From: Clostridiales bacterium Firm_04
GTDB lineage: Bacteria; Bacillota; Clostridia; Oscillospirales; Ruminococcaceae
Length of the DNA: 64,000 nt
Direction of reading: 5' to 3'
NCBI GenBank assembly: GCA_001603005.1
Contig: LVAJ01000030.1
Coordinates: forward strand, 186,001-250,000
Shown piece after piece: positions 1-64,000 of the stretch; position 1 is the first letter of the stretch; the number at the start of each line of letters is the position of its first letter. A model generated the notes under the pieces. It was not told the DNA's origin. It searched no databases and saw only the letters and a list, made by a program, of their open reading frames with translations. Both the position numbers and the translations under genes were made by a program.

Positions 1-1
1 G

Positions 2-1396
2 GCAGATGTCAAGATCTCCAAGCAGGATGTCCACAGCAAGGAGATCAAGGGCGCAGAGCTGACGCTGACCGGCAAGGACAGTAGCGGCAATGCAGTCAAG
101 TTCCCGACAGGTTCTATCGTTCCGGGCGAAGGCGCTGAGGTCGTGACCGGCAGCGGCGAAACGATCGTCTGGATCTCCGGCGATCATCCGACCGAGATCA
201 AGAATCTGGATGACGGCACTTACACGCTCCATGAGGAAGTCGCTCCGAATGGCTACAAGGTCGCAACCGATATCACATTCGTGATCGAGGGCGGCAAGCT
301 TGTCAAGATCGGCGAGGAAGCGGTTCACGCTGATGCGGAGATCGTCATGGTGGATGAGGCAATTGAGACCACAACCACAACGACGGCTACCACCGCAGCT
401 CCGGCAACCACGACCACAACCACCACGACAACCGCTGCTCCGGTAACCACCACCACGACCACAACCACCACGACGACGACCACGACCACTACGACAACTA
501 CCACCACCACGACGACCACGACCACAACAACGACCACGACGACCACGACCACGACGACCACGACTACGACGACCACGACAACTACGACGACGACAACCGA
601 GACCACTACAACCACTTCTGAGACCACAGTCTCCAGCGAGGAAGGCGGCGTTACCGAAACCACCACAACGACCACCGTCACCGCTGCAAAGGCAGAGGTC
701 CAGATCAAGAAGCAGGATGTTCACAGCAAGGAGATCAAAGGCGCAACGCTGACGCTGACCGGTAAGGACAGCGAGGGCAACACCGTCACATTCCCGGAGA
801 ACTCCGTTGTTCCGGGTGAGGGTGCCGAGCTTGTCAACGGCAGCGGCGATCAGCTTGTGTGGATCTCCGGCGACCAGCCGACCAACGTCAAGAACCTTGC
901 AGACGGTACGTACACGCTCCACGAGGAAGTGGCACCGAACGGCTACAAGGTCGCAACTGACATCACATTCGTGATCGAAGACGGCAAGCTCGTCAAGATC
1001 AATGATGCTGAGGTCGAAGCAGACGCAGAGATCGTGATGATCGACGAGGCTGAGGAAGCAACCACTACCACAACATGGGAAACCGGCGATAAGGCTGAGG
1101 ACAACGAGCGCACAACGACCTCGGTGACCGAGACCACTCCGGCAACCAGCGAGACCGGCGATGACGCCGAGAGAACCACGACGACCGAGACCGAGACACA
1201 GACTGTTGCTGCGACGACCACCACGACCGCGCAGACAGCGACCTCGAAGCAGACCGTGCCGTCCAACGGCGTGAACTCCAAGACCGGCTCTGTCCGCACC
1301 GGAGATTCCGCTCCGACTGCAATCGCAATCGTTGGCATCCTGATGGGTGCAGTGGCAGTTGCAATGCGCAAGCGCCGCAACGATGACGAGCAGTAA
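2..1396 (+). CDS. Threonine-rich SpaA/prealbumin-fold surface protein, 5' partial
   Basis: The frame is open from base 2, so the start lies upstream of the window; 464 residues are visible. Two near-identical domains of about 115 residues (bases 2-355 and 695-1050) have the look of SpaA/Cna-B (collagen-binding B type) stalk domains: each has KQDVHSKEIKGA, then LTLTGKD, then GTYTLHEEVAPNGYKV. A linker with 51 consecutive Thr codons (446-598, mixed ACN codons) separates them. The C-terminus has a Ser/Thr-rich linker, SVRTGDS, a hydrophobic segment (about 1318-1362) and a basic tail RKRR. This is the layout of a sortase-anchored or membrane-retained protein, but with no canonical LPXTG. Role (adhesin, pilin-like or scaffold) is unknown. 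Confidence 0.75.
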   Translation, partial: ADVKISKQDVHSKEIKGAELTLTGKDSSGNAVKFPTGSIVPGEGAEVVTGSGETIVWISGDHPTEIKNLDDGTYTLHEEVAPNGYKVATDITFVIEGGKLVKIGEEAVHADAEIVMVDEAIETTTTTTATTAAPATTTTTTTTTAAPVTTTTTTTTTTTTTTTTTTTTTTTTTTTTTTTTTTTTTTTTTTTTTTTTTTTETTTTTSETTVSSEEGGVTETTTTTTVTAAKAEVQIKKQDVHSKEIKGATLTLTGKDSEGNTVTFPENSVVPGEGAELVNGSGDQLVWISGDQPTNVKNLADGTYTLHEEVAPNGYKVATDITFVIEDGKLVKINDAEVEADAEIVMIDEAEEATTTTTWETGDKAEDNERTTTSVTETTPATSETGDDAERTTTTETETQTVAATTTTTAQTATSKQTVPSNGVNSKTGSVRTGDSAPTAIAIVGILMGAVAVAMRKRRNDDEQ

Positions 1397-1432
1397 ACGG
1401 CAGACGATCGTCAAGGCAATCAACTGAAACAA

Positions 1433-1470
1433 AGGGCGCTGTACGAAAGTACGGCGCCCTTCAGTTTGAT
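1433..1470 (+). terminator. Intrinsic terminator of the surface protein gene
   Basis: A GGGCGC...GCGCCC stem extended by GTAC/GTAC around a GAAA loop, followed by TTCAGTTTG. Confidence 0.7.
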
Positions 1471-1492
1471 ATGGATATCAGAACAGCAAAAA

Positions 1493-1521
1493 AATCCCTG
1501 CCGCGCGGCGCGGCAGGGATT
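1493..1521 (-). terminator. Terminator of the 351-aa membrane protein gene
   Basis: AATCCCTGCC/GGCAGGGATT stem; on the minus strand it is followed by a run of T (complement of the A run at 1488-1494). It lies just past the stop codon at 1539. Confidence 0.75.
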
Positions 1522-1538
1522 ATACTGATCAGTTTTCT

Positions 1539-2594
1539 TCAAAACGGGCGGTCAGCAGGATAAACGGCATATTCACCGTTTGGCTCACGGACGAGGATCG
1601 CATTCATACCATCCGGATGCAGTCCGCATTCGTTATAATCAATCCGCTGATTCACAACTCTTTTTCCAGTGCTGACTTCTGTGAAAGAAAAGAACTTGTT
1701 TTGTGTCTGGATATTCGCCTTGTCAATATGAATCATTGCACCGACGATCTGGTAGTGCGCACGCCGTGCGGGAACGATCCGGAAGACCAGAATCATAGCT
1801 GCGATCAATCCAGCGACCGTCACAGCACTGACGATGAACGGAACGCGGGGATCTGAAAACAACAATTGGCACACAAAAAAGAGGATCGCGGCGATCGCGG
1901 GAATCAAAGTGAATCCGCACAGAATCGCAATCAGAATGAATGTCCGCATGTACATCTTCCGGCAGATCCGCGGGTACAGATCATCCGGAATCTGCGAGAA
2001 GCGCACATCGCTGATGAGGATCTCTTCCTTAGATGGCGCAAATCTGTCCGGTGCAACCGGCTGAACAGGCGCAGGCTCCTCGTGCCAGACCGGAACATTC
2101 ATAAGATTGTCAGAGGAATAGATGTAATATTTCTTCTTTTTTCTAAGCTGTTCCTGATAAAGCACCACTTGCTTCCCCTTGAGCGGAGAAACCTCTGAGT
2201 GTTCGATCAGAAGATTCTGCACCATTTCACCGCTGTCATCCAGCCGGATCGAAATATACTCATATGTCTGACTGGTGTCTTTGATATCATTGCGGACAGT
2301 TCTGGTGTAATAATCCAGAACTGTGCCGAACCGGACGCCGCCGCAGGGCTTTTTGACGAAGGGAACAATCGCTGAAATAAGGCTCGGGAGAAAAATCAAA
2401 AGAACAATACCGGAGACAAGAAGGCTGTGTATACTGAAATAAAAAACGGCAGTAAAAATGAGCGTGCCAGCCAGACTGATGATCAGGTTGGTCAGTCTGC
2501 GCTTTTTGCTGCTGCGCTTGATAATCGCAGACAGATCGGAGTCCGGTTCATAGAAGGTCACATTCTGAATGCTGACAGAGTGGAGATATCCCAT
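1539..2594 (-). CDS. Four-TM membrane protein with DUF3592-like loops, unknown function
   Basis: 351 residues. Two hydrophobic segments near residues 36-58 and 59-80, a soluble region of about 125 residues, then two more near 215-245 and 250-275. The loop after the first TM pair (GTVLDYYTRTVRND... then GKQVVLYQEQ) resembles the beta-rich domain of DUF3592 proteins. The start is preceded by AAAGGATC at a suitable distance. It follows a truncated DUF3592-like ORF by 31 bases on the same strand, so the two were probably co-transcribed. No catalytic motif is visible and no function can be assigned. Confidence 0.7.
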   Translation of the reverse strand: MGYLHSVSIQNVTFYEPDSDLSAIIKRSSKKRRLTNLIISLAGTLIFTAVFYFSIHSLLVSGIVLLIFLPSLISAIVPFVKKPCGGVRFGTVLDYYTRTVRNDIKDTSQTYEYISIRLDDSGEMVQNLLIEHSEVSPLKGKQVVLYQEQLRKKKKYYIYSSDNLMNVPVWHEEPAPVQPVAPDRFAPSKEEILISDVRFSQIPDDLYPRICRKMYMRTFILIAILCGFTLIPAIAAILFFVCQLLFSDPRVPFIVSAVTVAGLIAAMILVFRIVPARRAHYQIVGAMIHIDKANIQTQNKFFSFTEVSTGKRVVNQRIDYNECGLHPDGMNAILVREPNGEYAVYPADRPF

Positions 2595-2625
2595 TATAAG
2601 ATCCTTTCAAATGTTGGGCAGAGCA

Positions 2626-2904
2626 TTATTGCCGGAGTTCCGATTTCCGGACGAGCGGATGGATTGACAGGTCATAGCTGGATCCGTGGACGAGCATAAC
2701 GGTGTCGCCGGCTGAAAGCCTCGTGCAGAAAGAAAGATCCATATACTGTCTGACAACGGTCTGACCGGTCTCATCGACCGTGAAGGTGATAACGGGATTC
2801 GCGCTGTCATTGGCTTCTGTGATCGTAATGCGTGCGCCGACCAGTTCATCGTTTCGTGTCCGATTGTTGCTTTTTCGCCAGCCAATGCCGAGGATACCAA
2901 GCAC
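2626..2904 (-). pseudogene. Truncated DUF3592-like ORF
   Basis: 92 codons starting with GTG. The core (NPVITFTVDETGQ, then SAGDTVMLVHG) looks like the C-terminal half of a DUF3592 domain, but the usual N-terminal membrane segment is missing. An in-frame TAA lies two codons before the GTG, there is no ribosome-binding site, and the frame begins directly behind the hpf terminator. It is best read as a 5'-truncated remnant. A short expressed protein cannot be excluded. Confidence 0.45.
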
Positions 2905-2917
2905 AAGTTAGCGGTAA

Positions 2918-2946
2918 TGCAAAAGCACCGGAAAAACCGATGCTTT
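2918..2946 (-). terminator. hpf terminator
   Basis: On the minus strand AAAAGCATCGG, a T loop, then CCGGTGCTTTT: an 11-bp stem with one G-U pair, ending in TTTT. It is 38 bases past the hpf stop. Confidence 0.7.
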
Positions 2947-2983
2947 TGCGAATCATTGAATGTACAGAACCGCACCGAAAAGA

Positions 2984-3514
2984 TCAGTCGGTAGACGGCT
3001 CAAGCAGTGCGTAATCATCATCGACGCGGCGATAAACAATGTTGATCGAACCGTTGTCCGCGTTCTGGAACACGAAGAACGAATGTCCGAGCATGTTCAT
3101 CTGAAGGATCGCTTCCTCAATGCTCATCGGCTGGACGCGGAATGCCTTCCGGCGAATGAGGTTGTACTCGGTCTGCTCCTCAACGGTATCGGTGAATGCA
3201 TCCGGCGAGAGCGCGCTTGCCTTGATGCGCTTGCCGAGCTTGGTCTTGTTGCGGCGGATCTTGCGGATGATCTTGTCGATCGCCGCATCGAGTGCGTCCT
3301 TCTTATCTGCGGCAGACTGCTCTGCGCGATAGATCATGCTGCCTGCACGGACAGTCAGTTCGCAGACGATCTGACCTTTCTGCTCATTGAGTGTGATCTT
3401 GGCTTCTGCCTCGTCCTCAAAGAATTTATCCAGCTTCTGATTCAGCTTTTTTTCTGCATACTCCGAAAAACTCGGACCGATCTGGATTTTTTTCGCAATA
3501 ATATTCGGCTTCAT
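2984..3514 (-). CDS. hpf: Ribosome hibernation promoting factor, long form
   Basis: 176 residues, the length of long HPF. The N-terminal RaiA/S30AE domain (about 1-100) is rich in basic residues (KKLNQKLDKFF; KIIRKIRRNKTKLGKR) and binds the 30S decoding region. The C-terminal dimerisation domain (about 118-176) has IRRKAFRVQPMSIEEAI and the typical GHSFFVFQNADNG...VYRR core that pairs two ribosomes into a 100S particle. It is monocistronic, with its own promoter (3567-3596) and terminator (2918-2946). The start is preceded by AAAGGAGGAACTG. Confidence 0.95.
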   Translation of the reverse strand: MKPNIIAKKIQIGPSFSEYAEKKLNQKLDKFFEDEAEAKITLNEQKGQIVCELTVRAGSMIYRAEQSAADKKDALDAAIDKIIRKIRRNKTKLGKRIKASALSPDAFTDTVEEQTEYNLIRRKAFRVQPMSIEEAILQMNMLGHSFFVFQNADNGSINIVYRRVDDDYALLEPSTD

Positions 3515-3566
3515 ATAGACAGTTCCTCCTTTGTGCCGGCGTATATCTCTGCCGGTTCATGTATAT

Positions 3567-3596
3567 ATTATAGCATATTTGTACAAAAAATGTCAA
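3567..3596 (-). promoter_or_regulatory. hpf sigma-A promoter
   Basis: Minus strand TTGACA (3591-3596), 18 bp spacer, TATAAT (3567-3572), with TGC directly before the -10 hexamer. Confidence 0.8.
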
Positions 3597-3694
3597 GTCC
3601 TATTTTTACTTTTTGAGAAAAGATTAAGATTTGCGAAAAAGCTTACATAATGCAGGAAAAACATGATACTTTTATTAAGAGCGCGCGGCTGTGC

Positions 3695-3723
3695 TTGACT
3701 TTCCGGCGAATACATGGTATAAT
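3695..3723 (+). promoter_or_regulatory. Sigma-A promoter of the DJ-1/fau/mltG run
   Basis: TTGACT (3695-3700), 17 bp, TATAAT (3718-3723), 60 bases before the DJ-1 start. It is the only strong promoter seen before the run of overlapping genes that follows. Confidence 0.75.
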
Positions 3724-3782
3724 AACTTGATATAGTATGCATATCAGCTGAAAATGCGAGAAGATCAAGGAGGCACAGCGCT

Positions 3783-4328
3783 ATGATTTATGTTTTTCTT
3801 GCGGAAGGCTTTGAGGAAGTCGAGGCACTGACGCCGGTGGATTGCCTGCGCAGAGCGGGCAGAACCGTGCAGACGGTCGGTGTCGGCGGCAAGGTCATCA
3901 GCGGCTCGCACGGCATCCCCGTGACTGCGGATATCACCGCGGCGGACATGCGGCTCGATGATGCACTGGAAATGATCGTGCTGCCCGGCGGTATGCCCGG
4001 CACGCTGCATCTCGGCGAGAGCGAAGCGGTACAGAATGCGATCACTTTCTGCGCAGAGCGGAACCTGCTGATCGCGGCGATCTGCGCGGCGCCCTCTGTG
4101 CTCGGTGCGCGCGGACTGCTCAGCGGCAAAACGGCGACCTGCTATCCGGGATTTGAGCCGAAGCTGACCGGCTGCAATGCGGTTGCGGAACCGGTCGTGC
4201 AGGACGGCAGGATCATCACCGGCAGAGGACCGGGCGCGGCAATGGACTTTGCGCTGAAGCTCGTGGAGGTGCTCTGCGGTGCGGAGCAGGCAGCGCAGCT
4301 TGCGAAAGGTATGGTATACACAAAATGA
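3783..4328 (+). CDS. DJ-1/PfpI family protein
   Basis: 181 residues, typical of the DJ-1/ThiJ/YajL branch. The conserved acidic residue lies in AEGFEEVEAL (about residues 7-16). The nucleophile-elbow Cys is C101 in AAICAAPSVLG. LPGGMPG precedes it. Members are reported as glyoxalase III/deglycase-type or redox-sensing proteins; the substrate cannot be told from sequence. A GGAGG-like site precedes the ATG. The stop overlaps the next gene by 4 bases, so translation is probably coupled. Confidence 0.88.
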   Translation: MIYVFLAEGFEEVEALTPVDCLRRAGRTVQTVGVGGKVISGSHGIPVTADITAADMRLDDALEMIVLPGGMPGTLHLGESEAVQNAITFCAERNLLIAAICAAPSVLGARGLLSGKTATCYPGFEPKLTGCNAVAEPVVQDGRIITGRGPGAAMDFALKLVEVLCGAEQAAQLAKGMVYTK

Positions 4329-4918
4329 GCCGGACTGCCACGGAAACCGATGCGGAGAAAAAGACGCTTCGGGCGGCGATGATGTCGCAGCGGCATGCAA
4401 TGTCGGTTGCATTCCGCAGAGAGGCGGACCGCGCGATCGCAGAGGCGGTCATGCGGCATCCGGCATATGAGGCTGCATCACAGGTCTTTGCCTATGTTTC
4501 GATGCCGCATGAGGTCGGCACGCGGGCGATTCTGGAGGCAGTCCTTGCGGACGGCAAGGCGCTCGGTCTGCCGGTCTGTGAACCGGAGACCTGCGGCATG
4601 CAGTTTTACCGGCTGGAGGCGCTTTCAGAGCTGAAAGCGGGCGCCTACCGGATTCCGGTGCCGCCTGTTACGGCGGAAAGACTGCTTTTGCCGGCGGAAG
4701 ATACACTTGTAATTGTCCCGATGCTTGCATATGATGCAGCAGGCTACCGGCTCGGTGCGGGCGGCGGCTATTATGACCGCTTTCTCGCTGCCAATCCGGT
4801 GCACACGGTCGGGATCTGCTATGCGGATTGCAGAATGACGCAGCTGCCGCACGGCATGTATGACAGAAAGCTGGAATGCTGCGTCACGGAACAAAAAACG
4901 GAGGATTTTTATGGCTGA
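4325..4918 (+). CDS. 5-formyltetrahydrofolate cyclo-ligase
   Basis: 197 residues. The ATP-dependent conversion of 5-formyl-THF to 5,10-methenyl-THF is indicated by the family signature GYRLGAGGGYYDRFL (about residues 135-149) and by an N-terminal basic helix (KKTLRAAMMSQRHAM) typical of the family. It overlaps the DJ-1 stop by 4 bases (ATGA). Its own end overlaps the mltG start, whose ribosome-binding site GGAGG (4900-4904) lies inside this gene. Folate one-carbon metabolism, cytosolic. Confidence 0.92.
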   Translation: MSRTATETDAEKKTLRAAMMSQRHAMSVAFRREADRAIAEAVMRHPAYEAASQVFAYVSMPHEVGTRAILEAVLADGKALGLPVCEPETCGMQFYRLEALSELKAGAYRIPVPPVTAERLLLPAEDTLVIVPMLAYDAAGYRLGAGGGYYDRFLAANPVHTVGICYADCRMTQLPHGMYDRKLECCVTEQKTEDFYG

Positions 4919-6530
4919 TGAGAAGACGCCGCTGACAGGAGAACCGGAGGTCGCGGCAGAATCCGCAGAGGCGGCAGAGGAAGCAATCGAGACCGCTGCG
5001 GAGCAGACAGAACAGGCTGCCGAAGCTGCGGAAGCCGCTGTATCGGATGCTGCGGAAAATGCAGCAGGAACGGTCAGCGATGCGGAATCTGCAATGGACA
5101 ATGCGCTGAACGAGCTGGATTCGCTGCTCTCGGAGAATGCAAAGGGCGAGGCAGAGCCGGAAACGGCAGAACAGCCGGATGCTGCCGAAGCAGAAGCGGA
5201 TGCAGCGGGTGCAGAGCCGGAAGCCGCACCGCAAGCAGATGCGCCGAAAAAGCCCGTGCAGAAGAAAAAGCCTGCACAGAACAGTGTGCTCGGCGGGATC
5301 CTGCCGAAAAAGAAAAAGAAGAAGCGTGCAAGAAAGCGCACGGTCGAGGACGAGCTTGCCGATCTCGCAGCAGAGGAGGCAGCATTCGATTCGTGGGGCA
5401 GACCGATCAAAAAGAAGCGCAAGCGCGGAAAGCGCAGGAAGACGCGCAAGCTTTCCTGTACGCTCGTGCTGCTGACCACGATCCTCGCGCTGTCCTCGGT
5501 GCTTTCTGTGGCGATCCTTGCAGTCGCAAAAGAGATGTACGGCATCGAAAAGGGCGTTGACCAGCAGGTGGTCACGATCCCAGAGGGCGCAAGCACGCGC
5601 GAGATCGCAGAGATCCTGAAAGAGGAAAAGATCATTTCGCTGCCGGAGGTCTTCCGCTTCATCTCCCGTATGAAGGGCGCTGACGGTCAGTATATCGCGA
5701 GCGACCATGTTCTGAAACCGAGCATGTCCTACGAAGCGATGATCGCAGAACTCTGCCGCAACTATGTCAAGGAAGGACGCGAAACGCAGAAGGTCGTCAT
5801 TCCGGAAGGCTATACGCTGCTGCAGGCGGCACAGCGTCTGAAAGAATATCAGATCTGTGATCCGGATAAGTTCATCTTCTTCTTCAACAGCGGCAACTAC
5901 GGCTTTGAATTTGAGGATTATCTGCCGGAAGCTTCCGATCTGAAATTCATGCAGATGGAAGGCTACTGCTTCCCGGATACCTATGAATTTTATGTCGGCG
6001 AGGATCCGAACATCGTCGCGCAGAAGATCTACGCGAACTTCAATTCCAAGCTCACGGACGGCGATTACAAGAAAATGAACGAGCTGAACATGAGCCTCGA
6101 TCAGATCATCACGCTGGCGTCCATGATTCAGGCGGAATCGAGTGACAAGAAGTATATGAAGCAGGTTTCCTCGGTCTTCCACAACCGTCTGCTGGATCCT
6201 GCGGATTTTGCCAAGCTGCAGTCTGACCCGACCAGAAAATATGCAGAGGAAACCATCGCGCCGAACCTCGACCGCGATAACGAGACCATGTGCAATGCCT
6301 ACAACACCTATACCGGTGTCGGTCTGCCGCCCGGAGCGATCTGCAATCCGGGACGCGCTGCGATCGAAGCGGCACTCTATCCGGATCAGACCAACTACTA
6401 CTACTTCAACGCGAATATTGATACGCGCGAGACCTTCTTTGCGGAGACACTGGAACAGCATAACCAGAACCTCGCAATGGTTCAGGCGCAGTATGATGCA
6501 GCAAATGCTGCGGAAAACGGCGAATCATAA
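4911..6530 (+). CDS. mltG: Endolytic murein transglycosylase MltG (YceG-like)
   Basis: 539 residues from the ATG at 4911, chosen because GGAGG lies 6 bases upstream. An in-frame start further up at 4860 would add residues inside the previous gene. The N-terminus is a long low-complexity cytoplasmic stretch: Ala/Glu-rich to about residue 130, then Lys/Arg-rich. A single TM segment (about 180-207) follows, then a LysM-like region (VVTIPEGASTREIAEIL) and the YceG catalytic domain, with the presumed catalytic Glu in LASMIQAESSD. It cuts nascent glycan strands at the membrane. The acidic/basic cytoplasmic tail is much longer than in Escherichia coli MltG. Confidence 0.9.
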   Translation: MADEKTPLTGEPEVAAESAEAAEEAIETAAEQTEQAAEAAEAAVSDAAENAAGTVSDAESAMDNALNELDSLLSENAKGEAEPETAEQPDAAEAEADAAGAEPEAAPQADAPKKPVQKKKPAQNSVLGGILPKKKKKKRARKRTVEDELADLAAEEAAFDSWGRPIKKKRKRGKRRKTRKLSCTLVLLTTILALSSVLSVAILAVAKEMYGIEKGVDQQVVTIPEGASTREIAEILKEEKIISLPEVFRFISRMKGADGQYIASDHVLKPSMSYEAMIAELCRNYVKEGRETQKVVIPEGYTLLQAAQRLKEYQICDPDKFIFFFNSGNYGFEFEDYLPEASDLKFMQMEGYCFPDTYEFYVGEDPNIVAQKIYANFNSKLTDGDYKKMNELNMSLDQIITLASMIQAESSDKKYMKQVSSVFHNRLLDPADFAKLQSDPTRKYAEETIAPNLDRDNETMCNAYNTYTGVGLPPGAICNPGRAAIEAALYPDQTNYYYFNANIDTRETFFAETLEQHNQNLAMVQAQYDAANAAENGES

Positions 6531-7747
6531 TGATGAAGCCGGAACTGCTTGCACCGGCAGGCGATGCGGAATGCTTTGCCGCAGCGCTGCAATACGGCGC
6601 GGATGCGGTCTATGTAGGTGCAAAGGAATACGGCATGCGTGCCGCGGCAAAAAACTTTGATATGGACGCATTGCGGCTTGCCGTCGGGCAGGCACACGGT
6701 CAGGGCGTGAAGGTGTATCTCACCGTGAACGTCCTGCCGCGCAATGCGGAAATGGACGCATTTCCGGAATTTTTGAAGCAGGTGAAGGCTTGCGGGATCG
6801 ACGCGGTCATTGCAGCCGATCTCGGCGTCATCACGCAGATCCGCAGGCTTGCGCCGGATCTTCCGGTGCATGCTTCGACACAGACCGGTGTCGTGAACTA
6901 TCAGACAGCGAATGCGCTCTGGGATATGGGCGTGCAGCGCGTGGTGCTGGCGCGGGAGCTTTCGATCGCAGAGATCGCGGAGATCCGCGCGAAAACACCG
7001 AAGGAACTGGAAATCGAGGTGTTTGTGCACGGTGCGATGTGCATGAGCATTTCGGGGCGATGTCTGCTGTCGGAATATCTGACGGGCAGAGATGCGAACC
7101 GCGGTGCCTGCGCGCAGTCCTGCCGCTGGAAATATGCGCTCATGGAAGAAAAGCGTCCGGGACAGTATTTTCCCGTGGATGAGGACAGCGACGGCAGCTA
7201 TATCCTCAATGCAAAGGATCTGTGCCTGCTCCCCTACCTGAAAGAACTGGCGGAAGCGGGCGTGGATTCGGTCAAGATCGAGGGCAGAGCAAAGGCGGCG
7301 TACTACGTTGCGGGCGTGACGAACGCCTACCGCATGACGCTGGACTGCCTGTTCGATACCCCGCCGCGCGATGTGCCGGACTGGGTGATGCAGGAGCTGA
7401 ACAATGTCAGCCACCGTCCGTATACGGTCGGCTTTGCATTCGGGCAGCGCAGGGATCTGATCTGGCAGGAGGAAAACGGCTATATCCGCGACTATGAGGT
7501 CGTCGGCATTGTGCAGAAGCAGGAAAACGGCAGGCTCTATGTCAGCCAGCGCAACCGCTTTTTCGCGGGCGATGCCGTCGAGATCCTGATGCCGCAGCAG
7601 AAGCCGCTTGCCCTCACGGTCAGCGACCTGCAAAACGGCGGCGGCGAACCGATCGGATCGGCGAACCATGCCGTCATGGACTGCTCGTTCCTGTGTGATA
7701 CGGCTGTGCCGGCAGGGGCTTTTGTCCGGAAGCAGATCGCGGAATAA
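6530..7747 (+). CDS. U32 family protein, tRNA hydroxylation (TrhP-like)
   Basis: 405 residues. The start MKPELLAPAGDAECF..ALQYGADAVYVG is the peptidase U32 signature. The central HGAMCMSISGRCLLS and RGACAQSCRWKY carry the conserved Cys residues. Family members of this subtype (TrhP/YegQ, RlhA) act in prephenate-dependent hydroxylation of tRNA or rRNA rather than as collagenases; that role is family knowledge. The ATG uses the last base of the mltG stop (TAATG), implying coupled translation. The fau-mltG-U32 order suggests one operon. Confidence 0.88.
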   Translation: MMKPELLAPAGDAECFAAALQYGADAVYVGAKEYGMRAAAKNFDMDALRLAVGQAHGQGVKVYLTVNVLPRNAEMDAFPEFLKQVKACGIDAVIAADLGVITQIRRLAPDLPVHASTQTGVVNYQTANALWDMGVQRVVLARELSIAEIAEIRAKTPKELEIEVFVHGAMCMSISGRCLLSEYLTGRDANRGACAQSCRWKYALMEEKRPGQYFPVDEDSDGSYILNAKDLCLLPYLKELAEAGVDSVKIEGRAKAAYYVAGVTNAYRMTLDCLFDTPPRDVPDWVMQELNNVSHRPYTVGFAFGQRRDLIWQEENGYIRDYEVVGIVQKQENGRLYVSQRNRFFAGDAVEILMPQQKPLALTVSDLQNGGGEPIGSANHAVMDCSFLCDTAVPAGAFVRKQIAE

Positions 7748-7779
7748 GGCGGCATCCGAAGACGAATATTTCCATAAAT

Positions 7780-7832
7780 GGGATTCCAAAGGGATGAGAT
7801 CCCTTTGGCGAGGTTTGGAGCAGCGCTCCATT
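7780..7832. repeat. Dispersed hairpin repeat, copy 1 of 2
   Basis: GGGATTCCAAAGGGAT then ATCCCTTTGGCG forms a hairpin, followed by GGTTTGGAGCAGCGCTCC. A second copy with the same order of blocks lies at 61046-61098. It fills most of the gap between the U32 and radical SAM genes. Confidence 0.6.
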
Positions 7833-7857
7833 ATCAATCCGCCGGAGGCACATCTGA

Positions 7858-9738
7858 ATGAACCTCTTTGAACAAATTGAACCGCTGCTGCTGCGGGTGC
7901 AGAAGCCTGCGCGGTACATCGGCGGCGAGCCGGGCAGCATCATGAAGGACAAATCGCAGGTCAAAGCGCGGTTTGCGTTCTGCTTCCCCGACCGCTACGA
8001 TGTCGGCATGAGCCACCTCGGCATGAAGGTGCTCTATTCTGTCATCAACAAGCGGCAGGAATACTGGTGTGAGCGCGTGTTTGCGCCGGACACCGATTTT
8101 GAAGCGCTGATGCGGGAGCATCATCTGCCGCTCTATGCGCTGGAAAGTCTGGAGCCGATCAGGGACTTCGATTTCATCGGCTTCACGCTGCAATATGAGC
8201 TTTGTTATACGAATATCCTGAATATGCTCGATCTGGCGGGCGTACCGATTTATCAGCGCGACCGCGGCGAGAACATTGCGCCGATCGTGTGCGCGGGCGG
8301 ATCCTGCGCGTGCAATCCGGAGCCGATCGCGGATTTCTGCGACCTCTTTTTCCTCGGTGAAGGCGAGGAGGTCGATCTGGAGGTCATGGATCTGTACGTC
8401 AAAATGCGGGATGCCGGCGCAACGCGCTCGGAGTTCCTGAAAGCTGCCGCGCAGATTCAGGGCGTTTACGTCCCGTCGCTCTACGACGTCACCTACAACG
8501 AGGACGGCACCGTTCAGGTGGTCACACCGCGGGACGGCGCGCCGGCAAGAGTCCGGAAGCGGATCATCGAGAATTTCGATGCATGTCCCGCGCCGGAGGA
8601 ATTTGTCGTGCCGTTTTCGGAGATCGTGCATGACCGTGCCGTGACAGAGGTACTGCGCGGATGTCTGCGCGGATGCCGGTTCTGTCAGGCGGGCTTTCTG
8701 TATCGCCCGTTCCGCGAGAAAAAGCCGGAAACGATCTGTGAGCAGTCAAAGAAGCTGATCGACAACACGGGCTATGAGGAGCTGTCGCTCTGTTCGCTCT
8801 CGACCTCGGATCATTCGCAGATCGAGGAGATGATGGACGGGCTGCTCACCTTTACCGACAATGAACATATCAATCTGAGCCTGCCCTCGCTGCGTGTGGA
8901 CAATTTCAGCACGGGGCTCATGAACCGCCTGCGACGCGTCCGCAGCAGCGGTCTGACCTTTGCGCCGGAAGCCGGTACGCAGCGGATGCGCGACGTCATC
9001 AACAAGAACGTCACCGAGGAAGAACTCATGCGCACCTGCAAGATCGCGTTCAATGCGGGGCAGACATCGGTCAAGCTCTACTTCATGATGGGCTTGCCGA
9101 CCGAAACGGATGACGATATCCGCGGCATCATCGAGCTGGCGCAGCGCGTCGTGGACATGTTCTACGAAATGGAACGCCGCCCGAAGGGTAAGCCGGTGCA
9201 GATCTCCTGCTCGATCGCGACCTTTGTGCCGAAGCCGTTCACGCCGTTCGAGTTTCACCCGCAGGATACCCGCGAGATGATCGCGCACAAGCAGAAGATC
9301 CTTGAGGAAGCCGTCGCGGGACACAAGCGGATCCGCGCGAGCTGGCATTTTCCGGATGCGAGTATTCTGGAAGCGGTGCTGGCAAAGGGCGACCGCCGGC
9401 TCTGCGATGTGCTCTACGGCGCATGGAAGCGCGGCTGCATTTTCGATGCATGGTCGGAGCATTTCCGCTATGACCTCTGGCTCGAATCCTTTGCGGAGCA
9501 CGGGCTGAATGTCGAGTTCTACGCGAACCGCCCGCGCCCCTATGACGAGGTGTTCCCGTGGGATCATCTGGATTATTACGTGGATAAGGCATTCCTGATC
9601 CGCGAAAATGAAAAGGCAAAGCAGGCACAGACCACGCAGCACTGCCGCCTGAACTGCGCCGGATGCGGCGTTACGAAGGTGACGGGGCATCCCTGCTTTG
9701 ACTACAAGGCACTGAAAGAAGAAGCGAAATCATCGTAA
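7858..9738 (+). CDS. B12-binding-type radical SAM protein, TIGR03960 family
   Basis: 626 residues. The N-terminal 30-210 region resembles a B12-binding fold (RFAFCFPDRYDVGMSHLG; APIVCAGGSCACNPEP; FFLGEGEE). The radical SAM cluster motif is RGCLRGCRFCQAG (C-X3-C-X2-C, about residue 266-273). A C-terminal Cys-rich segment ends with LNCAGCGV. In many Firmicutes this family sits next to a DUF2344/TIGR03936 partner; here that partner is at 10912, with two DUF2500 genes between them. The substrate is unknown. An RBS (GCCGGAGG) precedes the start. Confidence 0.9.
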   Translation: MNLFEQIEPLLLRVQKPARYIGGEPGSIMKDKSQVKARFAFCFPDRYDVGMSHLGMKVLYSVINKRQEYWCERVFAPDTDFEALMREHHLPLYALESLEPIRDFDFIGFTLQYELCYTNILNMLDLAGVPIYQRDRGENIAPIVCAGGSCACNPEPIADFCDLFFLGEGEEVDLEVMDLYVKMRDAGATRSEFLKAAAQIQGVYVPSLYDVTYNEDGTVQVVTPRDGAPARVRKRIIENFDACPAPEEFVVPFSEIVHDRAVTEVLRGCLRGCRFCQAGFLYRPFREKKPETICEQSKKLIDNTGYEELSLCSLSTSDHSQIEEMMDGLLTFTDNEHINLSLPSLRVDNFSTGLMNRLRRVRSSGLTFAPEAGTQRMRDVINKNVTEEELMRTCKIAFNAGQTSVKLYFMMGLPTETDDDIRGIIELAQRVVDMFYEMERRPKGKPVQISCSIATFVPKPFTPFEFHPQDTREMIAHKQKILEEAVAGHKRIRASWHFPDASILEAVLAKGDRRLCDVLYGAWKRGCIFDAWSEHFRYDLWLESFAEHGLNVEFYANRPRPYDEVFPWDHLDYYVDKAFLIRENEKAKQAQTTQHCRLNCAGCGVTKVTGHPCFDYKALKEEAKSS

Positions 9739-9784
9739 TATCGTAATACTGTCATATAGATAAAAGCAGAAAGAAGGTTTCAGC

Positions 9785-10420
9785 ATGGGTTTTACAATCA
9801 GCATTATGGGTCTGTTCATGTTTCTGATCTTCGCGGCAGTTTTCGGACTCATCATTTATAAGATCGTGAATCATGTTTCCGAGGAAGCGAAAAACAGCAA
9901 GGCGCCTGTGCTGACGGTAGAGGCAAAGGTCGTCAGCAAGCGCACATCAGTCAGCGGTACGGGCGGTTCGATGCAGATGAACGGGGTGTATTCCAGCGGT
10001 ACAACATCCACGAGCTATTACGTGACCTTTCAGGCACCGGACGGCTCCCGTCTGGAGCTGAAGGTTCCGGGCAAGAAATATGGCATGCTGGCAGAGGGCG
10101 ACACCGGTCTTCTGACCTACCAGCGCAAGCGTTTTGTCGGCTATAAGCGGAGAATTTCGCCGGCGCCGGCAGTCAGCGAGGACGAAGCACTGCTCGGACG
10201 CGTGATCGCGAACCAGCTGATGCAGGAGCCGGAGGTCTACCGGCATTCGAGAGCAGCCGCCGCGCAGCAGAGACAGGATGCGCAGCCGGCACAGTTCAGA
10301 CAGCCCGCTGCACAGCCGGAGCAGTATGCACAGCCCGCACAGTTCACACCGCCTGCGCAGCAGCAGGCAGCGGATCCCGCAGCGTTCAACGATCAACAGA
10401 CACAGAGAATGCAATTCTGA
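9785..10420 (+). CDS. DUF2500-type membrane-anchored protein (paralogue 1)
   Basis: 211 residues: one N-terminal TM segment (about 5-27), then a beta-rich domain with EAKVVSKRTSVSG, TSYYVTFQAPDGSRLELKVPGKKYGMLAEGDTG and LTYQRKRFVGYKR, which matches my recollection of DUF2500. The last 70 residues are Gln/Pro/Ala-rich and disordered, with repeated AQPAQF-like units. It is preceded by AGAAGG. Function unknown. The next gene encodes a shorter paralogue, and both lie between the radical SAM gene and its usual partner. Confidence 0.75.
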   Translation: MGFTISIMGLFMFLIFAAVFGLIIYKIVNHVSEEAKNSKAPVLTVEAKVVSKRTSVSGTGGSMQMNGVYSSGTTSTSYYVTFQAPDGSRLELKVPGKKYGMLAEGDTGLLTYQRKRFVGYKRRISPAPAVSEDEALLGRVIANQLMQEPEVYRHSRAAAAQQRQDAQPAQFRQPAAQPEQYAQPAQFTPPAQQQAADPAAFNDQQTQRMQF

Positions 10421-10482
10421 TACTGATTTTTTTACAGAAGGAAAGAGGATTTTCAAAAACTGTTTTTTTGGAGGATCAAAAA

Positions 10483-10881
10483 ATGACAGGTGCAGGAAAT
10501 CCGTATGAATCAATCGTTCCGTTTTTGAAGGCAATTCCGCTGGCAATGTTTATCATCGTGGCAGTTGTCGTCGCCATGATCTGGCTCCGGCGCAAGGCAA
10601 AGGAAAAGCGCGGTGAGCTCGGCGGGATGACAACCGTGAACGCAACTGTGATCTACAAGCGCAGAGATGTGCGCCGCGATCTCAATTCGGCGCCGGACGA
10701 TGCGCGCTATGCGAACACGAATTTTTACTACATCACCTTTGAGGAAAAGGCGGGCAGCCGGCTGGAGCTGCTTGTGCCCGGAAAAGTCTATGAGGCGATC
10801 CGCCGCGGCGACCGCGGTGTGCTCTCGTATCAGGGACTGCGCTTTCTGGACTTTATGCCGCAGAAGCAGGCACATTCGTAA
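10483..10881 (+). CDS. DUF2500-type membrane-anchored protein (paralogue 2)
   Basis: 132 residues from the ATG at 10483, chosen for the GGAGG 8 bases upstream rather than an in-frame TTG at 10468. There is one TM segment (about 16-36) and a DUF2500-like domain: NATVIYKRRDV, FYYITFEEKAGSRLELLVPGKVYEAIRRGDRG and LSYQGLRFLDF align block by block with the preceding gene. It lacks that gene's Gln/Pro tail. The pair looks like a local duplication. Confidence 0.75.
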   Translation: MTGAGNPYESIVPFLKAIPLAMFIIVAVVVAMIWLRRKAKEKRGELGGMTTVNATVIYKRRDVRRDLNSAPDDARYANTNFYYITFEEKAGSRLELLVPGKVYEAIRRGDRGVLSYQGLRFLDFMPQKQAHS

Positions 10882-10911
10882 CAGCCGCAGATTGCAAAAG
10901 GAGAGACAGAT

Positions 10912-11592
10912 ATGGTACCGGTCAGAGCGACCTTTGAAAAGCGCCGCCGTGCAAAATACATCTCGCATCTGGATCTGATGCGCTGCATGCAGCGTGCGTT
11001 CCGGCGCGCGGGGGTGCCGATCTGGTTCACAGAGGGCTTCAATCCGCATGCCTATCTGATGTTTCCGCTTGCGCTTTCGCTTGGCTATGAGAGCGGCTGC
11101 GAGTGCATGGATTTCCGCATTGACGGAGACATGTCTATGCAGGAGGCAATGGAGCGGCTGAACCGCGTCCTGCCGCCGGATTTGCAGCTGAAATCGGTTG
11201 CGGCGCCGGTGCGCAAGCATACGGACATTGCCTTTGCGGATTACGCGGTCTGTCTGGACTGTGCGGATGAAAGCGTAAAGGCGGATGCTCTGCGCGCGGC
11301 GTGGGATACGTTCATTGCGCAGCCGGAGATCATCGTCGAAAAGAAAACAAAACGCGGCACGGCAGAGGTCGATGTCAAGGCGCAGGCGCAGATCATGATG
11401 ACGCAGACGCTGGAAGACGGGCTCTGGCTGAAGCTGCGGATGCCCGCAGGTACCTCGGTCAATGTGAATCCGGGGCTGCTGACCGACGCGTTTCTGGCAT
11501 GGCTGCCGGAGCATGCGCCGGATGTCCGCACGGGCATGATGCATGCAGAGCGGCTGGCGATTCTCTGTGAGGACGGCACACCGTTCCGATAA
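10912..11592 (+). CDS. TIGR03936/DUF2344 radical SAM-associated protein
   Basis: 226 residues. RATFEKRRRAKYISHLDLMRCMQRAFRRAGVPIWFTEGFNPHA (about 4-48, shown here only as the start and end blocks RATFEKRRRAKYIS and TEGFNPH in practice) is the DUF2344 hallmark, and SLGYESGCECMDF follows. The family is normally encoded beside the TIGR03960 radical SAM protein and is presumed to work with it; the substrate is unknown. The start is preceded by AAAGGAGAGACAGAT. A strong terminator follows at 11598. Confidence 0.88.
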   Translation: MVPVRATFEKRRRAKYISHLDLMRCMQRAFRRAGVPIWFTEGFNPHAYLMFPLALSLGYESGCECMDFRIDGDMSMQEAMERLNRVLPPDLQLKSVAAPVRKHTDIAFADYAVCLDCADESVKADALRAAWDTFIAQPEIIVEKKTKRGTAEVDVKAQAQIMMTQTLEDGLWLKLRMPAGTSVNVNPGLLTDAFLAWLPEHAPDVRTGMMHAERLAILCEDGTPFR

Positions 11593-11597
11593 AAAGC

Positions 11598-11640
11598 AAA
11601 CGCTGTGGTATTTCCGATGCGAAATGCCATAGCGTTTTTT
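11598..11640 (+). terminator. Intrinsic terminator fused to a downstream promoter
   Basis: AAACGCTGTGGTATTT / AAATGCCATAGCGTTT stem, then TTTTTT. A promoter begins 3 bases later. The unit resembles those at 42566-42641 and 44363-44440. Confidence 0.85.
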
Positions 11641-11642
11641 GA

Positions 11643-11671
11643 TTGACAGAGCGACAAAATCGTGCTATAAT
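11643..11671 (+). promoter_or_regulatory. Sigma-A promoter of the flavoprotein gene
   Basis: TTGACA (11643-11648), 17 bp, TATAAT (11666-11671): near-consensus, directly behind the preceding terminator. Confidence 0.88.
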
Positions 11672-11702
11672 GGTGAACAATATCATGGAAGGAGAAAATG
11701 CG

Positions 11703-12269
11703 ATGCATGTACTGATTCTCAATTGCAGCCCCGTCCGGAACGGCGCGACTGCGGAGATCGTCCGGCTTGCGGCTGCGCATCTGTCCGGCAGATGCCGCAC
11801 AAAAACGATTTGCATAGACGATTACAGCTTCGGATTCTGCAAGGGCTGCCGCACCTGCCACGAAACGGCGGTCTGCGTGCAGCAGGACGATATTCCGGTC
11901 ATCATACAGGAATTTGAACAGGCGGATATCATCATTTCGGTTTCGCCCTCGTACTGGGCGGATGTGCCGGGGCAGTTCAAAGCGTTCATTGACCGCTGTA
12001 CGCCGTGGTGCAATACGCATGAGCCGCATGCCGCGGTCAGACGCGGAAAACGAGGCTACTGCATCGCGCTGCGAACCGGTCCGGGGATGCATGAGTGTGA
12101 GCAGATCATCCGGACGGTCACGCATTTCTACGGTCATCTGGAGATCCCGTGCTGCGGCAGTCTCGGCTTATGCGGCGTGGAGCAGAAAGCGGATGTCGCA
12201 GCGCATCAGGATGAAATTGCTGCATTCTGCGCGGAAATCATAGAGCAGACAGGATGTCCCGTTGACTGA
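11703..12269 (+). CDS. Flavodoxin-fold reductase with iron-sulfur-flavoprotein-like Cys motif
   Basis: 188 residues. MHVLILNCSPVRNGATAEIV is the FMN phosphate-binding loop of NAD(P)H-dependent FMN reductase/flavodoxin-like proteins. CKGCRTCHETAVC (C-X2-C-X2-C-X5-C) matches the compact cluster motif known from archaeal iron-sulfur flavoprotein (Isf), although cluster-free relatives have similar Cys patterns. The ATG at 11703 is taken because GGAG lies 8 bases upstream; an in-frame ATG at 11685 precedes that site. It is monocistronic: promoter at 11643 and a terminator overlapping the stop codon. Confidence 0.85.
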   Translation: MHVLILNCSPVRNGATAEIVRLAAAHLSGRCRTKTICIDDYSFGFCKGCRTCHETAVCVQQDDIPVIIQEFEQADIIISVSPSYWADVPGQFKAFIDRCTPWCNTHEPHAAVRRGKRGYCIALRTGPGMHECEQIIRTVTHFYGHLEIPCCGSLGLCGVEQKADVAAHQDEIAAFCAEIIEQTGCPVD

Positions 12270-12294
12270 TTCGGGGCATCCTGTTCTTTGTTCG
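12249..12294 (+). terminator. Terminator overlapping the flavoprotein stop
   Basis: ACAGGATG-CCCG / CGGGGCATCCTGT stem spanning the TGA stop at 12267, followed by TCTTTG. Confidence 0.7.
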
Positions 12295-12306
12295 GGCGTT
12301 CAGCAC

Positions 12307-12340
12307 TTCGACAGCATTTGCGGCGCGTGCGTGGTATAAT
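12307..12340 (+). promoter_or_regulatory. spoIIGA promoter with 0A box and 21-bp spacer
   Basis: TTCGACA (12307-12313) is an exact 0A box (reverse complement of TGTCGAA) and overlaps the -35 position. The -10 TATAAT is at 12335-12340, which leaves 21 bp between the two hexamers. Bacillus subtilis spoIIG and spoIIE are known to use sigma-A promoters with over-long spacers activated by phosphorylated Spo0A. The same spacing is seen here before spoIIE (57376-57408). Confidence 0.7.
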
Positions 12341-12356
12341 GTGACTGGTGATTGGC

Positions 12357-13169
12357 ATGACGATTTACTTGGATGTGCTGCTGCTCTCAAATCTCTGGGC
12401 GGACTATGCGCTGCTGCATGCCGCCGCCCGCCTGACGCATACGCCGCTGCCGAAGCTGCGCGGGCTGCTCGGTGCAATGCTCGGCGCGATCAGTGCGCTG
12501 GTGATTCTGCTGCCGCCGCTGCCGAAACTGCTGCTACCGGCGGTGCGGCTGCTGCCTGCGGGCATGGTCTGTGCGGCGGCATTCGGGCGGAAGCGGCTTT
12601 TGCGGCAGACGGCGGTGTTCCTCGGTGTGAGCATGTTTTTCTGCGGCATGCTGCGGGCATTGGCGGTGCTGTTCCGACCGGCGGGGCTTTACATGCAGAA
12701 CACGGTCATTTACGCGGACATTTCCCTGCTGACGCTGCTCGGCGGAACGGCATTCGCATCGGCATGCGCGGCGCTCTGGGCAAGGCATACCGCGGCAAAA
12801 CCGCGCGGCGGATTCCGGCTGCATCTGCGGCTTGCCGGACAGGATTTTCTGCTGCCCGCGATCGCGGACACCGGCAACACGCTCTGTGATGCGTTCACGG
12901 GCAAGCCGGTCGTGGTCTGCCCGACGGCTGCACTCTCCCGCTGGCTCGCCGGCTATCCAGATGCCGAACAGGCGGCTGCATCATGCAGAGGTTTCCGGAT
13001 GCTGCCGGTGCGGACGGTCGCGGGCGGGGCGCTGCTGCCTGCGTTTCAGCCGGAATACGCGGCGGTCTGTCAGGCAGGACGCACCGCCGAATCGCCTGCC
13101 GATGTGCTGATCGCATTGACAGAGAATCCGCAGACGGCTGCGATTTTGCCGGCATCGGTCTGCGGATAA
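12357..13169 (+). CDS. spoIIGA: Sigma-E processing protease SpoIIGA
   Basis: 270 residues. [20 protein letters not shown] starts a hydrophobic N-terminal half with about five TM segments (to about 145). The C-terminal aspartic-protease-like half carries the catalytic motif [16 protein letters not shown] (about residues 170-185). It cleaves the pro-sequence of sigma-E in the mother cell. An in-frame GTG at 12348 is an alternative start, but the ATG at 12357 gives the normal family N-terminus and has GGTGATT upstream. sigE follows 19 bases later. Confidence 0.92.
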
Positions 13170-13188
13170 CAAGGAAAGGAGCGTATTT

Positions 13189-13902
13189 ATGCGATTTTTG
13201 AAACGGTACTTCCAGATGCTGAAGCTGCTGCTGCCGGAAATGGGCGATTCGGTGCATTATCTCAGCGGCGCGGATCAGCTGCCGGCGCCGCTGACGCGTG
13301 CGCAGGAAGCAGAGGCGTTTGCGGCGCTTGCAAAGGGCGACCGCGCGGCAAGGGAGACTTTGATTGTACATAATCTGCGGCTTGTGGTGTATATTGCGAA
13401 GAAATTCGAGACGCCTGCTGTTCCGCTGGACGATCTCATTTCGATCGGGACGATCGGGCTGATGAAGGCTGTCGCGACCTTTCATCCGGAAAAGAACATC
13501 AAGCTTGCGACCTATGCCTCGCGCTGCATTGAGAATGAGATCCTGATGCACCTGCGGAAAGTCTCGCAGCAGCGTGCAGAAATCTCGATTGACGAGCCGC
13601 TGAACACGGACTGGGACGGCAATGAGCTGCTGCTTTCGGATCTGCTCGGCACGGACGGCGACGAGGTCTGCCGCGGCGTGGAGCAGGAATCGGAGCGGCG
13701 CCTGCTGCGGGAAGCGGTCATGCGGCTGAACCCGCGCGAGCGGCAGATCATGGAGATGCGGTTCGGCTTGCTGAACGGGCATGAGCGCACGCAGAAAGAG
13801 GTCGCGGAGACGATCGGCATTTCGCAGTCGTATATCTCGCGGCTGGAAAAGAAGATCATCCGGCGGCTGCGCGCGGAGCTGGAAGATGTGATTTTCTCGT
13901 AG
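13189..13902 (+). CDS. sigE: Sporulation sigma factor sigma-E precursor
   Basis: 237 residues, matching pro-sigma-E. An amphipathic pro-sequence (about 1-27, [17 protein letters not shown]) precedes the cleavage region [13 protein letters not shown]. Region 2 has [16 protein letters not shown] and [17 protein letters not shown]; region 4 has [15 protein letters not shown] and [16 protein letters not shown]. It directs early mother-cell transcription and is activated by the preceding protease. AAGGAAAGGAGCG precedes the start. sigG, often the next gene in Bacillus, is not here. Confidence 0.96.
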
Positions 13903-13910
13903 ATACGAAA

Positions 13911-13950
13911 AACCGCCGCTCTCCGTTCTGGAAAGCGGCGGTCATTTGCA
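13911..13950. terminator. Bidirectional terminator between sigE and rpsT
   Basis: AACCGCCGCT / AGCGGCGGT stem around CTCCGTTCTGGAA, with A-rich and T-rich flanks on both strands (GGTTTTTCG on the minus strand). Confidence 0.75.
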
Positions 13951-13968
13951 ATTTGCTTTTGGATCCGA

Positions 13969-14241
13969 TCAGCTAGCCTTGTTCAGCAGCTTCATCAGCT
14001 GAGACTTCTTTCTCGCAGCATTGTTCTTGTGCAGGATGCCCTTTGCACAAGCCTGATCCACGCGCTTGATTGCGTAACGGATCACAGCGGTACGATCGGT
14101 GCCGCCGACATATGCCTTCTTGATCGCAGTCTTCAGAGCAGACTTGGTAGCCTTGTTCCGTGCTGCACGGATCTTGTTGGTCTTATCTCTTTTTTCCGGT
14201 GTCGGGCGCTTTTTCGGCGCAGTATTCTTTGCAGCTGCCAT
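13969..14241 (-). CDS. rpsT: 30S ribosomal protein S20
   Basis: 90 residues, very basic. MAAAKNTAPKKRPTPEKRDKTNK starts a typical S20; ARNKATKSALKT and KGILHKNNAARKKSQLMKLL are the conserved helices that bind 16S rRNA. The ATG at 14239-14241 is preceded by AAAAGGAGTACC; the frame remains open upstream, but that is the leader. It is divergent from gpr, an arrangement common in Firmicutes. A leader of about 145 bases separates it from its promoter. Confidence 0.96.
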   Translation of the reverse strand: MAAAKNTAPKKRPTPEKRDKTNKIRAARNKATKSALKTAIKKAYVGGTDRTAVIRYAIKRVDQACAKGILHKNNAARKKSQLMKLLNKAS

Positions 14242-14392
14242 TGTTTGGTACTCCTTTTCTTGTCTGCCAATTTGCAGAATTGTGAATAATTTCTGGAAAG
14301 CGGCATACAGTAAATGCAGAACGATTATGGCGGGACCATTCTGCCGGCGCGGGTGGGGACCGCATAGTTTACATGCTGCCAAACCAACTATT

Positions 14393-14421
14393 ATTATATC
14401 AGGTTCGGCACAAAAATGCAA
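14393..14421 (-). promoter_or_regulatory. rpsT sigma-A promoter
   Basis: Minus strand TTGCAT (14416-14421), 17 bp, TATAAT (14393-14398). The resulting leader (about 14386-14242) is GC-rich in its first part (GCGGTCCCC..GCCGGC) and could carry an autoregulatory structure, which is not demonstrated. Confidence 0.75.
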
Positions 14422-14503
14422 TATGGCAAAATGCGGAATTTGCGCGAAAAATCGAACTTTGTTTCGGCGGAATGCACAAGTTTTCCGCTTGGGGAGGGAT
14501 CAC

Positions 14504-15379
14504 ATGCAGAATCAGGGGCGCAGCAGCCGGACAGACCTTGCGGTCGAGCGCGCGGAGCAGCTCCCGGAATGCTCCGGCATCCACATGCGGCAGCGCGGAC
14601 ATGCCTTCCGGATCACGGATATCACGATTGATTCGGACGAGCAGGGCGCGGCGATCGGGCGCGGAAAAGGGCGCTATCTGACGCTGGAAAGCGGGGATTT
14701 GCACCATGAAACGCCGCAGCTGCGGGAACAGGTCACGGAGCTTGCGGCGGAGCTGCGGCAGTTCCTGCCGGAGGGTGCGGTGCTGATCGCGGGGCTCGGC
14801 AATGCGGAGATCACGCCGGATGCGATCGGTCCGGAGACTGCCGGACGCATTCTTGCAACGCGGCATCTGCGGCGCGAATTGCAGGACAATGCGCCGGACA
14901 CCGCGTTTCTGCGCGGACTGCGGCAGGTCAGTGTGCTGGCGAACGGGGTACTCGGGCAGACCGGCATTGAGACTGCGGAGCTGATCGCGGCGCTGAAGGA
15001 GACCGTGCAGCCGGCATGTGTGGTCGCGATCGACGCACTCGCCTGCTCGGATCTGCGTCGGCTCGGCACGACCGTACAGATCTCGGATGCGGGCATCTCG
15101 CCGGGCAGCGGGGTACAGAACCGCCGCGCGGAACTAAGCCTACGGACGCTCGGCATACCGGTTTTGGCAATCGGTGTGCCGACGGTCGTGGATCTGCACA
15201 CGGTCATCATGCAGGCTGCGGGCGAACACATGCAGCCGGATCTGCATGCAGTCCCGAACATGATGGTCACGCCGCGCAACATCGACCAGCTTTTGCATCA
15301 CGCTGCAAGGCTGCTGGCGTTTGCGCTGAACCTTGCGCTGCATCCGGAGCTCAGTTATGAGGATGCAGAGGCGCTCTGA
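14504..15379 (+). CDS. gpr: GPR germination endopeptidase
   Basis: 291 residues. RTDLAVERAEQL near residues 8-19 is the zymogen pro-region/autocleavage area. FRITDITIDSDEQGAAIGRGKGRYLTLE, ILIAGLGN-type AEITPDAIGPE, and DLHTVIMQAAG are typical of GPR. It degrades small acid-soluble spore proteins on germination. The ATG at 14504 is chosen for GGGGAGG 6 bases upstream; the open frame further up overlaps the rpsT leader. DUF421 and DUF4363 genes follow closely. Confidence 0.93.
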   Translation: MQNQGRSSRTDLAVERAEQLPECSGIHMRQRGHAFRITDITIDSDEQGAAIGRGKGRYLTLESGDLHHETPQLREQVTELAAELRQFLPEGAVLIAGLGNAEITPDAIGPETAGRILATRHLRRELQDNAPDTAFLRGLRQVSVLANGVLGQTGIETAELIAALKETVQPACVVAIDALACSDLRRLGTTVQISDAGISPGSGVQNRRAELSLRTLGIPVLAIGVPTVVDLHTVIMQAAGEHMQPDLHAVPNMMVTPRNIDQLLHHAARLLAFALNLALHPELSYEDAEAL

Positions 15380-15401
15380 CACAAACGGAAGGGGGTAGGC
15401 G

Positions 15402-16079
15402 ATGCTTGTCAGTTTTCTGCGTGTTTTGATTTTGTATCCGATCGTGATTTTCGGCATCCGGCTCATGGGCAAGCGGCAGCTCGGCGAATTGCAGCCGACG
15501 GAGCTGGTCGTCACGATTCTGATTTCCAATATCGCGACGCTGCCGCTGGAAGACCAGAATCTGCCGCTGCTCATGGGCATTGTGCCGATGCTGCTGCTGA
15601 TCTGCTTTGAGGTGCTGCTCTCATGGGGCGTGCTGAAAAACCGGAAGCTGCGGCATCTGCTCGCCGGTTCGCCGCAGATCATCATTCGGGGCGGCAGGCT
15701 CGATCAGCAGGTGATGCGCGCGCTGCGTTTTTCGCTTGATGACCTGATGACGGCGCTGCGCGGGAGCGGTGTGTTTGATATTACGGAGGTGCAGCTGGCG
15801 GTCGTGGAGACAAACGGCAATGTTTCGGTTTATCAGAAGGCGCCGGCGCGCGCGGCGACCTGTGCCGATCTGCAACTGCGTCCGGAATCTTCGGATCCGC
15901 CGGAGGTGCTGATCGCGGACGGCAGCATCAGCCGCGAGGGGATGCGTGCGGCGGGCTGGGATCCGGCACGCCTGAACGGGATTTTGCGGCAGAAGCAGCT
16001 TTCCGCCGCGGACATTTTTCTGCTGACAGCCGACCGCAAGGGGCTGCGCTGTCTCATCAAAAAGGAGGCGGCTGTATGA
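15402..16079 (+). CDS. DUF421 (YetF-like) membrane protein
   Basis: 225 residues. Three TM segments cover about residues 1-80 (VLILYPIVIFGIRLMGKRQLGELQPTELV is the family start, given here in part), followed by a soluble DUF421 domain with GSPQIIIRGGRLD and RFSLDDLMTALRGSGVFDITEV. Relatives (SpoVAF-adjacent YetF/YdfR types) are associated with spores; an exact role is not established. The preceding RBS is AAGGGGG. It overlaps the next ORF by 4 bases. Confidence 0.85.
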   Translation: MLVSFLRVLILYPIVIFGIRLMGKRQLGELQPTELVVTILISNIATLPLEDQNLPLLMGIVPMLLLICFEVLLSWGVLKNRKLRHLLAGSPQIIIRGGRLDQQVMRALRFSLDDLMTALRGSGVFDITEVQLAVVETNGNVSVYQKAPARAATCADLQLRPESSDPPEVLIADGSISREGMRAAGWDPARLNGILRQKQLSAADIFLLTADRKGLRCLIKKEAAV

Positions 16080-16447
16080 GCAACAAGCGCATCCGGACGG
16101 CGCTTGCAGTGCTGCTGATGCTGGTTCTGCTGATGATCTGCTCTGTCGTGACGGTGCGGCATTGCTGCGGCAGGCTGCTTCGCGGGACGGATCTGGTGCT
16201 GGAATCGCTGGATTCGCAGCAGGAGAATGCGGTTTCGGCTGCGATCGAAGCGCTGGAAGCGAACTGGCGCCGGTACAGCATCCCGCTGCATCTGTTCGTG
16301 CCGAATCAGCCGCTGACCGATCTCAACAAGTCGGTTTTCCGGCTCGGGGCGATGCAGAAAGACGGCTGCGATGAGCTGCGCGCGGAGCTCTGCGCCGTCA
16401 AAGCCGATCTGGAATGGATCCGCGGGCAGGAGATGACATTGTTCTGA
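16076..16447 (+). CDS. DUF4363-like membrane-anchored protein
   Basis: 123 residues with one N-terminal TM segment (about 8-29) and a helical extracytoplasmic domain (SQQENAVSAAIEALEANWRR; LTDLNKSVFRLGAM). This fits DUF4363, often encoded beside DUF421 in sporulating Clostridia. Start ATGAGC overlaps the DUF421 stop (ATGA), with AAAAAGGAGGCGG upstream. Function unknown. Confidence 0.72.
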   Translation: MSNKRIRTALAVLLMLVLLMICSVVTVRHCCGRLLRGTDLVLESLDSQQENAVSAAIEALEANWRRYSIPLHLFVPNQPLTDLNKSVFRLGAMQKDGCDELRAELCAVKADLEWIRGQEMTLF

Positions 16448-16459
16448 CCGCACAGAAAG

Positions 16460-16495
16460 AGCGCCGCAGGCGGGAAATCCCTGCGGCGCTGTTGT
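16460..16495. terminator. Terminator shared by convergent genes
   Basis: AGCGCCGCAGG / CCTGCGGCGCT perfect 11-bp stem, GTTGTG on the plus side and CTTTCTG on the minus side. It lies between DUF4363 (plus) and the transglutaminase-like gene (minus). Confidence 0.7.
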
Positions 16496-16529
16496 GTATC
16501 ATGAATCCATTCAGCTGCAGATTTTCAGA

Positions 16530-18155
16530 TCAGATTCTGGTGATCGAGAGGTAGTAGTAGTCGCTGTAAGCAGAGCGCGGAGCTACACCGGTCTGTGCAT
16601 AGTTGAGAGTCTTGAACTGGACCTTGTAGGTATGACCGTTGACGGTGATATTCTGGGAGGAACCGTTGGTCGTATTGATGACGACGCCGCCGACCTTGAT
16701 ACCGAAGTAGACATAGCTGGAGACGTACTGCGGAAATTCAGTGGGAGGATTATAATTCGGATTGTATTCAGATGTTCCTGCAAACTGTTCAGGCTTGTAC
16801 GACTGACCGATAACGTTTTTAGGTTTTGCAGTGAATTTTGTGAATTTGCAGTTCGGATTGTTCTTATCGTAGATTTCGACATCCATACTGTCATTGATCT
16901 GGGTTTCAATCTTAAAATAAGAATTGCCTTCGCAGAAGTTTGCGCTGTTCAGATTACTGTAGGAGAAAGGAATTGTGCTGCGATTATGGTTTAACGTATT
17001 CTTATCGTTTACGTAGGCATCGCTAAATCCTGCCGTTTCATATCCCATTGTGGTCATGAAGGAGGATGTTGTACAATCAATCATGTAGTATCCTTGATTC
17101 GAGGAAAAACGGAATGCATTTGCAAGATGCGCCGGCAATGAAACATCAAGCACGCTGGAAGTGGATGCAGAATTTGTGACATTGATTCCGCTTGCGCGGC
17201 AGAGATATTCAAATCCATAAGCGATACCTTCGCAGATACCGGAATGAAATGCCAGTACGCCAAGCGGTGAAGCGCCAAAAGCTGTTGTTCTTTCGTTCTC
17301 AGTGTCAAGAATGTATGAATAACGGACATTGGTCTTCATATAGTTGTAAATCATTTCCAGCTTTTTCTGCACAGAAATATTGGTTGCGGTAAAACCGTTA
17401 TCCTGTGCGATTTTCTGTGCATATTCATATGCAACCTGCTTGTAATAAGGAGAAGTGCTTACTGCGCCAAGAAATGTCAGTTTGTTAGCGAGTGACGAAT
17501 TGTTGAGCTTGAACAGATCGCCGTTGCAGGCTTTATAGGTTGTGGTAAGTAAGGCGCCGTAATAATTTTCAAAGGAGCTCTTCGTATTTGTGTTGATGTT
17601 ATATGCATTACTGGACGGATTATAGATTTTAATGGAAGTTAGATTACAGTTCCGACCGAAGGCATCCGGTGCACAATAGTTCAGAGCACCCACATTGATT
17701 TTCAGAGTAGTCAAAGCCGGGACTTCGTAATCAATAAATGCCTGACGATTGATTCTCTTCACGGTGTTCGGTATTGTGAGTGTGGCAACTCTGGTATGAT
17801 CGGGGTTGTTGCTGTGAATGACAGCCTGATTCTGGAAGCCGCCTAGTTCAGTGACTGTGTATGTTGAACTGGTGTTGCCGTTTTTTACAGTGATAGTACT
17901 AGGAATCGTAATTGCTGTTTTGGTTGTCAGACTCCATGTTCCGTTGAGATCAGTGATTCTTTCCAGTTTGCAGTTGTTTGTTCCAGGGATAATTTCGTAA
18001 TAGTACCGCAATTTTGCGGCGTTGTCAGTTACATAGGACGGATCAGCTGTGGCTGCACTCGCATGCATCGCGGGCATGATGCCTGCCGTACCCATTGCAA
18101 GCAGGGCACCGGACAGAAGAAGGGATGTGATTTTTTTGACGCTCTTGTGTTTCAT
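16530..18155 (-). CDS. Secreted protein with LRR_5-like and transglutaminase-like domains
   Basis: 541 residues. A signal peptide (about 1-34, cleavage near HASA-A) is followed by a BspA-type LRR_5-like stretch (ATLTIPNTVKRINRQAF; LTTLKINVGAL; LTSIKIYNP, about 120-180). A transglutaminase-like domain has a plausible triad: C308 (SGICEGIAYGFEYLCR), H343 (LPAHLANAFRF) and D360 (YYMIDCT). The C-terminal 120 residues are beta-rich. There is no sortase motif, so it is probably released. AGGAGGTTTTCTT precedes the start. The strong promoter at 18332-18360 and a 12-codon ORF lie upstream. The domain could be a protease, a cross-linker or a cyclase; sequence cannot decide. Confidence 0.78.
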   Translation of the reverse strand: MKHKSVKKITSLLLSGALLAMGTAGIMPAMHASAATADPSYVTDNAAKLRYYYEIIPGTNNCKLERITDLNGTWSLTTKTAITIPSTITVKNGNTSSTYTVTELGGFQNQAVIHSNNPDHTRVATLTIPNTVKRINRQAFIDYEVPALTTLKINVGALNYCAPDAFGRNCNLTSIKIYNPSSNAYNINTNTKSSFENYYGALLTTTYKACNGDLFKLNNSSLANKLTFLGAVSTSPYYKQVAYEYAQKIAQDNGFTATNISVQKKLEMIYNYMKTNVRYSYILDTENERTTAFGASPLGVLAFHSGICEGIAYGFEYLCRASGINVTNSASTSSVLDVSLPAHLANAFRFSSNQGYYMIDCTTSSFMTTMGYETAGFSDAYVNDKNTLNHNRSTIPFSYSNLNSANFCEGNSYFKIETQINDSMDVEIYDKNNPNCKFTKFTAKPKNVIGQSYKPEQFAGTSEYNPNYNPPTEFPQYVSSYVYFGIKVGGVVINTTNGSSQNITVNGHTYKVQFKTLNYAQTGVAPRSAYSDYYYLSITRI

Positions 18156-18256
18156 AAGAAAACCTCCTGAAAAATATGATTTGTATTACACCTTACACAG
18201 CGCTGCGGATTTTTGCAGCCCGTGATTGTAAACCGAGAATTGTTTGCCGGATCTGT

Positions 18257-18295
18257 TTATCCGAAAAGTCCTGCCAGCCAATCCCAAATCGACAT
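18257..18295 (-). CDS. 12-residue peptide ORF MSIWDWLAGLFG
   Basis: ATG at 18293-18295, stop TAA at 18257-18259, giving MSIWDWLAGLFG. It has a good ribosome-binding site (AAAGGAG, 9 bases before the ATG) and a near-consensus promoter 30-60 bases upstream. The peptide is short, amphipathic and Trp-rich (WDW), with no signal sequence and a Gly-Leu-Phe-Gly end. It is the first ORF of the transcript that leads 102 bases later into the secreted transglutaminase-like gene. It could be a leader peptide that tunes the downstream gene, a secreted signal peptide or a membrane-active peptide. Expression is not proven. Confidence 0.5.
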   Translation of the reverse strand: MSIWDWLAGLFG

Positions 18296-18331
18296 GTTGT
18301 TCAGCTCCTTTCTGACCTCGACTGTGTCTGC

Positions 18332-18360
18332 ATTATAGCACAGGGGATTGTCGATCGCAA
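18332..18360 (-). promoter_or_regulatory. Sigma-A promoter for the 12-codon ORF and the transglutaminase-like gene
   Basis: Minus strand TTGCGA (18355-18360), 17 bp, TATAAT (18332-18337). The first ATG with a ribosome-binding site downstream is the 12-codon ORF. Confidence 0.78.
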
Positions 18361-18710
18361 TCGAAAAAGAACCAAGTGTCAGCTGAGCGGAGTGAAAGGA
18401 ACGAACGGGCATTTTTTGGGAGTGAACGGATCGCGGAAAATGGATGTAATACGTTCTTTGCAGGGGGCTTCTGATTGTAATGTGCGCGCGCGGGCGCGTG
18501 CTGCTTCCGGTTTCCGATCGGAGCGGAACGGCGCTTATATGTTGGGATATGTTGCGTGAAACATATGGTTTTTAGTATAGCAATATGATTCAAAATTATA
18601 AAAATATGAAAAAGCAATAAATTCACAAGTCAGGACATTTGAGCCTGAATTTTGAAAAAACGAGACATATTAAGATTTCCTTAAATATTGGTAAATGTCA
18701 CAAAATTTGG
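18361..18710. other. Non-coding spacer between divergent promoters
   Basis: Between two divergent promoters. There are short direct repeats of AGTGAA(A/C)GGA near 18390-18430, then an AT-rich stretch. No ORF with a ribosome-binding site and no recognised RNA is seen. Confidence 0.5.
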
Positions 18711-18739
18711 TTGACCTCCCGAAAATTATGTGCTATAAT
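18711..18739 (+). promoter_or_regulatory. Sigma-A promoter of the LRR protein pair
   Basis: TTGACC (18711-18716), 17 bp, TATAAT (18734-18739), about 200 bases before the first start codon. Confidence 0.8.
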
Positions 18740-18740
18740 C

Positions 18741-18925
18741 TCTGCAAGCAGAGCGGAAATTACCGTATGCAGCGTGGAAAACAGGGATCATTGAGAACAA
18801 TCCGGAAGTTCTGCTCCCTGATTGCCGCGCGAAAGGTACCGTCGCTCGGCAAAATTGTTGCATATAATCGCTTTGCTGTATCACGGACTTTGCAATCTAT
18901 TTATAATTCTGATGAAATTATTTTA
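18741..18925 (+). ncRNA. Long structured 5' leader of the LRR gene pair
   Basis: The leader can fold as TCTGC/GCAGA, then a nested rod in 18772-18833: GCGTGG with CCGCGC, CAGGGA with TCCCTG and AGAAC with GTTCT. A TTGCCG/CGGCAA hairpin overlaps the 3' side. I do not recognise a known riboswitch. A 53-codon frame (18766-18928) runs through it, but with only a weak ribosome-binding site. Confidence 0.4.
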
Positions 18926-18941
18926 TGAGGAGATTTTGAAA

Positions 18942-19706
18942 ATGAAGAGATCAGTCAAATCTGTTATCGCATCTGCAGCTGCTATTTTTATGTGCGCAGC
19001 TCCGGCAATTTCGTCCGTTCCGGTACTCCCTGTTGTTGAAAGCATCACCGCAAGTGCTGCACAGTATCCGGTCGCACTGGATTACATGGGACAGGGTTAC
19101 GCGGCAAACGGTCTGCTGTATCGTTTCAACAGCGGCAGCACTGTTTCGCTCGTCGGCAGAATCACAAACGTTTCCAATATCAAGGTTCCTGCATACGTGA
19201 CGATCAACGGCATTAACCGTGCTGTTACGAAGATCGGTGCCGGTGCTTTCCGCGTTACAGCGATTGACGATCATCCGGATTGGTTCACCAATCATCACTA
19301 TAACTACACCACCTCCATTCATACCGTGGATATGACCGATGCTTACAACCTCACCGAGATCGAGGACAGAGCATTCCAGTATCAGACATTCAGCACCCTC
19401 AAGTGGCCGACCAACTGCCATATCACCACGATCGGCAACAGCGCTTTCGAGGGCATCCGCGATCTGGAAGCGATTACGATCCCGACTTCGGTCACACAGA
19501 TCCGTGCACAGGCATTCAGATGGGCAAATCTGAAGGATCTCCAGATCCCGGGCGGTAATGCCAACACGCCTGCTCTGAATTTCGGCAGCCTCGCTTTCGG
19601 CTACTGCACGAAGTTTACGCACATGTCCAGCGGCAGAACCCTGACCGGAAGCCCCGATGCATTCAAGGGCTGCCCGTTCGCACTTCGTCCGTTCTCCATT
19701 TTCTGA
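18942..19706 (+). CDS. Secreted BspA-like LRR protein, copy 1
   Basis: 254 residues. The N-terminus (about 1-42) is a signal peptide (KSVIASAAAIFMCAAPAISS). The mature part is built of LRR_5/BspA-like units: ITKIGAGAF-type, LTEIEDRAFQYQTF, ITTIGNSAFEGI, VTQIRAQAFRWANL and LNFGSLAFGYC. There is no anchor motif at the C-terminus. ATG at 18942 is used because of GAGGAGATTTTGAAA upstream; the frame extends 40 codons further into the leader. It is the first of a tandem pair, about three-quarters identical to the next gene. Likely a secreted binding protein; ligand unknown. Confidence 0.82.
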   Translation: MKRSVKSVIASAAAIFMCAAPAISSVPVLPVVESITASAAQYPVALDYMGQGYAANGLLYRFNSGSTVSLVGRITNVSNIKVPAYVTINGINRAVTKIGAGAFRVTAIDDHPDWFTNHHYNYTTSIHTVDMTDAYNLTEIEDRAFQYQTFSTLKWPTNCHITTIGNSAFEGIRDLEAITIPTSVTQIRAQAFRWANLKDLQIPGGNANTPALNFGSLAFGYCTKFTHMSSGRTLTGSPDAFKGCPFALRPFSIF

Positions 19707-19789
19707 TTATCGCAGAATTTACGGGTAATAGACAGGACTTTTTGTTTTACCATTATAACAAAATAATTGATGATTAGGAGATTTTGAAA

Positions 19790-20629
19790 ATGAAAAGATC
19801 AGTCAAATCTGTTATCGCATCTGCAGCTGCAATTTTCATGTGCGCTGCTCCGGCAATTTCTTCTGTTCCGGTACTCCCTGTTGTGGAAAGTATCACCGCA
19901 AGCGCAGCGCAGTATCCGGTCGCACTGGATTACATGGGACATGGCTACGCAGCCAACGGTCTGCTGTACCAGTTTAACGGCAGCAACAGTGTAGCCCTGA
20001 TTGGAAGAATCACCAATGTTTCTTCCATCAATGTTCCTGCCTGCGTGACGATCAACAATTATAATTACAAAGTCACAACGATTGCTGCTGAAGCTTTCCG
20101 TGTCACAGCAATCGACGATCATCCGGACTGGTTCAATGAGCGGCATCACTATAAGTATGAAACATCCATTCATACGCTGAACATGACAGATGCGTCCAAT
20201 CTCACGGAGATCGGCGACAGAGCATTCCAGTATCAGACGCTGGGCACGATCAAATGGCCGACGAACTGCAAGATCACTACGATCGGCAACGAAGCTTTCG
20301 AGGGCATGGGCAATGTGCTCGAGATCAAGATTCCGAAGTCTGTTACAACCATCCGTGCAAACGCATTCAGATGGGGTGCTCTGCAAAAGGTAACCTTTGA
20401 GGGTACATCTTCCACAAATGCCGCACTCGCGATTCAGAGCAATGCATTCCGCGAGTGCTTGTATCTCAACCAGATCGTCACCAACCGCAAGAATCTGGCT
20501 GGCAGCAACGCAAACGCATTTGACTATTGCGGAAAGACGCTCAAGAGCCACATCACATCTACTGTGAGCAGCTCCTATGTAACCACCTTCAAGAACACGT
20601 TCAATTTTGCGCATCCGTTCAACCCGTAA
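19790..20629 (+). CDS. Secreted BspA-like LRR protein, copy 2
   Basis: 279 residues, a paralogue of the preceding gene. The first 70 residues (signal peptide and VALDYMGHGYAANGLLYQF) are almost unchanged, then repeats LTEIGDRAFQYQTLG, ITTIGNEAFEGM and VTTIRANAFRWGAL. The C-terminus is longer and diverged (SNAFRECLYLNQI; FDYCGKTL). The ribosome-binding region TTAGGAGATTTTGAAA is also copied from gene 1. No promoter or terminator is seen in the 83-base gap, so it is probably co-transcribed with copy 1. Confidence 0.82.
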   Translation: MKRSVKSVIASAAAIFMCAAPAISSVPVLPVVESITASAAQYPVALDYMGHGYAANGLLYQFNGSNSVALIGRITNVSSINVPACVTINNYNYKVTTIAAEAFRVTAIDDHPDWFNERHHYKYETSIHTLNMTDASNLTEIGDRAFQYQTLGTIKWPTNCKITTIGNEAFEGMGNVLEIKIPKSVTTIRANAFRWGALQKVTFEGTSSTNAALAIQSNAFRECLYLNQIVTNRKNLAGSNANAFDYCGKTLKSHITSTVSSSYVTTFKNTFNFAHPFNP

Positions 20630-20670
20630 TCATCTTGCATCTGTAACAAAGTGTACACATAAACAAAAAA

Positions 20671-20709
20671 TCTGCCCCGAGGTGACATTCACTTCGGGGC
20701 AGATCATTT
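20671..20709. terminator. Bidirectional terminator between LRR pair and CPBP operon
   Basis: TCTGCCCCGA / TCGGGGCAGA stem around GGTGACATTCACT. There is an A run on the left side (T run on the minus strand) and ATCATTTTG on the plus side. Confidence 0.82.
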
Positions 20710-20752
20710 TGTATGATTGCAGGATCCGCAGAAAGATCAGTATGAACACAAA

Positions 20753-21562
20753 TCAGGAAGCATTTTCTGCATCCGGCTGCGGTACATTTGCCGGTACTGC
20801 ATATTTCTGCGGGAATACCTTCACAAACCAGTAGAGTCCGGCAAGGAAGACGATCAGACTGACCGCTGCGGCAGGCGCCGTGAGCAGCGAATAGCCGTTT
20901 TCCAGCCGGTAGATCAGCGACAGATCCGGCAGGCAGCAGAGATTGTGCAGCATATGCACAAGGATCGTATACAGGATGTTTTCCGTTTCATAATAGCAGA
21001 TCGCTACGAAAATCGTGCCTGTGAAGATATTCACAACGCCCTGCGCGCTGTAAAAACTGTGCAGCAGCGCGAAAAGCAGCGTGGTGAACAGAATGGTGAA
21101 CCACTTTTTGCTGCATTTTTTCAGCAGTCCCATTCCGCAAAGCCGGAACATCAGCTCCTCGCTGACCGGCGCGATGATGACAGAGCCGAGGATCAGCAGC
21201 AGCGTGCTGTTGTCGTTTGTATCGGGCTTGATCGAGGAAAAGCGGCAGGCGATCAGACCGTAAAGCGTGGATGCAAGCTCACATGCCGTCCATTGCGTTA
21301 CAAAGGTCACCAGCGGAACGGTCACATGAAAATTGCGGATCTGTGCGCCGAGATGCAGTTTGTTTCCGCCGAGGCGGTACAGGATCACGCCGACCACACC
21401 GCCGAACAGGAGTCCGAGATGACCGGCAAGATTATCATCGCCGCAGGCAGTGACAATAATAACCGCGACAATCAGCGCTGCGGCAAGGCAGAGAAAAAGT
21501 GAGCAGATCGCGTACTGCTTGGGTGATGCAAAGGGTTTCGTTTGCGTGGGGTTCTGGTTCAT
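20753..21562 (-). CDS. CPBP family intramembrane metalloprotease
   Basis: 269 residues, about seven hydrophobic segments. It carries the CPBP/Abi motifs: motif 1 SEELMFRLCGMG (Glu-Glu-x3-Arg), motif 2 FALLHSFYS (His) and motif 3 HMLHNLCC. Family members are Rce1-like membrane proteases; the substrate is unknown. It is the last gene of the run that starts at 26110. AAGGAG precedes the ATG. Confidence 0.88.
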   Translation of the reverse strand: MNQNPTQTKPFASPKQYAICSLFLCLAAALIVAVIIVTACGDDNLAGHLGLLFGGVVGVILYRLGGNKLHLGAQIRNFHVTVPLVTFVTQWTACELASTLYGLIACRFSSIKPDTNDNSTLLLILGSVIIAPVSEELMFRLCGMGLLKKCSKKWFTILFTTLLFALLHSFYSAQGVVNIFTGTIFVAICYYETENILYTILVHMLHNLCCLPDLSLIYRLENGYSLLTAPAAAVSLIVFLAGLYWFVKVFPQKYAVPANVPQPDAENAS

Positions 21563-21577
21563 TTGGGTTCTCCTTGT

Positions 21578-22294
21578 TTATCCGATATTGTTTGCGATGC
21601 CGATTGAGACATAGCCCTGCAAAACCGCCTGCAAGTCGGTGCCGTCCTCGGCTTTGAGGTCGTGGTCGCCCTCGACCATGAGCCGCATGCCGTGATCCGG
21701 CAGCGTTTCGATGACGTTGTAATGGTCGCGGAAGATCATCCCGCGGGAGACTGTCCGGTTCCGCAGGATGCCGCGGCATTCCGACAGCGGACATGCGGGG
21801 AAATTGACATTGAGGATCTGTCCGGCAGCGGTTTTCTGACCGATCAGCTCCGCGAGGATCTCGTCGAGGAATGCGTCCGTGACGGCATGGCAGCCGCCGA
21901 TATCCTCGGAGAGCGCGATCGCATGATAGCCCTGAAACGCCGCCTCAAAGGCAGCGCCCGCCGTTGCGGAATACTGGATATCCGACGCGACATTGAAGCC
22001 GGCATTGATGCCGGAGAGCACAACATCCGGACGCTGCGGCATGACATTCAGCCCGCCGACGCGCACGCAGTCCGCAGGCGTGCCGCTGCATGCAAACGCA
22101 TGGACGCCCGCAACCGGAAAATCGTGCGGGATTACGTCAATATGGCTGTGCAGTGTGATGCTGTGTGAAGCAGCGCTGCGCTGACCGTCCGGCGCGACCA
22201 CCCAGACCTCGCCGAACGCCTGCGCTGCCTTTGCCAGACGGATCAGCCCGTCTGCGGCAATGCCGTCATCATTTGTAATCAGGATTGAGCGCAT
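21578..22294 (-). CDS. surE: 5'/3'-nucleotidase SurE
   Basis: 238 residues. The start MRSILITNDDGIAADGL holds the metal-binding Asp pair. GQRSAASHSITL carries the conserved Ser, and VLSGINAGFNVASDIQYSATAGAAFEA is the Asn-containing active-site loop. It hydrolyses nucleoside monophosphates. The ATG at 22294 is preferred (AAAGGGG 5 bases upstream) over one five codons earlier inside the flavodoxin gene. It lies 11 bases after the flavodoxin stop. Confidence 0.94.
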   Translation of the reverse strand: MRSILITNDDGIAADGLIRLAKAAQAFGEVWVVAPDGQRSAASHSITLHSHIDVIPHDFPVAGVHAFACSGTPADCVRVGGLNVMPQRPDVVLSGINAGFNVASDIQYSATAGAAFEAAFQGYHAIALSEDIGGCHAVTDAFLDEILAELIGQKTAAGQILNVNFPACPLSECRGILRNRTVSRGMIFRDHYNVIETLPDHGMRLMVEGDHDLKAEDGTDLQAVLQGYVSIGIANNIG

Positions 22295-22305
22295 GGGATC
22301 CCCTT

Positions 22306-22788
22306 TCATTCAGCATCGCGGAGCTGCGCGATGAATTTTTTGAGCCGGACTGCATTGCCGTTTGCATAGGTGCTGTTCCGGTCGGCGAGCATGACGGTAC
22401 AGCGGATGTTCGGCAGCATTGTTTTCAGGTCGGCGATGCATTTGCTGTCATCGGCGCCGCCGCTGCATGTGAAAACGGCAGTCACCTTGTCCGCGACCGC
22501 GTAATCCGCGAGAAAGCTGCGGACCGGCGCGGCGCATTTCCACGCCCAGACCGGTGTGCCGAGAATGATCTCGTCGAACGATTCCGGATTGTCAGCGAGC
22601 GGCTTGATCGGCGGGCGCTTTTTCAGGCTGGAGAGCATGCCGCCGTAGAGGATGCGGCTTGCCTTGCCGTCGGGCATGGGCTCTGCGGTCTCGATTTCGA
22701 TGCAGGCGGCGCCGAGCGACTCTGCGATCTTCTGTGCGGCATCTTTCGTGTTGCCGTCAAGAGAATAGAATATGACTGCACGGTTCAT
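22306..22788 (-). CDS. Flavodoxin family protein
   Basis: 160 residues. AVIFYSLDGNTKDAAQKIAE is the FMN phosphate-binding loop. GTPVWAWKCAAPVRSFL and FTCSGGADDSK are the isoalloxazine-facing loops of long flavodoxin-like proteins. It is presumably an electron carrier or small reductase. Its ATG overlaps the stop of the preceding membrane protein gene by 4 bases. Confidence 0.88.
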   Translation of the reverse strand: MNRAVIFYSLDGNTKDAAQKIAESLGAACIEIETAEPMPDGKASRILYGGMLSSLKKRPPIKPLADNPESFDEIILGTPVWAWKCAAPVRSFLADYAVADKVTAVFTCSGGADDSKCIADLKTMLPNIRCTVMLADRNSTYANGNAVRLKKFIAQLRDAE

Positions 22789-24068
22789 GGTGCGACCTCC
22801 TTTGCGTATACATAATCTTTTGTGACCTCGCGGAAAGTGAGCGTGACAGTGGTTTGCTTGCCTTTTTCCAGAACGGTGCGGCAGTCCGGATCAATGCGCA
22901 GGATGCCGCCCGCGCCGTCGCCCTCGATTTTTCCCATTGCTGCCAGATAGCTGTCCTTATTTTCTGCAAGTACAACATACACAACGGCAGAATCCGGAAC
23001 ATTGCTTGCGGTTGTTGGGGGTGCGGTCGTTGTCGTTGTTGTCGAGCCGTTTGCCTGTGCGGGCGCTGCCGTTGTGGTTATAGTCGTTGTGACGGTAACC
23101 AGTTCGCGGATCTCGCGGATCGTTTCTGCATCCGGCGGCTGGAGCTCCTGTTTCTCGGACATGTAGATGATCGGGAATGATTTTTGAAGTTCTGCCATGT
23201 CATGTCCGATTTCGTGAAACATGCAGCCTGCGCTTGCAAGCAAAAAAACAGCAAATAAAAAAATAGATGTTAAATCAAAGCCTTTGCTGTTTTTCTTTGA
23301 TTTGTCTTTCTTCAATAGAAAACTATCGAGAGCCCGATAGAAGAAATATTCTACAGCTAGAAAAATAAGTGAGAATAGGGAAAATACTTTTACAAGTGCC
23401 CAATTATTCCACTTAATTAACTCGCATTTATCACACACACATGAAAGAATAAATAAAAGTAGAAAAACAATTCCCCAAAATAAAAGAATATTTTTATCAG
23501 ATTCGGTATGATTATCTTTATATGCATTCTTCCGGTTTAAGAATAACGGAATCAAAAAAATAACTAACGTGATAAGAAAATATAGCAAGATTTTCTGATG
23601 TTTTGCAATCAATAGGAAGACATCCAGAGTTACGGAAATATTGATGAGAAAGAGATAGAGTCCTTTCAAAGGTTTGTGACAAATAATGAAGAAGGGTAAA
23701 ATCAATGATGCAAATGAAAAAAGTGCAATGACAATGATACAAAGAGGAAAAGCCAGCAGATAAAATACCGATTTGTCAGCAAAATCATTCCACTCCGCAC
23801 CGATAATGAAATAGGAAAGATAGCCTTTCTTGTAAAGATACATCGCAGCAGATATAAAGATCGTGCCGATCGTAACAATCAGTCCGAGAATGACCTTGTT
23901 GTCATCTAAAAACTGATTGATCTTGTTCAGCTGGGATGCTGTATCGCTGCTTTTGTTTTTATCAGGATCTTTTTCCGGTGAAGTGAAAATCACGGAATCC
24001 GTAATCTGGATGACGGTTTCAGGCTGTTTTTTTGCCGCCGGATGATTGCCGTTATTTTTAGAACTCAT
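22785..24068 (-). CDS. Multi-TM membrane protein with Thr/Ala-rich outer stalk, unknown
   Basis: 427 residues. The N-terminal ~45 residues are cytoplasmic. About seven hydrophobic segments lie between 55 and 300 (for example VILGLIVTIGTIFISAAMYL; FYLLAFPLCIIVIALFSFASL). A Thr/Ala-rich linker of about 45 residues follows, and the last 60 residues form a soluble domain (VVYVVLAENKDSYLAAMG...VTLTFREVT). The TM-coding part (about 23220-23960) is markedly AT-rich compared with its neighbours. It overlaps the genes on both sides by 4 bases. I recognise no family. Confidence 0.7.
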   Translation of the reverse strand: MSSKNNGNHPAAKKQPETVIQITDSVIFTSPEKDPDKNKSSDTASQLNKINQFLDDNKVILGLIVTIGTIFISAAMYLYKKGYLSYFIIGAEWNDFADKSVFYLLAFPLCIIVIALFSFASLILPFFIICHKPLKGLYLFLINISVTLDVFLLIAKHQKILLYFLITLVIFLIPLFLNRKNAYKDNHTESDKNILLFWGIVFLLLFILSCVCDKCELIKWNNWALVKVFSLFSLIFLAVEYFFYRALDSFLLKKDKSKKNSKGFDLTSIFLFAVFLLASAGCMFHEIGHDMAELQKSFPIIYMSEKQELQPPDAETIREIRELVTVTTTITTTAAPAQANGSTTTTTTAPPTTASNVPDSAVVYVVLAENKDSYLAAMGKIEGDGAGGILRIDPDCRTVLEKGKQTTVTLTFREVTKDYVYAKEVAP

Positions 24069-24889
24069 TTTTCTTTGCCTCCTTCATCCTTTCCCGCATC
24101 GTCCTCATCCTGCTTCTGACCGGCAAGCGGATGCAGACCGGCTTCGATCTCGGTCAGCATTCTGATGTCGGCGAGGAATCCGGAGAACTGTTTCAGATCC
24201 TTTTCGAGCTTGTGCACCTCGCGGATCGTGCCGAGATAGATAAAGCCCAGAATCAGGATCAGGGCAAACACGATGAGCCCTGCGTAGGTCGTGACGGTAA
24301 GCACATTGCCGGAGAACGGATTGCTGTCCGTGCCGCAGTTTTCCATGAATCCGGAGATGATCGCGGGCACAAATGCAAGCAGCACGGCAAGGATCCCGCC
24401 GAACAGGATCTGCTCGGCTTTCTGCCGCTTTTGCTCGGTATGCTCGCGCATTTCGCCGTACCGCTCCTGCGCCGCCGCAAGCACCATTTCGTACTGCGCC
24501 GCGGTCCGGAACCGGAACCGCTCGGAAAAAGCTTTTTTCAGCTGCAATGCGCGGTCAATGGCATCATAATACGAAATATTCAGAAAGAGAAAGCTTTTAT
24601 GCCATTTCTTATCCAGTATCACCAGCGCGATCATCACGGCGGCAAGCATCGCCGAAAGCACTGCGATCGGGGCGTAGAACGCGCTGTTTCCGGAGATCGG
24701 ACAGAGCGTTAGAATAACGAGAAGCAGCGAAATGATCCGGAGCGCCGCGAACAGCACCGTGTAGGTCTTGCCGCGCTGATCCGCAAGATCCTTCCAGAAT
24801 GCGAATCCGGAGCTCTTTGGGGGCTTTTCCGGCTTGCCGGTTTTCTTAGCACGCATCTGACAGTAGGTTTTGTAGTAGTTGTCGATCAT
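24065..24889 (-). CDS. Four-TM membrane protein with helical loops, unknown
   Basis: 274 residues: TM segments near 47-66 and 70-90, a long charged helical loop (YDAIDRALQLKKAFSERFRF; MREHTEQKRQKAEQILF), then TM segments near 158-180 and 200-225, and an acidic/basic tail (QKQDEDDAGKDEGGKEK). The tail's last codons overlap the next gene start (ATGA). AAAGGAATC precedes the ATG. The preceding gene encodes an LRR membrane protein 21 bases upstream. No family recognised. Confidence 0.65.
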   Translation of the reverse strand: MIDNYYKTYCQMRAKKTGKPEKPPKSSGFAFWKDLADQRGKTYTVLFAALRIISLLLVILTLCPISGNSAFYAPIAVLSAMLAAVMIALVILDKKWHKSFLFLNISYYDAIDRALQLKKAFSERFRFRTAAQYEMVLAAAQERYGEMREHTEQKRQKAEQILFGGILAVLLAFVPAIISGFMENCGTDSNPFSGNVLTVTTYAGLIVFALILILGFIYLGTIREVHKLEKDLKQFSGFLADIRMLTEIEAGLHPLAGQKQDEDDAGKDEGGKEK

Positions 24890-24910
24890 GTTTTCGATTC
24901 CTTTTTTGTA

Positions 24911-26110
24911 TTACATTTCCCGCACGGGAATGCCGTTCCGTTCGGCGAACTGATACGCCGCAGAACCGGCGGGCGCATGCAGGACCACGTTCGGGCAGTC
25001 GGAAAAGCAGGTGTCGGGGAGATCGCTGAGGCTTGCCGGCAGATACACCTCGCGCAGATTTTTGCATCCTGCAAATGCATAATCGCCGAACGATGTGATG
25101 CCCTCGCAGACGGTCAGCTTCCGGAGCCGGTCGCTGTCCGCGAAGCATTCCGCGCCGAGTGTGCCGGTGCAGTCCGTGAACGCGGCCGTCCGCGCGCCGG
25201 TGTTCTGGAACGAGCAGTCCCCCAGCGAGAGCGTGCCGCCGGAGAACGTCACCTCGGAAAGCGATTCGCAGTTCCGGAAACAGGATTCCCCTGTTGTCAG
25301 GTTTCCGCTGATCTGCACTTCTTCGAGCTGACCGGCATCCTTGAAACAGAAGTCGCCGAGCGTGAGCGCGGAGCCCTCTGCCTTCACGGAGACCGCTGTG
25401 CTGTCCTCAAAGCAGTAGTCGCCGAAGGTGTATGTGCGGTCGGCGAAGCGGACGGTTTCCAGCGCCTTGCAGTCGGCAAAGGCAAAGTTTCCGACGGTCA
25501 GCGCGGTCTCCGGCACGAACGCGAATGTTTGCAGCGACGAGCCGTTGAATGCGTAGTCGCCCATTGTCTCTATGCTCGCAGGCAGCTGTACGCGTTCGGC
25601 ATATTTTGCACCGTAGAAGCCGTATTTTGCGACCGAACGGACGGGCAGTCCGCCGAGCGTTTCCGGCACGGCAAACGCGGCATCCGGTTCCGCATCAGCC
25701 TGCGAAAAGCCGGTCACCGCAGCGGCGCCGTCTGTGACCTCGTAATCCGGCAGCACAGAGCCGGCGGCATCCGGTGCGGACTGTGCCGGTTCCTGCAGCT
25801 TGTCTTCCTGCGGGTTCTCTGTTTCCGGCGTGTCATCCGGCGTCAGATCCGCATGCGGAACGGACGGCGAAACATGCGGATTTTCTTCATTCTGCTGCTG
25901 GATATCTTCCAGAAGCGCCTCAAGCTCCGAATCGAGCATTTCTTCGGGATCGCCGGTCTGTGCATCGGCGGTATCATCCGGATAAACAGCTTCCGGATCA
26001 GCCGCGGGCGGGGCTTTTCCTTTATCGGTCATGCCGAGCAGAATACCGACCAGAATCAGCATCAGCATCAGGCACAGGAACGCGATGATATATAAAGCGG
26101 ATCGTTTCAT
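24911..26110 (-). CDS. Membrane-anchored BspA-like LRR protein
   Basis: 399 residues. An N-terminal TM anchor (about 5-27) and an acidic Pro/Glu-rich spacer (to about 130) are followed by LRR_5/BspA-like repeats: VAKYGFYGAKYAERVQLP, IETMGDYAFNGSSL, LTVGNFAFADCKAL, TFGDYCFEDS, LTLGDFCFKDAG, ITSFGDYAFAGCKNL and YLPASLSDLP. It is an outward-facing binding protein without a secretion cleavage site. It starts the six-gene minus-strand run; the probable promoter is the repeat at 26310-26338. Confidence 0.82.
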   Translation of the reverse strand: MKRSALYIIAFLCLMLMLILVGILLGMTDKGKAPPAADPEAVYPDDTADAQTGDPEEMLDSELEALLEDIQQQNEENPHVSPSVPHADLTPDDTPETENPQEDKLQEPAQSAPDAAGSVLPDYEVTDGAAAVTGFSQADAEPDAAFAVPETLGGLPVRSVAKYGFYGAKYAERVQLPASIETMGDYAFNGSSLQTFAFVPETALTVGNFAFADCKALETVRFADRTYTFGDYCFEDSTAVSVKAEGSALTLGDFCFKDAGQLEEVQISGNLTTGESCFRNCESLSEVTFSGGTLSLGDCSFQNTGARTAAFTDCTGTLGAECFADSDRLRKLTVCEGITSFGDYAFAGCKNLREVYLPASLSDLPDTCFSDCPNVVLHAPAGSAAYQFAERNGIPVREM

Positions 26111-26185
26111 TTTGCACCTCTGTAATATGATCAGCAGGCAGCGGAATATCCCTTCGCTTCCATTGCATTTTCTGCCGTATTATGG

Positions 26186-26213
26186 TATAATGAATACAAA
26201 TGCATTCATTATA
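26186..26213. repeat. Inverted repeat TATAATGAAT / ATTCATTATA
   Basis: Perfect 10-bp arms around an 8-base centre, upstream of the LRR membrane gene. It could be an operator or a small hairpin. No matching regulator gene is in the window. Confidence 0.4.
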
Positions 26214-26309
26214 TTTTATTTGAATGCCCTTGCAGATCGGGCGATTAAACCATATACGCTGTTATGGTATCATAAAGAAAGACGCGGAACCGGATGGAAC
26301 CGCGCCTAT

Positions 26310-26338
26310 ATTATATCATATTATGCCGAAACGCGCAA
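26310..26338 (-). promoter_or_regulatory. Promoter carried by a dispersed repeat (copy 1)
   Basis: Minus strand TTGCGC (26333-26338), 17 bp, TATAAT (26310-26315). The same sequence block with the same hexamers lies at 62909-62943 before gatC, and a copy with a broken -10 at 26403-26440. This copy faces the LRR membrane gene run (start 26110). Confidence 0.7.
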
Positions 26339-26440
26339 TGGGAGAGGAAGCATAAATTTTACAGTTTCGCTTCATGCGCGTTTGGATGGAAGCGGGCACT
26401 GCCCGCTATCATATTATGCCGAAACGCGCAATGGGAGAGT
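26317..26440. repeat. Two tandem copies of the promoter-bearing repeat with a palindrome
   Basis: ATCATATTATGCCGAAACGC continues to GCAATGGGAGAG in both copies (from 26315 and from 26408). The 15-bp palindrome GCGGGCACTGCCCGC (26392-26406) sits exactly at the edge of the second copy and replaces the bases that would form its -10 hexamer. Confidence 0.65.
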
Positions 26441-26463
26441 GTGCATTTTTCAAATGAAACAGA

Positions 26464-26540
26464 ATGGAGCAGTTTCGTCACAGAAGCCGCGTTCAGCGGC
26501 GTGTATTGCGAATGCTGGGAGAGTTGCGCTGCCGCAGCGT
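26464..26540. repeat. Degenerate copy of the spoIIE-flanking module
   Basis: GGAGCAGTTTCGTCACAGAA, then GCCGCGTTCAGCGGC, then TATTGCGAATGCTGGGAGAG and GCGCTGCCGC: the same order of blocks as in 54841-55093. Confidence 0.6.
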
Positions 26541-26559
26541 TCATATTCGCGCAGATATG

Positions 26560-26649
26560 ACAAAACGCAGCTGATGATCAGTCAGCTGCGCTTCGGGAAG
26601 AAGTAGAGAGGTATTATTTATCATGTTCATTTATCATGGCTTTATTATA
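26560..26649 (-). ncRNA. Candidate short minus-strand transcript
   Basis: An extended -10 element TGCTATAAT (minus strand, 26644-26652) with a poor -35 is followed about 40-70 bases later by CGCAGCTGA...TCAGCTGCG and TTTTG (26567-26600), a terminator-like hairpin. This would give an RNA of about 75 nt with no ORF that has a ribosome-binding site. Weak evidence. Confidence 0.3.
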
Positions 26650-26752
26650 GCACAGCAGATTTGGAATTGATTGCACTTTTTTTCAATTTTTCGTGAACAA
26701 GATGTGAATCTGCATGAACAAGATATGAACCGTGGGAAAGGAGTCCAAAAAC

Positions 26753-27556
26753 ATGATGCCTGATTTGTACATTTTTGACAGTCACAGTCACTATACCGAC
26801 GCAGCGTTCGATGACGACCGCGATGCGCTGCTGGGATCGTTCCGGGAAAAGGGGATCGTCTGCTGCATGGTCTGCGGGACGGATGTGCAGACCTCAACGG
26901 ATGCCGCAGTCCTTGCGGAGCGCTTCCCCGACCTGCTGATCGCGGCGGCGGGGATTCATCCGGAGACACCCTTTCCGCCGGCAGATTATCTGCAAACGCT
27001 GGAGCAGCTCGCGATGCGGGATGCAGTGCACGCGATCGGAGAGATCGGGCTGGATTATCACTATGAGGGCTATGACAAGGCGCAGCAGCAGCGGATCCTG
27101 CGGGAGCAGCTGACGCTTGCAAAGCGGCTCGGTCTGCCGGTGATCCTGCACTGCCGCGACGCGACCGGCGATATGCTTGCGATCCTGCGCGAATTTGCGC
27201 CGCTTTCCGGCGTGATGCACTGCTTTCCGGGATCTGCGGAGACCGCGCAGGAAGTCCTGAACATGGGGCTTTACATTGGCTTTACCGGCGTGCTCACATT
27301 CAAAAATGCGAAAAAACCGCTCGCAGCACTGCGCAGCATCCCCGCTGACCGCCTGCTGATCGAGACCGACTGCCCCTACATGGCGCCGGTGCCCTATCGC
27401 GGGAGCCGCTGCGACAGCACCATGCTGCCGGAGACCGCAGCGGTCATGGCGCGGGAAAAGGGCTTGACACTGCCGGAGATCTGCCGGATCACAGCGGAAA
27501 ACGCCGCAAGGCTCTTTCGGGCGGAGCGGTTTCTGCCCGAACAGCAAAACATTTGA
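26753..27556 (+). CDS. tatD: TatD family metal-dependent hydrolase
   Basis: 267 residues. Metal-binding motifs of the TatD DNase family are all present: FDSHSHYTD (His-x-His), GEIGLDYHYE (Glu), ILHCRDA (His), MHCFPGSAE (His) and IETDCPYMAP (Asp). The ATG at 26753 follows GGAAAGGAG. It is probably a 3'-5' exonuclease or D-aminoacyl-tRNA-deacylase-like hydrolase of the cytosol; activity is not fixed by sequence. Confidence 0.92.
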   Translation: MMPDLYIFDSHSHYTDAAFDDDRDALLGSFREKGIVCCMVCGTDVQTSTDAAVLAERFPDLLIAAAGIHPETPFPPADYLQTLEQLAMRDAVHAIGEIGLDYHYEGYDKAQQQRILREQLTLAKRLGLPVILHCRDATGDMLAILREFAPLSGVMHCFPGSAETAQEVLNMGLYIGFTGVLTFKNAKKPLAALRSIPADRLLIETDCPYMAPVPYRGSRCDSTMLPETAAVMAREKGLTLPEICRITAENAARLFRAERFLPEQQNI

Positions 27557-27585
27557 ATTTGTTTTATGAATCGCGGAATTTGCTC

Positions 27586-27614
27586 TTGCATTTTTCGGCA
27601 GATTGTGCTATACT
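27586..27614 (+). promoter_or_regulatory. Sigma-A promoter
   Basis: TTGCAT (27586-27591), 17 bp, TATACT (27609-27614), before the TerB-like gene. Confidence 0.7.
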
Positions 27615-27655
27615 GATAGTACGGCAAAGTCCGGTGTGAAATATAAAACGAAAGG

Positions 27656-28096
27656 ATGGGATTTCCGGTGCTGTTTTTGCATGAATTTGAACGGATCGAG
27701 GCAGAGGCTTTCCTGACGCTTGCTTCTGAGATGATTGAAGAGGACGGCGTTGTCACCGCGGAGGAGGATGCGCTGCTCGCGGATTACGCTGAGGCGCTCG
27801 GTGTGTTCAGTTTTACATATGATCCGGCTGCGGCTGCGGCTGCCCGCGATACCATGGCGCAGCTGAATGAGGTCAGCAAGCGCAAGGTCTATATGGAGCT
27901 GTATTCGTTTGCGGTCTGCGACGAATTTGAGGATCCCGCAGAGCGCAGAGCGCTCAATGAGCTGCGCGAGGCGCTCGGACTGGATGCGCATATCTGCAGC
28001 AAGCTGGAAGCCTGTGCACAGGATCTGTTCAGCGTGTACGGCGCGATCGAGGAGGCGCTCACCGCAGAGCCGTCGCCGATCGTGGTCGAGAAATAA
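27656..28096 (+). CDS. TerB-like helical protein, unknown
   Basis: 146 residues if the ATG at 27656 is used. The GTG at 27668 is an equally good start because AAAGGA lies 11-12 bases before it, while the ATG has no spacing to the same site. It is an acidic, all-helical protein. AEAFLTLASEMIEEDGVVTAEEDALL resembles the metal-binding helix of TerB-fold proteins, and ADYAEAL with KVYMELYSFAVCDE follow. It has its own promoter and terminator. Function unknown. Confidence 0.65.
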   Translation: MGFPVLFLHEFERIEAEAFLTLASEMIEEDGVVTAEEDALLADYAEALGVFSFTYDPAAAAAARDTMAQLNEVSKRKVYMELYSFAVCDEFEDPAERRALNELREALGLDAHICSKLEACAQDLFSVYGAIEEALTAEPSPIVVEK

Positions 28097-28107
28097 GAAT
28101 CGGATAC

Positions 28108-28160
28108 AAGCTGCCCCCGCCGGAATGCTCCGCTGACCGGAACATCTGCGGGGGCGATGT
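28108..28160 (+). terminator. Terminator after the TerB-like gene
   Basis: GCCCCCGC / GCGGGGGC stem, with an inner CCGG pairing, followed by GATGTTATTTTG. Confidence 0.65.
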
Positions 28161-28204
28161 TATTTTGCGGTGTGCCGGTGCAGCATGCCGGAGGAGGTTG
28201 TCTT

Positions 28205-28504
28205 ATGGAGGAGCATCAGCCGCGCAATGCGTTTGATATTCCGAAGGTGTTTTATTTTGAGGTCGGCAATGTGCATTCCGGCAGCCGGAAGCATCTGCGT
28301 TACCGCGTTGATCCGGCGGACGGCATCCTGCATATCGCAGTCTGGCGGCAGGATCTCTGCTATGAGATCGTGGAGGAGCGCGGCGAGATCGAAGGCACGG
28401 CTGAATATCCGGTCTCGGAGGAGGGCTTTCAGCAGATGCTCGATTATTTGCAGGCAGAGTTTGACAAGCCGTTCCCGCAGCAAAATGAAAACGGAGGAGC
28501 ATGA
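28205..28504 (+). CDS. Small acidic protein, unknown
   Basis: 99 residues from the ATG at 28205, which follows GGAGGAGGTTGTCTT. The sequence HLRYRVDPADGILHIAVWRQDLCYEIVEE suggests a single beta-sheet domain; the C-terminal part is an amphipathic helix (EEGFQQMLDYLQAEFDKPF). It overlaps the next ORF start by 4 bases (ATGA), so it is translationally coupled to the 782-residue gene. Confidence 0.6.
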   Translation: MEEHQPRNAFDIPKVFYFEVGNVHSGSRKHLRYRVDPADGILHIAVWRQDLCYEIVEERGEIEGTAEYPVSEEGFQQMLDYLQAEFDKPFPQQNENGGA

Positions 28505-30849
28505 ACATGTTTGATGCAGAACGATATATTGCAGAATTTCAGGCAATGGAGCACGGAACACCGCGGCTCCGTGCGATCAAAAAAGCCTATACCGCGGCGG
28601 ATGAAGCGCATAACGATGAATGGAGCTTCCAGTTCCGCTACCGCTATCTGAACGAATCGACCTTTGAGAGCGATGACGTCGATGCGATGATCGTTTTTCC
28701 GGAAATGGTCGCGCTGTATGACGGCTCCGAGGAGCTGCAGGCGGATGACGACTGCTTCCACAACCTGATGTGGGGATTCAAGCTCGTGATCGAGAATGCA
28801 ACGGATTTCCACCACATCTCCCTTGAGCAGATCGACGGGTTCATGGCGGATTTCAAGCGCCGTCTTGAGGAAAACGGCAAATCCCTGCGCACCTATTACT
28901 ATCTGCGCGAGAAGATCTCCGAATACTTCGGCAATCTGCTGCCGGCAGAGGAATACGGCAAATACCGCGACATTGAGCCGGACGATCTGCGCGACTGCGC
29001 CGCCTGCGAGGTCTCGCATGATGTGCGCATGGCGCTGCTGCTCGGTCAGCCGGAGCGTGCAAAGGAGCTCGGAAAGCCGATCTTTTCCGGTGAGCTGCGC
29101 TGCGGAAATGTGCCGCAGAATACCTATGCCGCATGGATCCGCTACGACATCCGGCACGGCGATTACGGCGATGCGCGGATGCTGGCGCGGCGCCTTTGGC
29201 CGATGGTGCGGCATGAGATGGACAAGCTCGGCGAGATCGGTGCGCTGCTGCATTACTGCTCCGCGGCGAACCGTTCGCTCGGCATGACCGTGTTCCGGCA
29301 TGAGGTGCGCAATTTCGCAAACTGCCGCAATCACCGGATGCGTCTGGCATTTGCAGAGGGCGCATACCGTCTGTTCTCGAAGGTCAAGGTCGAGAGCTTC
29401 CAGATGCTCATGCCGCGGGAATGCCCGTTCTGGAACGAGGATCATTCCTATGAAACGGCGAAGCTGCGCGATTATTTCTTTGCGGAAGCAAAATCGCTCG
29501 CAGAAAAATTTGATGCACGCAACGGCAATACCCGCTGCATGGACGCGCTGCTGGCAGAGGATCCCGCCTATGATGAGGATGCGGTCGATCTGGTGCACGG
29601 CGATGCGGACATGTCTGCGTCTTCGATCGCGGCAGTCTGCACAACGCTCCCCGATGAGCTGACCGGGGAGAGCATCAGCCGGCAGCTGGATGCCGACGGC
29701 AGATTCAAGGTCGTGATGCAGCAGGCAGATGCGCAGAAGGGACTGATCGCGCTGCAGATCGCAGAGGGCGACGGCTCCGCCAATCTGCATCAGGTGCTCA
29801 TTTTCTGTCAGCCGGTGGCGCCGGTCGAGGAGTTCCGTGCCGCATCGCCCGTGCCGCAGGATCTGAAAAAGGCGGTCTCCGAGGCAGAGGGCATGGTCGT
29901 CTGCATGATGCCGTTTGAGGATATCCAGCCGGATCTGGCGCTGCATTTCCAGCTGAAGCTGCTGAACCTGATCTGTCCGGAAGCGATCGCGTATCTGGAT
30001 CTTTCGCGTGCAAAGCTGCTGCCGGCGGGCTGGGTTGCAATGACCGCGCACAGCGATGTGCCGCCGCTGGTCGATTACCTCTACAATCTCCAGATTCAGG
30101 CAATGCCGGATTCCGATGCGATCTGGATCTCGACGCGCGGTCTGAACTGCTGCGGCATGCGCGAGCTGGAGATTTTCGATGCAAACAAGCAGAATTTCGC
30201 GCGGTACTGCGATCTGATCTGCTTCACGGCAGAACGCATGCTGCTGCGCGGTGAATTGCCGATCGCCGGCGAGCCGTTTACGGTCGTGCGCAAGACGGAC
30301 GGTTCCGAGGTCGTCTGCACATGGGTACCGGTCTCGGAAGCGGAGCGGGATTATCCGGATTCCGATGCCGCGGGCTATGCCGTGCGCAAATACTGCCTCG
30401 GCGATGAGAATGCGCAGTATAACGATGCGGTGCTGTATCTGTACGACGGCGAGGCTGCGGACGGTACGCAGAAGCGGAAGCGCCTGAACGCGTTGACGGA
30501 AGCGGATTTTGAAAAGTTCCTCTACGGCAATTATGTTGCAACGTCGCGCAAGATCGCGGCACTGGCACAGGAGCGCTGCGGCATTTTTGCGGCGCTGCTG
30601 GAGAAGTTCCCGAACAATGCCTTTGTCTGTGTGCAGCTGGATAACACCAATCGCGATGAGATCTGGCTGAAAGCGACAAAGGTTGAGGACGGCACCGTCA
30701 CGGGCATCCTGACCGCGACCTGCGAGGCGGGCGAGGAAGGCAGCAGCTATCAGACCACGCCGGAGCATCTCACCGATTTCTCTGTGCGCGTGAATGAGCA
30801 GCTTGTGATCTATCCGAATACCGCGTATATCGCGCTGGAAATGGAATAA
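28501..30849 (+). CDS. Large DUF4026/DUF2314-like protein, unknown
   Basis: 782 residues, soluble. Residues 1-330 are helical and TPR-like (LLGQPERAKELGKPIFSG; WIRYDIRHGDYGDARMLARR). Residues about 380-650 resemble DUF4026 (MVVCMMPFEDIQPDL; SRAKLLPAGWVAMT; DAIWISTRGLNCCGMRELEIF). The last 80 (NAFVCVQLDNTNRDEIWLKA; GTVTGILTATCE) resemble DUF2314. Such proteins occur singly or in families in gut Clostridia with no known role. Family names are from memory and not searched. A strong terminator follows. Confidence 0.65.
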   Translation: MNMFDAERYIAEFQAMEHGTPRLRAIKKAYTAADEAHNDEWSFQFRYRYLNESTFESDDVDAMIVFPEMVALYDGSEELQADDDCFHNLMWGFKLVIENATDFHHISLEQIDGFMADFKRRLEENGKSLRTYYYLREKISEYFGNLLPAEEYGKYRDIEPDDLRDCAACEVSHDVRMALLLGQPERAKELGKPIFSGELRCGNVPQNTYAAWIRYDIRHGDYGDARMLARRLWPMVRHEMDKLGEIGALLHYCSAANRSLGMTVFRHEVRNFANCRNHRMRLAFAEGAYRLFSKVKVESFQMLMPRECPFWNEDHSYETAKLRDYFFAEAKSLAEKFDARNGNTRCMDALLAEDPAYDEDAVDLVHGDADMSASSIAAVCTTLPDELTGESISRQLDADGRFKVVMQQADAQKGLIALQIAEGDGSANLHQVLIFCQPVAPVEEFRAASPVPQDLKKAVSEAEGMVVCMMPFEDIQPDLALHFQLKLLNLICPEAIAYLDLSRAKLLPAGWVAMTAHSDVPPLVDYLYNLQIQAMPDSDAIWISTRGLNCCGMRELEIFDANKQNFARYCDLICFTAERMLLRGELPIAGEPFTVVRKTDGSEVVCTWVPVSEAERDYPDSDAAGYAVRKYCLGDENAQYNDAVLYLYDGEAADGTQKRKRLNALTEADFEKFLYGNYVATSRKIAALAQERCGIFAALLEKFPNNAFVCVQLDNTNRDEIWLKATKVEDGTVTGILTATCEAGEEGSSYQTTPEHLTDFSVRVNEQLVIYPNTAYIALEME

Positions 30850-30855
30850 CAGAAA

Positions 30856-30900
30856 AGATCCCGAAGATGATGCAGGGCATCGTCTTCGGGATCATTTTTT
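30856..30900. terminator. Bidirectional terminator
   Basis: GATCCCGAAGATGATGC / GCATCGTCTTCGGGATC: perfect 17-bp stem with AGG loop, TTTTTT on the plus side. It separates the convergent 782-residue gene and degV. Confidence 0.92.
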
Positions 30901-30914
30901 GCAGATCATGCGGA

Positions 30915-31802
30915 TCAGTCGGTATCGGCTTCGGTGCGCTTGATGACGAATCCGACAACATGCGGGCCGGCATTGCAGCAGATCGCCGCGCCGATATTCC
31001 AGTAACACTCCGGCGGATAGCCGAGCGCCTTGGTCAGCGCTGCGCCGAAGTCCTGCGCGATCTTTTCGTCGCTGCCCTGCATGACGATGTACGGCGAATG
31101 CGGCTGGATATCCGCCTTGACCACCTCGACCATTTTCGGGATGATGTTCTGTTCGCCGCGGATCTTCTGGATCACGCTGGATTTGCAGTTGCAGATGCGG
31201 CAGAACGGCTTCAGACCGAGCAGCTCGCCTGCAAAAGCGGATGCTGCGCTGACTCTGCCGGAGCGCTTGACATATTTCAGTGTCATCGGCACAAAATAGA
31301 GTCCGGCATGTGCAGCCCAGTCTTCGAGATAGTCGATCAGCTCCGCAACATTTGCGCCGCGGGCAAGCTTCTTTGCTGCTTCTGTGACGGCATAGCCGTA
31401 GGTCGCGGTATAGTTTCTGCCGTCTACGAGATGAATTTTCAGGCGGTCTTCCGTTGCCGGATGCGCGTCATAGAACTGCTCGCGCGCCATTGCAGCATTG
31501 GCGTAAGTGCCCGAACCGCCGGAACCGATCGTGCAGAAGATCAGGTCGGTATAGCCCTCTGCGGCGATCTGCTCATAGGCTTCGAGGATCTCAAACGGGG
31601 TGATCTGCGCGGTCGAGGGATATTCCTTCGCCTCGTCGATCATCTGATAGAACTGTTCCTTTGTGAAGTCGATCTCCTCACGCAGCGGCTTCCCCTCAAT
31701 GGTGATCGGCATGTACAGCATATGGATGCCGAGTGCTTCTGCACGGTCCTTTGAGATATCGCTCACAGAATCCGTCATCAGCTTGATTTTCTGTTTCAGC
31801 AT
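30915..31802 (-). CDS. DegV family fatty-acid-binding protein
   Basis: 295 residues. MTDSVSDISKDRAEALGIHMLYMPITI is the DegV N-terminal signature (shown as start and end of a longer block: TDSVSDISKD and MLYMPITI). STAQITPFEILEAYEQI and CTIGSGGSGTYANA are the ligand-pocket loops. VDGRNYTATYGYAV and LKYVKRSGRVSAASA are also conserved. DegV/FakB-type proteins bind fatty acids; some serve the FakA kinase. It is encoded 15 bases after trmL. Confidence 0.92.
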   Translation of the reverse strand: MLKQKIKLMTDSVSDISKDRAEALGIHMLYMPITIEGKPLREEIDFTKEQFYQMIDEAKEYPSTAQITPFEILEAYEQIAAEGYTDLIFCTIGSGGSGTYANAAMAREQFYDAHPATEDRLKIHLVDGRNYTATYGYAVTEAAKKLARGANVAELIDYLEDWAAHAGLYFVPMTLKYVKRSGRVSAASAFAGELLGLKPFCRICNCKSSVIQKIRGEQNIIPKMVEVVKADIQPHSPYIVMQGSDEKIAQDFGAALTKALGYPPECYWNIGAAICCNAGPHVVGFVIKRTEADTD

Positions 31803-31817
31803 TTTTCGGTTCCTTTC

Positions 31818-32366
31818 TCAGATCTGACTGATATCGTATGCTCTGGGTGTATCCGGCTCCCAGCCCGCCTTTGCATATCTGCCGTCGCGGGTGAGACCGG
31901 CGAAATCATGCTGCCGGAGCACCTCATAGGCGGCAACGGCAACAGAATTGGAAAGATTCAGGCAGCGCAGTGTCTCCCGCATCGGAATGCGCACACAGCG
32001 TTCCGGATGCGCCGCGAGGATCGCGTCATCAAGGCCGGTATCCTCTCTGCCGAAGAACAGAAAGGTCTCGTCCGGGTAGGTGACATCGGTATAGAGCGTG
32101 CCGGTCTTTGCGGTGAAATAGAAATAGGGATTTTCCGCAGTTGCAGCCGGATGCTGCGCAAAAAACGCATCGAGATTTTCATAATGAAAAATATCCAGCT
32201 TATCCCAGTAATCGAGCCCTGCGCGCTTGAGCTTTGCATCGTCGATGCGGAAGCCGAGCGGGTGGATCAGATGCAGCGCAGCGCCCGTGACAGCACAGGT
32301 TCGCGCGATGCTGCCGGTATTCTGCGGAATACGCGGCTCAACAAGAACAAGATGCAGCTTGTGCAA
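31818..32366 (-). CDS. trmL: tRNA (cytidine(34)-2'-O)-methyltransferase TrmL
   Basis: 182 residues. This is the SPOUT-fold TrmL/CspR type: VLVEPRIPQNTGSIARTCAV, then LIHPLGFRIDDAKLKRAGLDYW, FLFFGREDTGLD and IPMRETLRCLNLSNSVAVAAYEVLR (the knotted SAM site). It methylates the ribose of the wobble base of tRNA-Leu isoacceptors. The start codon is TTG (32364-32366), supported by AAAAAGGAAG 7 bases upstream; no ATG fits. First gene of a two-gene operon with degV. Confidence 0.9.
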   Translation of the reverse strand: MHKLHLVLVEPRIPQNTGSIARTCAVTGAALHLIHPLGFRIDDAKLKRAGLDYWDKLDIFHYENLDAFFAQHPAATAENPYFYFTAKTGTLYTDVTYPDETFLFFGREDTGLDDAILAAHPERCVRIPMRETLRCLNLSNSVAVAAYEVLRQHDFAGLTRDGRYAKAGWEPDTPRAYDISQI

Positions 32367-32458
32367 GATGATACTTCCTTTTTCTTAAAATATGGCTTGC
32401 ATATCGCTCCGCGCGCCGCACAAGATAAAGATATCCCAAACGGAAAGGAGCGAGGCGC

Positions 32459-32632
32459 ATGCAGTTTCAGGCAATCGCAAAGGGCATGGCGATCGGTGCG
32501 GCAGCCGGCATGGCAGGCTATCTGCTGAGCAGCGCGAGCGGCGCAGAGAAAAACCGGTTCAAGCGGCGTACCGTCAAGGCGGCACATGCGATCGGCGCTG
32601 TCATGGACAGTGTAGCCGATTTTCTGCACTAA
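32459..32632 (+). CDS. 57-residue small protein, unknown
   Basis: ATG at 32459, TAA at 32630, with AAAGGAG 8 bases before the start. The protein begins MQFQAIAKGMAIGAAAGMAG, a Gly/Ala-rich helix that may enter the membrane (residues 6-27), then a basic stretch KNRFKRRTVKAAHAIG and SVADFLH. The Ala/Gly helix plus basic tail is reminiscent of YtxH-type small proteins. It is bounded by its own terminator at 32654 and lies divergent from trmL. Confidence 0.65.
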   Translation: MQFQAIAKGMAIGAAAGMAGYLLSSASGAEKNRFKRRTVKAAHAIGAVMDSVADFLH

Positions 32633-32653
32633 AGCGGGAGCGATCCGCCGGCG

Positions 32654-32692
32654 TACAGCGTAAACAAGATGCGCTGTGCGCCGTTTTTTTGC
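32654..32692 (+). terminator. Terminator of the 57-residue gene
   Basis: GGCG-ACAGCG / CGCTGTGCGCC stem followed by GTTTTTTT. Confidence 0.75.
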
Positions 32693-33117
32693 TATTCAGG
32701 ACGCGCGTTTTTGCGGTATTCCAGATAGCTTTCCAGAATGATCGTCGCCGCGACCGCATCCACGACCGCCTTGCGCTTTTTGCCGCGCGTATTCGTGACA
32801 TTGAGGATCTGGTGTGCCGAAACGGTCGTGCAGCGTTCATCCCAGAGTTTGACCGGAATGCCGCTTTTTTCCTGCACGATCTCGGCAAATTCGGCGCATT
32901 TCTGTGCGCGCGGGCCGCGGCTGCCGTCCATGTTGACGGGATGCCCGACCACGATCAGCTCTGCATGTGCCTGCTTTGCGGCTTCCGCGGTTTTTTCGGC
33001 ACAGTGCAGGAAATTTTTCTCAGTGAGCACACCCGCAGGCGAAGCCATGAGCTCCGAACGGTCACAGACCGCCCAGCCTGTGCGGGTATCCCCGAAATCG
33101 ACTCCGAAAATGATCAT
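32692..33117 (-). CDS. ruvX: Putative pre-16S rRNA nuclease / Holliday junction resolvase YqgF
   Basis: 141 residues. RNase H-fold motifs are intact: FGVDFGDTRTGWAV (Asp), VVGHPVNMDGSRGPRA, WDERCTTVSAH (Glu) and KAVVDAVAATIILE (Asp). The family matures the 16S rRNA 5' end and can act on DNA junctions. It overlaps the upstream phosphatase gene by 4 bases and is the last gene of the pyr operon. Confidence 0.92.
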   Translation of the reverse strand: MIIFGVDFGDTRTGWAVCDRSELMASPAGVLTEKNFLHCAEKTAEAAKQAHAELIVVGHPVNMDGSRGPRAQKCAEFAEIVQEKSGIPVKLWDERCTTVSAHQILNVTNTRGKKRKAVVDAVAATIILESYLEYRKNARPE

Positions 33118-33767
33118 GCCTGCTCCTCTCTGCGGTTCGGGTTCAGCAGCTCCGCAGGCAGATGCGACACGCTGTTTTTCCGTATGAGCTTCCAGCCGGT
33201 CTCGCTGTCGTATTCGACCTGCGAAACGGCGGTGTTATCCGCCCAGCCGACGTCATTCAGGCGCGTGCGGTCGCCAAATTCCGCAAAGCACAGGAAATTG
33301 AGGATTGCGCAGCCGTGCGAGCAGACCGCGATCGTTTTTCCTGCATGCGCCTGCACAATGCGCAGCATGACGTCCGCCATGCGCTGATAGAGCGCGGACA
33401 TCGCCTCGCCGTTCGGCGCCTGAAAATCCCAGATCCGCTCATTCCAGACCTGAATCTCTGCGGGGAATTTCTCCGCAAGATCTGCAAGCGGGATGCCTTC
33501 CCAGTCGCCGCCGTCCAGCTCGTGCAGATCATAGACCGGAATCATTTCCAGATGATGATACTGATTGAGCGCCTCGGCAGTTGCCTTTGTGCGCTTCCAC
33601 GGGCTGTAACAGATGACGTCCAGCGGGATATCGCGGAACCGCTCTGCGAGAAGCTGCGTCTGCCGGACGCCCTTTTCGGTCAGCGCGGTGTCAAAAGTGC
33701 CCTGAAAATGCGGCAGCACATTGGCTTCCGATTCGCCGTGCCGGATCAGATAGACCGTTGTTACCAC
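33114..33767 (-). CDS. Histidine phosphatase family protein
   Basis: 217 residues. VYLIRHGESEANVLPHFQG carries the catalytic His of the phosphoglycerate mutase-like superfamily. The second His is in IAVCSHGCAILNF, and the acid residue in HELDGGDWEG. LTEKGVRQTQLLAERF is typical. The substrate is unknown (a small phosphorylated metabolite is likely). The gene overlaps pyrD by 7 bases and ruvX by 4. Confidence 0.9.
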   Translation of the reverse strand: MVTTVYLIRHGESEANVLPHFQGTFDTALTEKGVRQTQLLAERFRDIPLDVICYSPWKRTKATAEALNQYHHLEMIPVYDLHELDGGDWEGIPLADLAEKFPAEIQVWNERIWDFQAPNGEAMSALYQRMADVMLRIVQAHAGKTIAVCSHGCAILNFLCFAEFGDRTRLNDVGWADNTAVSQVEYDSETGWKLIRKNSVSHLPAELLNPNRREEQA

Positions 33768-34672
33768 GGCTTCACGCTTCCGGTCAGTTCGGCGGCAGTT
33801 GCGATATGATTGCTGTCGAGCCAGTCATTGAGCTCGTCGATGATGCGCAGCGGGGCATAGGGATCCTGCACGATCGCCGTGCCGACCTGCACCGCCGATG
33901 CACCTGCCATGAGCATTTCGGCAGCATCCTCGCCGGATGCGACGCCGCCCATGCCGATGACCGGCAGGCTGACCGCATTTGCGACCTGCCAGACCATGCG
34001 CACAGCGACCGGAAAAACTGCCGGTCCGGAGAATCCGCCCATATTGTTATGCAGGATCGGTCTGCGCGTTCTTAGGTCGATGCGCATGCCGAGCAGCGTA
34101 TTGATGAGAGACAGCGCATCCGCGCCCTCTGCCTCGACCGCCTTTGCGATCTCGGTGATGCTGGTGACATTCGGGCTGAGCTTGACGCAGAGCGGCTTTT
34201 TCGTTGCCGCGCGGACTGCCTTTGTCACCTGTGCAGCCGCCGTGCAGGACGTACCGAACGCGGCGCCGCCCAGCTTGACATTCGGGCAGGAGATGTTCAG
34301 CTCGATCATATGCACATCGGTCTTGTCGAGCTTTGCTGCGACCTCCGCGCATTCCTCTGCCGTCGAGCCGGCGATATTCGCGAGAATGACCGTGTCGCAG
34401 GCGAGCAGATGCGGCAGTTCCTTTTCAATGAATGCGTCAATGCCGGGATTCTGCAAGCCGACGGAATTGAGCATGCCCATTGTCGTTTCCGCGACGCGCG
34501 GCGAGAGATTGCCGGTGCGCTTTGTGCCGGTCGTGCCCTTTGTGGCGATGCCGCCGAGCCGCGAAAGATCATAGAATTGTTCGTATTCACGCCCGTATCC
34601 GAACACACCCGATGCCGGAATGACCGGATTCTTGAACGGGATTCCGCAGATGTTGACAGAAAGATCAGCCAT
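33761..34672 (-). CDS. pyrD: Dihydroorotate dehydrogenase B, catalytic subunit
   Basis: 303 residues. Class 1B motifs: NICGIPFKNPVIPASGVFGYG at the start, IELNISCPNVKLGG with the catalytic Cys, KLSPNVTSI, LINTLLGMRID and GGVASGEDAAEMLMAGASAVQVGTA (FMN phosphate site). It oxidises dihydroorotate, passing electrons to PyrK and NAD+. Start overlaps the PyrK stop by one base. Confidence 0.95.
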   Translation of the reverse strand: MADLSVNICGIPFKNPVIPASGVFGYGREYEQFYDLSRLGGIATKGTTGTKRTGNLSPRVAETTMGMLNSVGLQNPGIDAFIEKELPHLLACDTVILANIAGSTAEECAEVAAKLDKTDVHMIELNISCPNVKLGGAAFGTSCTAAAQVTKAVRAATKKPLCVKLSPNVTSITEIAKAVEAEGADALSLINTLLGMRIDLRTRRPILHNNMGGFSGPAVFPVAVRMVWQVANAVSLPVIGMGGVASGEDAAEMLMAGASAVQVGTAIVQDPYAPLRIIDELNDWLDSNHIATAAELTGSVKPW

Positions 34673-35460
34673 TACCAGATCACCTCCTGTGCGTTGAAGA
34701 CGGGACCGTTTTTGCAGACATGCGTATACTGTTCATCGCCGTTCGCATCCTTTGTGCGGCAGGCGCAGACCAGACATGCACCGATGCCGCAGCCCATGCG
34801 CTCCTCCAGCGAAACCTGACAAGGGATCTCATATGTTTCTGCGAGCGCAGCGGTCGCTTTCAGCATCGGGAGCGGACCGCAGGCGCAGATCAGCGCGGGC
34901 TTTTCCGCTTTGATTTCTTCTTCGAGCGGCAGCGTCACAAGACCGAATCGTCCCGCGGAGCCGTCATCGGTGCAGAGGATCGTTTTTGCGCCTGCTGCTG
35001 CAAAATCGTCCTGCAAAATGACCGCATCCCGATTGCGGAAGCCGGAAATGACGACTGCCTTCGCGCCGGAATACTGCGCGAGCGGGAGCATGGGCGGTGT
35101 GCCGATGCCGCCGCCGACGAGGATCACGCGGGCATCCTGTCCGGGCAGCGTAAAGCCGTGACCGAGCGGCGCGAGCATGTTGACCGTATCGCCTGCGCGC
35201 AGCTCCGAGAGCGCTTTGGTACCCTTGCCGCGCACCTCAAAGACGATGCGGAGCGTACCGGCATTCTTGTCGATGCCGCAGATGGAGATCGGTCTGCGGA
35301 GCGTAAAGCCGCCGTCCGGCAGCAGATTGACGAACTGTCCGGGCACTGCTTTTGCAGCAACATCGGGACATTCGATGACCATGCTCCATGCAGCGGCGGT
35401 CAGCTGTTCCATGCTGCGGATCCGGTATGTCAGTTTTTCGGTATACTTGTCCTGTTTCAT
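34672..35460 (-). CDS. pyrK: Dihydroorotate dehydrogenase B, electron-transfer subunit
   Basis: 262 residues. FAD domain: PGQFVNLLPDGGFTLRRPISICGI. NAD domain: VILVGGGIGTPPMLPLA and ICACGPLPMLKA. A C-terminal [2Fe-2S] Cys cluster lies in EERMGCGIGACLVCACRTKD and VCKNGPVF. Pairs with the catalytic subunit encoded next. Confidence 0.95.
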   Translation of the reverse strand: MKQDKYTEKLTYRIRSMEQLTAAAWSMVIECPDVAAKAVPGQFVNLLPDGGFTLRRPISICGIDKNAGTLRIVFEVRGKGTKALSELRAGDTVNMLAPLGHGFTLPGQDARVILVGGGIGTPPMLPLAQYSGAKAVVISGFRNRDAVILQDDFAAAGAKTILCTDDGSAGRFGLVTLPLEEEIKAEKPALICACGPLPMLKATAALAETYEIPCQVSLEERMGCGIGACLVCACRTKDANGDEQYTHVCKNGPVFNAQEVIW

Positions 35461-35502
35461 TTTTCACCCATTCTTTCAGGCAAATTCAAAGGTATCGCTT
35501 TG

Positions 35503-36027
35503 TCAAAAGCCATTATGCTTTTGCAGCATTCCGAGCACGCGGTTTTCGCGTTCGATGACGACCGGCAGCTGCGAATCCGGCTTCTGATCCGGATGCGGAT
35601 GTGTCAGGTTGACGTCCCGCGCATGCGCTGCGGTCACAAATTCGAGCGTAAAGCGCTCCTCTGCTTCGTAATCATCGAGCATCTGCGCGGCGGTGAGATC
35701 AGATACTTCGCAGAAATAATAGTAGTTCTCCTGCAAAAAGAGATCCTCATTCCAGCCGCGCTGGAGCCGGCGCACCATGCCGAATGCACGGATGCTTTCG
35801 GGCAGGACGCGCAGTCCAGTCTCCTCGCGCACCTCGCGGATGAGCGCCTGTTCATGCGTTTCATCCGGCTCGATGCCCCCGCCGGGAAATTTATAATAGT
35901 CATATTTCAGGCTGTGCACCATCGCGAGCCTGCCGTCCCGCACGATGATTCCGCGCACGGACGGACGGCGCGTGACGGTGCCGCCTGTGATATAATCTTT
36001 TTTGTCGATCTCAAAGAGTATGCGCAT
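35503..36027 (-). CDS. NUDIX hydrolase
   Basis: 174 residues. The Nudix box GGGIEPDETHEQALIREVREETGLRV (G-x5-E-x7-R-E-x2-E-E) lies near residues 50-74 and is complete. Flanking residues KYDYYKFPG and the C-terminal strand are typical of ADP-ribose/NTP-type members. The substrate is unknown. It sits between pyrF and pyrK on the same strand, 6 bases after the pyrF stop, so it is co-expressed with pyrimidine synthesis. Confidence 0.88.
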   Translation of the reverse strand: MRILFEIDKKDYITGGTVTRRPSVRGIIVRDGRLAMVHSLKYDYYKFPGGGIEPDETHEQALIREVREETGLRVLPESIRAFGMVRRLQRGWNEDLFLQENYYYFCEVSDLTAAQMLDDYEAEERFTLEFVTAAHARDVNLTHPHPDQKPDSQLPVVIERENRVLGMLQKHNGF

Positions 36028-36033
36028 GCGAAA

Positions 36034-36954
36034 TCAGAGCTTGCTGTAAGTGTTGAGATCCTCGCGCATGCGGATCGCCTCTCTGCGGGCTGCACCTGCG
36101 AAATCGCGCTCATCGCAGCCCTCTTTCTTATAGGCGCAGAGGATCGCGCGGGAGCTGTTGACGATCGCGCCGAGACCGTTCTCATCAAAGCCGCCTGCGA
36201 TGCCCGCAGCACCGCCGCCCTGTGCGCCGTAGCCCGGCACAAGGAACATCGTGTGCGGCAGACGCTTGCGCAGCTCGGTGAGCTGCTCCGGATAGGTCGC
36301 GCCGACCACCGCGCCGACTGCGCTGTAGCCGTAGGTGCCGACTGTCTCCGCGCCCCATTCTTCGCACTTGTCGCCCATTCTGGCATAGAGCGGCACGCCG
36401 TCGATCAGCAGATCCTGAAATTCGCCGGAAGACGGATTCGAGGTCTTGCAGAGCACAAAGATGCCCTTGTCGCGCTCCTTGCAGACGCCCAGCAGCGGCG
36501 AGATGCCGTCCGTGCCGAGGTAGCCGTTGACCGTCAGTGCATCCGCACCGAACGGTTCGCACTCCGTCCCGCCGATCATGCAGGAGCCGAGGTGTGCAGC
36601 GGTATATGCTTCCATGGTCGCGCCGATGTCATTGCGCTTGCCGTCCGTGATGACATACATGCCCTTGAGCTTTGCATAGCGGATCGTGCGCTCCATGGTC
36701 TTGACGCCGTGGTGTCCGTACATTTCATAGTATGCAGCCTGAAGCTTGACCGCCGGCACGATATCGCACAGCGCGTCAATCAACATCTGATTATACCGGA
36801 AGATCGCCTTGGAAGCGGCTTTGAGCGTTTCGCCGTCCTCCTCCAGAAAGCTCTTGCGGATGTAATCCGGAACATAGTCCAGCTTGGGATCGAGACCTGC
36901 AACGGTCGGATTTTTCATGCTGATGATCTTTGCAATCAGACGGTCAAATGACAT
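36034..36954 (-). CDS. pyrF: Orotidine 5'-phosphate decarboxylase, type 2
   Basis: 306 residues from the ATG at 36954 (AAAAGGGGAAACGAACC upstream); the frame extends far upstream through the promoter, but that is not coding. Type 2 signatures: PTVAGLDPKLDYVP, VITDGKRNDIGATMEAYTAAH (catalytic Lys/Asp), and MFLVPGYGAQGGGAAGIA. Makes UMP from OMP. First gene of the operon pyrF-NUDIX-pyrK-pyrD-phosphatase-ruvX. Confidence 0.95.
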   Translation of the reverse strand: MSFDRLIAKIISMKNPTVAGLDPKLDYVPDYIRKSFLEEDGETLKAASKAIFRYNQMLIDALCDIVPAVKLQAAYYEMYGHHGVKTMERTIRYAKLKGMYVITDGKRNDIGATMEAYTAAHLGSCMIGGTECEPFGADALTVNGYLGTDGISPLLGVCKERDKGIFVLCKTSNPSSGEFQDLLIDGVPLYARMGDKCEEWGAETVGTYGYSAVGAVVGATYPEQLTELRKRLPHTMFLVPGYGAQGGGAAGIAGGFDENGLGAIVNSSRAILCAYKKEGCDERDFAGAARREAIRMREDLNTYSKL

Positions 36955-36989
36955 GGTTCGTTTCCCCTTTTCGTTCAGATTTTTGTGTG

Positions 36990-37015
36990 CGTACCGCCGG
37001 AATCCATAGTACGCA
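36990..37015. promoter_or_regulatory. Leader hairpin of the pyr operon
   Basis: GCGTAC ... GTACGC arms in the short leader between the pyr promoter and pyrF. It does not match the PyrR-binding consensus as I know it. Its role is open. Confidence 0.3.
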
Positions 37016-37020
37016 ATCAT

Positions 37021-37050
37021 ATTATACCACATCAAGCCCGAAACAGTCAA
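37021..37050 (-). promoter_or_regulatory. pyr operon sigma-A promoter
   Basis: Minus strand TTGACT (37045-37050), 18 bp, TATAAT (37021-37026). Confidence 0.8.
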
Positions 37051-37096
37051 GTGAAAAACGGGATTTGACACCGCAGAACCGGATTTCCGTTCCGGC

Positions 37097-37152
37097 ATCC
37101 GGCACCGTTCGGACAGAGACACTGCCCGCAGCGGATGCCGGTTTTTTATAAT
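37097..37152 (+). terminator. Orphan terminator hairpin between pyr and oad promoters
   Basis: CCGGCATCCG / CGGATGCCGG stem followed by TTTTTTATAATG on the plus strand. No gene lies upstream on that strand: pyrF is transcribed away. An alternative pairing CCGGAT / ATCCGG just 5' of it could compete. It could end a short RNA or be a repeat remnant, as the loop contains CACTGCCCGCAGCGG. Confidence 0.5.
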
Positions 37153-37221
37153 GTTCTGATTTTTCGGGAAAAATGCCAATTTTGCAGCAAATGCCGTATC
37201 GGAAATTTCTTTTATCAGCAC

Positions 37222-37250
37222 TTGCGTTTTTTGAGAAAATAGAGTATAAT
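37222..37250 (+). promoter_or_regulatory. oadGB sigma-A promoter
   Basis: TTGCGT (37222-37227), 17 bp, TATAAT (37245-37250), 36 bases before the oadG start. Confidence 0.8.
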
Positions 37251-37285
37251 AGATATGTATGTAAAAAAGTGAGGGAGGTCTTTCC

Positions 37286-37732
37286 ATGTACATCAATCCC
37301 GCTGCTCTGGCGGAAAAGGTTCTGCGAGGAACCGAAAAGCTTGACGGCACACAGATCACGGCAATGACGATCATCGGTTTGCTGGTCGTTTTCTTTGCGC
37401 TGCTGATCCTTGTCGCATTCCTTTACTGCTCCGGCTCGATCTTCAAAGCAGCAAAACCTGCGCAGAAAAAGCCTGCGGAACAGAAGTCTGCTCCGGCAAA
37501 ACCCGCGCCGAAGCCGGCAGCTCCGGTGAAAGCAGCTGCGGCGCCTGCACCGGCAGCGGCGGCAGAGGATGAGAGCGAGGTCATTGCTGTCATCATGGCT
37601 GCGATCTCCGCGATGAGCGCAGCAGACGGCAAGCAGTACCGTGTCAGATCCGTGACGCCGGTCACACGCGGCGGCTCCGGACGCTCTGCATGGGCGCAGG
37701 CAGGTATTGCAGATCTGACCAGACCGTTCTGA
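37286..37732 (+). CDS. OadG-family sodium pump decarboxylase subunit
   Basis: 148 residues. One TM segment near residues 27-50 (MTIIGLLVVFFALLILVAFLY), then an Ala/Pro/Lys-rich linker (about 55-95) and a short C-terminal domain (EVIAVIMAAISAMSAADGKQYRVRSV). This is the gamma/delta subunit layout that holds the complex together. GGGAGG precedes the ATG. oadB follows by 43 bases. No carboxyltransferase alpha subunit and no biotin carrier gene lies in the window. Confidence 0.85.
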   Translation: MYINPAALAEKVLRGTEKLDGTQITAMTIIGLLVVFFALLILVAFLYCSGSIFKAAKPAQKKPAEQKSAPAKPAPKPAAPVKAAAAPAPAAAAEDESEVIAVIMAAISAMSAADGKQYRVRSVTPVTRGGSGRSAWAQAGIADLTRPF

Positions 37733-37775
37733 ACCCGCACAGATATACAAAATAAAAAATTGGAGGACTGAAACC

Positions 37776-38987
37776 GTGCAAGGCGTTATCGACTTTTTCA
37801 CCAATACCCTCGGCGGTCTTTGGTCAGACAGCGGATTGCATGCGCTGTTTGCTCAGGGCGGCTGGAAGAATCTGATCATGATTCTGGTTTCCTTTGTGTT
37901 TATGTATCTGGCAATTGCCAAGGGCTTTGAGCCGCTGCTGCTGCTGCCGATCTCGTTCGGCATGCTGCTGACGAACCTGCCGATGGCAGGGCTGTATCAT
38001 CCGGAGCTCTGGGTGCTCGTGGACGGGCATGTGAACTACGGAGAGGTATTAAAAGACGGCGGATTGCTGGATATACTATATTTAGGCGTCAAGCTGCAAT
38101 TATATCCCCCGCTTATTTTCCTCGGCATCGGATGTATGACAGACTTCTCCCCGCTGATCGCGAACCCCAAGAGCTTCCTGCTCGGTGCTGCGGCACAGGG
38201 CGGTATCTTCTTTACCTTTGTTGTGGCAGGTCTGCTCGGCTTTACCGCTGCGGAAGCCGGATCCATTGCGATCATCGGCGGCGCGGACGGCCCGACTGCG
38301 ATCTATGTTTCCACCCGACTGCTGACAGGCGGCGGTGCGATCACCACGGGTAATATCGCGCTGGCTGCATATACTTATATGGCGCTTGTTCCGATCATTC
38401 AGCCGCCGATCATGCGCGCGCTGACCTCGAAGAAGGAACGCTCCGTCAAAATGGAGCAGCTCAGAACCGTTTCCAAGACCGAGAAGATCATCTTCCCGAT
38501 CGCGGTTACGATCATCGTTTCGCTGCTCGTGCCGTCCGCAGCACCGCTCGTCGGCATGCTGATGTTCGGCAACCTGCTGAAAGAATCCGGTGTGGCAGCA
38601 AGACTGATCGACACCGCACAGAACGCACTGATGAACATTATCACGATCTTCCTCGGCGTTTCCGTCGGTGCAACGACCAAGGCTGACCAGATCATCAATC
38701 TGAAGTTCGGCGGCGTTATGCTGCTGGGCGTTATCGCCTTCTCGCTCGGTACGACCTGCGGTCTGATCTTCGGCAAGATCATGTACAAGGTCACGGGCGG
38801 CAAGGTCAATCCGCTGATCGGTTCCGCGGGCGTTTCCGCTGTGCCGATGGCTGCACGTATCTCCCAGAAGGTCGGCGCAGAGACCGATCCGACCAACTTC
38901 CTGCTGATGCACGCAATGGGCCCGAATGTTGCCGGCGTCATCGGCTCTGCCGTTGCGGCAGGTGTGCTGCTCTCCGTCATCGGATAA
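37776..38987 (+). CDS. Sodium-translocating decarboxylase beta subunit
   Basis: 403 residues, about nine TM segments. FLGIGCMTDFSPLIANP, GSIAIIGGADGPTAIYVSTRL and the C-terminal GSAGVSAVPMAARISQKVG are hallmark segments of OadB/GcdB/MmdB. It carries out decarboxylation of carboxybiotin coupled to Na+ export. It starts with GTG, supported by TTGGAGGACTGAAACC. Which acid the enzyme uses (oxaloacetate, methylmalonyl-CoA or glutaconyl-CoA) depends on the missing alpha subunit. Confidence 0.93.
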   Translation: MQGVIDFFTNTLGGLWSDSGLHALFAQGGWKNLIMILVSFVFMYLAIAKGFEPLLLLPISFGMLLTNLPMAGLYHPELWVLVDGHVNYGEVLKDGGLLDILYLGVKLQLYPPLIFLGIGCMTDFSPLIANPKSFLLGAAAQGGIFFTFVVAGLLGFTAAEAGSIAIIGGADGPTAIYVSTRLLTGGGAITTGNIALAAYTYMALVPIIQPPIMRALTSKKERSVKMEQLRTVSKTEKIIFPIAVTIIVSLLVPSAAPLVGMLMFGNLLKESGVAARLIDTAQNALMNIITIFLGVSVGATTKADQIINLKFGGVMLLGVIAFSLGTTCGLIFGKIMYKVTGGKVNPLIGSAGVSAVPMAARISQKVGAETDPTNFLLMHAMGPNVAGVIGSAVAAGVLLSVIG

Positions 38988-39007
38988 GCACAAAGCTGAA
39001 TAATGGA

Positions 39008-39070
39008 AAAGAGGCGGCAGGTGTCTCCGGATCCGGTTTTCGGAGCACGGGGGCATTTGCCGCCTTTTCA
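39008..39070 (+). terminator. Terminator after oadB
   Basis: AAAAGAGGCGGCA(G)GTG ... GCATTTGCCGCCTTTT long stem with an inner TCCGG/CCGG..GGA pairing, ending in TTTT. Confidence 0.75.
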
Positions 39071-39116
39071 GGCATAACCTGTACACCCTCTTTTTACAAC
39101 TGGTTTGGAGGTATTT

Positions 39117-41732
39117 ATGAAAGAATATCCGATTGTTGATACCGTTGATACGCTCAAGGATCTGCTTGCCCGCGTCAAAAAGGCGCAGGAGCAGTTTGCG
39201 GCGTATTCGCAGGAGCAGGTCGATGCGATCTTCCGCGCGGCTGCGATCGCTGCGAATCAGGCGCGTATCCCGCTCGCGAAAATGGCGGTCGAGGAGACCG
39301 GCATGGGCGTCATGGAAGACAAGGTGATCAAGAATCACTTTGCTTCGGAGTATATCTACAACGCCTACCGCGACACCAAAACCTGCGGCGTGATCGAGCG
39401 CAACGAGTCGATGGGTACGATGCGCATTGCCGAGCCGATCGGCGTGATCGCAGCGGTCATTCCGACCACGAACCCGACTTCGACCGCGATCTTCAAAACG
39501 CTGATCACCCTGAAAACCCGAAACGGCATCATCATCTCGCCGCATCCGCGTGCAAAGGAATCGACCATTGCAGCTGCAAAGATCGTTGCAGAGGCGGCAT
39601 ACAAGGCGGGCGCGCCGGAAGGTCTGATCGGCTGGATCGACAAGCCCTCGCTCGATATGACGAATACCGTCATGAAGTATTCGGATATCATTCTCGCGAC
39701 CGGCGGTCCGGGCATGGTGCATGCGGCATATTCGAGCGGCAAGCCGGCAGTCGGCGTCGGCGCGGGCAATACGCCGGCGATCATCGACGATACTGCCGAT
39801 ATCACGCTCGCAGTCAATTCGATCATCCATTCCAAGACCTTTGACAACGGCATGATCTGCGCATCCGAGCAGTCCACGATCGTGCTCGACAAGATCTATG
39901 ACAAGGTCAAAAAGGAGTTCATCGCACGCGGCTGCTACTTCCTCAAAGACGACGAGATCGACAAGGTGCGGCATACCATTATTATCAACGGCTCGGTCAA
40001 TGCCAAGATCGTCGGACAGAAGGCACATACCATTGCAGCGCTTGCGGGCGTCGATGTGCCGGAGGATACCAAGATCCTGATCGGTGAGGTCGAAAGCGTC
40101 GATATCACCGAGGAATTTGCACATGAAAAGCTCTCGCCGGTGCTGGCAATGTACCGCGCAAAGAATTTTGAGGAAGCGATGCAGAAGGCGGAGCGCCTGA
40201 TCGCGGACGGCGGCTACGGACATACCTCGTCCGTCTACCTCAATGCCGTGACCGAGCGTGCCAAGATCGACGCAATGGCAGAGCGCATGAAGACCTGCCG
40301 CATCGTCGTGAATACGCCTTCCTCGCACGGCGGCATCGGTGATCTCTACAATTTCAATATGGCACCGTCGCTGACACTGGGCTGCGGCTCGTGGGGCGGC
40401 AATTCCGTCAGCGAAAATGTCGGTGTCAAGCATCTGCTCAATATCAAAACTGTTGCCGAGAGGAGAGAGAATATGCTCTGGTTCCGTGCGCCGGAAAAGG
40501 TCTATATCAAGCAGGGCTGCCTGCCCGTCGCACTCGATGAGCTCGGCAAGGTCATGCACAAAAAGCGTGCGTTCATCGTCACGGACAGCTTCCTGTTCCA
40601 GAACGGCTATACCAAGCCGATCACCGATAAGCTGAATCAGCTCGGCATCGTGCACAGCACCTTCTTCGAGGTCGCACCGGATCCGACGCTCGCATCCGCG
40701 AAAAAGGGCGCAGAGCTCCTGACCGCATTCCAGCCGGATGTCATCATCGCGGTCGGCGGCGGCTCGGCAATGGATGCCGCAAAGATCATGTGGGTGCTCT
40801 ATGAGCATCCGGATGTCGATTTCCTCGACATGGCAATGCGGTTCAGCGATATCCGCAAGCGTATCTACACGTTCCCGCACATGGGCGACAAGGCATATTT
40901 CATCGCGATCCCGACCTCTGCCGGCACCGGCTCCGAGGTCACGCCGTTCGCAGTCATCACCGACGAGACAACCGGCGTCAAGTATCCGCTGGCAGACTAT
41001 GAGCTGCTGCCGAAAATGGCGATCGTGGACTGCAACATGATGAAGACCGCGCCGAAGGGACTGACCTCGGCATCCGGCATTGACGTTGCAACGCATGCAC
41101 TCGAAGCATATGCCTCGATGATGGCGACCGACTATACGGACGGGCTTGCGATCCGCTCGCTGAAGCTGGTGTTCGAGAATCTCCCGAAAACCTATCAGAA
41201 CGGCGCAAAGGACGAAAAGGCATGGGAGAACATGGCGAATGCCGCAACGCTCGCCGGTATGGCATTTGCAAATGCATTCCTCGGCGTCTGCCACTCCATG
41301 GCGCATAAGCTCGGCGCATTCCACCATATTCCGCACGGCGTCGCGAATGCACTGATGCTCGAACAGGTGCTCCGGTTCAATTCTGCCGAAGTGCCGCCGA
41401 AAATGGGCACCTTCCCGCAGTACGGCTATCCGCACACGCTCGCACGCTATGCAGAAATTGCCGCGGCAGTCGGCATCAAGGGCAAAACCGATCAGGACAA
41501 GCTCGAAGCACTGATCAAGGCGCTCAACGATCTGAAAACAACGATCGGCATTCCGAACAGCATCAAGGAATGGGGCATTGACGAGGAGGCGTTCCTCGCA
41601 CGGCTGGACGAGATGTCCGAGCAGGCATTCGACGACCAGTGCACCGGCGCAAACCCGCGTTATCCGCTGGTCAGCGAGATCCGTCAGATGTATCTGAATG
41701 CATATTACGGCAATAACAGCGAACCTGTATAA
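39117..41732 (+). CDS. adhE: Bifunctional aldehyde-alcohol dehydrogenase AdhE
   Basis: 871 residues, full length. The N-terminal half is acetaldehyde-CoA dehydrogenase with the catalytic Cys in FDNGMICASEQST. Residues about 455-871 are iron-dependent alcohol dehydrogenase: VIIAVGGGSAMDAAKIMW, then the metal His residues in CHSMAHKLGAFHHIPHGVANA. It reduces acetyl-CoA to ethanol with two NADH, the main redox sink in fermentation. The ATG at 39117 follows TTTGGAGGTATTT. No Rex-type operator (TTGTGA..TCACAA) is visible upstream. Confidence 0.97.
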   Translation: MKEYPIVDTVDTLKDLLARVKKAQEQFAAYSQEQVDAIFRAAAIAANQARIPLAKMAVEETGMGVMEDKVIKNHFASEYIYNAYRDTKTCGVIERNESMGTMRIAEPIGVIAAVIPTTNPTSTAIFKTLITLKTRNGIIISPHPRAKESTIAAAKIVAEAAYKAGAPEGLIGWIDKPSLDMTNTVMKYSDIILATGGPGMVHAAYSSGKPAVGVGAGNTPAIIDDTADITLAVNSIIHSKTFDNGMICASEQSTIVLDKIYDKVKKEFIARGCYFLKDDEIDKVRHTIIINGSVNAKIVGQKAHTIAALAGVDVPEDTKILIGEVESVDITEEFAHEKLSPVLAMYRAKNFEEAMQKAERLIADGGYGHTSSVYLNAVTERAKIDAMAERMKTCRIVVNTPSSHGGIGDLYNFNMAPSLTLGCGSWGGNSVSENVGVKHLLNIKTVAERRENMLWFRAPEKVYIKQGCLPVALDELGKVMHKKRAFIVTDSFLFQNGYTKPITDKLNQLGIVHSTFFEVAPDPTLASAKKGAELLTAFQPDVIIAVGGGSAMDAAKIMWVLYEHPDVDFLDMAMRFSDIRKRIYTFPHMGDKAYFIAIPTSAGTGSEVTPFAVITDETTGVKYPLADYELLPKMAIVDCNMMKTAPKGLTSASGIDVATHALEAYASMMATDYTDGLAIRSLKLVFENLPKTYQNGAKDEKAWENMANAATLAGMAFANAFLGVCHSMAHKLGAFHHIPHGVANALMLEQVLRFNSAEVPPKMGTFPQYGYPHTLARYAEIAAAVGIKGKTDQDKLEALIKALNDLKTTIGIPNSIKEWGIDEEAFLARLDEMSEQAFDDQCTGANPRYPLVSEIRQMYLNAYYGNNSEPV

Positions 41733-41749
41733 TAAAGGAGGCATCATCA

Positions 41750-42508
41750 ATGGAACTGAAGCAGGAGCAGATCATTGCGACACGCCCGACCAAGATCGTA
41801 TACCGCGAGGGCGATACGGTCGTGAAGCTGTTCGATCCGGAGTATTCCAAGGCGGCTGTCCTGAATGAAGCGCTCAATCAGGCGCGTGTTGAGGAGACCG
41901 ATCTGCATATTCCGCAGCTGCATGAGGTCTTTAAGGTAGACGGCAGATGGGCGATCCGCTCGGATTATATCGAGGGCAGAACGCTGCAGCAGCTCATGGA
42001 CGAGAATCCGGAGAAGCTAGACGAATATCTGGAGCAGTTTGTCGCGCTGCAAATGGAGATCCATACGAAGCGCGCACCGCTGCTGACGAAGCTCAAGGAC
42101 AAAATGCACCGCAAGATCAGCGACAGCAAATTTGAGGCGACCGTGCGCTTTGAGCTGCATACCCGTCTGGAAGGCATGCCGAAGCACAAGAAGGTCTGCC
42201 ACGGCGATTTCAACCCGTCCAATGTCATCATTACGCCGGACGGCACGCCCTATATCATCGACTGGGCACACGCAACGCAGGGCAATGCATCTGCGGACGT
42301 CGCGCGGACGTATCTGTATCTGACGCTGAACAACAGCGAGGCGTTTGCGAAGAAGTACCTGAAAACCTTCTGCAAGATGAGCGATACGGCACTGCAGTAC
42401 GTCCAGAACTGGATGCCGATCGTTGCGGCATCGCAGTCGGTCAAGGAGAACAGTCCGGAAGAATTTGCGCTGCTCTCCCGTTGGGTGAACGTGGTCGATT
42501 ACGTCTAA
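41750..42508 (+). CDS. Aminoglycoside-phosphotransferase-like kinase
   Basis: 252 residues. Small-molecule kinase fold: VYREGDTVVKLFDPEY (nucleotide-binding Lys), catalytic loop CHGDFNPSNVIIT (His-Gly-Asp...Asn) and metal motif YIIDWAHATQGNA. This fits the TIGR02172/APH-like group that phosphorylates sugars, choline or unknown metabolites; no substrate can be given. It follows adhE by 17 bases with AAAGGAGGC before the ATG. Confidence 0.82.
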   Translation: MELKQEQIIATRPTKIVYREGDTVVKLFDPEYSKAAVLNEALNQARVEETDLHIPQLHEVFKVDGRWAIRSDYIEGRTLQQLMDENPEKLDEYLEQFVALQMEIHTKRAPLLTKLKDKMHRKISDSKFEATVRFELHTRLEGMPKHKKVCHGDFNPSNVIITPDGTPYIIDWAHATQGNASADVARTYLYLTLNNSEAFAKKYLKTFCKMSDTALQYVQNWMPIVAASQSVKENSPEEFALLSRWVNVVDYV

Positions 42509-42565
42509 AGCTTGAATCAGAAAAGCGGGCAGCGAAAGAAGGCTGCGCTGATATAGAAGTTTTTC

Positions 42566-42610
42566 GCCATCGTATTTCTGATGCAAGTTCAGAAGTACGA
42601 TGGCGTTTTG
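42566..42610 (+). terminator. Terminator, left unit of the inverted pair around cysS
   Basis: CGCCATCGTA-TTCTGA / TCAGAA-TACGATGGCG stem with one G-U pair, then TTTTG. A promoter follows within 3 bases. A similar unit on the other strand is at 44363-44440. Confidence 0.85.
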
Positions 42611-42612
42611 AT

Positions 42613-42641
42613 TGACAGCACTTCGATGCTGTGATATCATT
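42613..42641 (+). promoter_or_regulatory. Distal promoter, left unit
   Basis: TTGACA (42613-42618), 17 bp, TATCAT (42636-42641). The first structure downstream is the palindrome GCGGGCACTGCCCGC plus CTTTTTG (42690-42709), which looks like a terminator or attenuator before cysS. Confidence 0.78.
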
Positions 42642-42687
42642 ATTCCGATTTACAGCAATAAGCTGCCGGAAAGCGTTAGATCAACGG

Positions 42688-42709
42688 CAGCGGGCACTGC
42701 CCGCCTTTT
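42688..42709 (+). repeat. GCGGGCACTGCCCGC palindrome with T run
   Basis: One of seven copies of this 15-bp palindrome in the window. Here it is followed by CTTTTTG and lies between the distal and proximal cysS promoters, so it could end transcripts from the distal one. Confidence 0.65.
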
Positions 42710-42722
42710 TGTGCGGAACCGG

Positions 42723-42751
42723 TTGCAAATTCCGCGAATATGTGCTATAAT
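42723..42751 (+). promoter_or_regulatory. Proximal cysS promoter
   Basis: TTGCAA (42723-42728), 17 bp, TATAAT (42746-42751), about 28 bases before the start codon. No T-box structure fits in so short a leader. Confidence 0.8.
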
Positions 42752-42779
42752 AAGTACAAATACGAAGGGAGCAATGTTT

Positions 42780-44195
42780 ATGCAGCTGTATAATTCTCTT
42801 TCCAGACAGAAGGAGCCGTTCACGACCGTTGAGCCGAATAAGGTCAAAATGTACACCTGCGGCCCGACCGTCTATCACTTTGCCCACATCGGCAACCTGC
42901 GTACCTATATCATGGAGGATGTGCTGGATAAATACCTGCGCTTTTCCGGAAATGATGTGCTGCGCATCATGAACATCACCGATGTCGGACACCTGACCTC
43001 TGACGGCGATACCGGCGACGACAAAATGCTCAAAGGCGCAAAGCGTGAGCATAAAACAGTCATGGAGATCGCAAAATACTACACAGATGCGTTCTTTTCA
43101 GACTGCAAAAAGCTGAATATCAAAACACCGGAGGTCGTGCAGCCCGCAACCGGCTGCATTCCGGAGTTTATTGACGCCGTGCAGAAGCTGCTCGAAAAGG
43201 GCTATGCCTACGAAGCAGGCGGCAATGTCTATTTTGATACGTCCAAGCTGGAGCAGTACTACCGCTTCCACGATTTCAAGGAGGAAGACCTTGAGGACGG
43301 CGTCCGCGAGGGCGTGGAAAAGGACGATAATAAGCGCAATAAGGCGGATTTCGTGCTCTGGTTCACGAAGTCCAAGTTCGACGATCAGGAGCTGAAATGG
43401 GAGAGCCCGTGGGGACTCGGCTATCCGGGCTGGCATATCGAGTGCTCCTGCATCAGCATGAAGTATGCGGGCGAATACCTCGACCTGCACTGCGGCGGCA
43501 TCGACAACATGTTCCCGCATCATACCAACGAGATCGCGCAGAGCGAATCGCTGATCGGGCATGAATGGTGCAGGCACTGGTTCCATGTGCATCACCTCAA
43601 CGATGAAACCGGCAAGATGAGCAAATCCAAAGGCGAGTTCCTGACGGTCTCGCTGCTGGAGGAAAAGGGCTTCGATCCGCTGGCATACCGGTTCTTCTGC
43701 CTGCAGTCGCATTACCGCAAGTCGCTCGTGTTCTCGTGGGATAACATGAAGAATGCGCAGACGGCGTATAACAAGCTGGTCGCGAAGATCCGCACGCTGC
43801 TGAATGAGCAGGATGCGGTCGATGAAACGAAAAAGGCAGAGCTGCTGAAAGCGTTCACCGAGGCGATGGACAACGACCTCAACACGGCGCAGGCTGTGAC
43901 GGTGCTGTACGATATCCTGAAAGCGGATACGACCGCCGCAACCAGACTTGCCTGCATCGAGGAGCTGGACAAGGTGCTTTCGCTCGATCTGATCGGGCAT
44001 GCAAAGGCGCTTGCAGATGCGGAGCAGGATGCTGCGCAGGAGATTCCGGCAGAGGTGCTGGCGCTTGTGGAGCAGCGCAAGGAAGCGCGCAAGGCGAAGG
44101 ATTTTGCGAAGGCAGATGCGCTTCGCGATGAGATCGCAGCACTGGGCTGGCAGATCCGCGAAACCCGTCAGGGCACGGAAATCACAAAGATGTAA
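42780..44195 (+). CDS. cysS: Cysteinyl-tRNA synthetase
   Basis: 471 residues. Class I signatures: HIGH variant in FAHIGNLRTY, KMSKS in GKMSKSKGEF. Zinc ligands: Cys in MYTCGPTVY, Cys in WHIECSCIS, and DLHCGGIDNMFPHHTNEIAQSE. The ATG at 42780 has AAGGGAG at 8 bases; an ATG two codons earlier is too close to that site. It charges tRNA-Cys. It is flanked by inverted copies of a terminator-promoter unit. Confidence 0.96.
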   Translation: MQLYNSLSRQKEPFTTVEPNKVKMYTCGPTVYHFAHIGNLRTYIMEDVLDKYLRFSGNDVLRIMNITDVGHLTSDGDTGDDKMLKGAKREHKTVMEIAKYYTDAFFSDCKKLNIKTPEVVQPATGCIPEFIDAVQKLLEKGYAYEAGGNVYFDTSKLEQYYRFHDFKEEDLEDGVREGVEKDDNKRNKADFVLWFTKSKFDDQELKWESPWGLGYPGWHIECSCISMKYAGEYLDLHCGGIDNMFPHHTNEIAQSESLIGHEWCRHWFHVHHLNDETGKMSKSKGEFLTVSLLEEKGFDPLAYRFFCLQSHYRKSLVFSWDNMKNAQTAYNKLVAKIRTLLNEQDAVDETKKAELLKAFTEAMDNDLNTAQAVTVLYDILKADTTAATRLACIEELDKVLSLDLIGHAKALADAEQDAAQEIPAEVLALVEQRKEARKAKDFAKADALRDEIAALGWQIRETRQGTEITKM

Positions 44196-44231
44196 AAAAG
44201 GCGCTGACTGCTTAGACAGATACTCATATAG

Positions 44232-44275
44232 AAGAATTGCCCCGAAGCACTTTGAAATGCTTCGGGGCTTTGTAT
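44232..44275. terminator. cysS terminator, usable in both directions
   Basis: GCCCCGAAGCA / TGCTTCGGGGC stem; TTTG on the plus side and AATTCTTC on the minus side. It may also end the minus-strand hairpin RNA at 44283-44362. Confidence 0.82.
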
Positions 44276-44282
44276 TGCCTGC

Positions 44283-44362
44283 TAAGATAAATCGGAATTT
44301 GCGGGCAGTGCCGACTAACGGCAGCGGGCACTGCCCGCAAATTCCGATTTATGTAAGTAACA
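44283..44362 (-). ncRNA. Promoter-driven long hairpin RNA, candidate
   Basis: The arms at 44287-44312 and 44326-44352 are perfectly complementary over about 26 bp (AAATCGGAATTTGCGGGCAG continues to TGCC), with a loop of about 13 bases. A minus-strand promoter (44363-44391) starts transcription a few bases before the hairpin. The inner arm contains the GCGGGCACTGCCCGC palindrome. There is no ORF. It could be a regulatory RNA, an antisense to the cysS 3' end or a mobile-repeat product. Confidence 0.5.
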
Positions 44363-44391
44363 ACCATAGCACGTCATAGCTGCATTGTCAA
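44363..44391 (-). promoter_or_regulatory. Promoter, right unit of the inverted pair
   Basis: Minus strand TTGACA (44386-44391), 17 bp, TATGGT (44363-44368), directed at the 3' end of cysS. Confidence 0.7.
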
Positions 44392-44394
44392 TAA

Positions 44395-44440
44395 AAACGC
44401 CATAGTACTTCTGACCTGACATCAGAAATACTATGGCAAA
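44395..44440 (-). terminator. Terminator of the FMN-binding gene, right unit
   Basis: Minus strand GCCATAGTA-TTCTGA / TCAGAAGTACTATGGC stem, then GTTTTTATTGACA, so terminator and promoter are fused as in the left unit. Confidence 0.82.
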
Positions 44441-44600
44441 ATCTTCAATATCAGTACCTGACTTTCGGTCAGCGCCTCTTTTGTGTATCTGTTCGATTCG
44501 CAGCAGATGCAATGCGGCGGAGCGCATCCGCAGAACAATTGCGAAGGCGTCCGCCGCAGTCAATATACGTTTGAAATGCTGAAAAATGAATCGTACCGGA
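44441..44600. other. Spacer without recognised content
   Basis: Between the right terminator unit and the FMN-binding gene stop. No ORF with a ribosome-binding site and no clear structure is seen. Confidence 0.5.
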
Positions 44601-45974
44601 TCAGTTTTTCGCAGAATCCAGCGCCGCCTGCACCGCGGTCATAATGCCCTTGGAGCTGTATGTCGCGCCGGAAACTGCGTCTACGGATGTCTGCTGCGAA
44701 TCGAGGATCTGGCTGATGACGCTGCTCTTTGCGCTCAGGAAATACGAATCGTCGGATTCCCCGGTTTCCGCGTCGATCGACACGATGCGGTCATCCTGAA
44801 TCGTCACAGATACCGTGATATCGCCGTCGTAGCCGTAAGCCGTCCCGCGGAATGTGCCGTTCTGATAGACCGTCTGAACCGGCGCGGGAGCTTCTTCCTG
44901 CGGCGCGGCAGGCGTTTCGGCAGCGGGCGTTTCGGCTGCTGCGGGCGATTCTGCGGGCGTATCCGCCTGCTCCTGCGGTGTCTCGGAATCCTCTGTGCCG
45001 GCTTCGGCAGCGGTCGTGTTTGCGGTCGTATCTGCGGAGCCTGCCGCATCGGATGCAGCGGTCGTTCCGGTTGTCTGATCCGGTTCCGGACCGGATGCAG
45101 ATGCGGAGTCCTGCGGCGCCGTGGTGATCGCAGCAAGCGCAGTTGTCACGGCATTTTCGCTGTCCGAATTGTCAGCCGGATCGGTGATCTCCGCGGTGCG
45201 CAGTTCGGTTTTCTGCTCTGTCTGCTCCGCGCGCGCCAGAAATCCCGTTGCACCGACCACCAGCGCACATGCTGCCGCCGCGCCGATGTTGAGCACTGCC
45301 TTTTTCTCCGGCTTTTTCTTCTGGACATAGAGCTTGCGCAGACGGAACACCGCCCAGCCTGCGAATACAACGGTATAGACCATGAGGCTGAACCATGCGC
45401 CGTCCCTGCCGTGTCTTGCCTTGGAAAGATTCAGCGCATAGACATGCAGCGGGATGAAAACATAGAACACATATGCGAGCCGCTGCCAGCTTTTCCAGAC
45501 CTTCGGCTTCATTTTGCTGCGGATCTTCCGCACGGACATGATCGCCAGCGGGATCATGATGAGCATGAGCACCGCACAGATGACCAGATTCAGCGCATCC
45601 GGCTGCTGGAACCAGCGCGGGATATACGAGATGCCGAACCCGACCGCATGTCCGAGCGTCAGGATCGCCGCAAAGATCGAGAGCTGCCCGCGCACCGGCA
45701 TGAAGCGCTTCATCAGCGGGGAGCTGTTCGGGAGCGCGCCCGTCCACATGACGATCGCCCAGCATGCGGTCGCAAGCGTGCCCTTTGTCAGCTGCGCGAG
45801 CACATATTGATTCAGGAACGCGGGAATGCCTGCGGGATGCAGATTGGTGACCAGAACCGCGCAGATGCTCAGCACAGCCGCCGCAATATAAAACGGCGCC
45901 GGATGCGTCCGCAGCGCCTTTCCGCAGAGCAGCACAAATGCCAGCGCGATCGCCAGCGAGATCAGAAACAACAT
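44601..45974 (-). CDS. Ferric-reductase-like membrane protein with C-terminal FMN-binding domain
   Basis: 457 residues. About seven TM segments in 1-215 with a ferric-reductase/cytochrome b-like core; His residues in LTLGHAVGFG and YVFIPLHVYALN may bind haem. After a further TM segment, a Thr/Ala/Pro-rich linker of about 130 residues leads to an outside FMN-binding domain (about 370-457). Its SGATYSSKG motif is the site where ApbE-type enzymes attach FMN to Thr. The layout suggests electron transfer from membrane haem to an outside flavin, possibly for iron reduction. No apbE gene is in the window. AAAGGATTATGCT precedes the ATG. Confidence 0.85.
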   Translation of the reverse strand: MLFLISLAIALAFVLLCGKALRTHPAPFYIAAAVLSICAVLVTNLHPAGIPAFLNQYVLAQLTKGTLATACWAIVMWTGALPNSSPLMKRFMPVRGQLSIFAAILTLGHAVGFGISYIPRWFQQPDALNLVICAVLMLIMIPLAIMSVRKIRSKMKPKVWKSWQRLAYVFYVFIPLHVYALNLSKARHGRDGAWFSLMVYTVVFAGWAVFRLRKLYVQKKKPEKKAVLNIGAAAACALVVGATGFLARAEQTEQKTELRTAEITDPADNSDSENAVTTALAAITTAPQDSASASGPEPDQTTGTTAASDAAGSADTTANTTAAEAGTEDSETPQEQADTPAESPAAAETPAAETPAAPQEEAPAPVQTVYQNGTFRGTAYGYDGDITVSVTIQDDRIVSIDAETGESDDSYFLSAKSSVISQILDSQQTSVDAVSGATYSSKGIMTAVQAALDSAKN

Positions 45975-45998
45975 AGCATAATCCTTTCACACATGCAA

Positions 45999-46034
45999 AA
46001 ACATGCTCCGGTCAGGTCCGGAGCATGTTTGCTG
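45999..46034 (-). terminator. Terminator of the Tp47-like gene
   Basis: AAACATGCTCCGG / CCGGAGCATGTTT stem; T run and TTGC on the minus strand. Confidence 0.8.
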
Positions 46035-46062
46035 TCAAATGTACAGAAGACGATCCGAACAA

Positions 46063-47550
46063 TCAGTCTTCCTTCTTCTTTGCGATGAATGCTGCTGCGC
46101 CTGCTGCGGTGAGCAGAGCGAATGCTGCGCCGATCCCGGCATCACCGGTCTTGACAGAGTTTGTTTTTGCAGCAGTCGTGGTTGCCTTTGTGGTCGAGCC
46201 GGAGGATGCCTTTGTGGTGGTCGTCGTGGTGGAAGCAGCCGCATTCGTTGCAGATGCGGTGGTATCCGCAGCCGCAGCCTGTCCTGCGAGGCTGATCTCC
46301 AGCGGCTTGTTGTAGCCCGCAGCAGATACCTTCACAGCATAGGTTCCGGCAGCACCTTCCGGAAATACCTTTCCGTTTCTGGATTCCGCATCAAAGTTGA
46401 GTGCGCCGTTCTCATCGAACACCTTGACAGAACCTCTGCCGCTTGCATTGAACTTGTTCTCGCCGACCTCAACAGCCGAGAGATTCTTGATGAAGTTTGC
46501 CGCGTCGTCAGCCGTGAAGCCGTCTGCCGGAACGAGCTTGCCGTCCTCATACTTGACCGGCAGATCGTCGGTGCTCAGTGTAAAGGATGCGCTCAGATCC
46601 GCATACTTTTTCTTGCCGTCGGAAACCTTGAGCGTATAGACGCCCGGCTTTGCATCGGTATAGGAGATCTCGCTGTCGGAAACGGTGAAACCTTCGAGCG
46701 TGTAGGCCTTTTCGTAGTCTGCCGGCAGTGCAGAGGTATCGAGTGCAGTCTTGCCGGTACCGGCTGCTGCGTCGTCCGCCTTGATCTCGCCCTCGAACTT
46801 GACCGGAATATAGGTATCGGTCGCGACCGTCACAGTACCGTTCTTGGTGATGAGCAGGATCTCCTTGACGGTGCTGCCAATGAGTCCGGTGTAGTTTTCA
46901 TATCTCAGCTGATTGCCGTGCGGTTCCTCTTTCCTGATGCCGGAAGACCATGCGATCTCGCCGCGCCAGAGGTTCTCCTCATGCCGCATTGCATATGCCT
47001 TGCCGTCTGCCGTCTTCAGGATCGCGCCGCGATAGTGGATATCCCAGTCTTCCGGCGTCCCCTTCAGGTCGATCAGATAGTCGCCCCACGGTGTGCTGGT
47101 GTTCAGCTGCACCTGTGCATCGAGCGTTTCCGGTGCGGAATCCTGCACAGCGGAGAATGCAGCCTTGCCGTCCGCAACGGTCACATTCTTGTATGCTGCC
47201 GGTGCGGTGTCGAGCTTCTGGAAGCCGTAGTTGTTGTCGCCGAGCGCATCGAGATCCGCCTGCGAGATCGCAACCGGATAGGTGACGCCGAGGATCGTGT
47301 CCTCGCCGTTGTTGTAGCTGCCCTCGAACAGCTCGCCCTCACCGTTTTTGAGTACCTTTGTCTTGGTCGCAGAGGTCACAGCATCGACTGCATAGGCGTT
47401 TTCGCCCAGTTCTGCTGCATAGAACTCTGCATAGGGGATGTTCATGGTGCCGTAGACGGGTTCATCCGCAGCGAATGCGGAAACCGGTACAACTGCCAGA
47501 ACTGCCGCGGCTGCAGCTGCGGCGCTGACGATTTTCTGAATGGATTTCAT
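46063..47550 (-). CDS. Surface protein with Tp47-like domain A and SVKTGD C-terminal signal
   Basis: 495 residues. Signal peptide (about 1-27, SAFA-A). The region YGTMNIPYAEFYAAELGE...VDAVTSATKTKVL resembles the penicillin-binding Tp47 domain A family; two beta-sandwich regions follow. A Thr/Ala-rich linker is followed by NSVKTGDAG, a hydrophobic segment and AKKKED, a sortase-like tail that shares the SV(K/R)TGD core with the gene at 2-1396. AAAGGAGG precedes the ATG. Its leader carries two inverted-repeat operators. Tight regulation plus the reductase gene downstream suggests a part in iron handling, which is inference. Confidence 0.78.
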   Translation of the reverse strand: MKSIQKIVSAAAAAAAVLAVVPVSAFAADEPVYGTMNIPYAEFYAAELGENAYAVDAVTSATKTKVLKNGEGELFEGSYNNGEDTILGVTYPVAISQADLDALGDNNYGFQKLDTAPAAYKNVTVADGKAAFSAVQDSAPETLDAQVQLNTSTPWGDYLIDLKGTPEDWDIHYRGAILKTADGKAYAMRHEENLWRGEIAWSSGIRKEEPHGNQLRYENYTGLIGSTVKEILLITKNGTVTVATDTYIPVKFEGEIKADDAAAGTGKTALDTSALPADYEKAYTLEGFTVSDSEISYTDAKPGVYTLKVSDGKKKYADLSASFTLSTDDLPVKYEDGKLVPADGFTADDAANFIKNLSAVEVGENKFNASGRGSVKVFDENGALNFDAESRNGKVFPEGAAGTYAVKVSAAGYNKPLEISLAGQAAAADTTASATNAAASTTTTTTKASSGSTTKATTTAAKTNSVKTGDAGIGAAFALLTAAGAAAFIAKKKED

Positions 47551-47574
47551 TGTTCCGTTCCTCCTTTGGAATAT

Positions 47575-47600
47575 CAGGTTAGTTAGTGCGTCCTAACCTG
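47575..47600. promoter_or_regulatory. Inverted repeat operator CAGGTTAG / CTAACCTG
   Basis: 8-bp arms 10 bases apart in the leader, 26 bases before the Tp47-like start. The half-site GGTTAG..CTAACC resembles DtxR/IdeR-type iron boxes. Confidence 0.5.
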
Positions 47601-47647
47601 TGTGGCTTGTATGTCGGGGTGCCGATGCGTTTCCGCATCCTGCAATT

Positions 47648-47665
47648 GATTAGCAATAGCTAACC
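47648..47665. promoter_or_regulatory. 18-bp palindromic operator GATTAGC-AATA-GCTAACC
   Basis: Near-perfect palindrome, lying at about +5 to +22 of the transcript from the promoter at 47677. The half-site GGTTAGC matches the second inverted repeat at 47575-47600. Confidence 0.55.
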
Positions 47666-47676
47666 AGTCTCCATGC

Positions 47677-47685
47677 ATTATAGCA
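47677..47685 (-). promoter_or_regulatory. Extended -10 promoter of the Tp47-like gene
   Basis: Minus strand TGCTATAAT with a weak -35 (TAGAAA 17 bp upstream). The nearby operators suggest repression. Confidence 0.6.
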
Positions 47686-47894
47686 TATTGTCCGCTGCGT
47701 TTCTAATCCATTCGGACACTTTCTCGTATTTTGTTGTTTTCATCATGATTTCAGCGCATAAATCTCCGCTTTTTGATAAATTTTCAGTAAAATGCGGGAT
47801 CGCTGCTTTGTGATTGGGGCGCGTGCGCTTGCATGATTTCGCTGTGCATGCTCCCGATCGTTCTTTTTCGCTTCTTGCTCTGTGATTCGCGAAA

Positions 47895-47928
47895 ACCGGC
47901 GGCAGATTTGCGTTCTGCCGCCGGTTCG
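47895..47928 (-). terminator. Glycogen operon terminator
   Basis: AACCGGCGGCAGA / TCTGCCGCCGGTT perfect stem 55 bases past the glgA stop, with TTTTCG on the minus strand. The rest of 47686-47982 shows nothing recognisable. Confidence 0.78.
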
Positions 47929-47982
47929 GATCGTATTTTTTTGCACGGGCTCATTCGGGGTATGCACCTGCTGATGCAGCGC

Positions 47983-49416
47983 TCACTGATTCCAGCTTTC
48001 CAGTTCCTTGTAGAGTCCGAGATAGAGCTCCGCCGAGGATGCCCAGCTGAAATCTGCGGACATCGCATTTTTCTGGATCTCCGCCCAGAACGGCTTGTTC
48101 TCATAAGCGCCCTTTGCGCGCAGGCATGCACCGAGCATATCATGCGCATTGTAGGTTTTGAACGTGAATCCGGTGCCGTTTTCGCCGCCCGCATCGCGGA
48201 CAGAATCGCGCAGACCGCCGGTTTCGCGCACGATCGGCATGGTGCCGTAGCGCATCGCGTACATCTGCGCCAGACCGCAGGGCTCGCTCTGCGACGGCAT
48301 CAGGAACATGTCGCAGCCTGCATAGAGCCTGCGGGAAAGCTGCGGATAGAATCCGAGCGTCACGCTGACCGCCTGCGGATAGCGCCACGCCATTTCCTTG
48401 AAGAAGTCCTCGTAGACGCGTTCGCCGCTGCCGAGTACGGCAAAGTGGAAGCCGTCATGCACCATTTCCTCGAAGACATAGCGGATCAGGTCGATGCCCT
48501 TGTGTGCGACGAAGCGCGAGCAAATGCCGATCAGCGGCTGATCGTCTTCCGGCAGTCCGAGCTCCTGCTGGAGCGCCCGCTTGCAGGCGAGCTTGCCGTC
48601 CATTTTGCCGATGCTGTAATGCGCATACGGTGCGGTCAGGGCGATGTCCGTCGCAGGATCGTAGCTTTCGGTGTCGATGCCGTTCAGGAATCCCGTCAGC
48701 TTATACTGCTTGTTCGTGAGGGCGCGGTCGAGTCCGTGCGAATACCACGGATCGAGGATCTCCCACGCATAGCTCGGCGAAACGGTCGTGATCTTGTCGG
48801 CGGTTTCGATCGCACCCTTCATCATGTTCACATTGCCGTCGTATTCGAGCAGATTTGCATGATACATCGGGATGCCCATGAGCTCGTTCAGCACCTCGGT
48901 GCCGTACTTGCCCTGATAGGCGATGTTGTGGATCGTGAACACGGTGTGGATATTGTCGAAGCCTTCCTGATACTTATAGAAGATCTGGTAATAGACCGGT
49001 GTGAGCGCGGTCTGCCAGTCATTGCAGTTGATGACAGTCGGTTTGAAGTCGATCACGCGGAGCATTTCGAGGATCGCGCGGCTGAAGAACACAAAGCGCT
49101 CGCAGTCGTCGTAGAAGCCGTAAATGCCGTCCCGCTTGAAATAATACTCGTTGTCAATGAAATAATAGGTCACGCCCTCATATTTCGCGGTGAAGATGCC
49201 GCAATACTGCTTTCTCCACGCCACATCGACCGTGATCGAGGTGATGAAGGTCATGTCCTTGCGCATGTCCTCGCCGATCGCCTTATAAAGCGGGATGACG
49301 ACGCGGCAGTCATGCCCTTTCTGGTTCAGTGCATGCGGGAGCGCGCCCGCAACATCGGCTAATCCGCCCGATGCGACATAAGGTCTCGCTTCACTTGCTG
49401 CATATAAAATGTTCAT
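47983..49416 (-). CDS. glgA: Glycogen synthase
   Basis: 477 residues, GT5 family. The ADP-glucose loop is YVASGGLADVAGALP (a variant of KxGGL). INCNDWQTALTP, VFTIHNIAYQGKYG and HGLDRAL are typical. ICSRFVAHKGIDLI and PSQSEPCGLAQMYAMRYG (E-x7-E) form the C-terminal half. It elongates alpha-1,4-glucan from ADP-glucose. Last gene of the glgB-glgC-glgD-glgA order on the minus strand. GGAGGG precedes the ATG. Confidence 0.96.
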   Translation of the reverse strand: MNILYAASEARPYVASGGLADVAGALPHALNQKGHDCRVVIPLYKAIGEDMRKDMTFITSITVDVAWRKQYCGIFTAKYEGVTYYFIDNEYYFKRDGIYGFYDDCERFVFFSRAILEMLRVIDFKPTVINCNDWQTALTPVYYQIFYKYQEGFDNIHTVFTIHNIAYQGKYGTEVLNELMGIPMYHANLLEYDGNVNMMKGAIETADKITTVSPSYAWEILDPWYSHGLDRALTNKQYKLTGFLNGIDTESYDPATDIALTAPYAHYSIGKMDGKLACKRALQQELGLPEDDQPLIGICSRFVAHKGIDLIRYVFEEMVHDGFHFAVLGSGERVYEDFFKEMAWRYPQAVSVTLGFYPQLSRRLYAGCDMFLMPSQSEPCGLAQMYAMRYGTMPIVRETGGLRDSVRDAGGENGTGFTFKTYNAHDMLGACLRAKGAYENKPFWAEIQKNAMSADFSWASSAELYLGLYKELESWNQ

Positions 49417-49523
49417 ATTTTGCCCTCCCTAATCATTCGCACGCACAGAACACTGCATCGGAGCAGGTTCCGCCGCCTGCGAAGCCGTAATTTTCATGGA
49501 GCCGTGAACGGCAGAGGCAGCGT

Positions 49524-50648
49524 TCAGATCTCTGCGCCCTTGCCGATGAACAGCGGATAGCCTGCGGAACCGGTCAGCACGCGCTCGTCCGCGACGATCA
49601 CATTTTTATCCGTGATGACATTGCGAATGGAGCAGCGCTCTCCGATGATGCCCGCCTGCGTAATGATGCTGTCGCGCACCATAGAGCCCTTGCCGATCCG
49701 CACGCCGCGGAACAGCACGCAGTTTTCGACCTTGCCCTCAATGACGCAGCCGTCTGCGATCAGGGAGTTTTTGATATGGGATTCCAGACCGAAATGCACC
49801 GGTGCGTTATCCTTTGTTTTCGTGAAGATCGGCGCATTCTTTGCAAAGAGTGCATTGCGCTTTTCGGTATCGAGCAGCGCCAGATTCGCCGCGAAATAGG
49901 ATGCGAGCGAGTCGATCTTCGCGTAGTATTTCTCATGCTCAAAGGCGAGGATCCGGTAGCCGGCATTGCGGTCCAGCAGGATATCCTTGCGCAGGCTGGT
50001 GCGGTTGCGGGAAATGGATTCCTTGACGATCCGGCGCAGGAAATCGCGGCTCATAATGTACATATCCAGTCCGAGATTGCAGCTGCCGGTCATCGGCGGG
50101 TTGATCATCACATCGTTCACAAAGCCGTCGCCGCCGATGCCGAAGATCGTCGCAGCGGTTCCCTTGGTGTGGTCATAGCTGCCCTTTGCATAGATCGCGG
50201 TGATATCCGCGCCTGCCTGAATATGGGCTTCGACCGCCGGACGGTAGTCGATATTTGTGATGATATTGCAGTCAGACAGCACAACATAATCCGCATTGGA
50301 ATGCTCCACAAAGCTCCAGATGTTGCCGAGCGCATCCATTTTGCCGTGATAGATCGTCGAGCTGGTGTGGCTGTAAGGCGGGAGCAGATGCAGACCGCCC
50401 TTTTTGCGGGCAAGATCCCACTCTCTGCCGGAGCCGACATGGTCGAGCAGCGAGCCGTAATTGCTCTTGGTGATCACGCCGACCTGCGAGATGCCGGAAT
50501 TGACAAAATTCGACAGCGGAAAGTCAATAAGCCGGTATCTGCCGCCGAACGGCACGGAACCCATTGTGCGGTTCTTTGTGAGATCGAAGATCGCTTCATC
50601 ATGGATACTGGCAAAGACCAGTCCCAGAACATTTTGATTGATTCCCAT
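49524..50648 (-). CDS. glgD: Glucose-1-phosphate adenylyltransferase regulatory subunit GlgD
   Basis: 374 residues. Resembles GlgC ([25 protein letters not shown]; left-handed beta-helix C-terminus with GCVIEGKVENCVLFRGVRIG), but the N-terminal GGQGSRL nucleotide loop is replaced by VFASIHDEAIFDLTKNR, as in Firmicute GlgD. It forms the heteromeric enzyme with GlgC and boosts activity. 25 bases after glgC. Confidence 0.93.
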   Translation of the reverse strand: MGINQNVLGLVFASIHDEAIFDLTKNRTMGSVPFGGRYRLIDFPLSNFVNSGISQVGVITKSNYGSLLDHVGSGREWDLARKKGGLHLLPPYSHTSSTIYHGKMDALGNIWSFVEHSNADYVVLSDCNIITNIDYRPAVEAHIQAGADITAIYAKGSYDHTKGTAATIFGIGGDGFVNDVMINPPMTGSCNLGLDMYIMSRDFLRRIVKESISRNRTSLRKDILLDRNAGYRILAFEHEKYYAKIDSLASYFAANLALLDTEKRNALFAKNAPIFTKTKDNAPVHFGLESHIKNSLIADGCVIEGKVENCVLFRGVRIGKGSMVRDSIITQAGIIGERCSIRNVITDKNVIVADERVLTGSAGYPLFIGKGAEI

Positions 50649-50673
50649 TGGTAAACCTCCGTTTTCAGCGCGC

Positions 50674-51882
50674 TCAGATGGATTCTGAGAGGATCTGCTT
50701 CGGCGCGACCTCTTTTCCTTCGCTGACTGTGATTCTGTGTCCGGTCACGGCAATGCCCCAGTTATCGCGCGATGCGCCCTCAAATTCCTCCGGACTTCTG
50801 CCGACATGCGCATTTTCTCCGATCACGCAGTCCTCGCCGACGATCGCATATTCCACGACGGCGCCCGCCTTGATGACCGTTCCCGGCATCACGACGCTGT
50901 ACTGCACCTTTGCGCCCTCCTCGATCGTGACGCCGCCGAAGATCACGGAGAAATCAACTTTTCCGTTGATGACGGAGCCTTCGGTGATCATGCTGTTCTC
51001 GATCTCGGCGGTTGCGCCGATATACTGCGGCGGCAGCGCGCTGTGCCGCGAGTAGATGCGCCATGATTTGTCGTAGAGATTCAGCTGCTCTGCCGGTGCG
51101 AGCAGATCCATGTTCGCATCCCAGAGCGAATCCAGCGTGCCGACGTCCTTCCAGTAGCCCTCAAAGGTGTAGGCATACAGACGCTCGCCGTTTGCAAGCA
51201 TCGACGGGATGATGTCCTTGCCGAAATCCTTTGAGCCGGTGTTGGCGTTTTCATTTTCGATCAGATACTTTTTCAGCTTCGACCATGTGAACACGTAAAT
51301 GCCCATGGATGCGAGCGTGGATTTCGGCTCTGCGGGCTTTTCCACAAAGTCCGTGACGCGCATTTCATTATCACAGATCATGATGCCCATGCGCGACGCC
51401 TCCGAACGCGGCACATCCAGCACGGCAATGGTCAGGTCAGCTTTCTGCTGCTTGTGATAATCGACCATTTTCGCGTAGTCCATTTTGTAGATATGGTCAC
51501 CGCCGAGCACGACGACATATTCCGGATCGTAGCGCTCGATGAAGCTGATATTCTGATAGATCGCATTCGCGGTGCCCTCGTACCACGATGCGCCGGAGTT
51601 GCTCTCATAGGGCGGGAGCACATGCACGCCGCCGTTCATGCGGTCTAGATCCCACGGCTCACCGTTGCCGATGTATTCATTGAGCACAAGCGGCTGATAC
51701 TGCGTCAGAACGCCGACCGTGTCGATACCGGAGTTCGTGCAGTTGGAAAGCGGGAAGTCGATCAGACGGTATTTGCCGCCGAACGGAACCGCCGGCTTTG
51801 CCATGTCCTTTGTCAGCGCATAGAGTCTGCTGCCCTGTCCGCCTGCGAGGAGCATTGCGACGACTTCTTTTTTTGTATTCAT
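50674..51882 (-). CDS. glgC: Glucose-1-phosphate adenylyltransferase, catalytic subunit
   Basis: 402 residues. The catalytic loop [29 protein letters not shown] is intact. [12 protein letters not shown] holds the metal-binding Asp and EKPAEPKS the sugar-phosphate site; the C-terminal beta-helix has [16 protein letters not shown]. Makes ADP-glucose, the committed step of glycogen synthesis. Lies between glgB and glgD. Confidence 0.96.
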
Positions 51883-51902
51883 AAGGTAGATGCCTCCTTC
51901 AG

Positions 51903-54167
51903 TTATGCTTCATTGCCCGTTGGATCGGATTTCTTTTTGCGGCTGCGCTTCGGTTTCTCCTCCGCAGATGCCGTCTTTTTCGATGCTCGTTTCGCCTTCG
52001 GCTTTTCCGCTGCAACCGGCTCTGCGGGCTTTGCTTCCGCTGCCGCAGCCTTCTTCGTGCGGGTACGCTTCGGCTTTCCCGCTGCGACCGGCTCTGCGGG
52101 CTTTGCTTCTGCTGCCGCAGCTTTCTTTGCGCGGGTGCGCTTCGGCTTTTCTGCCGCGACCGGTTCTGCGGGCTTTGCTTCTGCTGCCGCAGCCTTTTTT
52201 GTGCGGGTACGCTTCGGCTTTTCCGCTGCTGCCGGCTCATCGGTCTTCTTCGTGCGCGATTTCGGCGGCGTATAGCGGAAATACTGCACGGAGAGCGGCG
52301 GGAGCGTCAGTGCGATCGACTGGTCAAAGCCGTGCATCGGAAATTCCTCGGATCTGACCTTTTTCAGCGCCGTACCGCTGCCGCCGAATGCCTCTGCATC
52401 CGAATCGAATACCAGCGTATAGGTTCCGGCATACGGCACGCCGATCTTGTAATCCTCTCTGCCGACCGGCACGAAATTGCAGACGGCAATGATCTCGTTC
52501 CCGCTGTCATCAATGCGGCGGAACGCGATCACGCTCTGCCGGTAGTCATCATTGGAGATCCAGCTGAATCCCTTCCACGAATCGTCGTTCTCCCAGAGCG
52601 GCGGCGTTTCGCGGTAGAACCGATTGAGCGCTTTGGAAAAGTCCAGCAGCAACTTGTGATTCGGATAATCCAGCATGAACCATTCCAGCTCGGATTTGTA
52701 ATTCCATTCTCTGCGCTGTCCGAACTCCTGTCCCATGAACAGCAGCTTCTTGCCCGGATGCGCGAACATATAGCAGAGGAATGCGCGGTAGGACGCGAAT
52801 TTCTGCTCATCATTGCCCGGCATCTTCTCGATCATGGAGCATTTGCCGTGTACGATCTCGTCATGGGAGATCGGCAGGACATAGTTTTCGGAGAAGCAAT
52901 AGAAGAAGGAGAATGTCAGCTTGTCATGATTGAACGCGCGATAGAGCGGATCCATGGACATATATGCGAGCATATCGTTCATCCAGCCCATGTTCCACTT
53001 GAAATTGAAGCCCAGACCGCCGATATCGGTCGGCTTTGTCACGAGCGGCCACGCGGTCGATTCCTCCGCGATCATCAGCACATCGGGATGCCGTGCGAAC
53101 ACCGCTTCATTGAGCTGCTTCAGAAATGCGACAGCTTCGAGGTTCTCTCTGCCGCCGTTGATATTCGGGCGCCATTCGCCGTCCCTGCGGTCGTAGTCGA
53201 GATAGAGCATGGACGCGACCGCATCCACGCGCAGACCGTCAATGTGGAACGAATCCAGCCAGTAGCACGCAGAGGAGATCAGGAATGAGCAGATCTCCGG
53301 TCTGCCGTAATCGAACACTCTCGTACCCCAGCCCTTGTGCTCGCGCTTGAGCGGATCGGTGTACTCATAGAGGCAGGCGCCGTCAAATTCACAGAGCCCC
53401 TGCTCATCCTTCGGGAAATGCGCCGGCACCCAGTCAAGGATCACGCCGATGCCCGCCTGATGGAACGCGTCGATCATCGCGCGGAAATCATCCGGCGTAC
53501 CGAAGCGCGATGTCGGTGCAAAATAGCCTGTCACCTGATAGCCCCATGAGCCGTCATACGGATACTCCGTCAGCGGCATGAACTCGATATGGGTATAGGA
53601 CAGTTCCTTCATATAGGGGATCATCTGCTTTGCAAATTCCCGGTAGCTGAGCGGATTGCCGTCCTCATAGGTGCGCCACGAATCGAAATGCACCTCGTAA
53701 ATATTCATCGGGGACTTATAGACATTCGTCTGCGCCTTCTGCTTCAGCCATTTGTCGTCCTTCCATTTGTAGGCGGATTCAAAGAGCTTGGTCGCATTCT
53801 GCGGCGCAGTTTCGAAATGTGTGCCGTAGGGATCGTTTTTCAGCAGGACCTCGCCGGATTTTGTGAGGATGCTGTATTTATAGAGCGTGAACGGTGGGAG
53901 CAGGTCGATCGCTGCTTCCCAGATGCCGTCCGCAACGGGCAGCATGGTATTGGCGTCGCGGTTCCATTCGTTGAAGTCGCCGACCACGGACACATCTATT
54001 GCATTCGGTGCCCATACGCGGAAGACGGTTTTTTTGACGCCGTCCCGCACTTCGGTATGTGCGCCGAAGAAACGCTGCGCTTCATAATTCCTGCCCTCGA
54101 AAAACAGATGCAGCGGGAATGCGTTCGGGTTCTGCGCTGCGTTCTGCGTGTTCTGTTCAGTCTTCAT
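51903..54167 (-). CDS. glgB: 1,4-alpha-glucan branching enzyme with histone-like C-terminal tail
   Basis: 754 residues. N-terminal CBM48 domain (about 30-130; [20 protein letters not shown]), GH13 catalytic barrel with nucleophile Asp in [16 protein letters not shown], acid Glu in [11 protein letters not shown] and Asp in [10 protein letters not shown], and C-terminal beta domain to about 632. Beyond that is an unusual tail of about 118 residues with three near-identical [20 protein letters not shown] units, resembling H1/HupB-type Lys/Ala/Pro tails. First gene of the glg operon; its promoter is at 54302-54330. Confidence 0.95.
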
Positions 54168-54301
54168 GTGTTCCTCCTAAAACGGCTCCGGACATGCTGC
54201 TGCCGGACGTTTCTCCAATTGCTTCAAAACGGCATTTGTTTTATTTTGAATCTCGTGCACAATGCGCAAAATCGCGATACACGACTCCTTGCCGTATATA
54301 C

Positions 54302-54330
54302 ATTTTACCATAGAATTGCCTAAACTGCAA
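54302..54330 (-). promoter_or_regulatory. glg operon sigma-A promoter
   Basis: Minus strand TTGCAG (54325-54330), 17 bp, TAAAAT (54302-54307), leaving a leader of about 130 bases. Confidence 0.72.
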
Positions 54331-54806
54331 GTGTTTTTGCAATTTAATGGAAATTTCGGAGATTACGCCAATTTTAAGGCAGGTTTTTGTGTAACTTGAC
54401 AACTGTTCGCGCTTGCATTGAAAAAAATCTGCGAATTTTACCGAATCTTATTCCGGAACGTATAACAGAATTGCAGGCGCTGACACATGCAGACAGCAGG
54501 ATTTTCGCCGAATCAGCCCGTTTTCCCCTGCAATTTTTTTATAATTACGGCAGGCTGTTGAACAAATTCCGAAAGCCTATTTGTAAATAATCATCCAAAT
54601 TCTACAGCATGTTTATTTGGGGCGATTTTCAGCTGAAAATCGGGGCAGATTTCGGGGGCTGTACGGTCGGTTTGATTGTCGTTATGAATGCAGAATGCAT
54701 GTCCGTTTGTATGTCAGATGCATCTCCGCGGTATCCGCATCACGGATGCGCCGTGCGTATTTTGGTGACGCTCCGCTCTAATAATCGCGCAGCGATACCG
54801 CCGTTT
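54331..54806. other. Non-coding spacer with a perfect palindrome
   Basis: No supported ORF. A perfect 20-bp palindrome CGATTTTCAG/CTGAAAATCG lies at 54624-54643. GCGCAGCGATACCG at 54783-54799 is shared with 61104-61120. Confidence 0.5.
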
Positions 54807-54809
54807 TTC

Positions 54810-55093
54810 ACTTTTCACCATTCACTATTCACTTTATCCGATAGGAGCAGTTACGTCACAGAAGCCGCGAATAGCGGCGTGAGCCGTCGAAACATGGGAG
54901 AGCCGCGCCGCCGCACTCCGGAGGGAAATGGCAGCGGGCACTGCCCGCCCGGAGGGAAATGCCAGCGGGGGCTCCCCGCTGGGAGCAATCACGAATGAGA
55001 AGCCGCGAATAGCGGCGTGAGCCGTCGAAACATGGGAGAGCCACGCTGCCGGCTCCCGGAGGAAATCGACAGCGGGCACTGCCCGCACGCCCG
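54810..55093. repeat. spoIIE-flanking repeat modules B1 and B2, plus orientation
   Basis: A TTCACTATTCAC-type tract (54813-54836) is followed by two modules starting GGAGCAGTTACG and GGGAGCAATCACG. Each then has AGAAGCCGCGAATAGCGGCG, a CATGGGAGAGCC block, a CTCCCGGAGG-like block and GCGGGCACTGCCCGC. A GCGGGGGCTCCCCGC variant lies between them. B2 ends directly at the spoIIE stop codon (55094). Confidence 0.75.
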
Positions 55094-57331
55094 CTAGTCG
55101 TCGATGACTGCTGCCGAGATCGCGGCGGCAAGCACCGTCACATCATCCGGCGGCGCACCCTTTGCACTCCGCTGCACCTTCGCACAGACCGCATGCGTCA
55201 TCGCCTGCAAATCGCCGCCCTGCTGCATCGTCTGCCGGATGTACGGGAACAATTTGTCGTCCAGCCCGTCCGTCAGCAGCACCAGCATGTCCCCGCGCTC
55301 CAGCTTCATGTCCGTTGTGTACGGCTCCGCATCCGGCAGGATCCCGATCGGGTTGCTCACCGCCTGATAGAGCGTCACACGCCCGCCGTGCCGGATGAAT
55401 GTCGGCCCCGCGCCGTATTTGTACAGCGTCACCGATGCCGTATCCGTGCAGATCTTCGCAACATCCAGCGTCGCAAACCGCTCGTCGCCCGATTTCGTCA
55501 TCATGAGCGCATTGATCATCCGCGCCGCCTCTTTGCAGTCCATGCCCGACTGCACAAGCTGCCGGAAATCCGAAAGCACGATCTTTGCATCGAGCGCCGC
55601 ATGCCTGCCCGAACCCATGCCGTCCGATACCGCAAGATAAAATGCGCCGTCGCTGTCTGTGAACGTGTCCCAGCAGTCGCCGCAGGGCTCGTCCTCATGC
55701 ACCGCGCACTGCGCCGCAGCCGTCGTCACCGAAAATCCCCCTGCCGATTGCAGCAGAATGCGCCGTTCATCGCCGGCAGTCTCGCTTCCGCTGTAAGCAA
55801 GCGGCTTTTGCAGCGCATCGGAAAGATATTCCGCGATCAGCTCCGGATCGAGCTCCGCGTTCTGATCCGCATACAGCTCAATGAGCATGCGCTGATTCTC
55901 GCCCGTCGAGACAGCCGCCGCGCGAACCGGTACCTGAAAGCGATCCAGCATATCCGAAACATAGCGCGTCAATTCGCGGTGATACGTCTTTTTCGGATGC
56001 TGACCGGCTCTTTGCAGCAGCTCCTCTGTGATCTGCATTTGCGAAAACAGCAGCTTCTGCGATTCGCGCAGCCTTGCGGTCAATGCGCGCGCCGAGAGAT
56101 TCTGCCGTTTTGTGCGGGCAAATTCCGCCGCGACCTGATCCGGCTGGACGCAGTGAAACGGCGCGGTCAGCTTTGCGGCGGGCGCTGCCTGCGAAAGCTT
56201 CCGGAAGCAGCGTCTTGTTTCATCGTCGCCGCTCTCCCAGCAGAGCGCCCTGCTCCTGCATTTGCTGCAAACCGATTCGCAGACCTTGTCCGCGGGATCG
56301 ACTGTCTCGGTATTTTTCTGCATCATGCCGGCGATCTGCTCGGCGGCGCCGCGAACGCCCGCGATCGAATGCGAGAGAAATTCCATGCGCGCGGCGGTCA
56401 ATGCGGCAAGATCGGCTTCGGAATCGCTCCACTGCAATACCGCGTCGGCGAGCTGCTGCGCCGGCAGAAACAGGAAAATCAGTCCGCCGATCATTCCGCC
56501 TACCCATGCGCCGGAAATGCCGATGCTCTGCTGCGACAAAATCAGCCCGACCGCGCAGATCGCCTGAAAGATCAGATACACAAAGCCGGAAGCATGTCCC
56601 GCCGCGATCCCCGCCGCATAACCGGCGACCGGCAGCATCGCCGCATAGCCCGCCGTGCCGGTATCCGCGAGCATCAGCGCCAAAGCAGAGAGCGTCCCGC
56701 AGAGGATGCCGCCGCCCGAACGGTAGCGCTTGGCGGCGGTCAGCGTGACAAATGCCGCGAGGATCTCGCCGAACCCGACCGAGAGCAGCCGCACCGAGCA
56801 GAGCGCCGCGATGCAGAAGACATAGCAGGCGGAAAACGGGAGCCTGTCCGCTTCATGCAGCCGCACCGGAAGCCCGCCCTCGCAGCGCGCGAGCACCTGA
56901 CGGATGCACCAGCCGAGCGTACCGGCAAGGACGCTGCCGCAGATCCACGGGATCCAGCCGCTGCCGTTGATGAGTCCGGCGAGGGCGAAGATCACGGCGG
57001 AAAGCATGGTGCTGCCCGCAGCGAGCATTGCGGCTGTCCGCGGGCTGGACTGTGTGCCGAGGATCCAGCGCAGGACGGCGGTCACGGCGACGGCGCAGAG
57101 CAGCGCGGGCTGTTTTTGCAGCAGACCGGTCAGCGCATAGCTCAGGGCGCTGCCGGCGAGCACTGCCGCGCCGCATGCCGGAGAGACTGCCGCTGCAAGC
57201 GCCGTGTTCAGCGGCACGGACATGCCGTTGAGCTGCACGGTCGCGAGCAGGCATGCAGCCGCACCGCAGCCGGTCACTTTGGCTGCATAGCGGACGCGCG
57301 GATTTGCGTAGATTTCGTTCCATTCGATCAT
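55094..57331 (-). CDS. spoIIE: Stage II sporulation protein E
   Basis: 745 residues, close to the family length of about 800. The N-terminal ~300 residues hold about ten TM segments (AACLLATVQLNGMSVPLNTAL onward). A central region has Cys-rich CESVCSKCRSRALCWE (about 350-365). The C-terminal PP2C phosphatase has FYLAVSDGMGSGRHAALDAK, VSNPIGILPDAEP, DMLVLLTDGLDD and PPDDVTVLAAA (metal-binding Asp residues). It dephosphorylates SpoIIAA to activate sigma-F in the forespore. No sequence remains between the stop and the repeat module downstream. AGAGAGGATTGG precedes the ATG. Confidence 0.95.
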   Translation of the reverse strand: MIEWNEIYANPRVRYAAKVTGCGAAACLLATVQLNGMSVPLNTALAAAVSPACGAAVLAGSALSYALTGLLQKQPALLCAVAVTAVLRWILGTQSSPRTAAMLAAGSTMLSAVIFALAGLINGSGWIPWICGSVLAGTLGWCIRQVLARCEGGLPVRLHEADRLPFSACYVFCIAALCSVRLLSVGFGEILAAFVTLTAAKRYRSGGGILCGTLSALALMLADTGTAGYAAMLPVAGYAAGIAAGHASGFVYLIFQAICAVGLILSQQSIGISGAWVGGMIGGLIFLFLPAQQLADAVLQWSDSEADLAALTAARMEFLSHSIAGVRGAAEQIAGMMQKNTETVDPADKVCESVCSKCRSRALCWESGDDETRRCFRKLSQAAPAAKLTAPFHCVQPDQVAAEFARTKRQNLSARALTARLRESQKLLFSQMQITEELLQRAGQHPKKTYHRELTRYVSDMLDRFQVPVRAAAVSTGENQRMLIELYADQNAELDPELIAEYLSDALQKPLAYSGSETAGDERRILLQSAGGFSVTTAAAQCAVHEDEPCGDCWDTFTDSDGAFYLAVSDGMGSGRHAALDAKIVLSDFRQLVQSGMDCKEAARMINALMMTKSGDERFATLDVAKICTDTASVTLYKYGAGPTFIRHGGRVTLYQAVSNPIGILPDAEPYTTDMKLERGDMLVLLTDGLDDKLFPYIRQTMQQGGDLQAMTHAVCAKVQRSAKGAPPDDVTVLAAAISAAVIDD

Positions 57332-57375
57332 TGAAAACCAATCCTCTCTTTTGTAGTATATATCTATGCCGGTTT

Positions 57376-57408
57376 ATTATACCGCAAAAGAAGCGCATTT
57401 TTTGTCAA
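57376..57408 (-). promoter_or_regulatory. spoIIE promoter with 21-bp spacer
   Basis: Minus strand TTGACA (57403-57408), 21 bp, TATAAT (57376-57381). ATTGACA matches the 0A box TTCGACA at 5 of 7 positions and ends exactly where the 0A box ends relative to -10 in the spoIIGA promoter. Confidence 0.65.
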
Positions 57409-57420
57409 TCCGCGTGCGTG

Positions 57421-57580
57421 CGTGCGGGCGGGCAGTGCCCGCTGCCGATTTCCTCCGGGAGCCATTTTCGCGGACTGTCCCCGCATTTGCAGTACACGCC
57501 GCTGATCGTGGCTTCTCATTCATGACTGCTCCCAAAAGATAGAGTGAATAGAGAATAGTGAAGAATGAATAGTGAATAGT
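57421..57580. repeat. spoIIE-flanking module C with tract, minus orientation
   Basis: Reverse complement of the B modules: GCGGGCAGTGCCCGC (57428-57442), TTTCCTCCGGGAG, GCAGTACACGCCGCTGATCG, GGCTTCTCATTCATGACTGCTCCC, then the GAATAGTGAA tract (57544-57580). It starts 13 bases from the spoIIE -35 element. Confidence 0.75.
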
Positions 57581-57808
57581 GAAAAAGCGCATCGGGAGCA
57601 TACGCAGGCGGGCGCACACGGCGAAAGCGTTCAGGGCAACTGAACCCCCAAAAAACACGCAGCGACAGTGGCGCGCACATAGAGGAGAGAGAGTAAGGAA
57701 AGAGGGAGCGCGAGGGGGAGAACCTTAGGGAGAGGGGAGATAAGCGACGCAGGAGCGATTCTTCCCTCTTCCTATGGTGCTTCCCCTCGCATTCGCGCCC
57801 CGCGCCCA
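57580..57808. repeat. Element R1 (direct repeat, copy 1)
   Basis: 57580-57671 is identical to 58053-58144 (92 bp). The following purine-rich part is diverged but keeps hairpins: TAAGG/CCTTA and a long GGGAGAGGGGAG / CTTCCCTCTTCC stem with G-U pairs. Both copies end with CGCATTCGCGCCCCGCGCCC. Confidence 0.75.
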
Positions 57809-58011
57809 GCGGGCAGTGCCCGCCTCCATTTCCCTCCGGACGGCGGCAGCGTTGCTCACCCAACAATCGCAGTACACGCCGCTAGACGCGGCTTGCGGGG
57901 AGCCCCCGCTGGCAATTTCCTCCGGGAGCCGGCAGCGTAGCTCTCCCAGCATTTGCATTACACGCCGCTGATCGCGGCTTCTCAAAGGTTACTGCTCCCA
58001 GCGGATCAAGT
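57809..58011. repeat. Modules D1 and D2, minus orientation
   Basis: Two module copies: GCGGGCAGTGCCCGC (57809-57823), then CAGTACACGCCGCTAGACGC with GGCTTGCGGGGAGCCCCCGC, then CATTACACGCCGCTGATCGC with GGCTTCTCAAAGGTTACTGC. They lie between R1 and R2. Confidence 0.72.
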
Positions 58012-58278
58012 AAATAGTGAATGGTGAAGAATGAATAGTGAAGAATGAATAGTGAAAAAGCGCATCGGGAGCATACGCAGGCGGGCGCACACGGCGAAAG
58101 CGTTCAGGGCAACTGAACCCCCAAAAAACACGCAGCGACAGTGGTGCGCATTAGAGAGGGAGAGAAATAAGGAAAGAGAGCGCGAGAGAAAACCTTAAGA
58201 GAGAGGGGGAGACCGGAGCGGAGCGACGACTTCCCCTCTCTCTTGTGGTTGTCTCTCGCATTCGCGCCCCGCGCCCAG
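58012..58278. repeat. Element R2 with preceding tract (direct repeat, copy 2)
   Basis: A GAATAGTGAA tract (58012-58052), then the 92-bp block identical to R1, then a diverged purine-rich part (GAGAGAGGGGGAG / CTTCCCCTCTCTC hairpin) and the shared end CGCATTCGCGCCCCGCGCCC. Confidence 0.75.
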
Positions 58279-58915
58279 ACAAATCAAACGTCGGACACAG
58301 GATCAAGAACAGGCAGCGAAGGCGCTTCACACGAACAAAAAGTAAGATTTCATAACATATCATCATGCTGAAAAGATTGACGATATTGCTCACGGCAAAA
58401 CAATATTATACATTCCAAAGCAATATCAATGCAATTTACATTCAAATTCTTATGACGATATGCAACTTTAATGCGCAATATCGTAATAATGAAACCTTTG
58501 AAAACAGCGCAGATACGGCATTATCGCTTTTTGTTTAATCAAATACGTACCATATTCTTATTATGAAAAAAGTGAAATGTTGAAACGTATCTGTTCTAAC
58601 AAATAATGCATCCGCATGAACTGTACCCCATGCCGGAACGCTGTCCTCGCTCCGGTGCAGCAGCATCCCCGCAAATGACAAATGCCCCGACCGGTCTGCT
58701 GTTCAGGGCGCTGTCAATGAATCACGTATCGCCTGAAATGCCGGTCTTGGCATCCGTCTGCATTCGCCTGCTCTTGCCTGCGATGCGGCAGAATCTGCCC
58801 GATGCAATATAAAGTTATATGATTTAATATGCTGTGATAATCATAATATGTATGTACCTGCTGCGAATGATAGTTCCATGAAGCCGGATTGCGTGTATCT
58901 TATAACACAATTCTG
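58279..58915. other. AT-rich intergenic DNA
   Basis: No ORF with a ribosome-binding site. A frame at 58606-58812 has none and is rejected. It holds a first GAAACCTTTG (58491-58500) and GTGAAATGTTGAAAC (58571-58585), outliers of the repeats at 58916 and 59069. Confidence 0.5.
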
Positions 58916-58995
58916 AAAGGTTTCAAAGTTTCACTTTCTCATTATATGGAAATGAAACCTTTGGAGCGAAATGTTGCTAGTTTCGCTTTTGTTGC
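58916..58995. repeat. Repeat E1 with hairpin AAAGGTTTCA / TGAAACCTTT
   Basis: Perfect 10-bp arms (58916-58925, 58953-58962), then GGAGCGAAATGTTGCTAG and GCTTTTGTTGCT. The same order recurs in E2. Confidence 0.65.
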
Positions 58996-59068
58996 TCATC
59001 ATCCGGCTTGCTCTGTGCAACATGTCTGAAATCCAAAAGGATTTCATCGGGTGATATGTATGAAATCA

Positions 59069-59147
59069 CGTTTCAACTTTTCACTTTTTCAGAATGAGAA
59101 AGTGAAACCTTTGGGGTGAAATGTTGCTAATTATGCTTTTATTGCTG
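59069..59147. repeat. Repeat E2
   Basis: GTTTCAACTTTTCACTTTTT, then GAGAAAGTGAAACCTTTGGG, GTGAAATGTTGCTAA and GCTTTTATTGCT: a second copy of E1 with its own TTCACTTT..AAAGTGAA hairpin. Confidence 0.65.
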
Positions 59148-59240
59148 TTTCAGGGACATAGCGTCTTCGCTGCCAGTTCTTGATCCTTTGTCTGATGTAA
59201 TGATGCACGGGAATAAAAACCGGGTTCCTGCATAAAAACA

Positions 59241-59278
59241 ACGCCCCGAAGCGATTTTTCATCACTTCGGGGCGCATG
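59241..59278 (-). terminator. gatCAB operon terminator
   Basis: CGCCCCGAAG / CTTCGGGGCG perfect 10-bp stem; GTTGTTTTTATG on the minus strand. Confidence 0.85.
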
Positions 59279-59306
59279 TTATCTGTCATATCCGATTCGC
59301 CTGCGA

Positions 59307-60704
59307 TCAGAGCTTTGCAAGCTTTTCTTTGAGCAGTTCGGTCGCTTCCTGCGGATTCGCCGCGCCCTTGGTACGCTTCATGATCTGTCCCATGAGCGCC
59401 TTGATCGCGGCTTCCTTGCCCGCCTTATAGTCCGCGACTGCCTTCGGATTTGCCGCAATGACCTCGTCCGCAACCGCGTTCAGCAAGCCGGTATCCTGCA
59501 CCTGCTCCAGACCGAGCTCCTTGACCAGTGCTGCGATCTCGCCGCCCTTTTCGCGGTAGGCTTCGAGCAGCTTTGCCGGCGCGGAACGGTTGATCTTGCC
59601 GTCTGCGCAGAGATTGGTCAGCTCTGCCCAGACCGCCGCCGGAATGTTCACGGCGTCCGCATCCGCAAGCATCAGATTTGCGAGCAGCTTCGGCTGTTTG
59701 ACATCCGCGACCGCCGCCTGATAGAGATTTGCAAGCTTCGGCTCATCGCAGAGTGTTTTCGCCGTTGCTTCGGGCAGCTTGTATTCGTTCACATACTTTG
59801 CAAGGCGCTCCTCCGGCAGATCCGGAATCATCGCACGCAGGCGCGCATGATCCTCGTCCGTCAGGATGATCGGCACCAGATCGGGATCGGGGAAGTACCG
59901 GTAATCGTTCGCATTCTCCTTCACGCGCATCGAATAGGTCTTGTCCTTTTCGGGATCGTAGCGGCGTGTTTCCTGCACAAGTTCACGCCCCGCCTCGGTT
60001 TCGTCGATCTGACGCGCTTTTTCGGCATCAATCGCCGCAACGATATGCTTTAAGCTGTTCAGGTTCTTGATCTCGGTGCGGGTGTAGAGATTCGTGTCGC
60101 CGACCGGACGGATCGAAAGGTTGACGTCGCAGCGCATGGAGCCGGTCTCCATCTGGCAGTCGGAGACACCCACCCAGCGGATCAGCTCGCGCAGGCGTTC
60201 CAGATAGGCTCTCGCCTGTGCCGCCGTGCGGATATCCGGCTCGGAAACGATCTCGATGAGCGGCACGCCGCAGCGGTTGCAGTCCGCGCCGGAGCCGTAA
60301 TCGGTATGCACCAGCTTGCCCGCGTCTTCCTCGATGTGGATGCGGGTGATGCCGATGCGCTTTTCCTCGCCGTTCACATTGATATCAATGTAACCGTGCT
60401 CGCAGAGCGGATGATCGAGCTGCGAGATCTGGTAAGCCTTCGGCAGATCTGGATAGAAATAATTCTTTCTGTCCATTTTCGAGAAATGCGCGATCTCGCA
60501 GTTCAGCATCATGCCTGCTCTTGCTGCAAAATCGACGACCTGCTTGTTCAGCACCGGCAGGGTGCCCGGCATGCCCATGCAGACAGGGCAGCAGCGCGTG
60601 TTCGGATCGCCGCCGTGATCGGCAGGGCAATCGCAGAAAATTTTGGTCTTGGTTCGCAGTTCGATGTGCACCTCAAGACCGATGACACTTTCATATTTTG
60701 CCAT
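59307..60704 (-). CDS. gatB: Asp-tRNA(Asn)/Glu-tRNA(Gln) amidotransferase subunit B
   Basis: 465 residues. The start YESVIGLEVHIELRTKTKIFC and Cys ligands CDC..CCPVCMG (zinc) are typical. IHIEEDAGKLVHTDYG, DCNRCGVPLIEIVSEPD and METGSMRCDVNLSIRP form the kinase-like core; the C-terminal YqeY-like tail binds tRNA. It presents misacylated tRNA and ammonia-activated acyl group for amidation. Two bases after the small gene stop. Confidence 0.97.
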   Translation of the reverse strand: MAKYESVIGLEVHIELRTKTKIFCDCPADHGGDPNTRCCPVCMGMPGTLPVLNKQVVDFAARAGMMLNCEIAHFSKMDRKNYFYPDLPKAYQISQLDHPLCEHGYIDINVNGEEKRIGITRIHIEEDAGKLVHTDYGSGADCNRCGVPLIEIVSEPDIRTAAQARAYLERLRELIRWVGVSDCQMETGSMRCDVNLSIRPVGDTNLYTRTEIKNLNSLKHIVAAIDAEKARQIDETEAGRELVQETRRYDPEKDKTYSMRVKENANDYRYFPDPDLVPIILTDEDHARLRAMIPDLPEERLAKYVNEYKLPEATAKTLCDEPKLANLYQAAVADVKQPKLLANLMLADADAVNIPAAVWAELTNLCADGKINRSAPAKLLEAYREKGGEIAALVKELGLEQVQDTGLLNAVADEVIAANPKAVADYKAGKEAAIKALMGQIMKRTKGAANPQEATELLKEKLAKL

Positions 60705-60705
60705 G

Positions 60706-60999
60706 TTATTTTAGCTCCTTATTCAAATTCGCCTGATCTGCTTCAATGATCTGCCGGACGATCTCCGGCGTAACGGTATCCGGCAGCGGAACCGGCGCCG
60801 TACATGCCACATCCTGTTTCTCCGGGCGCAGGCAGGAATCCAGCGGGAAACACACCTGCCACGACAGATCCTCTGAAAAGATATGCAGCTGCAGCATCTT
60901 TCCGGTCAGCCACATGTCGTCATAATTCGGTTTGACATACCAGTAATAGGTTTTATTCTGACAGATCAGTTTGCGTTTCCCTTTTGTGCTGATTGACAT
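60706..60999 (-). CDS. 97-residue protein inside the gatCAB operon, unknown
   Basis: Start ATG at 60999 (AAGGAGTTATACT upstream); an in-frame ATG further up has no such site. Sequence: SISTKGKRKLICQNKTYYWYVK, then a beta-rich middle (LQLHIFSEDLSWQVCFPLDS) and a C-terminal helix (PEIVRQIIEADQANLNKELK). No membrane segment, no known motif. It separates gatA from gatB and is 1 base from gatB, so it must be co-expressed with it. Confidence 0.7.
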   Translation of the reverse strand: MSISTKGKRKLICQNKTYYWYVKPNYDDMWLTGKMLQLHIFSEDLSWQVCFPLDSCLRPEKQDVACTAPVPLPDTVTPEIVRQIIEADQANLNKELK

Positions 61000-61045
61000 A
61001 GTATAACTCCTTATCCTTGGTTCACTATATGCACGCATCAAAAAC

Positions 61046-61098
61046 GGGATTCCAAAGGGATATCATCCCTTTGGCGGGTTTGGGCAGCGCCCATTCCA
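61046..61098. repeat. Dispersed hairpin repeat, copy 2 of 2
   Basis: GGGATTCCAAAGGGAT, ATCCCTTTGGCGGG and TTTGGGCAGCGCCC. Same block order as 7780-7832. It lies between gatA and the small gene, inside the operon. Confidence 0.6.
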
Positions 61099-61122
61099 AA
61101 TCATCGCGCAGCGATACCGATT

Positions 61123-62562
61123 TTACACACCGCTCTCATACGCCGCAGCCGCCTGATAGATCTTTGCTTCGGAGAATGCGGGGCCGATGAGCTGGAAGCC
61201 GACGGGCAGATTGGCGCCGTCCTGCGCGACTGTGCCGCAGGGCACCGAGATCGCGGGCAGACCGCCGAGGTTGACCGGCACGGTGCAGATATCGCCGAGC
61301 GCCATTTCCATCGGATCGTTCGACTTCTCGCCGATCTTATAAGCAGGCGTCGGGGCGACCGGTGCAAGCAGCAGGTCGTACTGCGCGAACAGATCGCGGA
61401 ATGCGCGGATCAGCAGGGTTCTTGCCTGCTGCGCCTTCTTGTAATACGCATCGTAATAGCCTGCGGAAAGCACGTAGTTTCCGAGCAGGATTCTGCGGCG
61501 CACCTCTTTGCCGAAGCCCTCGGTACGCGTCTTGCGGTAGAGCCGGTCGAGGTCATCGACGCTCTCGGCGCGGAAACCGTAGCGGATGCCGTCGAATCTC
61601 GCGAGGTTCGAGGACGCCTCCGCACAGCAGAGCACATAGTATGCCGGCAGCGCATAGCTGACAGCCGGCAGCGAGCATTCCTCGATCTTTGCGCCCGCCT
61701 GCTCCAGCTTCTTTGCAGCATTCTGCACAAGTGCCGCGACTTCCGGATGAATGCCTTCCCCGAAATATTCCTGCGGCAGTCCGATGCGCATGCCGGAAAG
61801 GTCTTTTCCGATCAGCGCAGAATAATTCGTATCATATTCCGGCAGCGAGGTCGAATCGCGGCGGTCGTGGCAGGAAATCGCCTCAAGCACCTTTGCGTTG
61901 TCCGCGACCGTTTTCGTCAGCGGGCCGATCTGGTCAAAGCTCGATGCATACGCGACCAGACCGTAGCGCGAGACCGTGCCGTAGGTGGGCTTCATGCCGA
62001 CTACGCCGCAGAACGATGCCGGCTGACGGATCGAGCCGCCGGTATCGGAACCGATCGCGAATGCGCACTCATTCGCTGCGACTGCCGCTGCCGAACCGCC
62101 TGAAGATCCGCCCGGCACATAGTCCGGCGCAGCGGGGTTGCGCGTCAGCTGCAGCGCGGAATTTTCCGAGGAGCTGCCCATTGCGTATTCGTCCATGTTG
62201 GTTTTGCCGAGCATGACGGCGCCGGCTTTTTTCAGCTGCTCGGTCACGCATGCGTCGTAGACCGGGAGCCAGTTTTCGAGCATTTTCGATGCACAGGTCG
62301 TGCGCACGCTCTTTGTGCAGATATTGTCCTTCATCGCAAAGGGAATGCCGGTCAGTGCGCCGGCGGTGCCGTCCGCGAGCATTTTGTCTGCGATCTCCGC
62401 CTGACGGCAGGCTTCTTCCTCTGCGACTGTCAGATATGCGCCGATCGTGCCGTCGGTTTCTTTGATCGCCGCGAGGGCATCCGCTGCGAGTTCTTTTGCG
62501 GAAACCTCACGCTTTTGCAGCAGCGCAGAGAGCGCCGCAATGTCCATTTCGCTGTATTTCAT
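61123..62562 (-). CDS. gatA: Asp-tRNA(Asn)/Glu-tRNA(Gln) amidotransferase subunit A
   Basis: 479 residues, amidase-signature enzyme. The catalytic Lys is in IPFAMKDNICT; the Ser-cisSer pair is in PGGSSGGSAAAVAANECAF and SDTGGSIRQPAS. It releases ammonia from glutamine for the GatB step. Encoded 14 bases after gatC. AAAGGAGCGCAGAAC precedes the ATG. Confidence 0.97.
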   Translation of the reverse strand: MKYSEMDIAALSALLQKREVSAKELAADALAAIKETDGTIGAYLTVAEEEACRQAEIADKMLADGTAGALTGIPFAMKDNICTKSVRTTCASKMLENWLPVYDACVTEQLKKAGAVMLGKTNMDEYAMGSSSENSALQLTRNPAAPDYVPGGSSGGSAAAVAANECAFAIGSDTGGSIRQPASFCGVVGMKPTYGTVSRYGLVAYASSFDQIGPLTKTVADNAKVLEAISCHDRRDSTSLPEYDTNYSALIGKDLSGMRIGLPQEYFGEGIHPEVAALVQNAAKKLEQAGAKIEECSLPAVSYALPAYYVLCCAEASSNLARFDGIRYGFRAESVDDLDRLYRKTRTEGFGKEVRRRILLGNYVLSAGYYDAYYKKAQQARTLLIRAFRDLFAQYDLLLAPVAPTPAYKIGEKSNDPMEMALGDICTVPVNLGGLPAISVPCGTVAQDGANLPVGFQLIGPAFSEAKIYQAAAAYESGV

Positions 62563-62576
62563 GTTCTGCGCTCCTT

Positions 62577-62864
62577 TCAGCCGATGACCTTCGGCAGCGT
62601 GATCAGACCGTCCTCGGACTGCGTGCCGGAGAGCAGCAGGTCACGGTCGAGGCGGGGCGAAAACGGCTCGTCCTCACGCAGCACATTTTCGAGCGGCGCG
62701 ATATGCGCGGTCGGCTCGACGCCCTCGGTATCGAGTGCGGAAAGCTGCTGGAAGAAGGTCAGCATTTCGGCGATGCTGCCGGAAAGCGCTTCTGTTTCGT
62801 CTTCGGGAATGTCCAGTCTGGAAAGCCATGCGAGCGTATCCAGTGTTTTGGCATCTAATTGCAT
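62577..62864 (-). CDS. gatC: Asp-tRNA(Asn)/Glu-tRNA(Gln) amidotransferase subunit C
   Basis: 95 residues. DAKTLDTLAWLSRLDIPEDE and IAEMLTFFQQLSALDTEGVEPTAHIAPLENVLREDE are the standard GatC sequence (given as its two ends). It is a small bridging subunit that stabilises GatA-GatB. First gene of the operon; AAAAAAGGAGATCTGTT precedes the ATG. Confidence 0.95.
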   Translation of the reverse strand: MQLDAKTLDTLAWLSRLDIPEDETEALSGSIAEMLTFFQQLSALDTEGVEPTAHIAPLENVLREDEPFSPRLDRDLLLSGTQSEDGLITLPKVIG

Positions 62865-62908
62865 AACAGATCTCCTTTTTTGATATACGGTTGTTGCGAA
62901 TACACTTT

Positions 62909-62937
62909 ATTATAGCATATTATCCCGAAAAGTGCAA
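62909..62937 (-). promoter_or_regulatory. gatC promoter, carried by the dispersed repeat (copy 3)
   Basis: Minus strand TTGCAC (62932-62937), 17 bp, TATAAT (62909-62914). The surrounding block TATTATAGCATATTATCCCG with GCAATGGGAGAG and AAAGCATAATTTTTGCAGTT matches the repeats at 26310-26365. Confidence 0.78.
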
Positions 62938-62971
62938 TGGGAGAGAAAGCATAATTTTTGCAGTTACGAAT

Positions 62972-63178
62972 ATGAACGGCTATGCGCACGGTAAAAGAAT
63001 CAATCAAAAGGCTGCGTTCTGGCTTTGCCTGCTTGGCGGCTATATCGGACTGCACAAGTTTTACGAAGGAAAAACCGGTATGGGAATCCTGTATTTGTGT
63101 ACAGCAGGGCTTTGCGGAATCGGCTGGATTATCGACTGCATCACAATCGCCAAAAAACCGAATCCGTATTATGTATGA
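62972..63178 (+). CDS. TM2 domain protein
   Basis: 68 residues. [26 protein letters not shown] and [21 protein letters not shown] (two TM segments with the short GLHKFY turn) define a TM2 domain. The ATG at 62972 is the family-like start; no ribosome-binding site is seen, and an earlier in-frame start at 62891 would run through the promoter repeat. Function unknown. A terminator follows. Confidence 0.75.
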
Positions 63179-63185
63179 AAAATCT

Positions 63186-63225
63186 GACCGTCCGCGCACA
63201 AAACTGCACGGGCGGTCTTTTTCAA
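63186..63225 (+). terminator. Terminator of the TM2 gene
   Basis: GACCGTCCG / CGGGCGGTC stem followed by TTTTTC. Confidence 0.8.
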
Positions 63226-63251
63226 GCGGCTGCACGCAATACAACATGCAA

Positions 63252-63288
63252 AACCCGCCCGACAGAATTGCGTCTGTCGGGCGGGTTC
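63252..63288 (-). terminator. groEL terminator
   Basis: AACCCGCCCGACAG / CTGTCGGGCGGGTT perfect 14-bp stem, TTTTGC on the minus strand. Confidence 0.85.
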
Positions 63289-63311
63289 GGTTCTTTATGC
63301 AGTTTTCGGGA

Positions 63312-64000
63312 TCAGTAATCCATGCCGCCTGCGGGCATTGCCGGTGCGGGCGGGAGCGGCTCCTTGATATCCGTGACAAGGCTCTCGGTCGTCAGCACCA
63401 TTGCTGCAACGGATGCAGCATTTTCCAGTGCGGAACGTGTCACCTTGGTCGGATCCACAATGCCTGCCGGGATCATATCCACATACTCCTCGGAGTAAGC
63501 GTTGAAGCCGTAGCCGGTCTTGTTTGCGCGCTTGATGTTCTCGATGATGACAGAGCCTTCCAGACCTGCGTTTGCAGCGATCTGACGGATCGGCTCCTCC
63601 AGTGCGCGGAGAATGATCTTTGCGCCGGTCTTTTCATCGCCTTCGAGCGTTTCGACCAGCTTGGAGACAGCTTCCGCAGCGTTCAGCAGTGCGACGCCGC
63701 CGCCTGCAACGATGCCTTCCTCGACAGCAGCTCTTGTTGCAGCGAGTGCATCTTCAACGCGGAGCTTCTTCTCCTTCATCTCGATCTCAGTCGGAGCGCC
63801 GACCTTGATGACCGCGACACCGCCGACCAGCTTTGCGAGTCTCTCATGCAGCTTCTCGCGGTCGAAATCGGAAGTGGAGTTCTCGATCTCGGAGCGGATC
63901 TGTGCAACTCTTGCCTTGATCGCGTCGGAATTGCCTGCGCCGTCCACGATGATCGTGTTCTCCTTGGAGATGACGACCTGACGTGCTCTGCCGAGCTGGT
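63312..64000 (-). CDS. groEL: Chaperonin GroEL, 5' partial
   Basis: The frame is open to the window edge, so the N-terminal ~310 residues lie outside. Visible 229 residues: [48 protein letters not shown] and [18 protein letters not shown] are standard GroEL equatorial segments, and the end is [10 protein letters not shown], a short form of the Gly-Gly-Met tail. ATP-dependent protein folding. groES, if linked, is outside the window. Confidence 0.97.

Follow-up and report, generated by a model that had tools for sequence, protein, structure and literature searches.

The Agr system (AgrBDCA) joins a polytopic GHKL histidine kinase and a LytTR regulator to a direct-repeat promoter and a divergent, peptide-encoding transcript. 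ComC/ComD/ComE and the pheromone systems of class II bacteriocins likewise have a GHKL kinase, a LytTR regulator and direct repeats, together with bacteriocin-like outputs and peptides that carry double-glycine leaders. LytTR regulators use paired direct repeats spaced about two helical turns apart and located upstream of the -35 element. A different type of signal, the leaderless communication peptides (SIP/LCP), is found in RopB systems of Streptococcus pyogenes and other Firmicutes (PMC10518010, PMC6565748). According to PMC10518010, these peptides are mostly 8-10 residues long, highly hydrophobic, composed of aliphatic and aromatic residues and made without a leader; their codes differ among species, some are plasmid-borne, the secreted virulence factor SpeB is among the outputs, and they are sensed by RopB homologues that carry TPR domains at the C terminus. 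The families listed there are the Streptococcaceae, Lactobacillaceae, Enterococcaceae, Carnobacteriaceae, Bacillaceae and Staphylococcaceae, and do not include the family studied here. Short hydrophobic peptides (SHPs), which are processed from propeptides (PMC10518010), are linked to radical-SAM RiPPs in the Rgg-controlled RaS-RiPP systems of streptococci (PMC13361665).

Here we describe a 12-residue peptide gene in a 64,000-nt stretch of DNA (the window) from a relative of gut Ruminococcus, whose genome we number G000. It belongs to a family of Trp-rich peptides of 7-13 residues that is tied to one kind of kinase/regulator pair, and by its sequence context it looks like a cell-to-cell signal. 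Genes of 7-13 codons slip past ordinary annotation.

The micro-ORF and its expression unit

The original prediction claimed a complete expression unit for a 12-residue frame, naming no strand; we find every element of it in the window, on the minus strand. The -35 element TTGCGA (18355-18360) is separated by a 17-bp spacer from the -10 element TATAAT (18332-18337), which is preceded by TG and lies within a -10/5'-leader box, GCTATAATGCAGACACAGTCGA (18318-18339). The Shine-Dalgarno (SD) sequence AAAGGAG (18305-18311) stands 9 nt 5' of an ATG at 18295, and the frame, MSIWDWLAGLFG, comprises 12 codons plus a stop ending at 18257. The next minus-strand start, at 18155, follows after 101 nt, in agreement with the 100 bases predicted. 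The window has a single unit of this kind (promoter, SD, ATG and 6-20 codons), and of 60 random 64-kb sequences from a first-order Markov model one has such a unit, with thresholds chosen after the site was known; this count and the homologues in relatives bear out the view that the unit is unlikely to be random. At up to two mismatches the peptide motif matched the window a single time and matched 3 of 100 shuffles. Rfam gave no matches in the whole window at gathering thresholds.

Homologues within the genus

Among 41 relatives, a DNA search returned a weak match in G001 that spanned the promoter and leader. Across 30 genomes of the genus, copies of the leader box without mismatches (at all but its two N positions) were found in G000, G001, G043 and G017; allowing three mismatches added 13 matches, mostly in other contexts, compared with 1 in a reversed control. 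Behind the same -10, leader and SD as in the window, G001 encodes MFDWLWDLFG and G043 encodes MFDWLLGLFG. G023 carries three micro-ORFs, MWDWIFGIFG, MWDWLFGIFG and the GTG-started MWDWIFGIFGA; the micro-ORFs of the genus follow the motif [FW]DW[LI]xx[LI]FG. With up to one mismatch allowed, the genus motif was found at five sites in 4 of the 30 genomes, all without mismatches (reversed control, 0); the GTG-started copy, one codon longer, escapes this pattern. The motif combined with an SD was present in 2 of 396 family genomes, both from the window's genus (control, 0). In G017, the 127 nt 5' of the micro-ORF are 99% identical to the window, and its frame cannot be read because the contig begins inside the ATG.

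Lack of frame conservation had been named in advance as evidence against the prediction. We found the frame to be conserved: synonymous changes per site exceeded nonsynonymous ones in 13 of 15 pairs among six genus micro-ORFs (nine codons each), including four synonymous and no nonsynonymous changes over nine codons between the first and third G023 copies (G023a and G023c). Two pairs showed the opposite trend (G001/G023b, 0.00 versus 0.31; G001/G023c, 0.24 versus 0.35). The codon comparison also indicated that conservation reaches past the Trp codons. Of the features proposed for checking in relatives, the peptide and its upstream box are conserved, and the downstream gene is not constant.

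Several candidates were discarded. A pattern search of genome contigs gave eight stretches, of which two were those of G001 and G043 and the other six had no frame or an unsupported one; MNNNWLFFLFG (stretch L037), for example, was rejected as it is without the motif and had no further support. A family-wide pattern matched 3 of 396 genomes, and the matches in G214 and G159, at the ends of longer frames, were not counted. In viral contigs, one pattern gave a single match that was part of a longer frame; a second gave 43 matches, of which five have in common a short frame that differs in sequence and the others begin longer frames, and no member of the micro-ORF family was recognised among them.

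A kinase/regulator pair tied to the micro-ORF

In three relatives, a micro-ORF and the gene of a LytTR response regulator are divergent, with a GHKL histidine kinase gene next after the regulator; micro-ORF and regulator are 176 nt (G001), 173 nt (G043) and 204 nt (G023) apart. Pfam matches on the pairs of G001 and G000 were PF14501, PF04397 and PF00072. Matches of some kind to the G001 kinase occurred in 23 of the 30 genus genomes, and full-length kinases at no less than 59% identity only in G001, G043, G000 and G023, which are the four micro-ORF genomes. The probability that a random draw of 4 from 30 genomes would give the same overlap is 1/27405, ignoring shared descent. G003 retains a truncated kinase remnant (70% identity, aligned residues 208-428) and no close regulator.

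The original prediction also noted that no cognate receptor gene is adjacent. This is true locally; the likely pair is elsewhere in G000 (88.6% complete), on contig C39 at 16255-18257, and lies next to the micro-ORF in relatives. The G000 regulator occupies 16255-16956 (79% identical) and the kinase 16971-18257 (60% identical), with no micro-ORF of the [F/W]DW type beside them. Because pair and micro-ORF are unlinked in this genome, we infer their partnership there. The 76%-complete assembly of G017 yielded no kinase match, despite two perfect repeats (described below) and the micro-ORF start. In G000 the second of these repeats is found 3.1 kb past the kinase, and in G017 the contig ends 2.7 kb before it; the G017 pair may therefore be missing from the assembly.

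Related kinases are also present outside the genus. By a profile of four sensor halves, with the best seven or fewer candidates scored per genome, 7 of the 396 genomes of the family encode the kinase, five of them in four other genera. At four of the five other-genus loci an SD-preceded micro-ORF stands at the same place, encoding MGDFLDWLFGGRK (G346), MQDWFDFWGWFL (G202), MFGWWDW (G353) and MLDWFDWWGW (G432); at the fifth (G339) no micro-ORF was seen beside the related kinase. Six of the 29 genomes of the genus that includes G202 and G432 encode the kinase; the four new ones contribute the peptides MLEWFDWWLW (G766), MQDWFDWWGW (G759), MFGWWDW (G770) and MQYWFDLWGWNF (G760). Linked micro-ORFs therefore span four genera in all, and the other-genus peptides are diverged yet still W-rich and 7-13 residues long. 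Over the order, the sensor profile (best eight or so candidates per genome scored) matched only the window's own genome among 375, which makes the system patchy. The kinase profile matched 148 pattern stretches in viral contigs, none confirmed, and none of 56 phage records spanned 80% of the query.

Overall, a divergent, SD-preceded micro-ORF lies 160-262 nt from the regulator start at 11 of 13 loci of the kinase subfamily, a set that leaves out the truncated G003 remnant. The exceptions are G000, whose micro-ORF is the unlinked one in the window, and G339. In 244.5 kb of control sequence we counted 40 SD-preceded micro-ORFs of 6-14 residues, and the six that were DW-rich were exactly the genus members. 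Another 33 regulator or kinase loci, partly overlapping and 116.5 kb in sum, contained 20 micro-ORFs, one of them marginally DW-rich. The DW-rich filter was set after the genus peptides were known and before those of G766, G759, G770 and G760; it was passed by 10 of the 11 linked peptides and failed by MQYWFDLWGWNF and by an unlinked peptide, MWLWPWLP.

A direct repeat and opposing promoter-like sites

Upstream of the -35 element, at 18398-18429 on the minus strand, the window carries a direct repeat of the LytTR type, CCGTTCACTCC-N10-CCGTTCGTTCC, whose period is 21 bp and which we predict to be an operator. It has no mismatches, and 1 of 100 shuffles matched at up to three. The window promoter thus has the paired repeat typical of LytTR targets, which suggests regulation by such a protein. 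A lag-21 pair scored 17-20 out of 20 at all 14 promoters scored, without shuffles and with a repeat unit derived from those same promoters; G001 reached only 17, and in G043 a lag-30 pair beat the lag-21 pair (20 versus 19). A scan of the genus is less circular as a test; in it, pairs without mismatches occurred only in G000, G023 and G017 (two each). At up to three mismatches there were 31 matches versus 15 in the reversed control, and most three-mismatch matches of both leader box and repeat were set aside as lying in unrelated contexts, except for two G001 repeats that front neighbours of the kinase. One two-mismatch match (G018) also has a different context. A position matrix built from the repeat pairs turned up little else that scored strongly at the loci scanned. 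A perfect repeat at 21373 of contig C39 in G000 (13374-13405, plus strand, of stretch L072) lies upstream of a gene named by eye, from its start, as asparagine-synthetase-like, with a weaker opposing copy towards a DUF5085-like gene; the repeat is also present in G017 (contig C82).

Behind all 11 regulator-linked micro-ORFs, within 170 nt, stands a sigma-70-like site that faces the regulator and scores 10-12 out of 12. In nine of these copies at most 1 of 200 shuffles was as good, with 14 of 200 for G043 and 20 of 200 for G023a; the G043 site scored is a distant one, and an equal-scoring TTGACA-17-TAGTAT is visible at the usual place. The unlinked copies (the window, G023b, G023c and the second one of Ruminococcus albus) have opposing sites of 8-9 out of 12, often equalled by shuffles. 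Given this orientation, the leader of the regulator/kinase operon is probably antisense to part of the micro-ORF mRNA at the linked loci.

Genes behind and around the micro-ORFs

The gene that follows in the window (16530-18155, minus strand) encodes a 541-residue protein with a signal-peptide-like start, judged by eye, and a Transglut_core match of 24.5 bits (cut-off, 23). It is a probable co-transcribed output of the micro-ORF unit; between 18257 and 18155 the minus strand shows no promoter-like or terminator-like site. Proteins matching NlpC/P60, Amidase_5 or PG_binding_1 lie behind the G023 micro-ORFs, and for G043 no gene was recognised directly behind the micro-ORF on its strand among ORFs of at least 110 residues. 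The suggestion that the peptide acts on or with the secreted enzyme is therefore not supported as a trait of the whole family, as the downstream genes vary between copies (transglutaminase-like, hydrolase-like, RiPP or none recognised). What the copies have in common is the repeat and the kinase/regulator pair.

In one case the micro-ORF is on a plasmid of a cultured strain. By coordinates and compared sequence, the G759 locus agrees with plasmid pRUMAL03 (NC_014826.1, 15,907 bp) of R. albus 7, also named Hominimerdicola alba 7. MQDWFDWWGW falls in the gap between genes from 5506 to 6062, and neither micro-ORF of the plasmid is in the PLSDB gene table, which is incomplete. The plasmid also encodes two RiPPs annotated to the huazacin family, a radical SAM protein, another protein whose Radical_SAM match stays just below cut-off, and an ABC transporter. 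The second micro-ORF (MWLWPWLP, 9145) follows a repeat at 9037, and ~500 nt beyond this micro-ORF comes the first RiPP gene (9653); another repeat, at 8104, stands before a DUF5085-like gene.

A gene of this DUF5085-like type neighbours the kinase in G001, G043 and pRUMAL03, and in G000 it is no more than 3 kb away. These genes occupy 12810-13256 (minus) of stretch L072, 7453-7899 (minus) of L032, 6872-7318 (plus) of L029 and 8279-8737 (plus) of L139. Their Pfam matches are below the cut-off (18.6 and 22.2 versus 30 bits); the protein, of ~150 residues, is conserved near the kinase, with repeats in front at several loci. ABC transporters occur near the pair in G001, G043, G023 and pRUMAL03 and could export the peptide. 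None was recognised by eye in the gene list around the G000 pair, and no exporter is common to all kinase loci.

Other features of these stretches were recorded in passing. The window has two tandem genes with near-identical signal-peptide-like starts at 18942-20629 (plus strand), the first matching BspA-type LRR_5 and the second similar by eye. A multi-TM protein at 20753-21562 (minus strand), 2.5 kb from the micro-ORF, presumably resembles CPBP/Abi proteases, and pRUMAL03 encodes an Rce1-like protein. In G003 (contig C25; ~1341-1463, minus strand, of stretch L004), a small Cys-rich frame, MNMMRCLQCCCYRNNH..., lies behind a strong-looking promoter and is of a kind that we take to resemble cysteine leader peptides.

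Peptide and sensor

All 15 listed peptides have 7-13 residues and no Cys, and Ser occurs only in the window peptide, at position 2; they are aromatic with net charges of 0 to -2. A simple hydropathy count puts 5-8 hydrophobic segments in the sensor half of the kinase. AlphaFold modelled the kinase with low confidence (mean pLDDT 53.9, rising to 63.6 when 11 sequences were supplied), and the model serves only for the helix count, about seven in the sensor, and for kinase-core similarity. Among the best 50 Foldseek matches, AgrC kinase-core structures ranked 2, 3, 10 and 26, amid those of many other kinases, and the kinase profile matched nothing among PDB sequences at 0.001. Peptide similarity correlated with that of the kinase half (r = 0.858) and of the sensor half (r = 0.864), leaving out G770, whose kinase is incomplete and which is also absent from the tree, and G339, which has no peptide. 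As both halves correlate equally, descent explains this relationship, and recognition is not shown by it.

Discussion

The sequence data support a conserved coding frame, its tie to one kinase/regulator subfamily, the repeat and, at linked copies, the opposing promoter-like sites. From these we infer that the frame is transcribed and translated, that the regulator binds the operator, and that the peptide is exported, binds the kinase and acts as an autoinducer. The original claim of an undescribed short, hydrophobic, signal-type peptide with an expression unit of its own finds good support in the conserved frame, the linked receptor-type genes of relatives and the regulator-type repeat. In the reading that we favour, to which we assign a probability of roughly 0.6, MSIWDWLAGLFG is a leaderless autoinducer sensed by an AgrC-like GHKL kinase, with a LytTR regulator acting at the 21-bp-period repeat. 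The membrane kinase, encoded on another contig in G000, would phosphorylate the regulator, which would bind the repeat and switch on the micro-ORF and the enzyme gene behind it. The peptide, made without leader or cysteine, would leave the cell, perhaps through ABC exporters encoded nearby, and activate the kinase in a positive feedback loop; outputs would be secreted enzymes or bacteriocin-like products. In relatives, the regulator/kinase promoter-like site, positioned so that it would read antisense through the micro-ORF, may make the switch bistable. More tentatively, and with slightly less than even confidence, we propose a separate signalling class in Ruminococcus-type bacteria, in which genes of 7-13 codons would encode the finished signal without leader, cyclisation or cleavage, a membrane histidine kinase would sense it, the antisense overlap would be a built-in switch, and repeat-driven copies before effector operons would add signal where outputs are made.

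The missing leader and the lack of an exporter common to all loci would also suit a peptide that is not exported but, lodged in the membrane or lying against it, modulates its kinase from inside the cell. MgrB acts on PhoQ by small-protein feedback of this sort, the aromatic and mostly acidic peptides are compatible with it, and the repeat suggests feedback through the same regulator. We consider it unlikely: 7-13 residues cannot span a membrane as one helix, and multiple copies at separate operons (three in G023, two on pRUMAL03) suit signal dosage at least equally well. The close spacing between the unlinked copies (window, G023b and G023c) and their output genes, with Trp codons in the frame, would suit a leader that controls the next gene in cis by Trp-dependent attenuation or translational coupling. 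Against this, the interval in the window has no terminator-like site, its leader RNA folds with ordinary stability (z = -0.95), the G043 micro-ORF has no recognisable following gene on its strand, linked copies end ahead of an opposing promoter-like site, and conservation exceeds the Trp codons, leaving the cis leader with a low probability.

About as improbable is that the peptide is itself the effector, a membrane-active antimicrobial or a type I toxin restrained by the opposing transcript. Aromatic composition, bacteriocin-like or hydrolase neighbours and the opposing sites of linked copies speak for it, but net charges of 0 to -2 are unlike those of cationic antimicrobials, type I toxins are longer and span the membrane, unlinked copies have no strong opposing promoter, and this reading gives no reason for the tie to one kinase subfamily. 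Twelve codons carry little information, so a functionless chance frame also deserves mention, but conservation, linkage, the repeat and the controls leave it next to no credence.

If the autoinducer reading is right, synthetic 7-12-mers could serve as on-demand inducers of RiPP antimicrobials, secreted hydrolases and transglutaminase-like proteins, and one of the strains concerned, R. albus 7, is already in culture. It would also make a new question testable, namely by what means a kinase in the membrane recognises a peptide that has neither leader nor modification. Our literature search, which covered few subscription journals and no preprints, returned no description of the micro-ORF family, none of a WDWL peptide in quorum sensing and no match for pRUMAL03.

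Comparison with known systems

Attenuator leader peptides have a terminator or alternative RNA fold before the gene, which the window copy lacks. ComC and PlnA-type systems share the GHKL kinase, LytTR regulator, direct repeats and bacteriocin-like outputs; they differ in the GG-type leader, absent from these micro-ORFs of only 7-13 codons. The likeness to SHP/Rgg systems lies in a short hydrophobic peptide near radical-SAM RiPP genes on pRUMAL03, whereas Rgg proteins are transcriptional regulators and the micro-ORFs are linked to a two-component pair. Agr is matched by the AgrC-like kinase, the AgrA-like LytTR regulator, the direct repeat and the divergent peptide transcript, but no AgrB-like protein was found in the five stretches checked: a screen of frames of 130-280 residues with at least four hydrophobic segments returned three, one a shadow frame and two on pRUMAL03 that are ABC-2-like and Rce1-like by Pfam. 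Features of AgrD are also missing, with no ring-forming Cys and no pro-region or flanking leader and tail.

The receptor is where the system departs from the RopB type, as the linked genes encode a LytTR regulator and a membrane GHKL kinase (Pfam, G001 and G000) in place of a RopB homologue. Because the linked genes are not of the RopB type, and neither an AgrB-like protein in the five stretches nor AgrD features in the peptides were seen, we regard the micro-ORF system as its own variant of peptide signalling. It nevertheless appears to work most like the RopB leaderless communication peptides, with which it shares the absence of a leader, differing codes, plasmid copies, secreted-enzyme outputs and, at 11 of 13 loci though not in G000, an ultrasmall, hydrophobic, SD-preceded frame beside the regulator.
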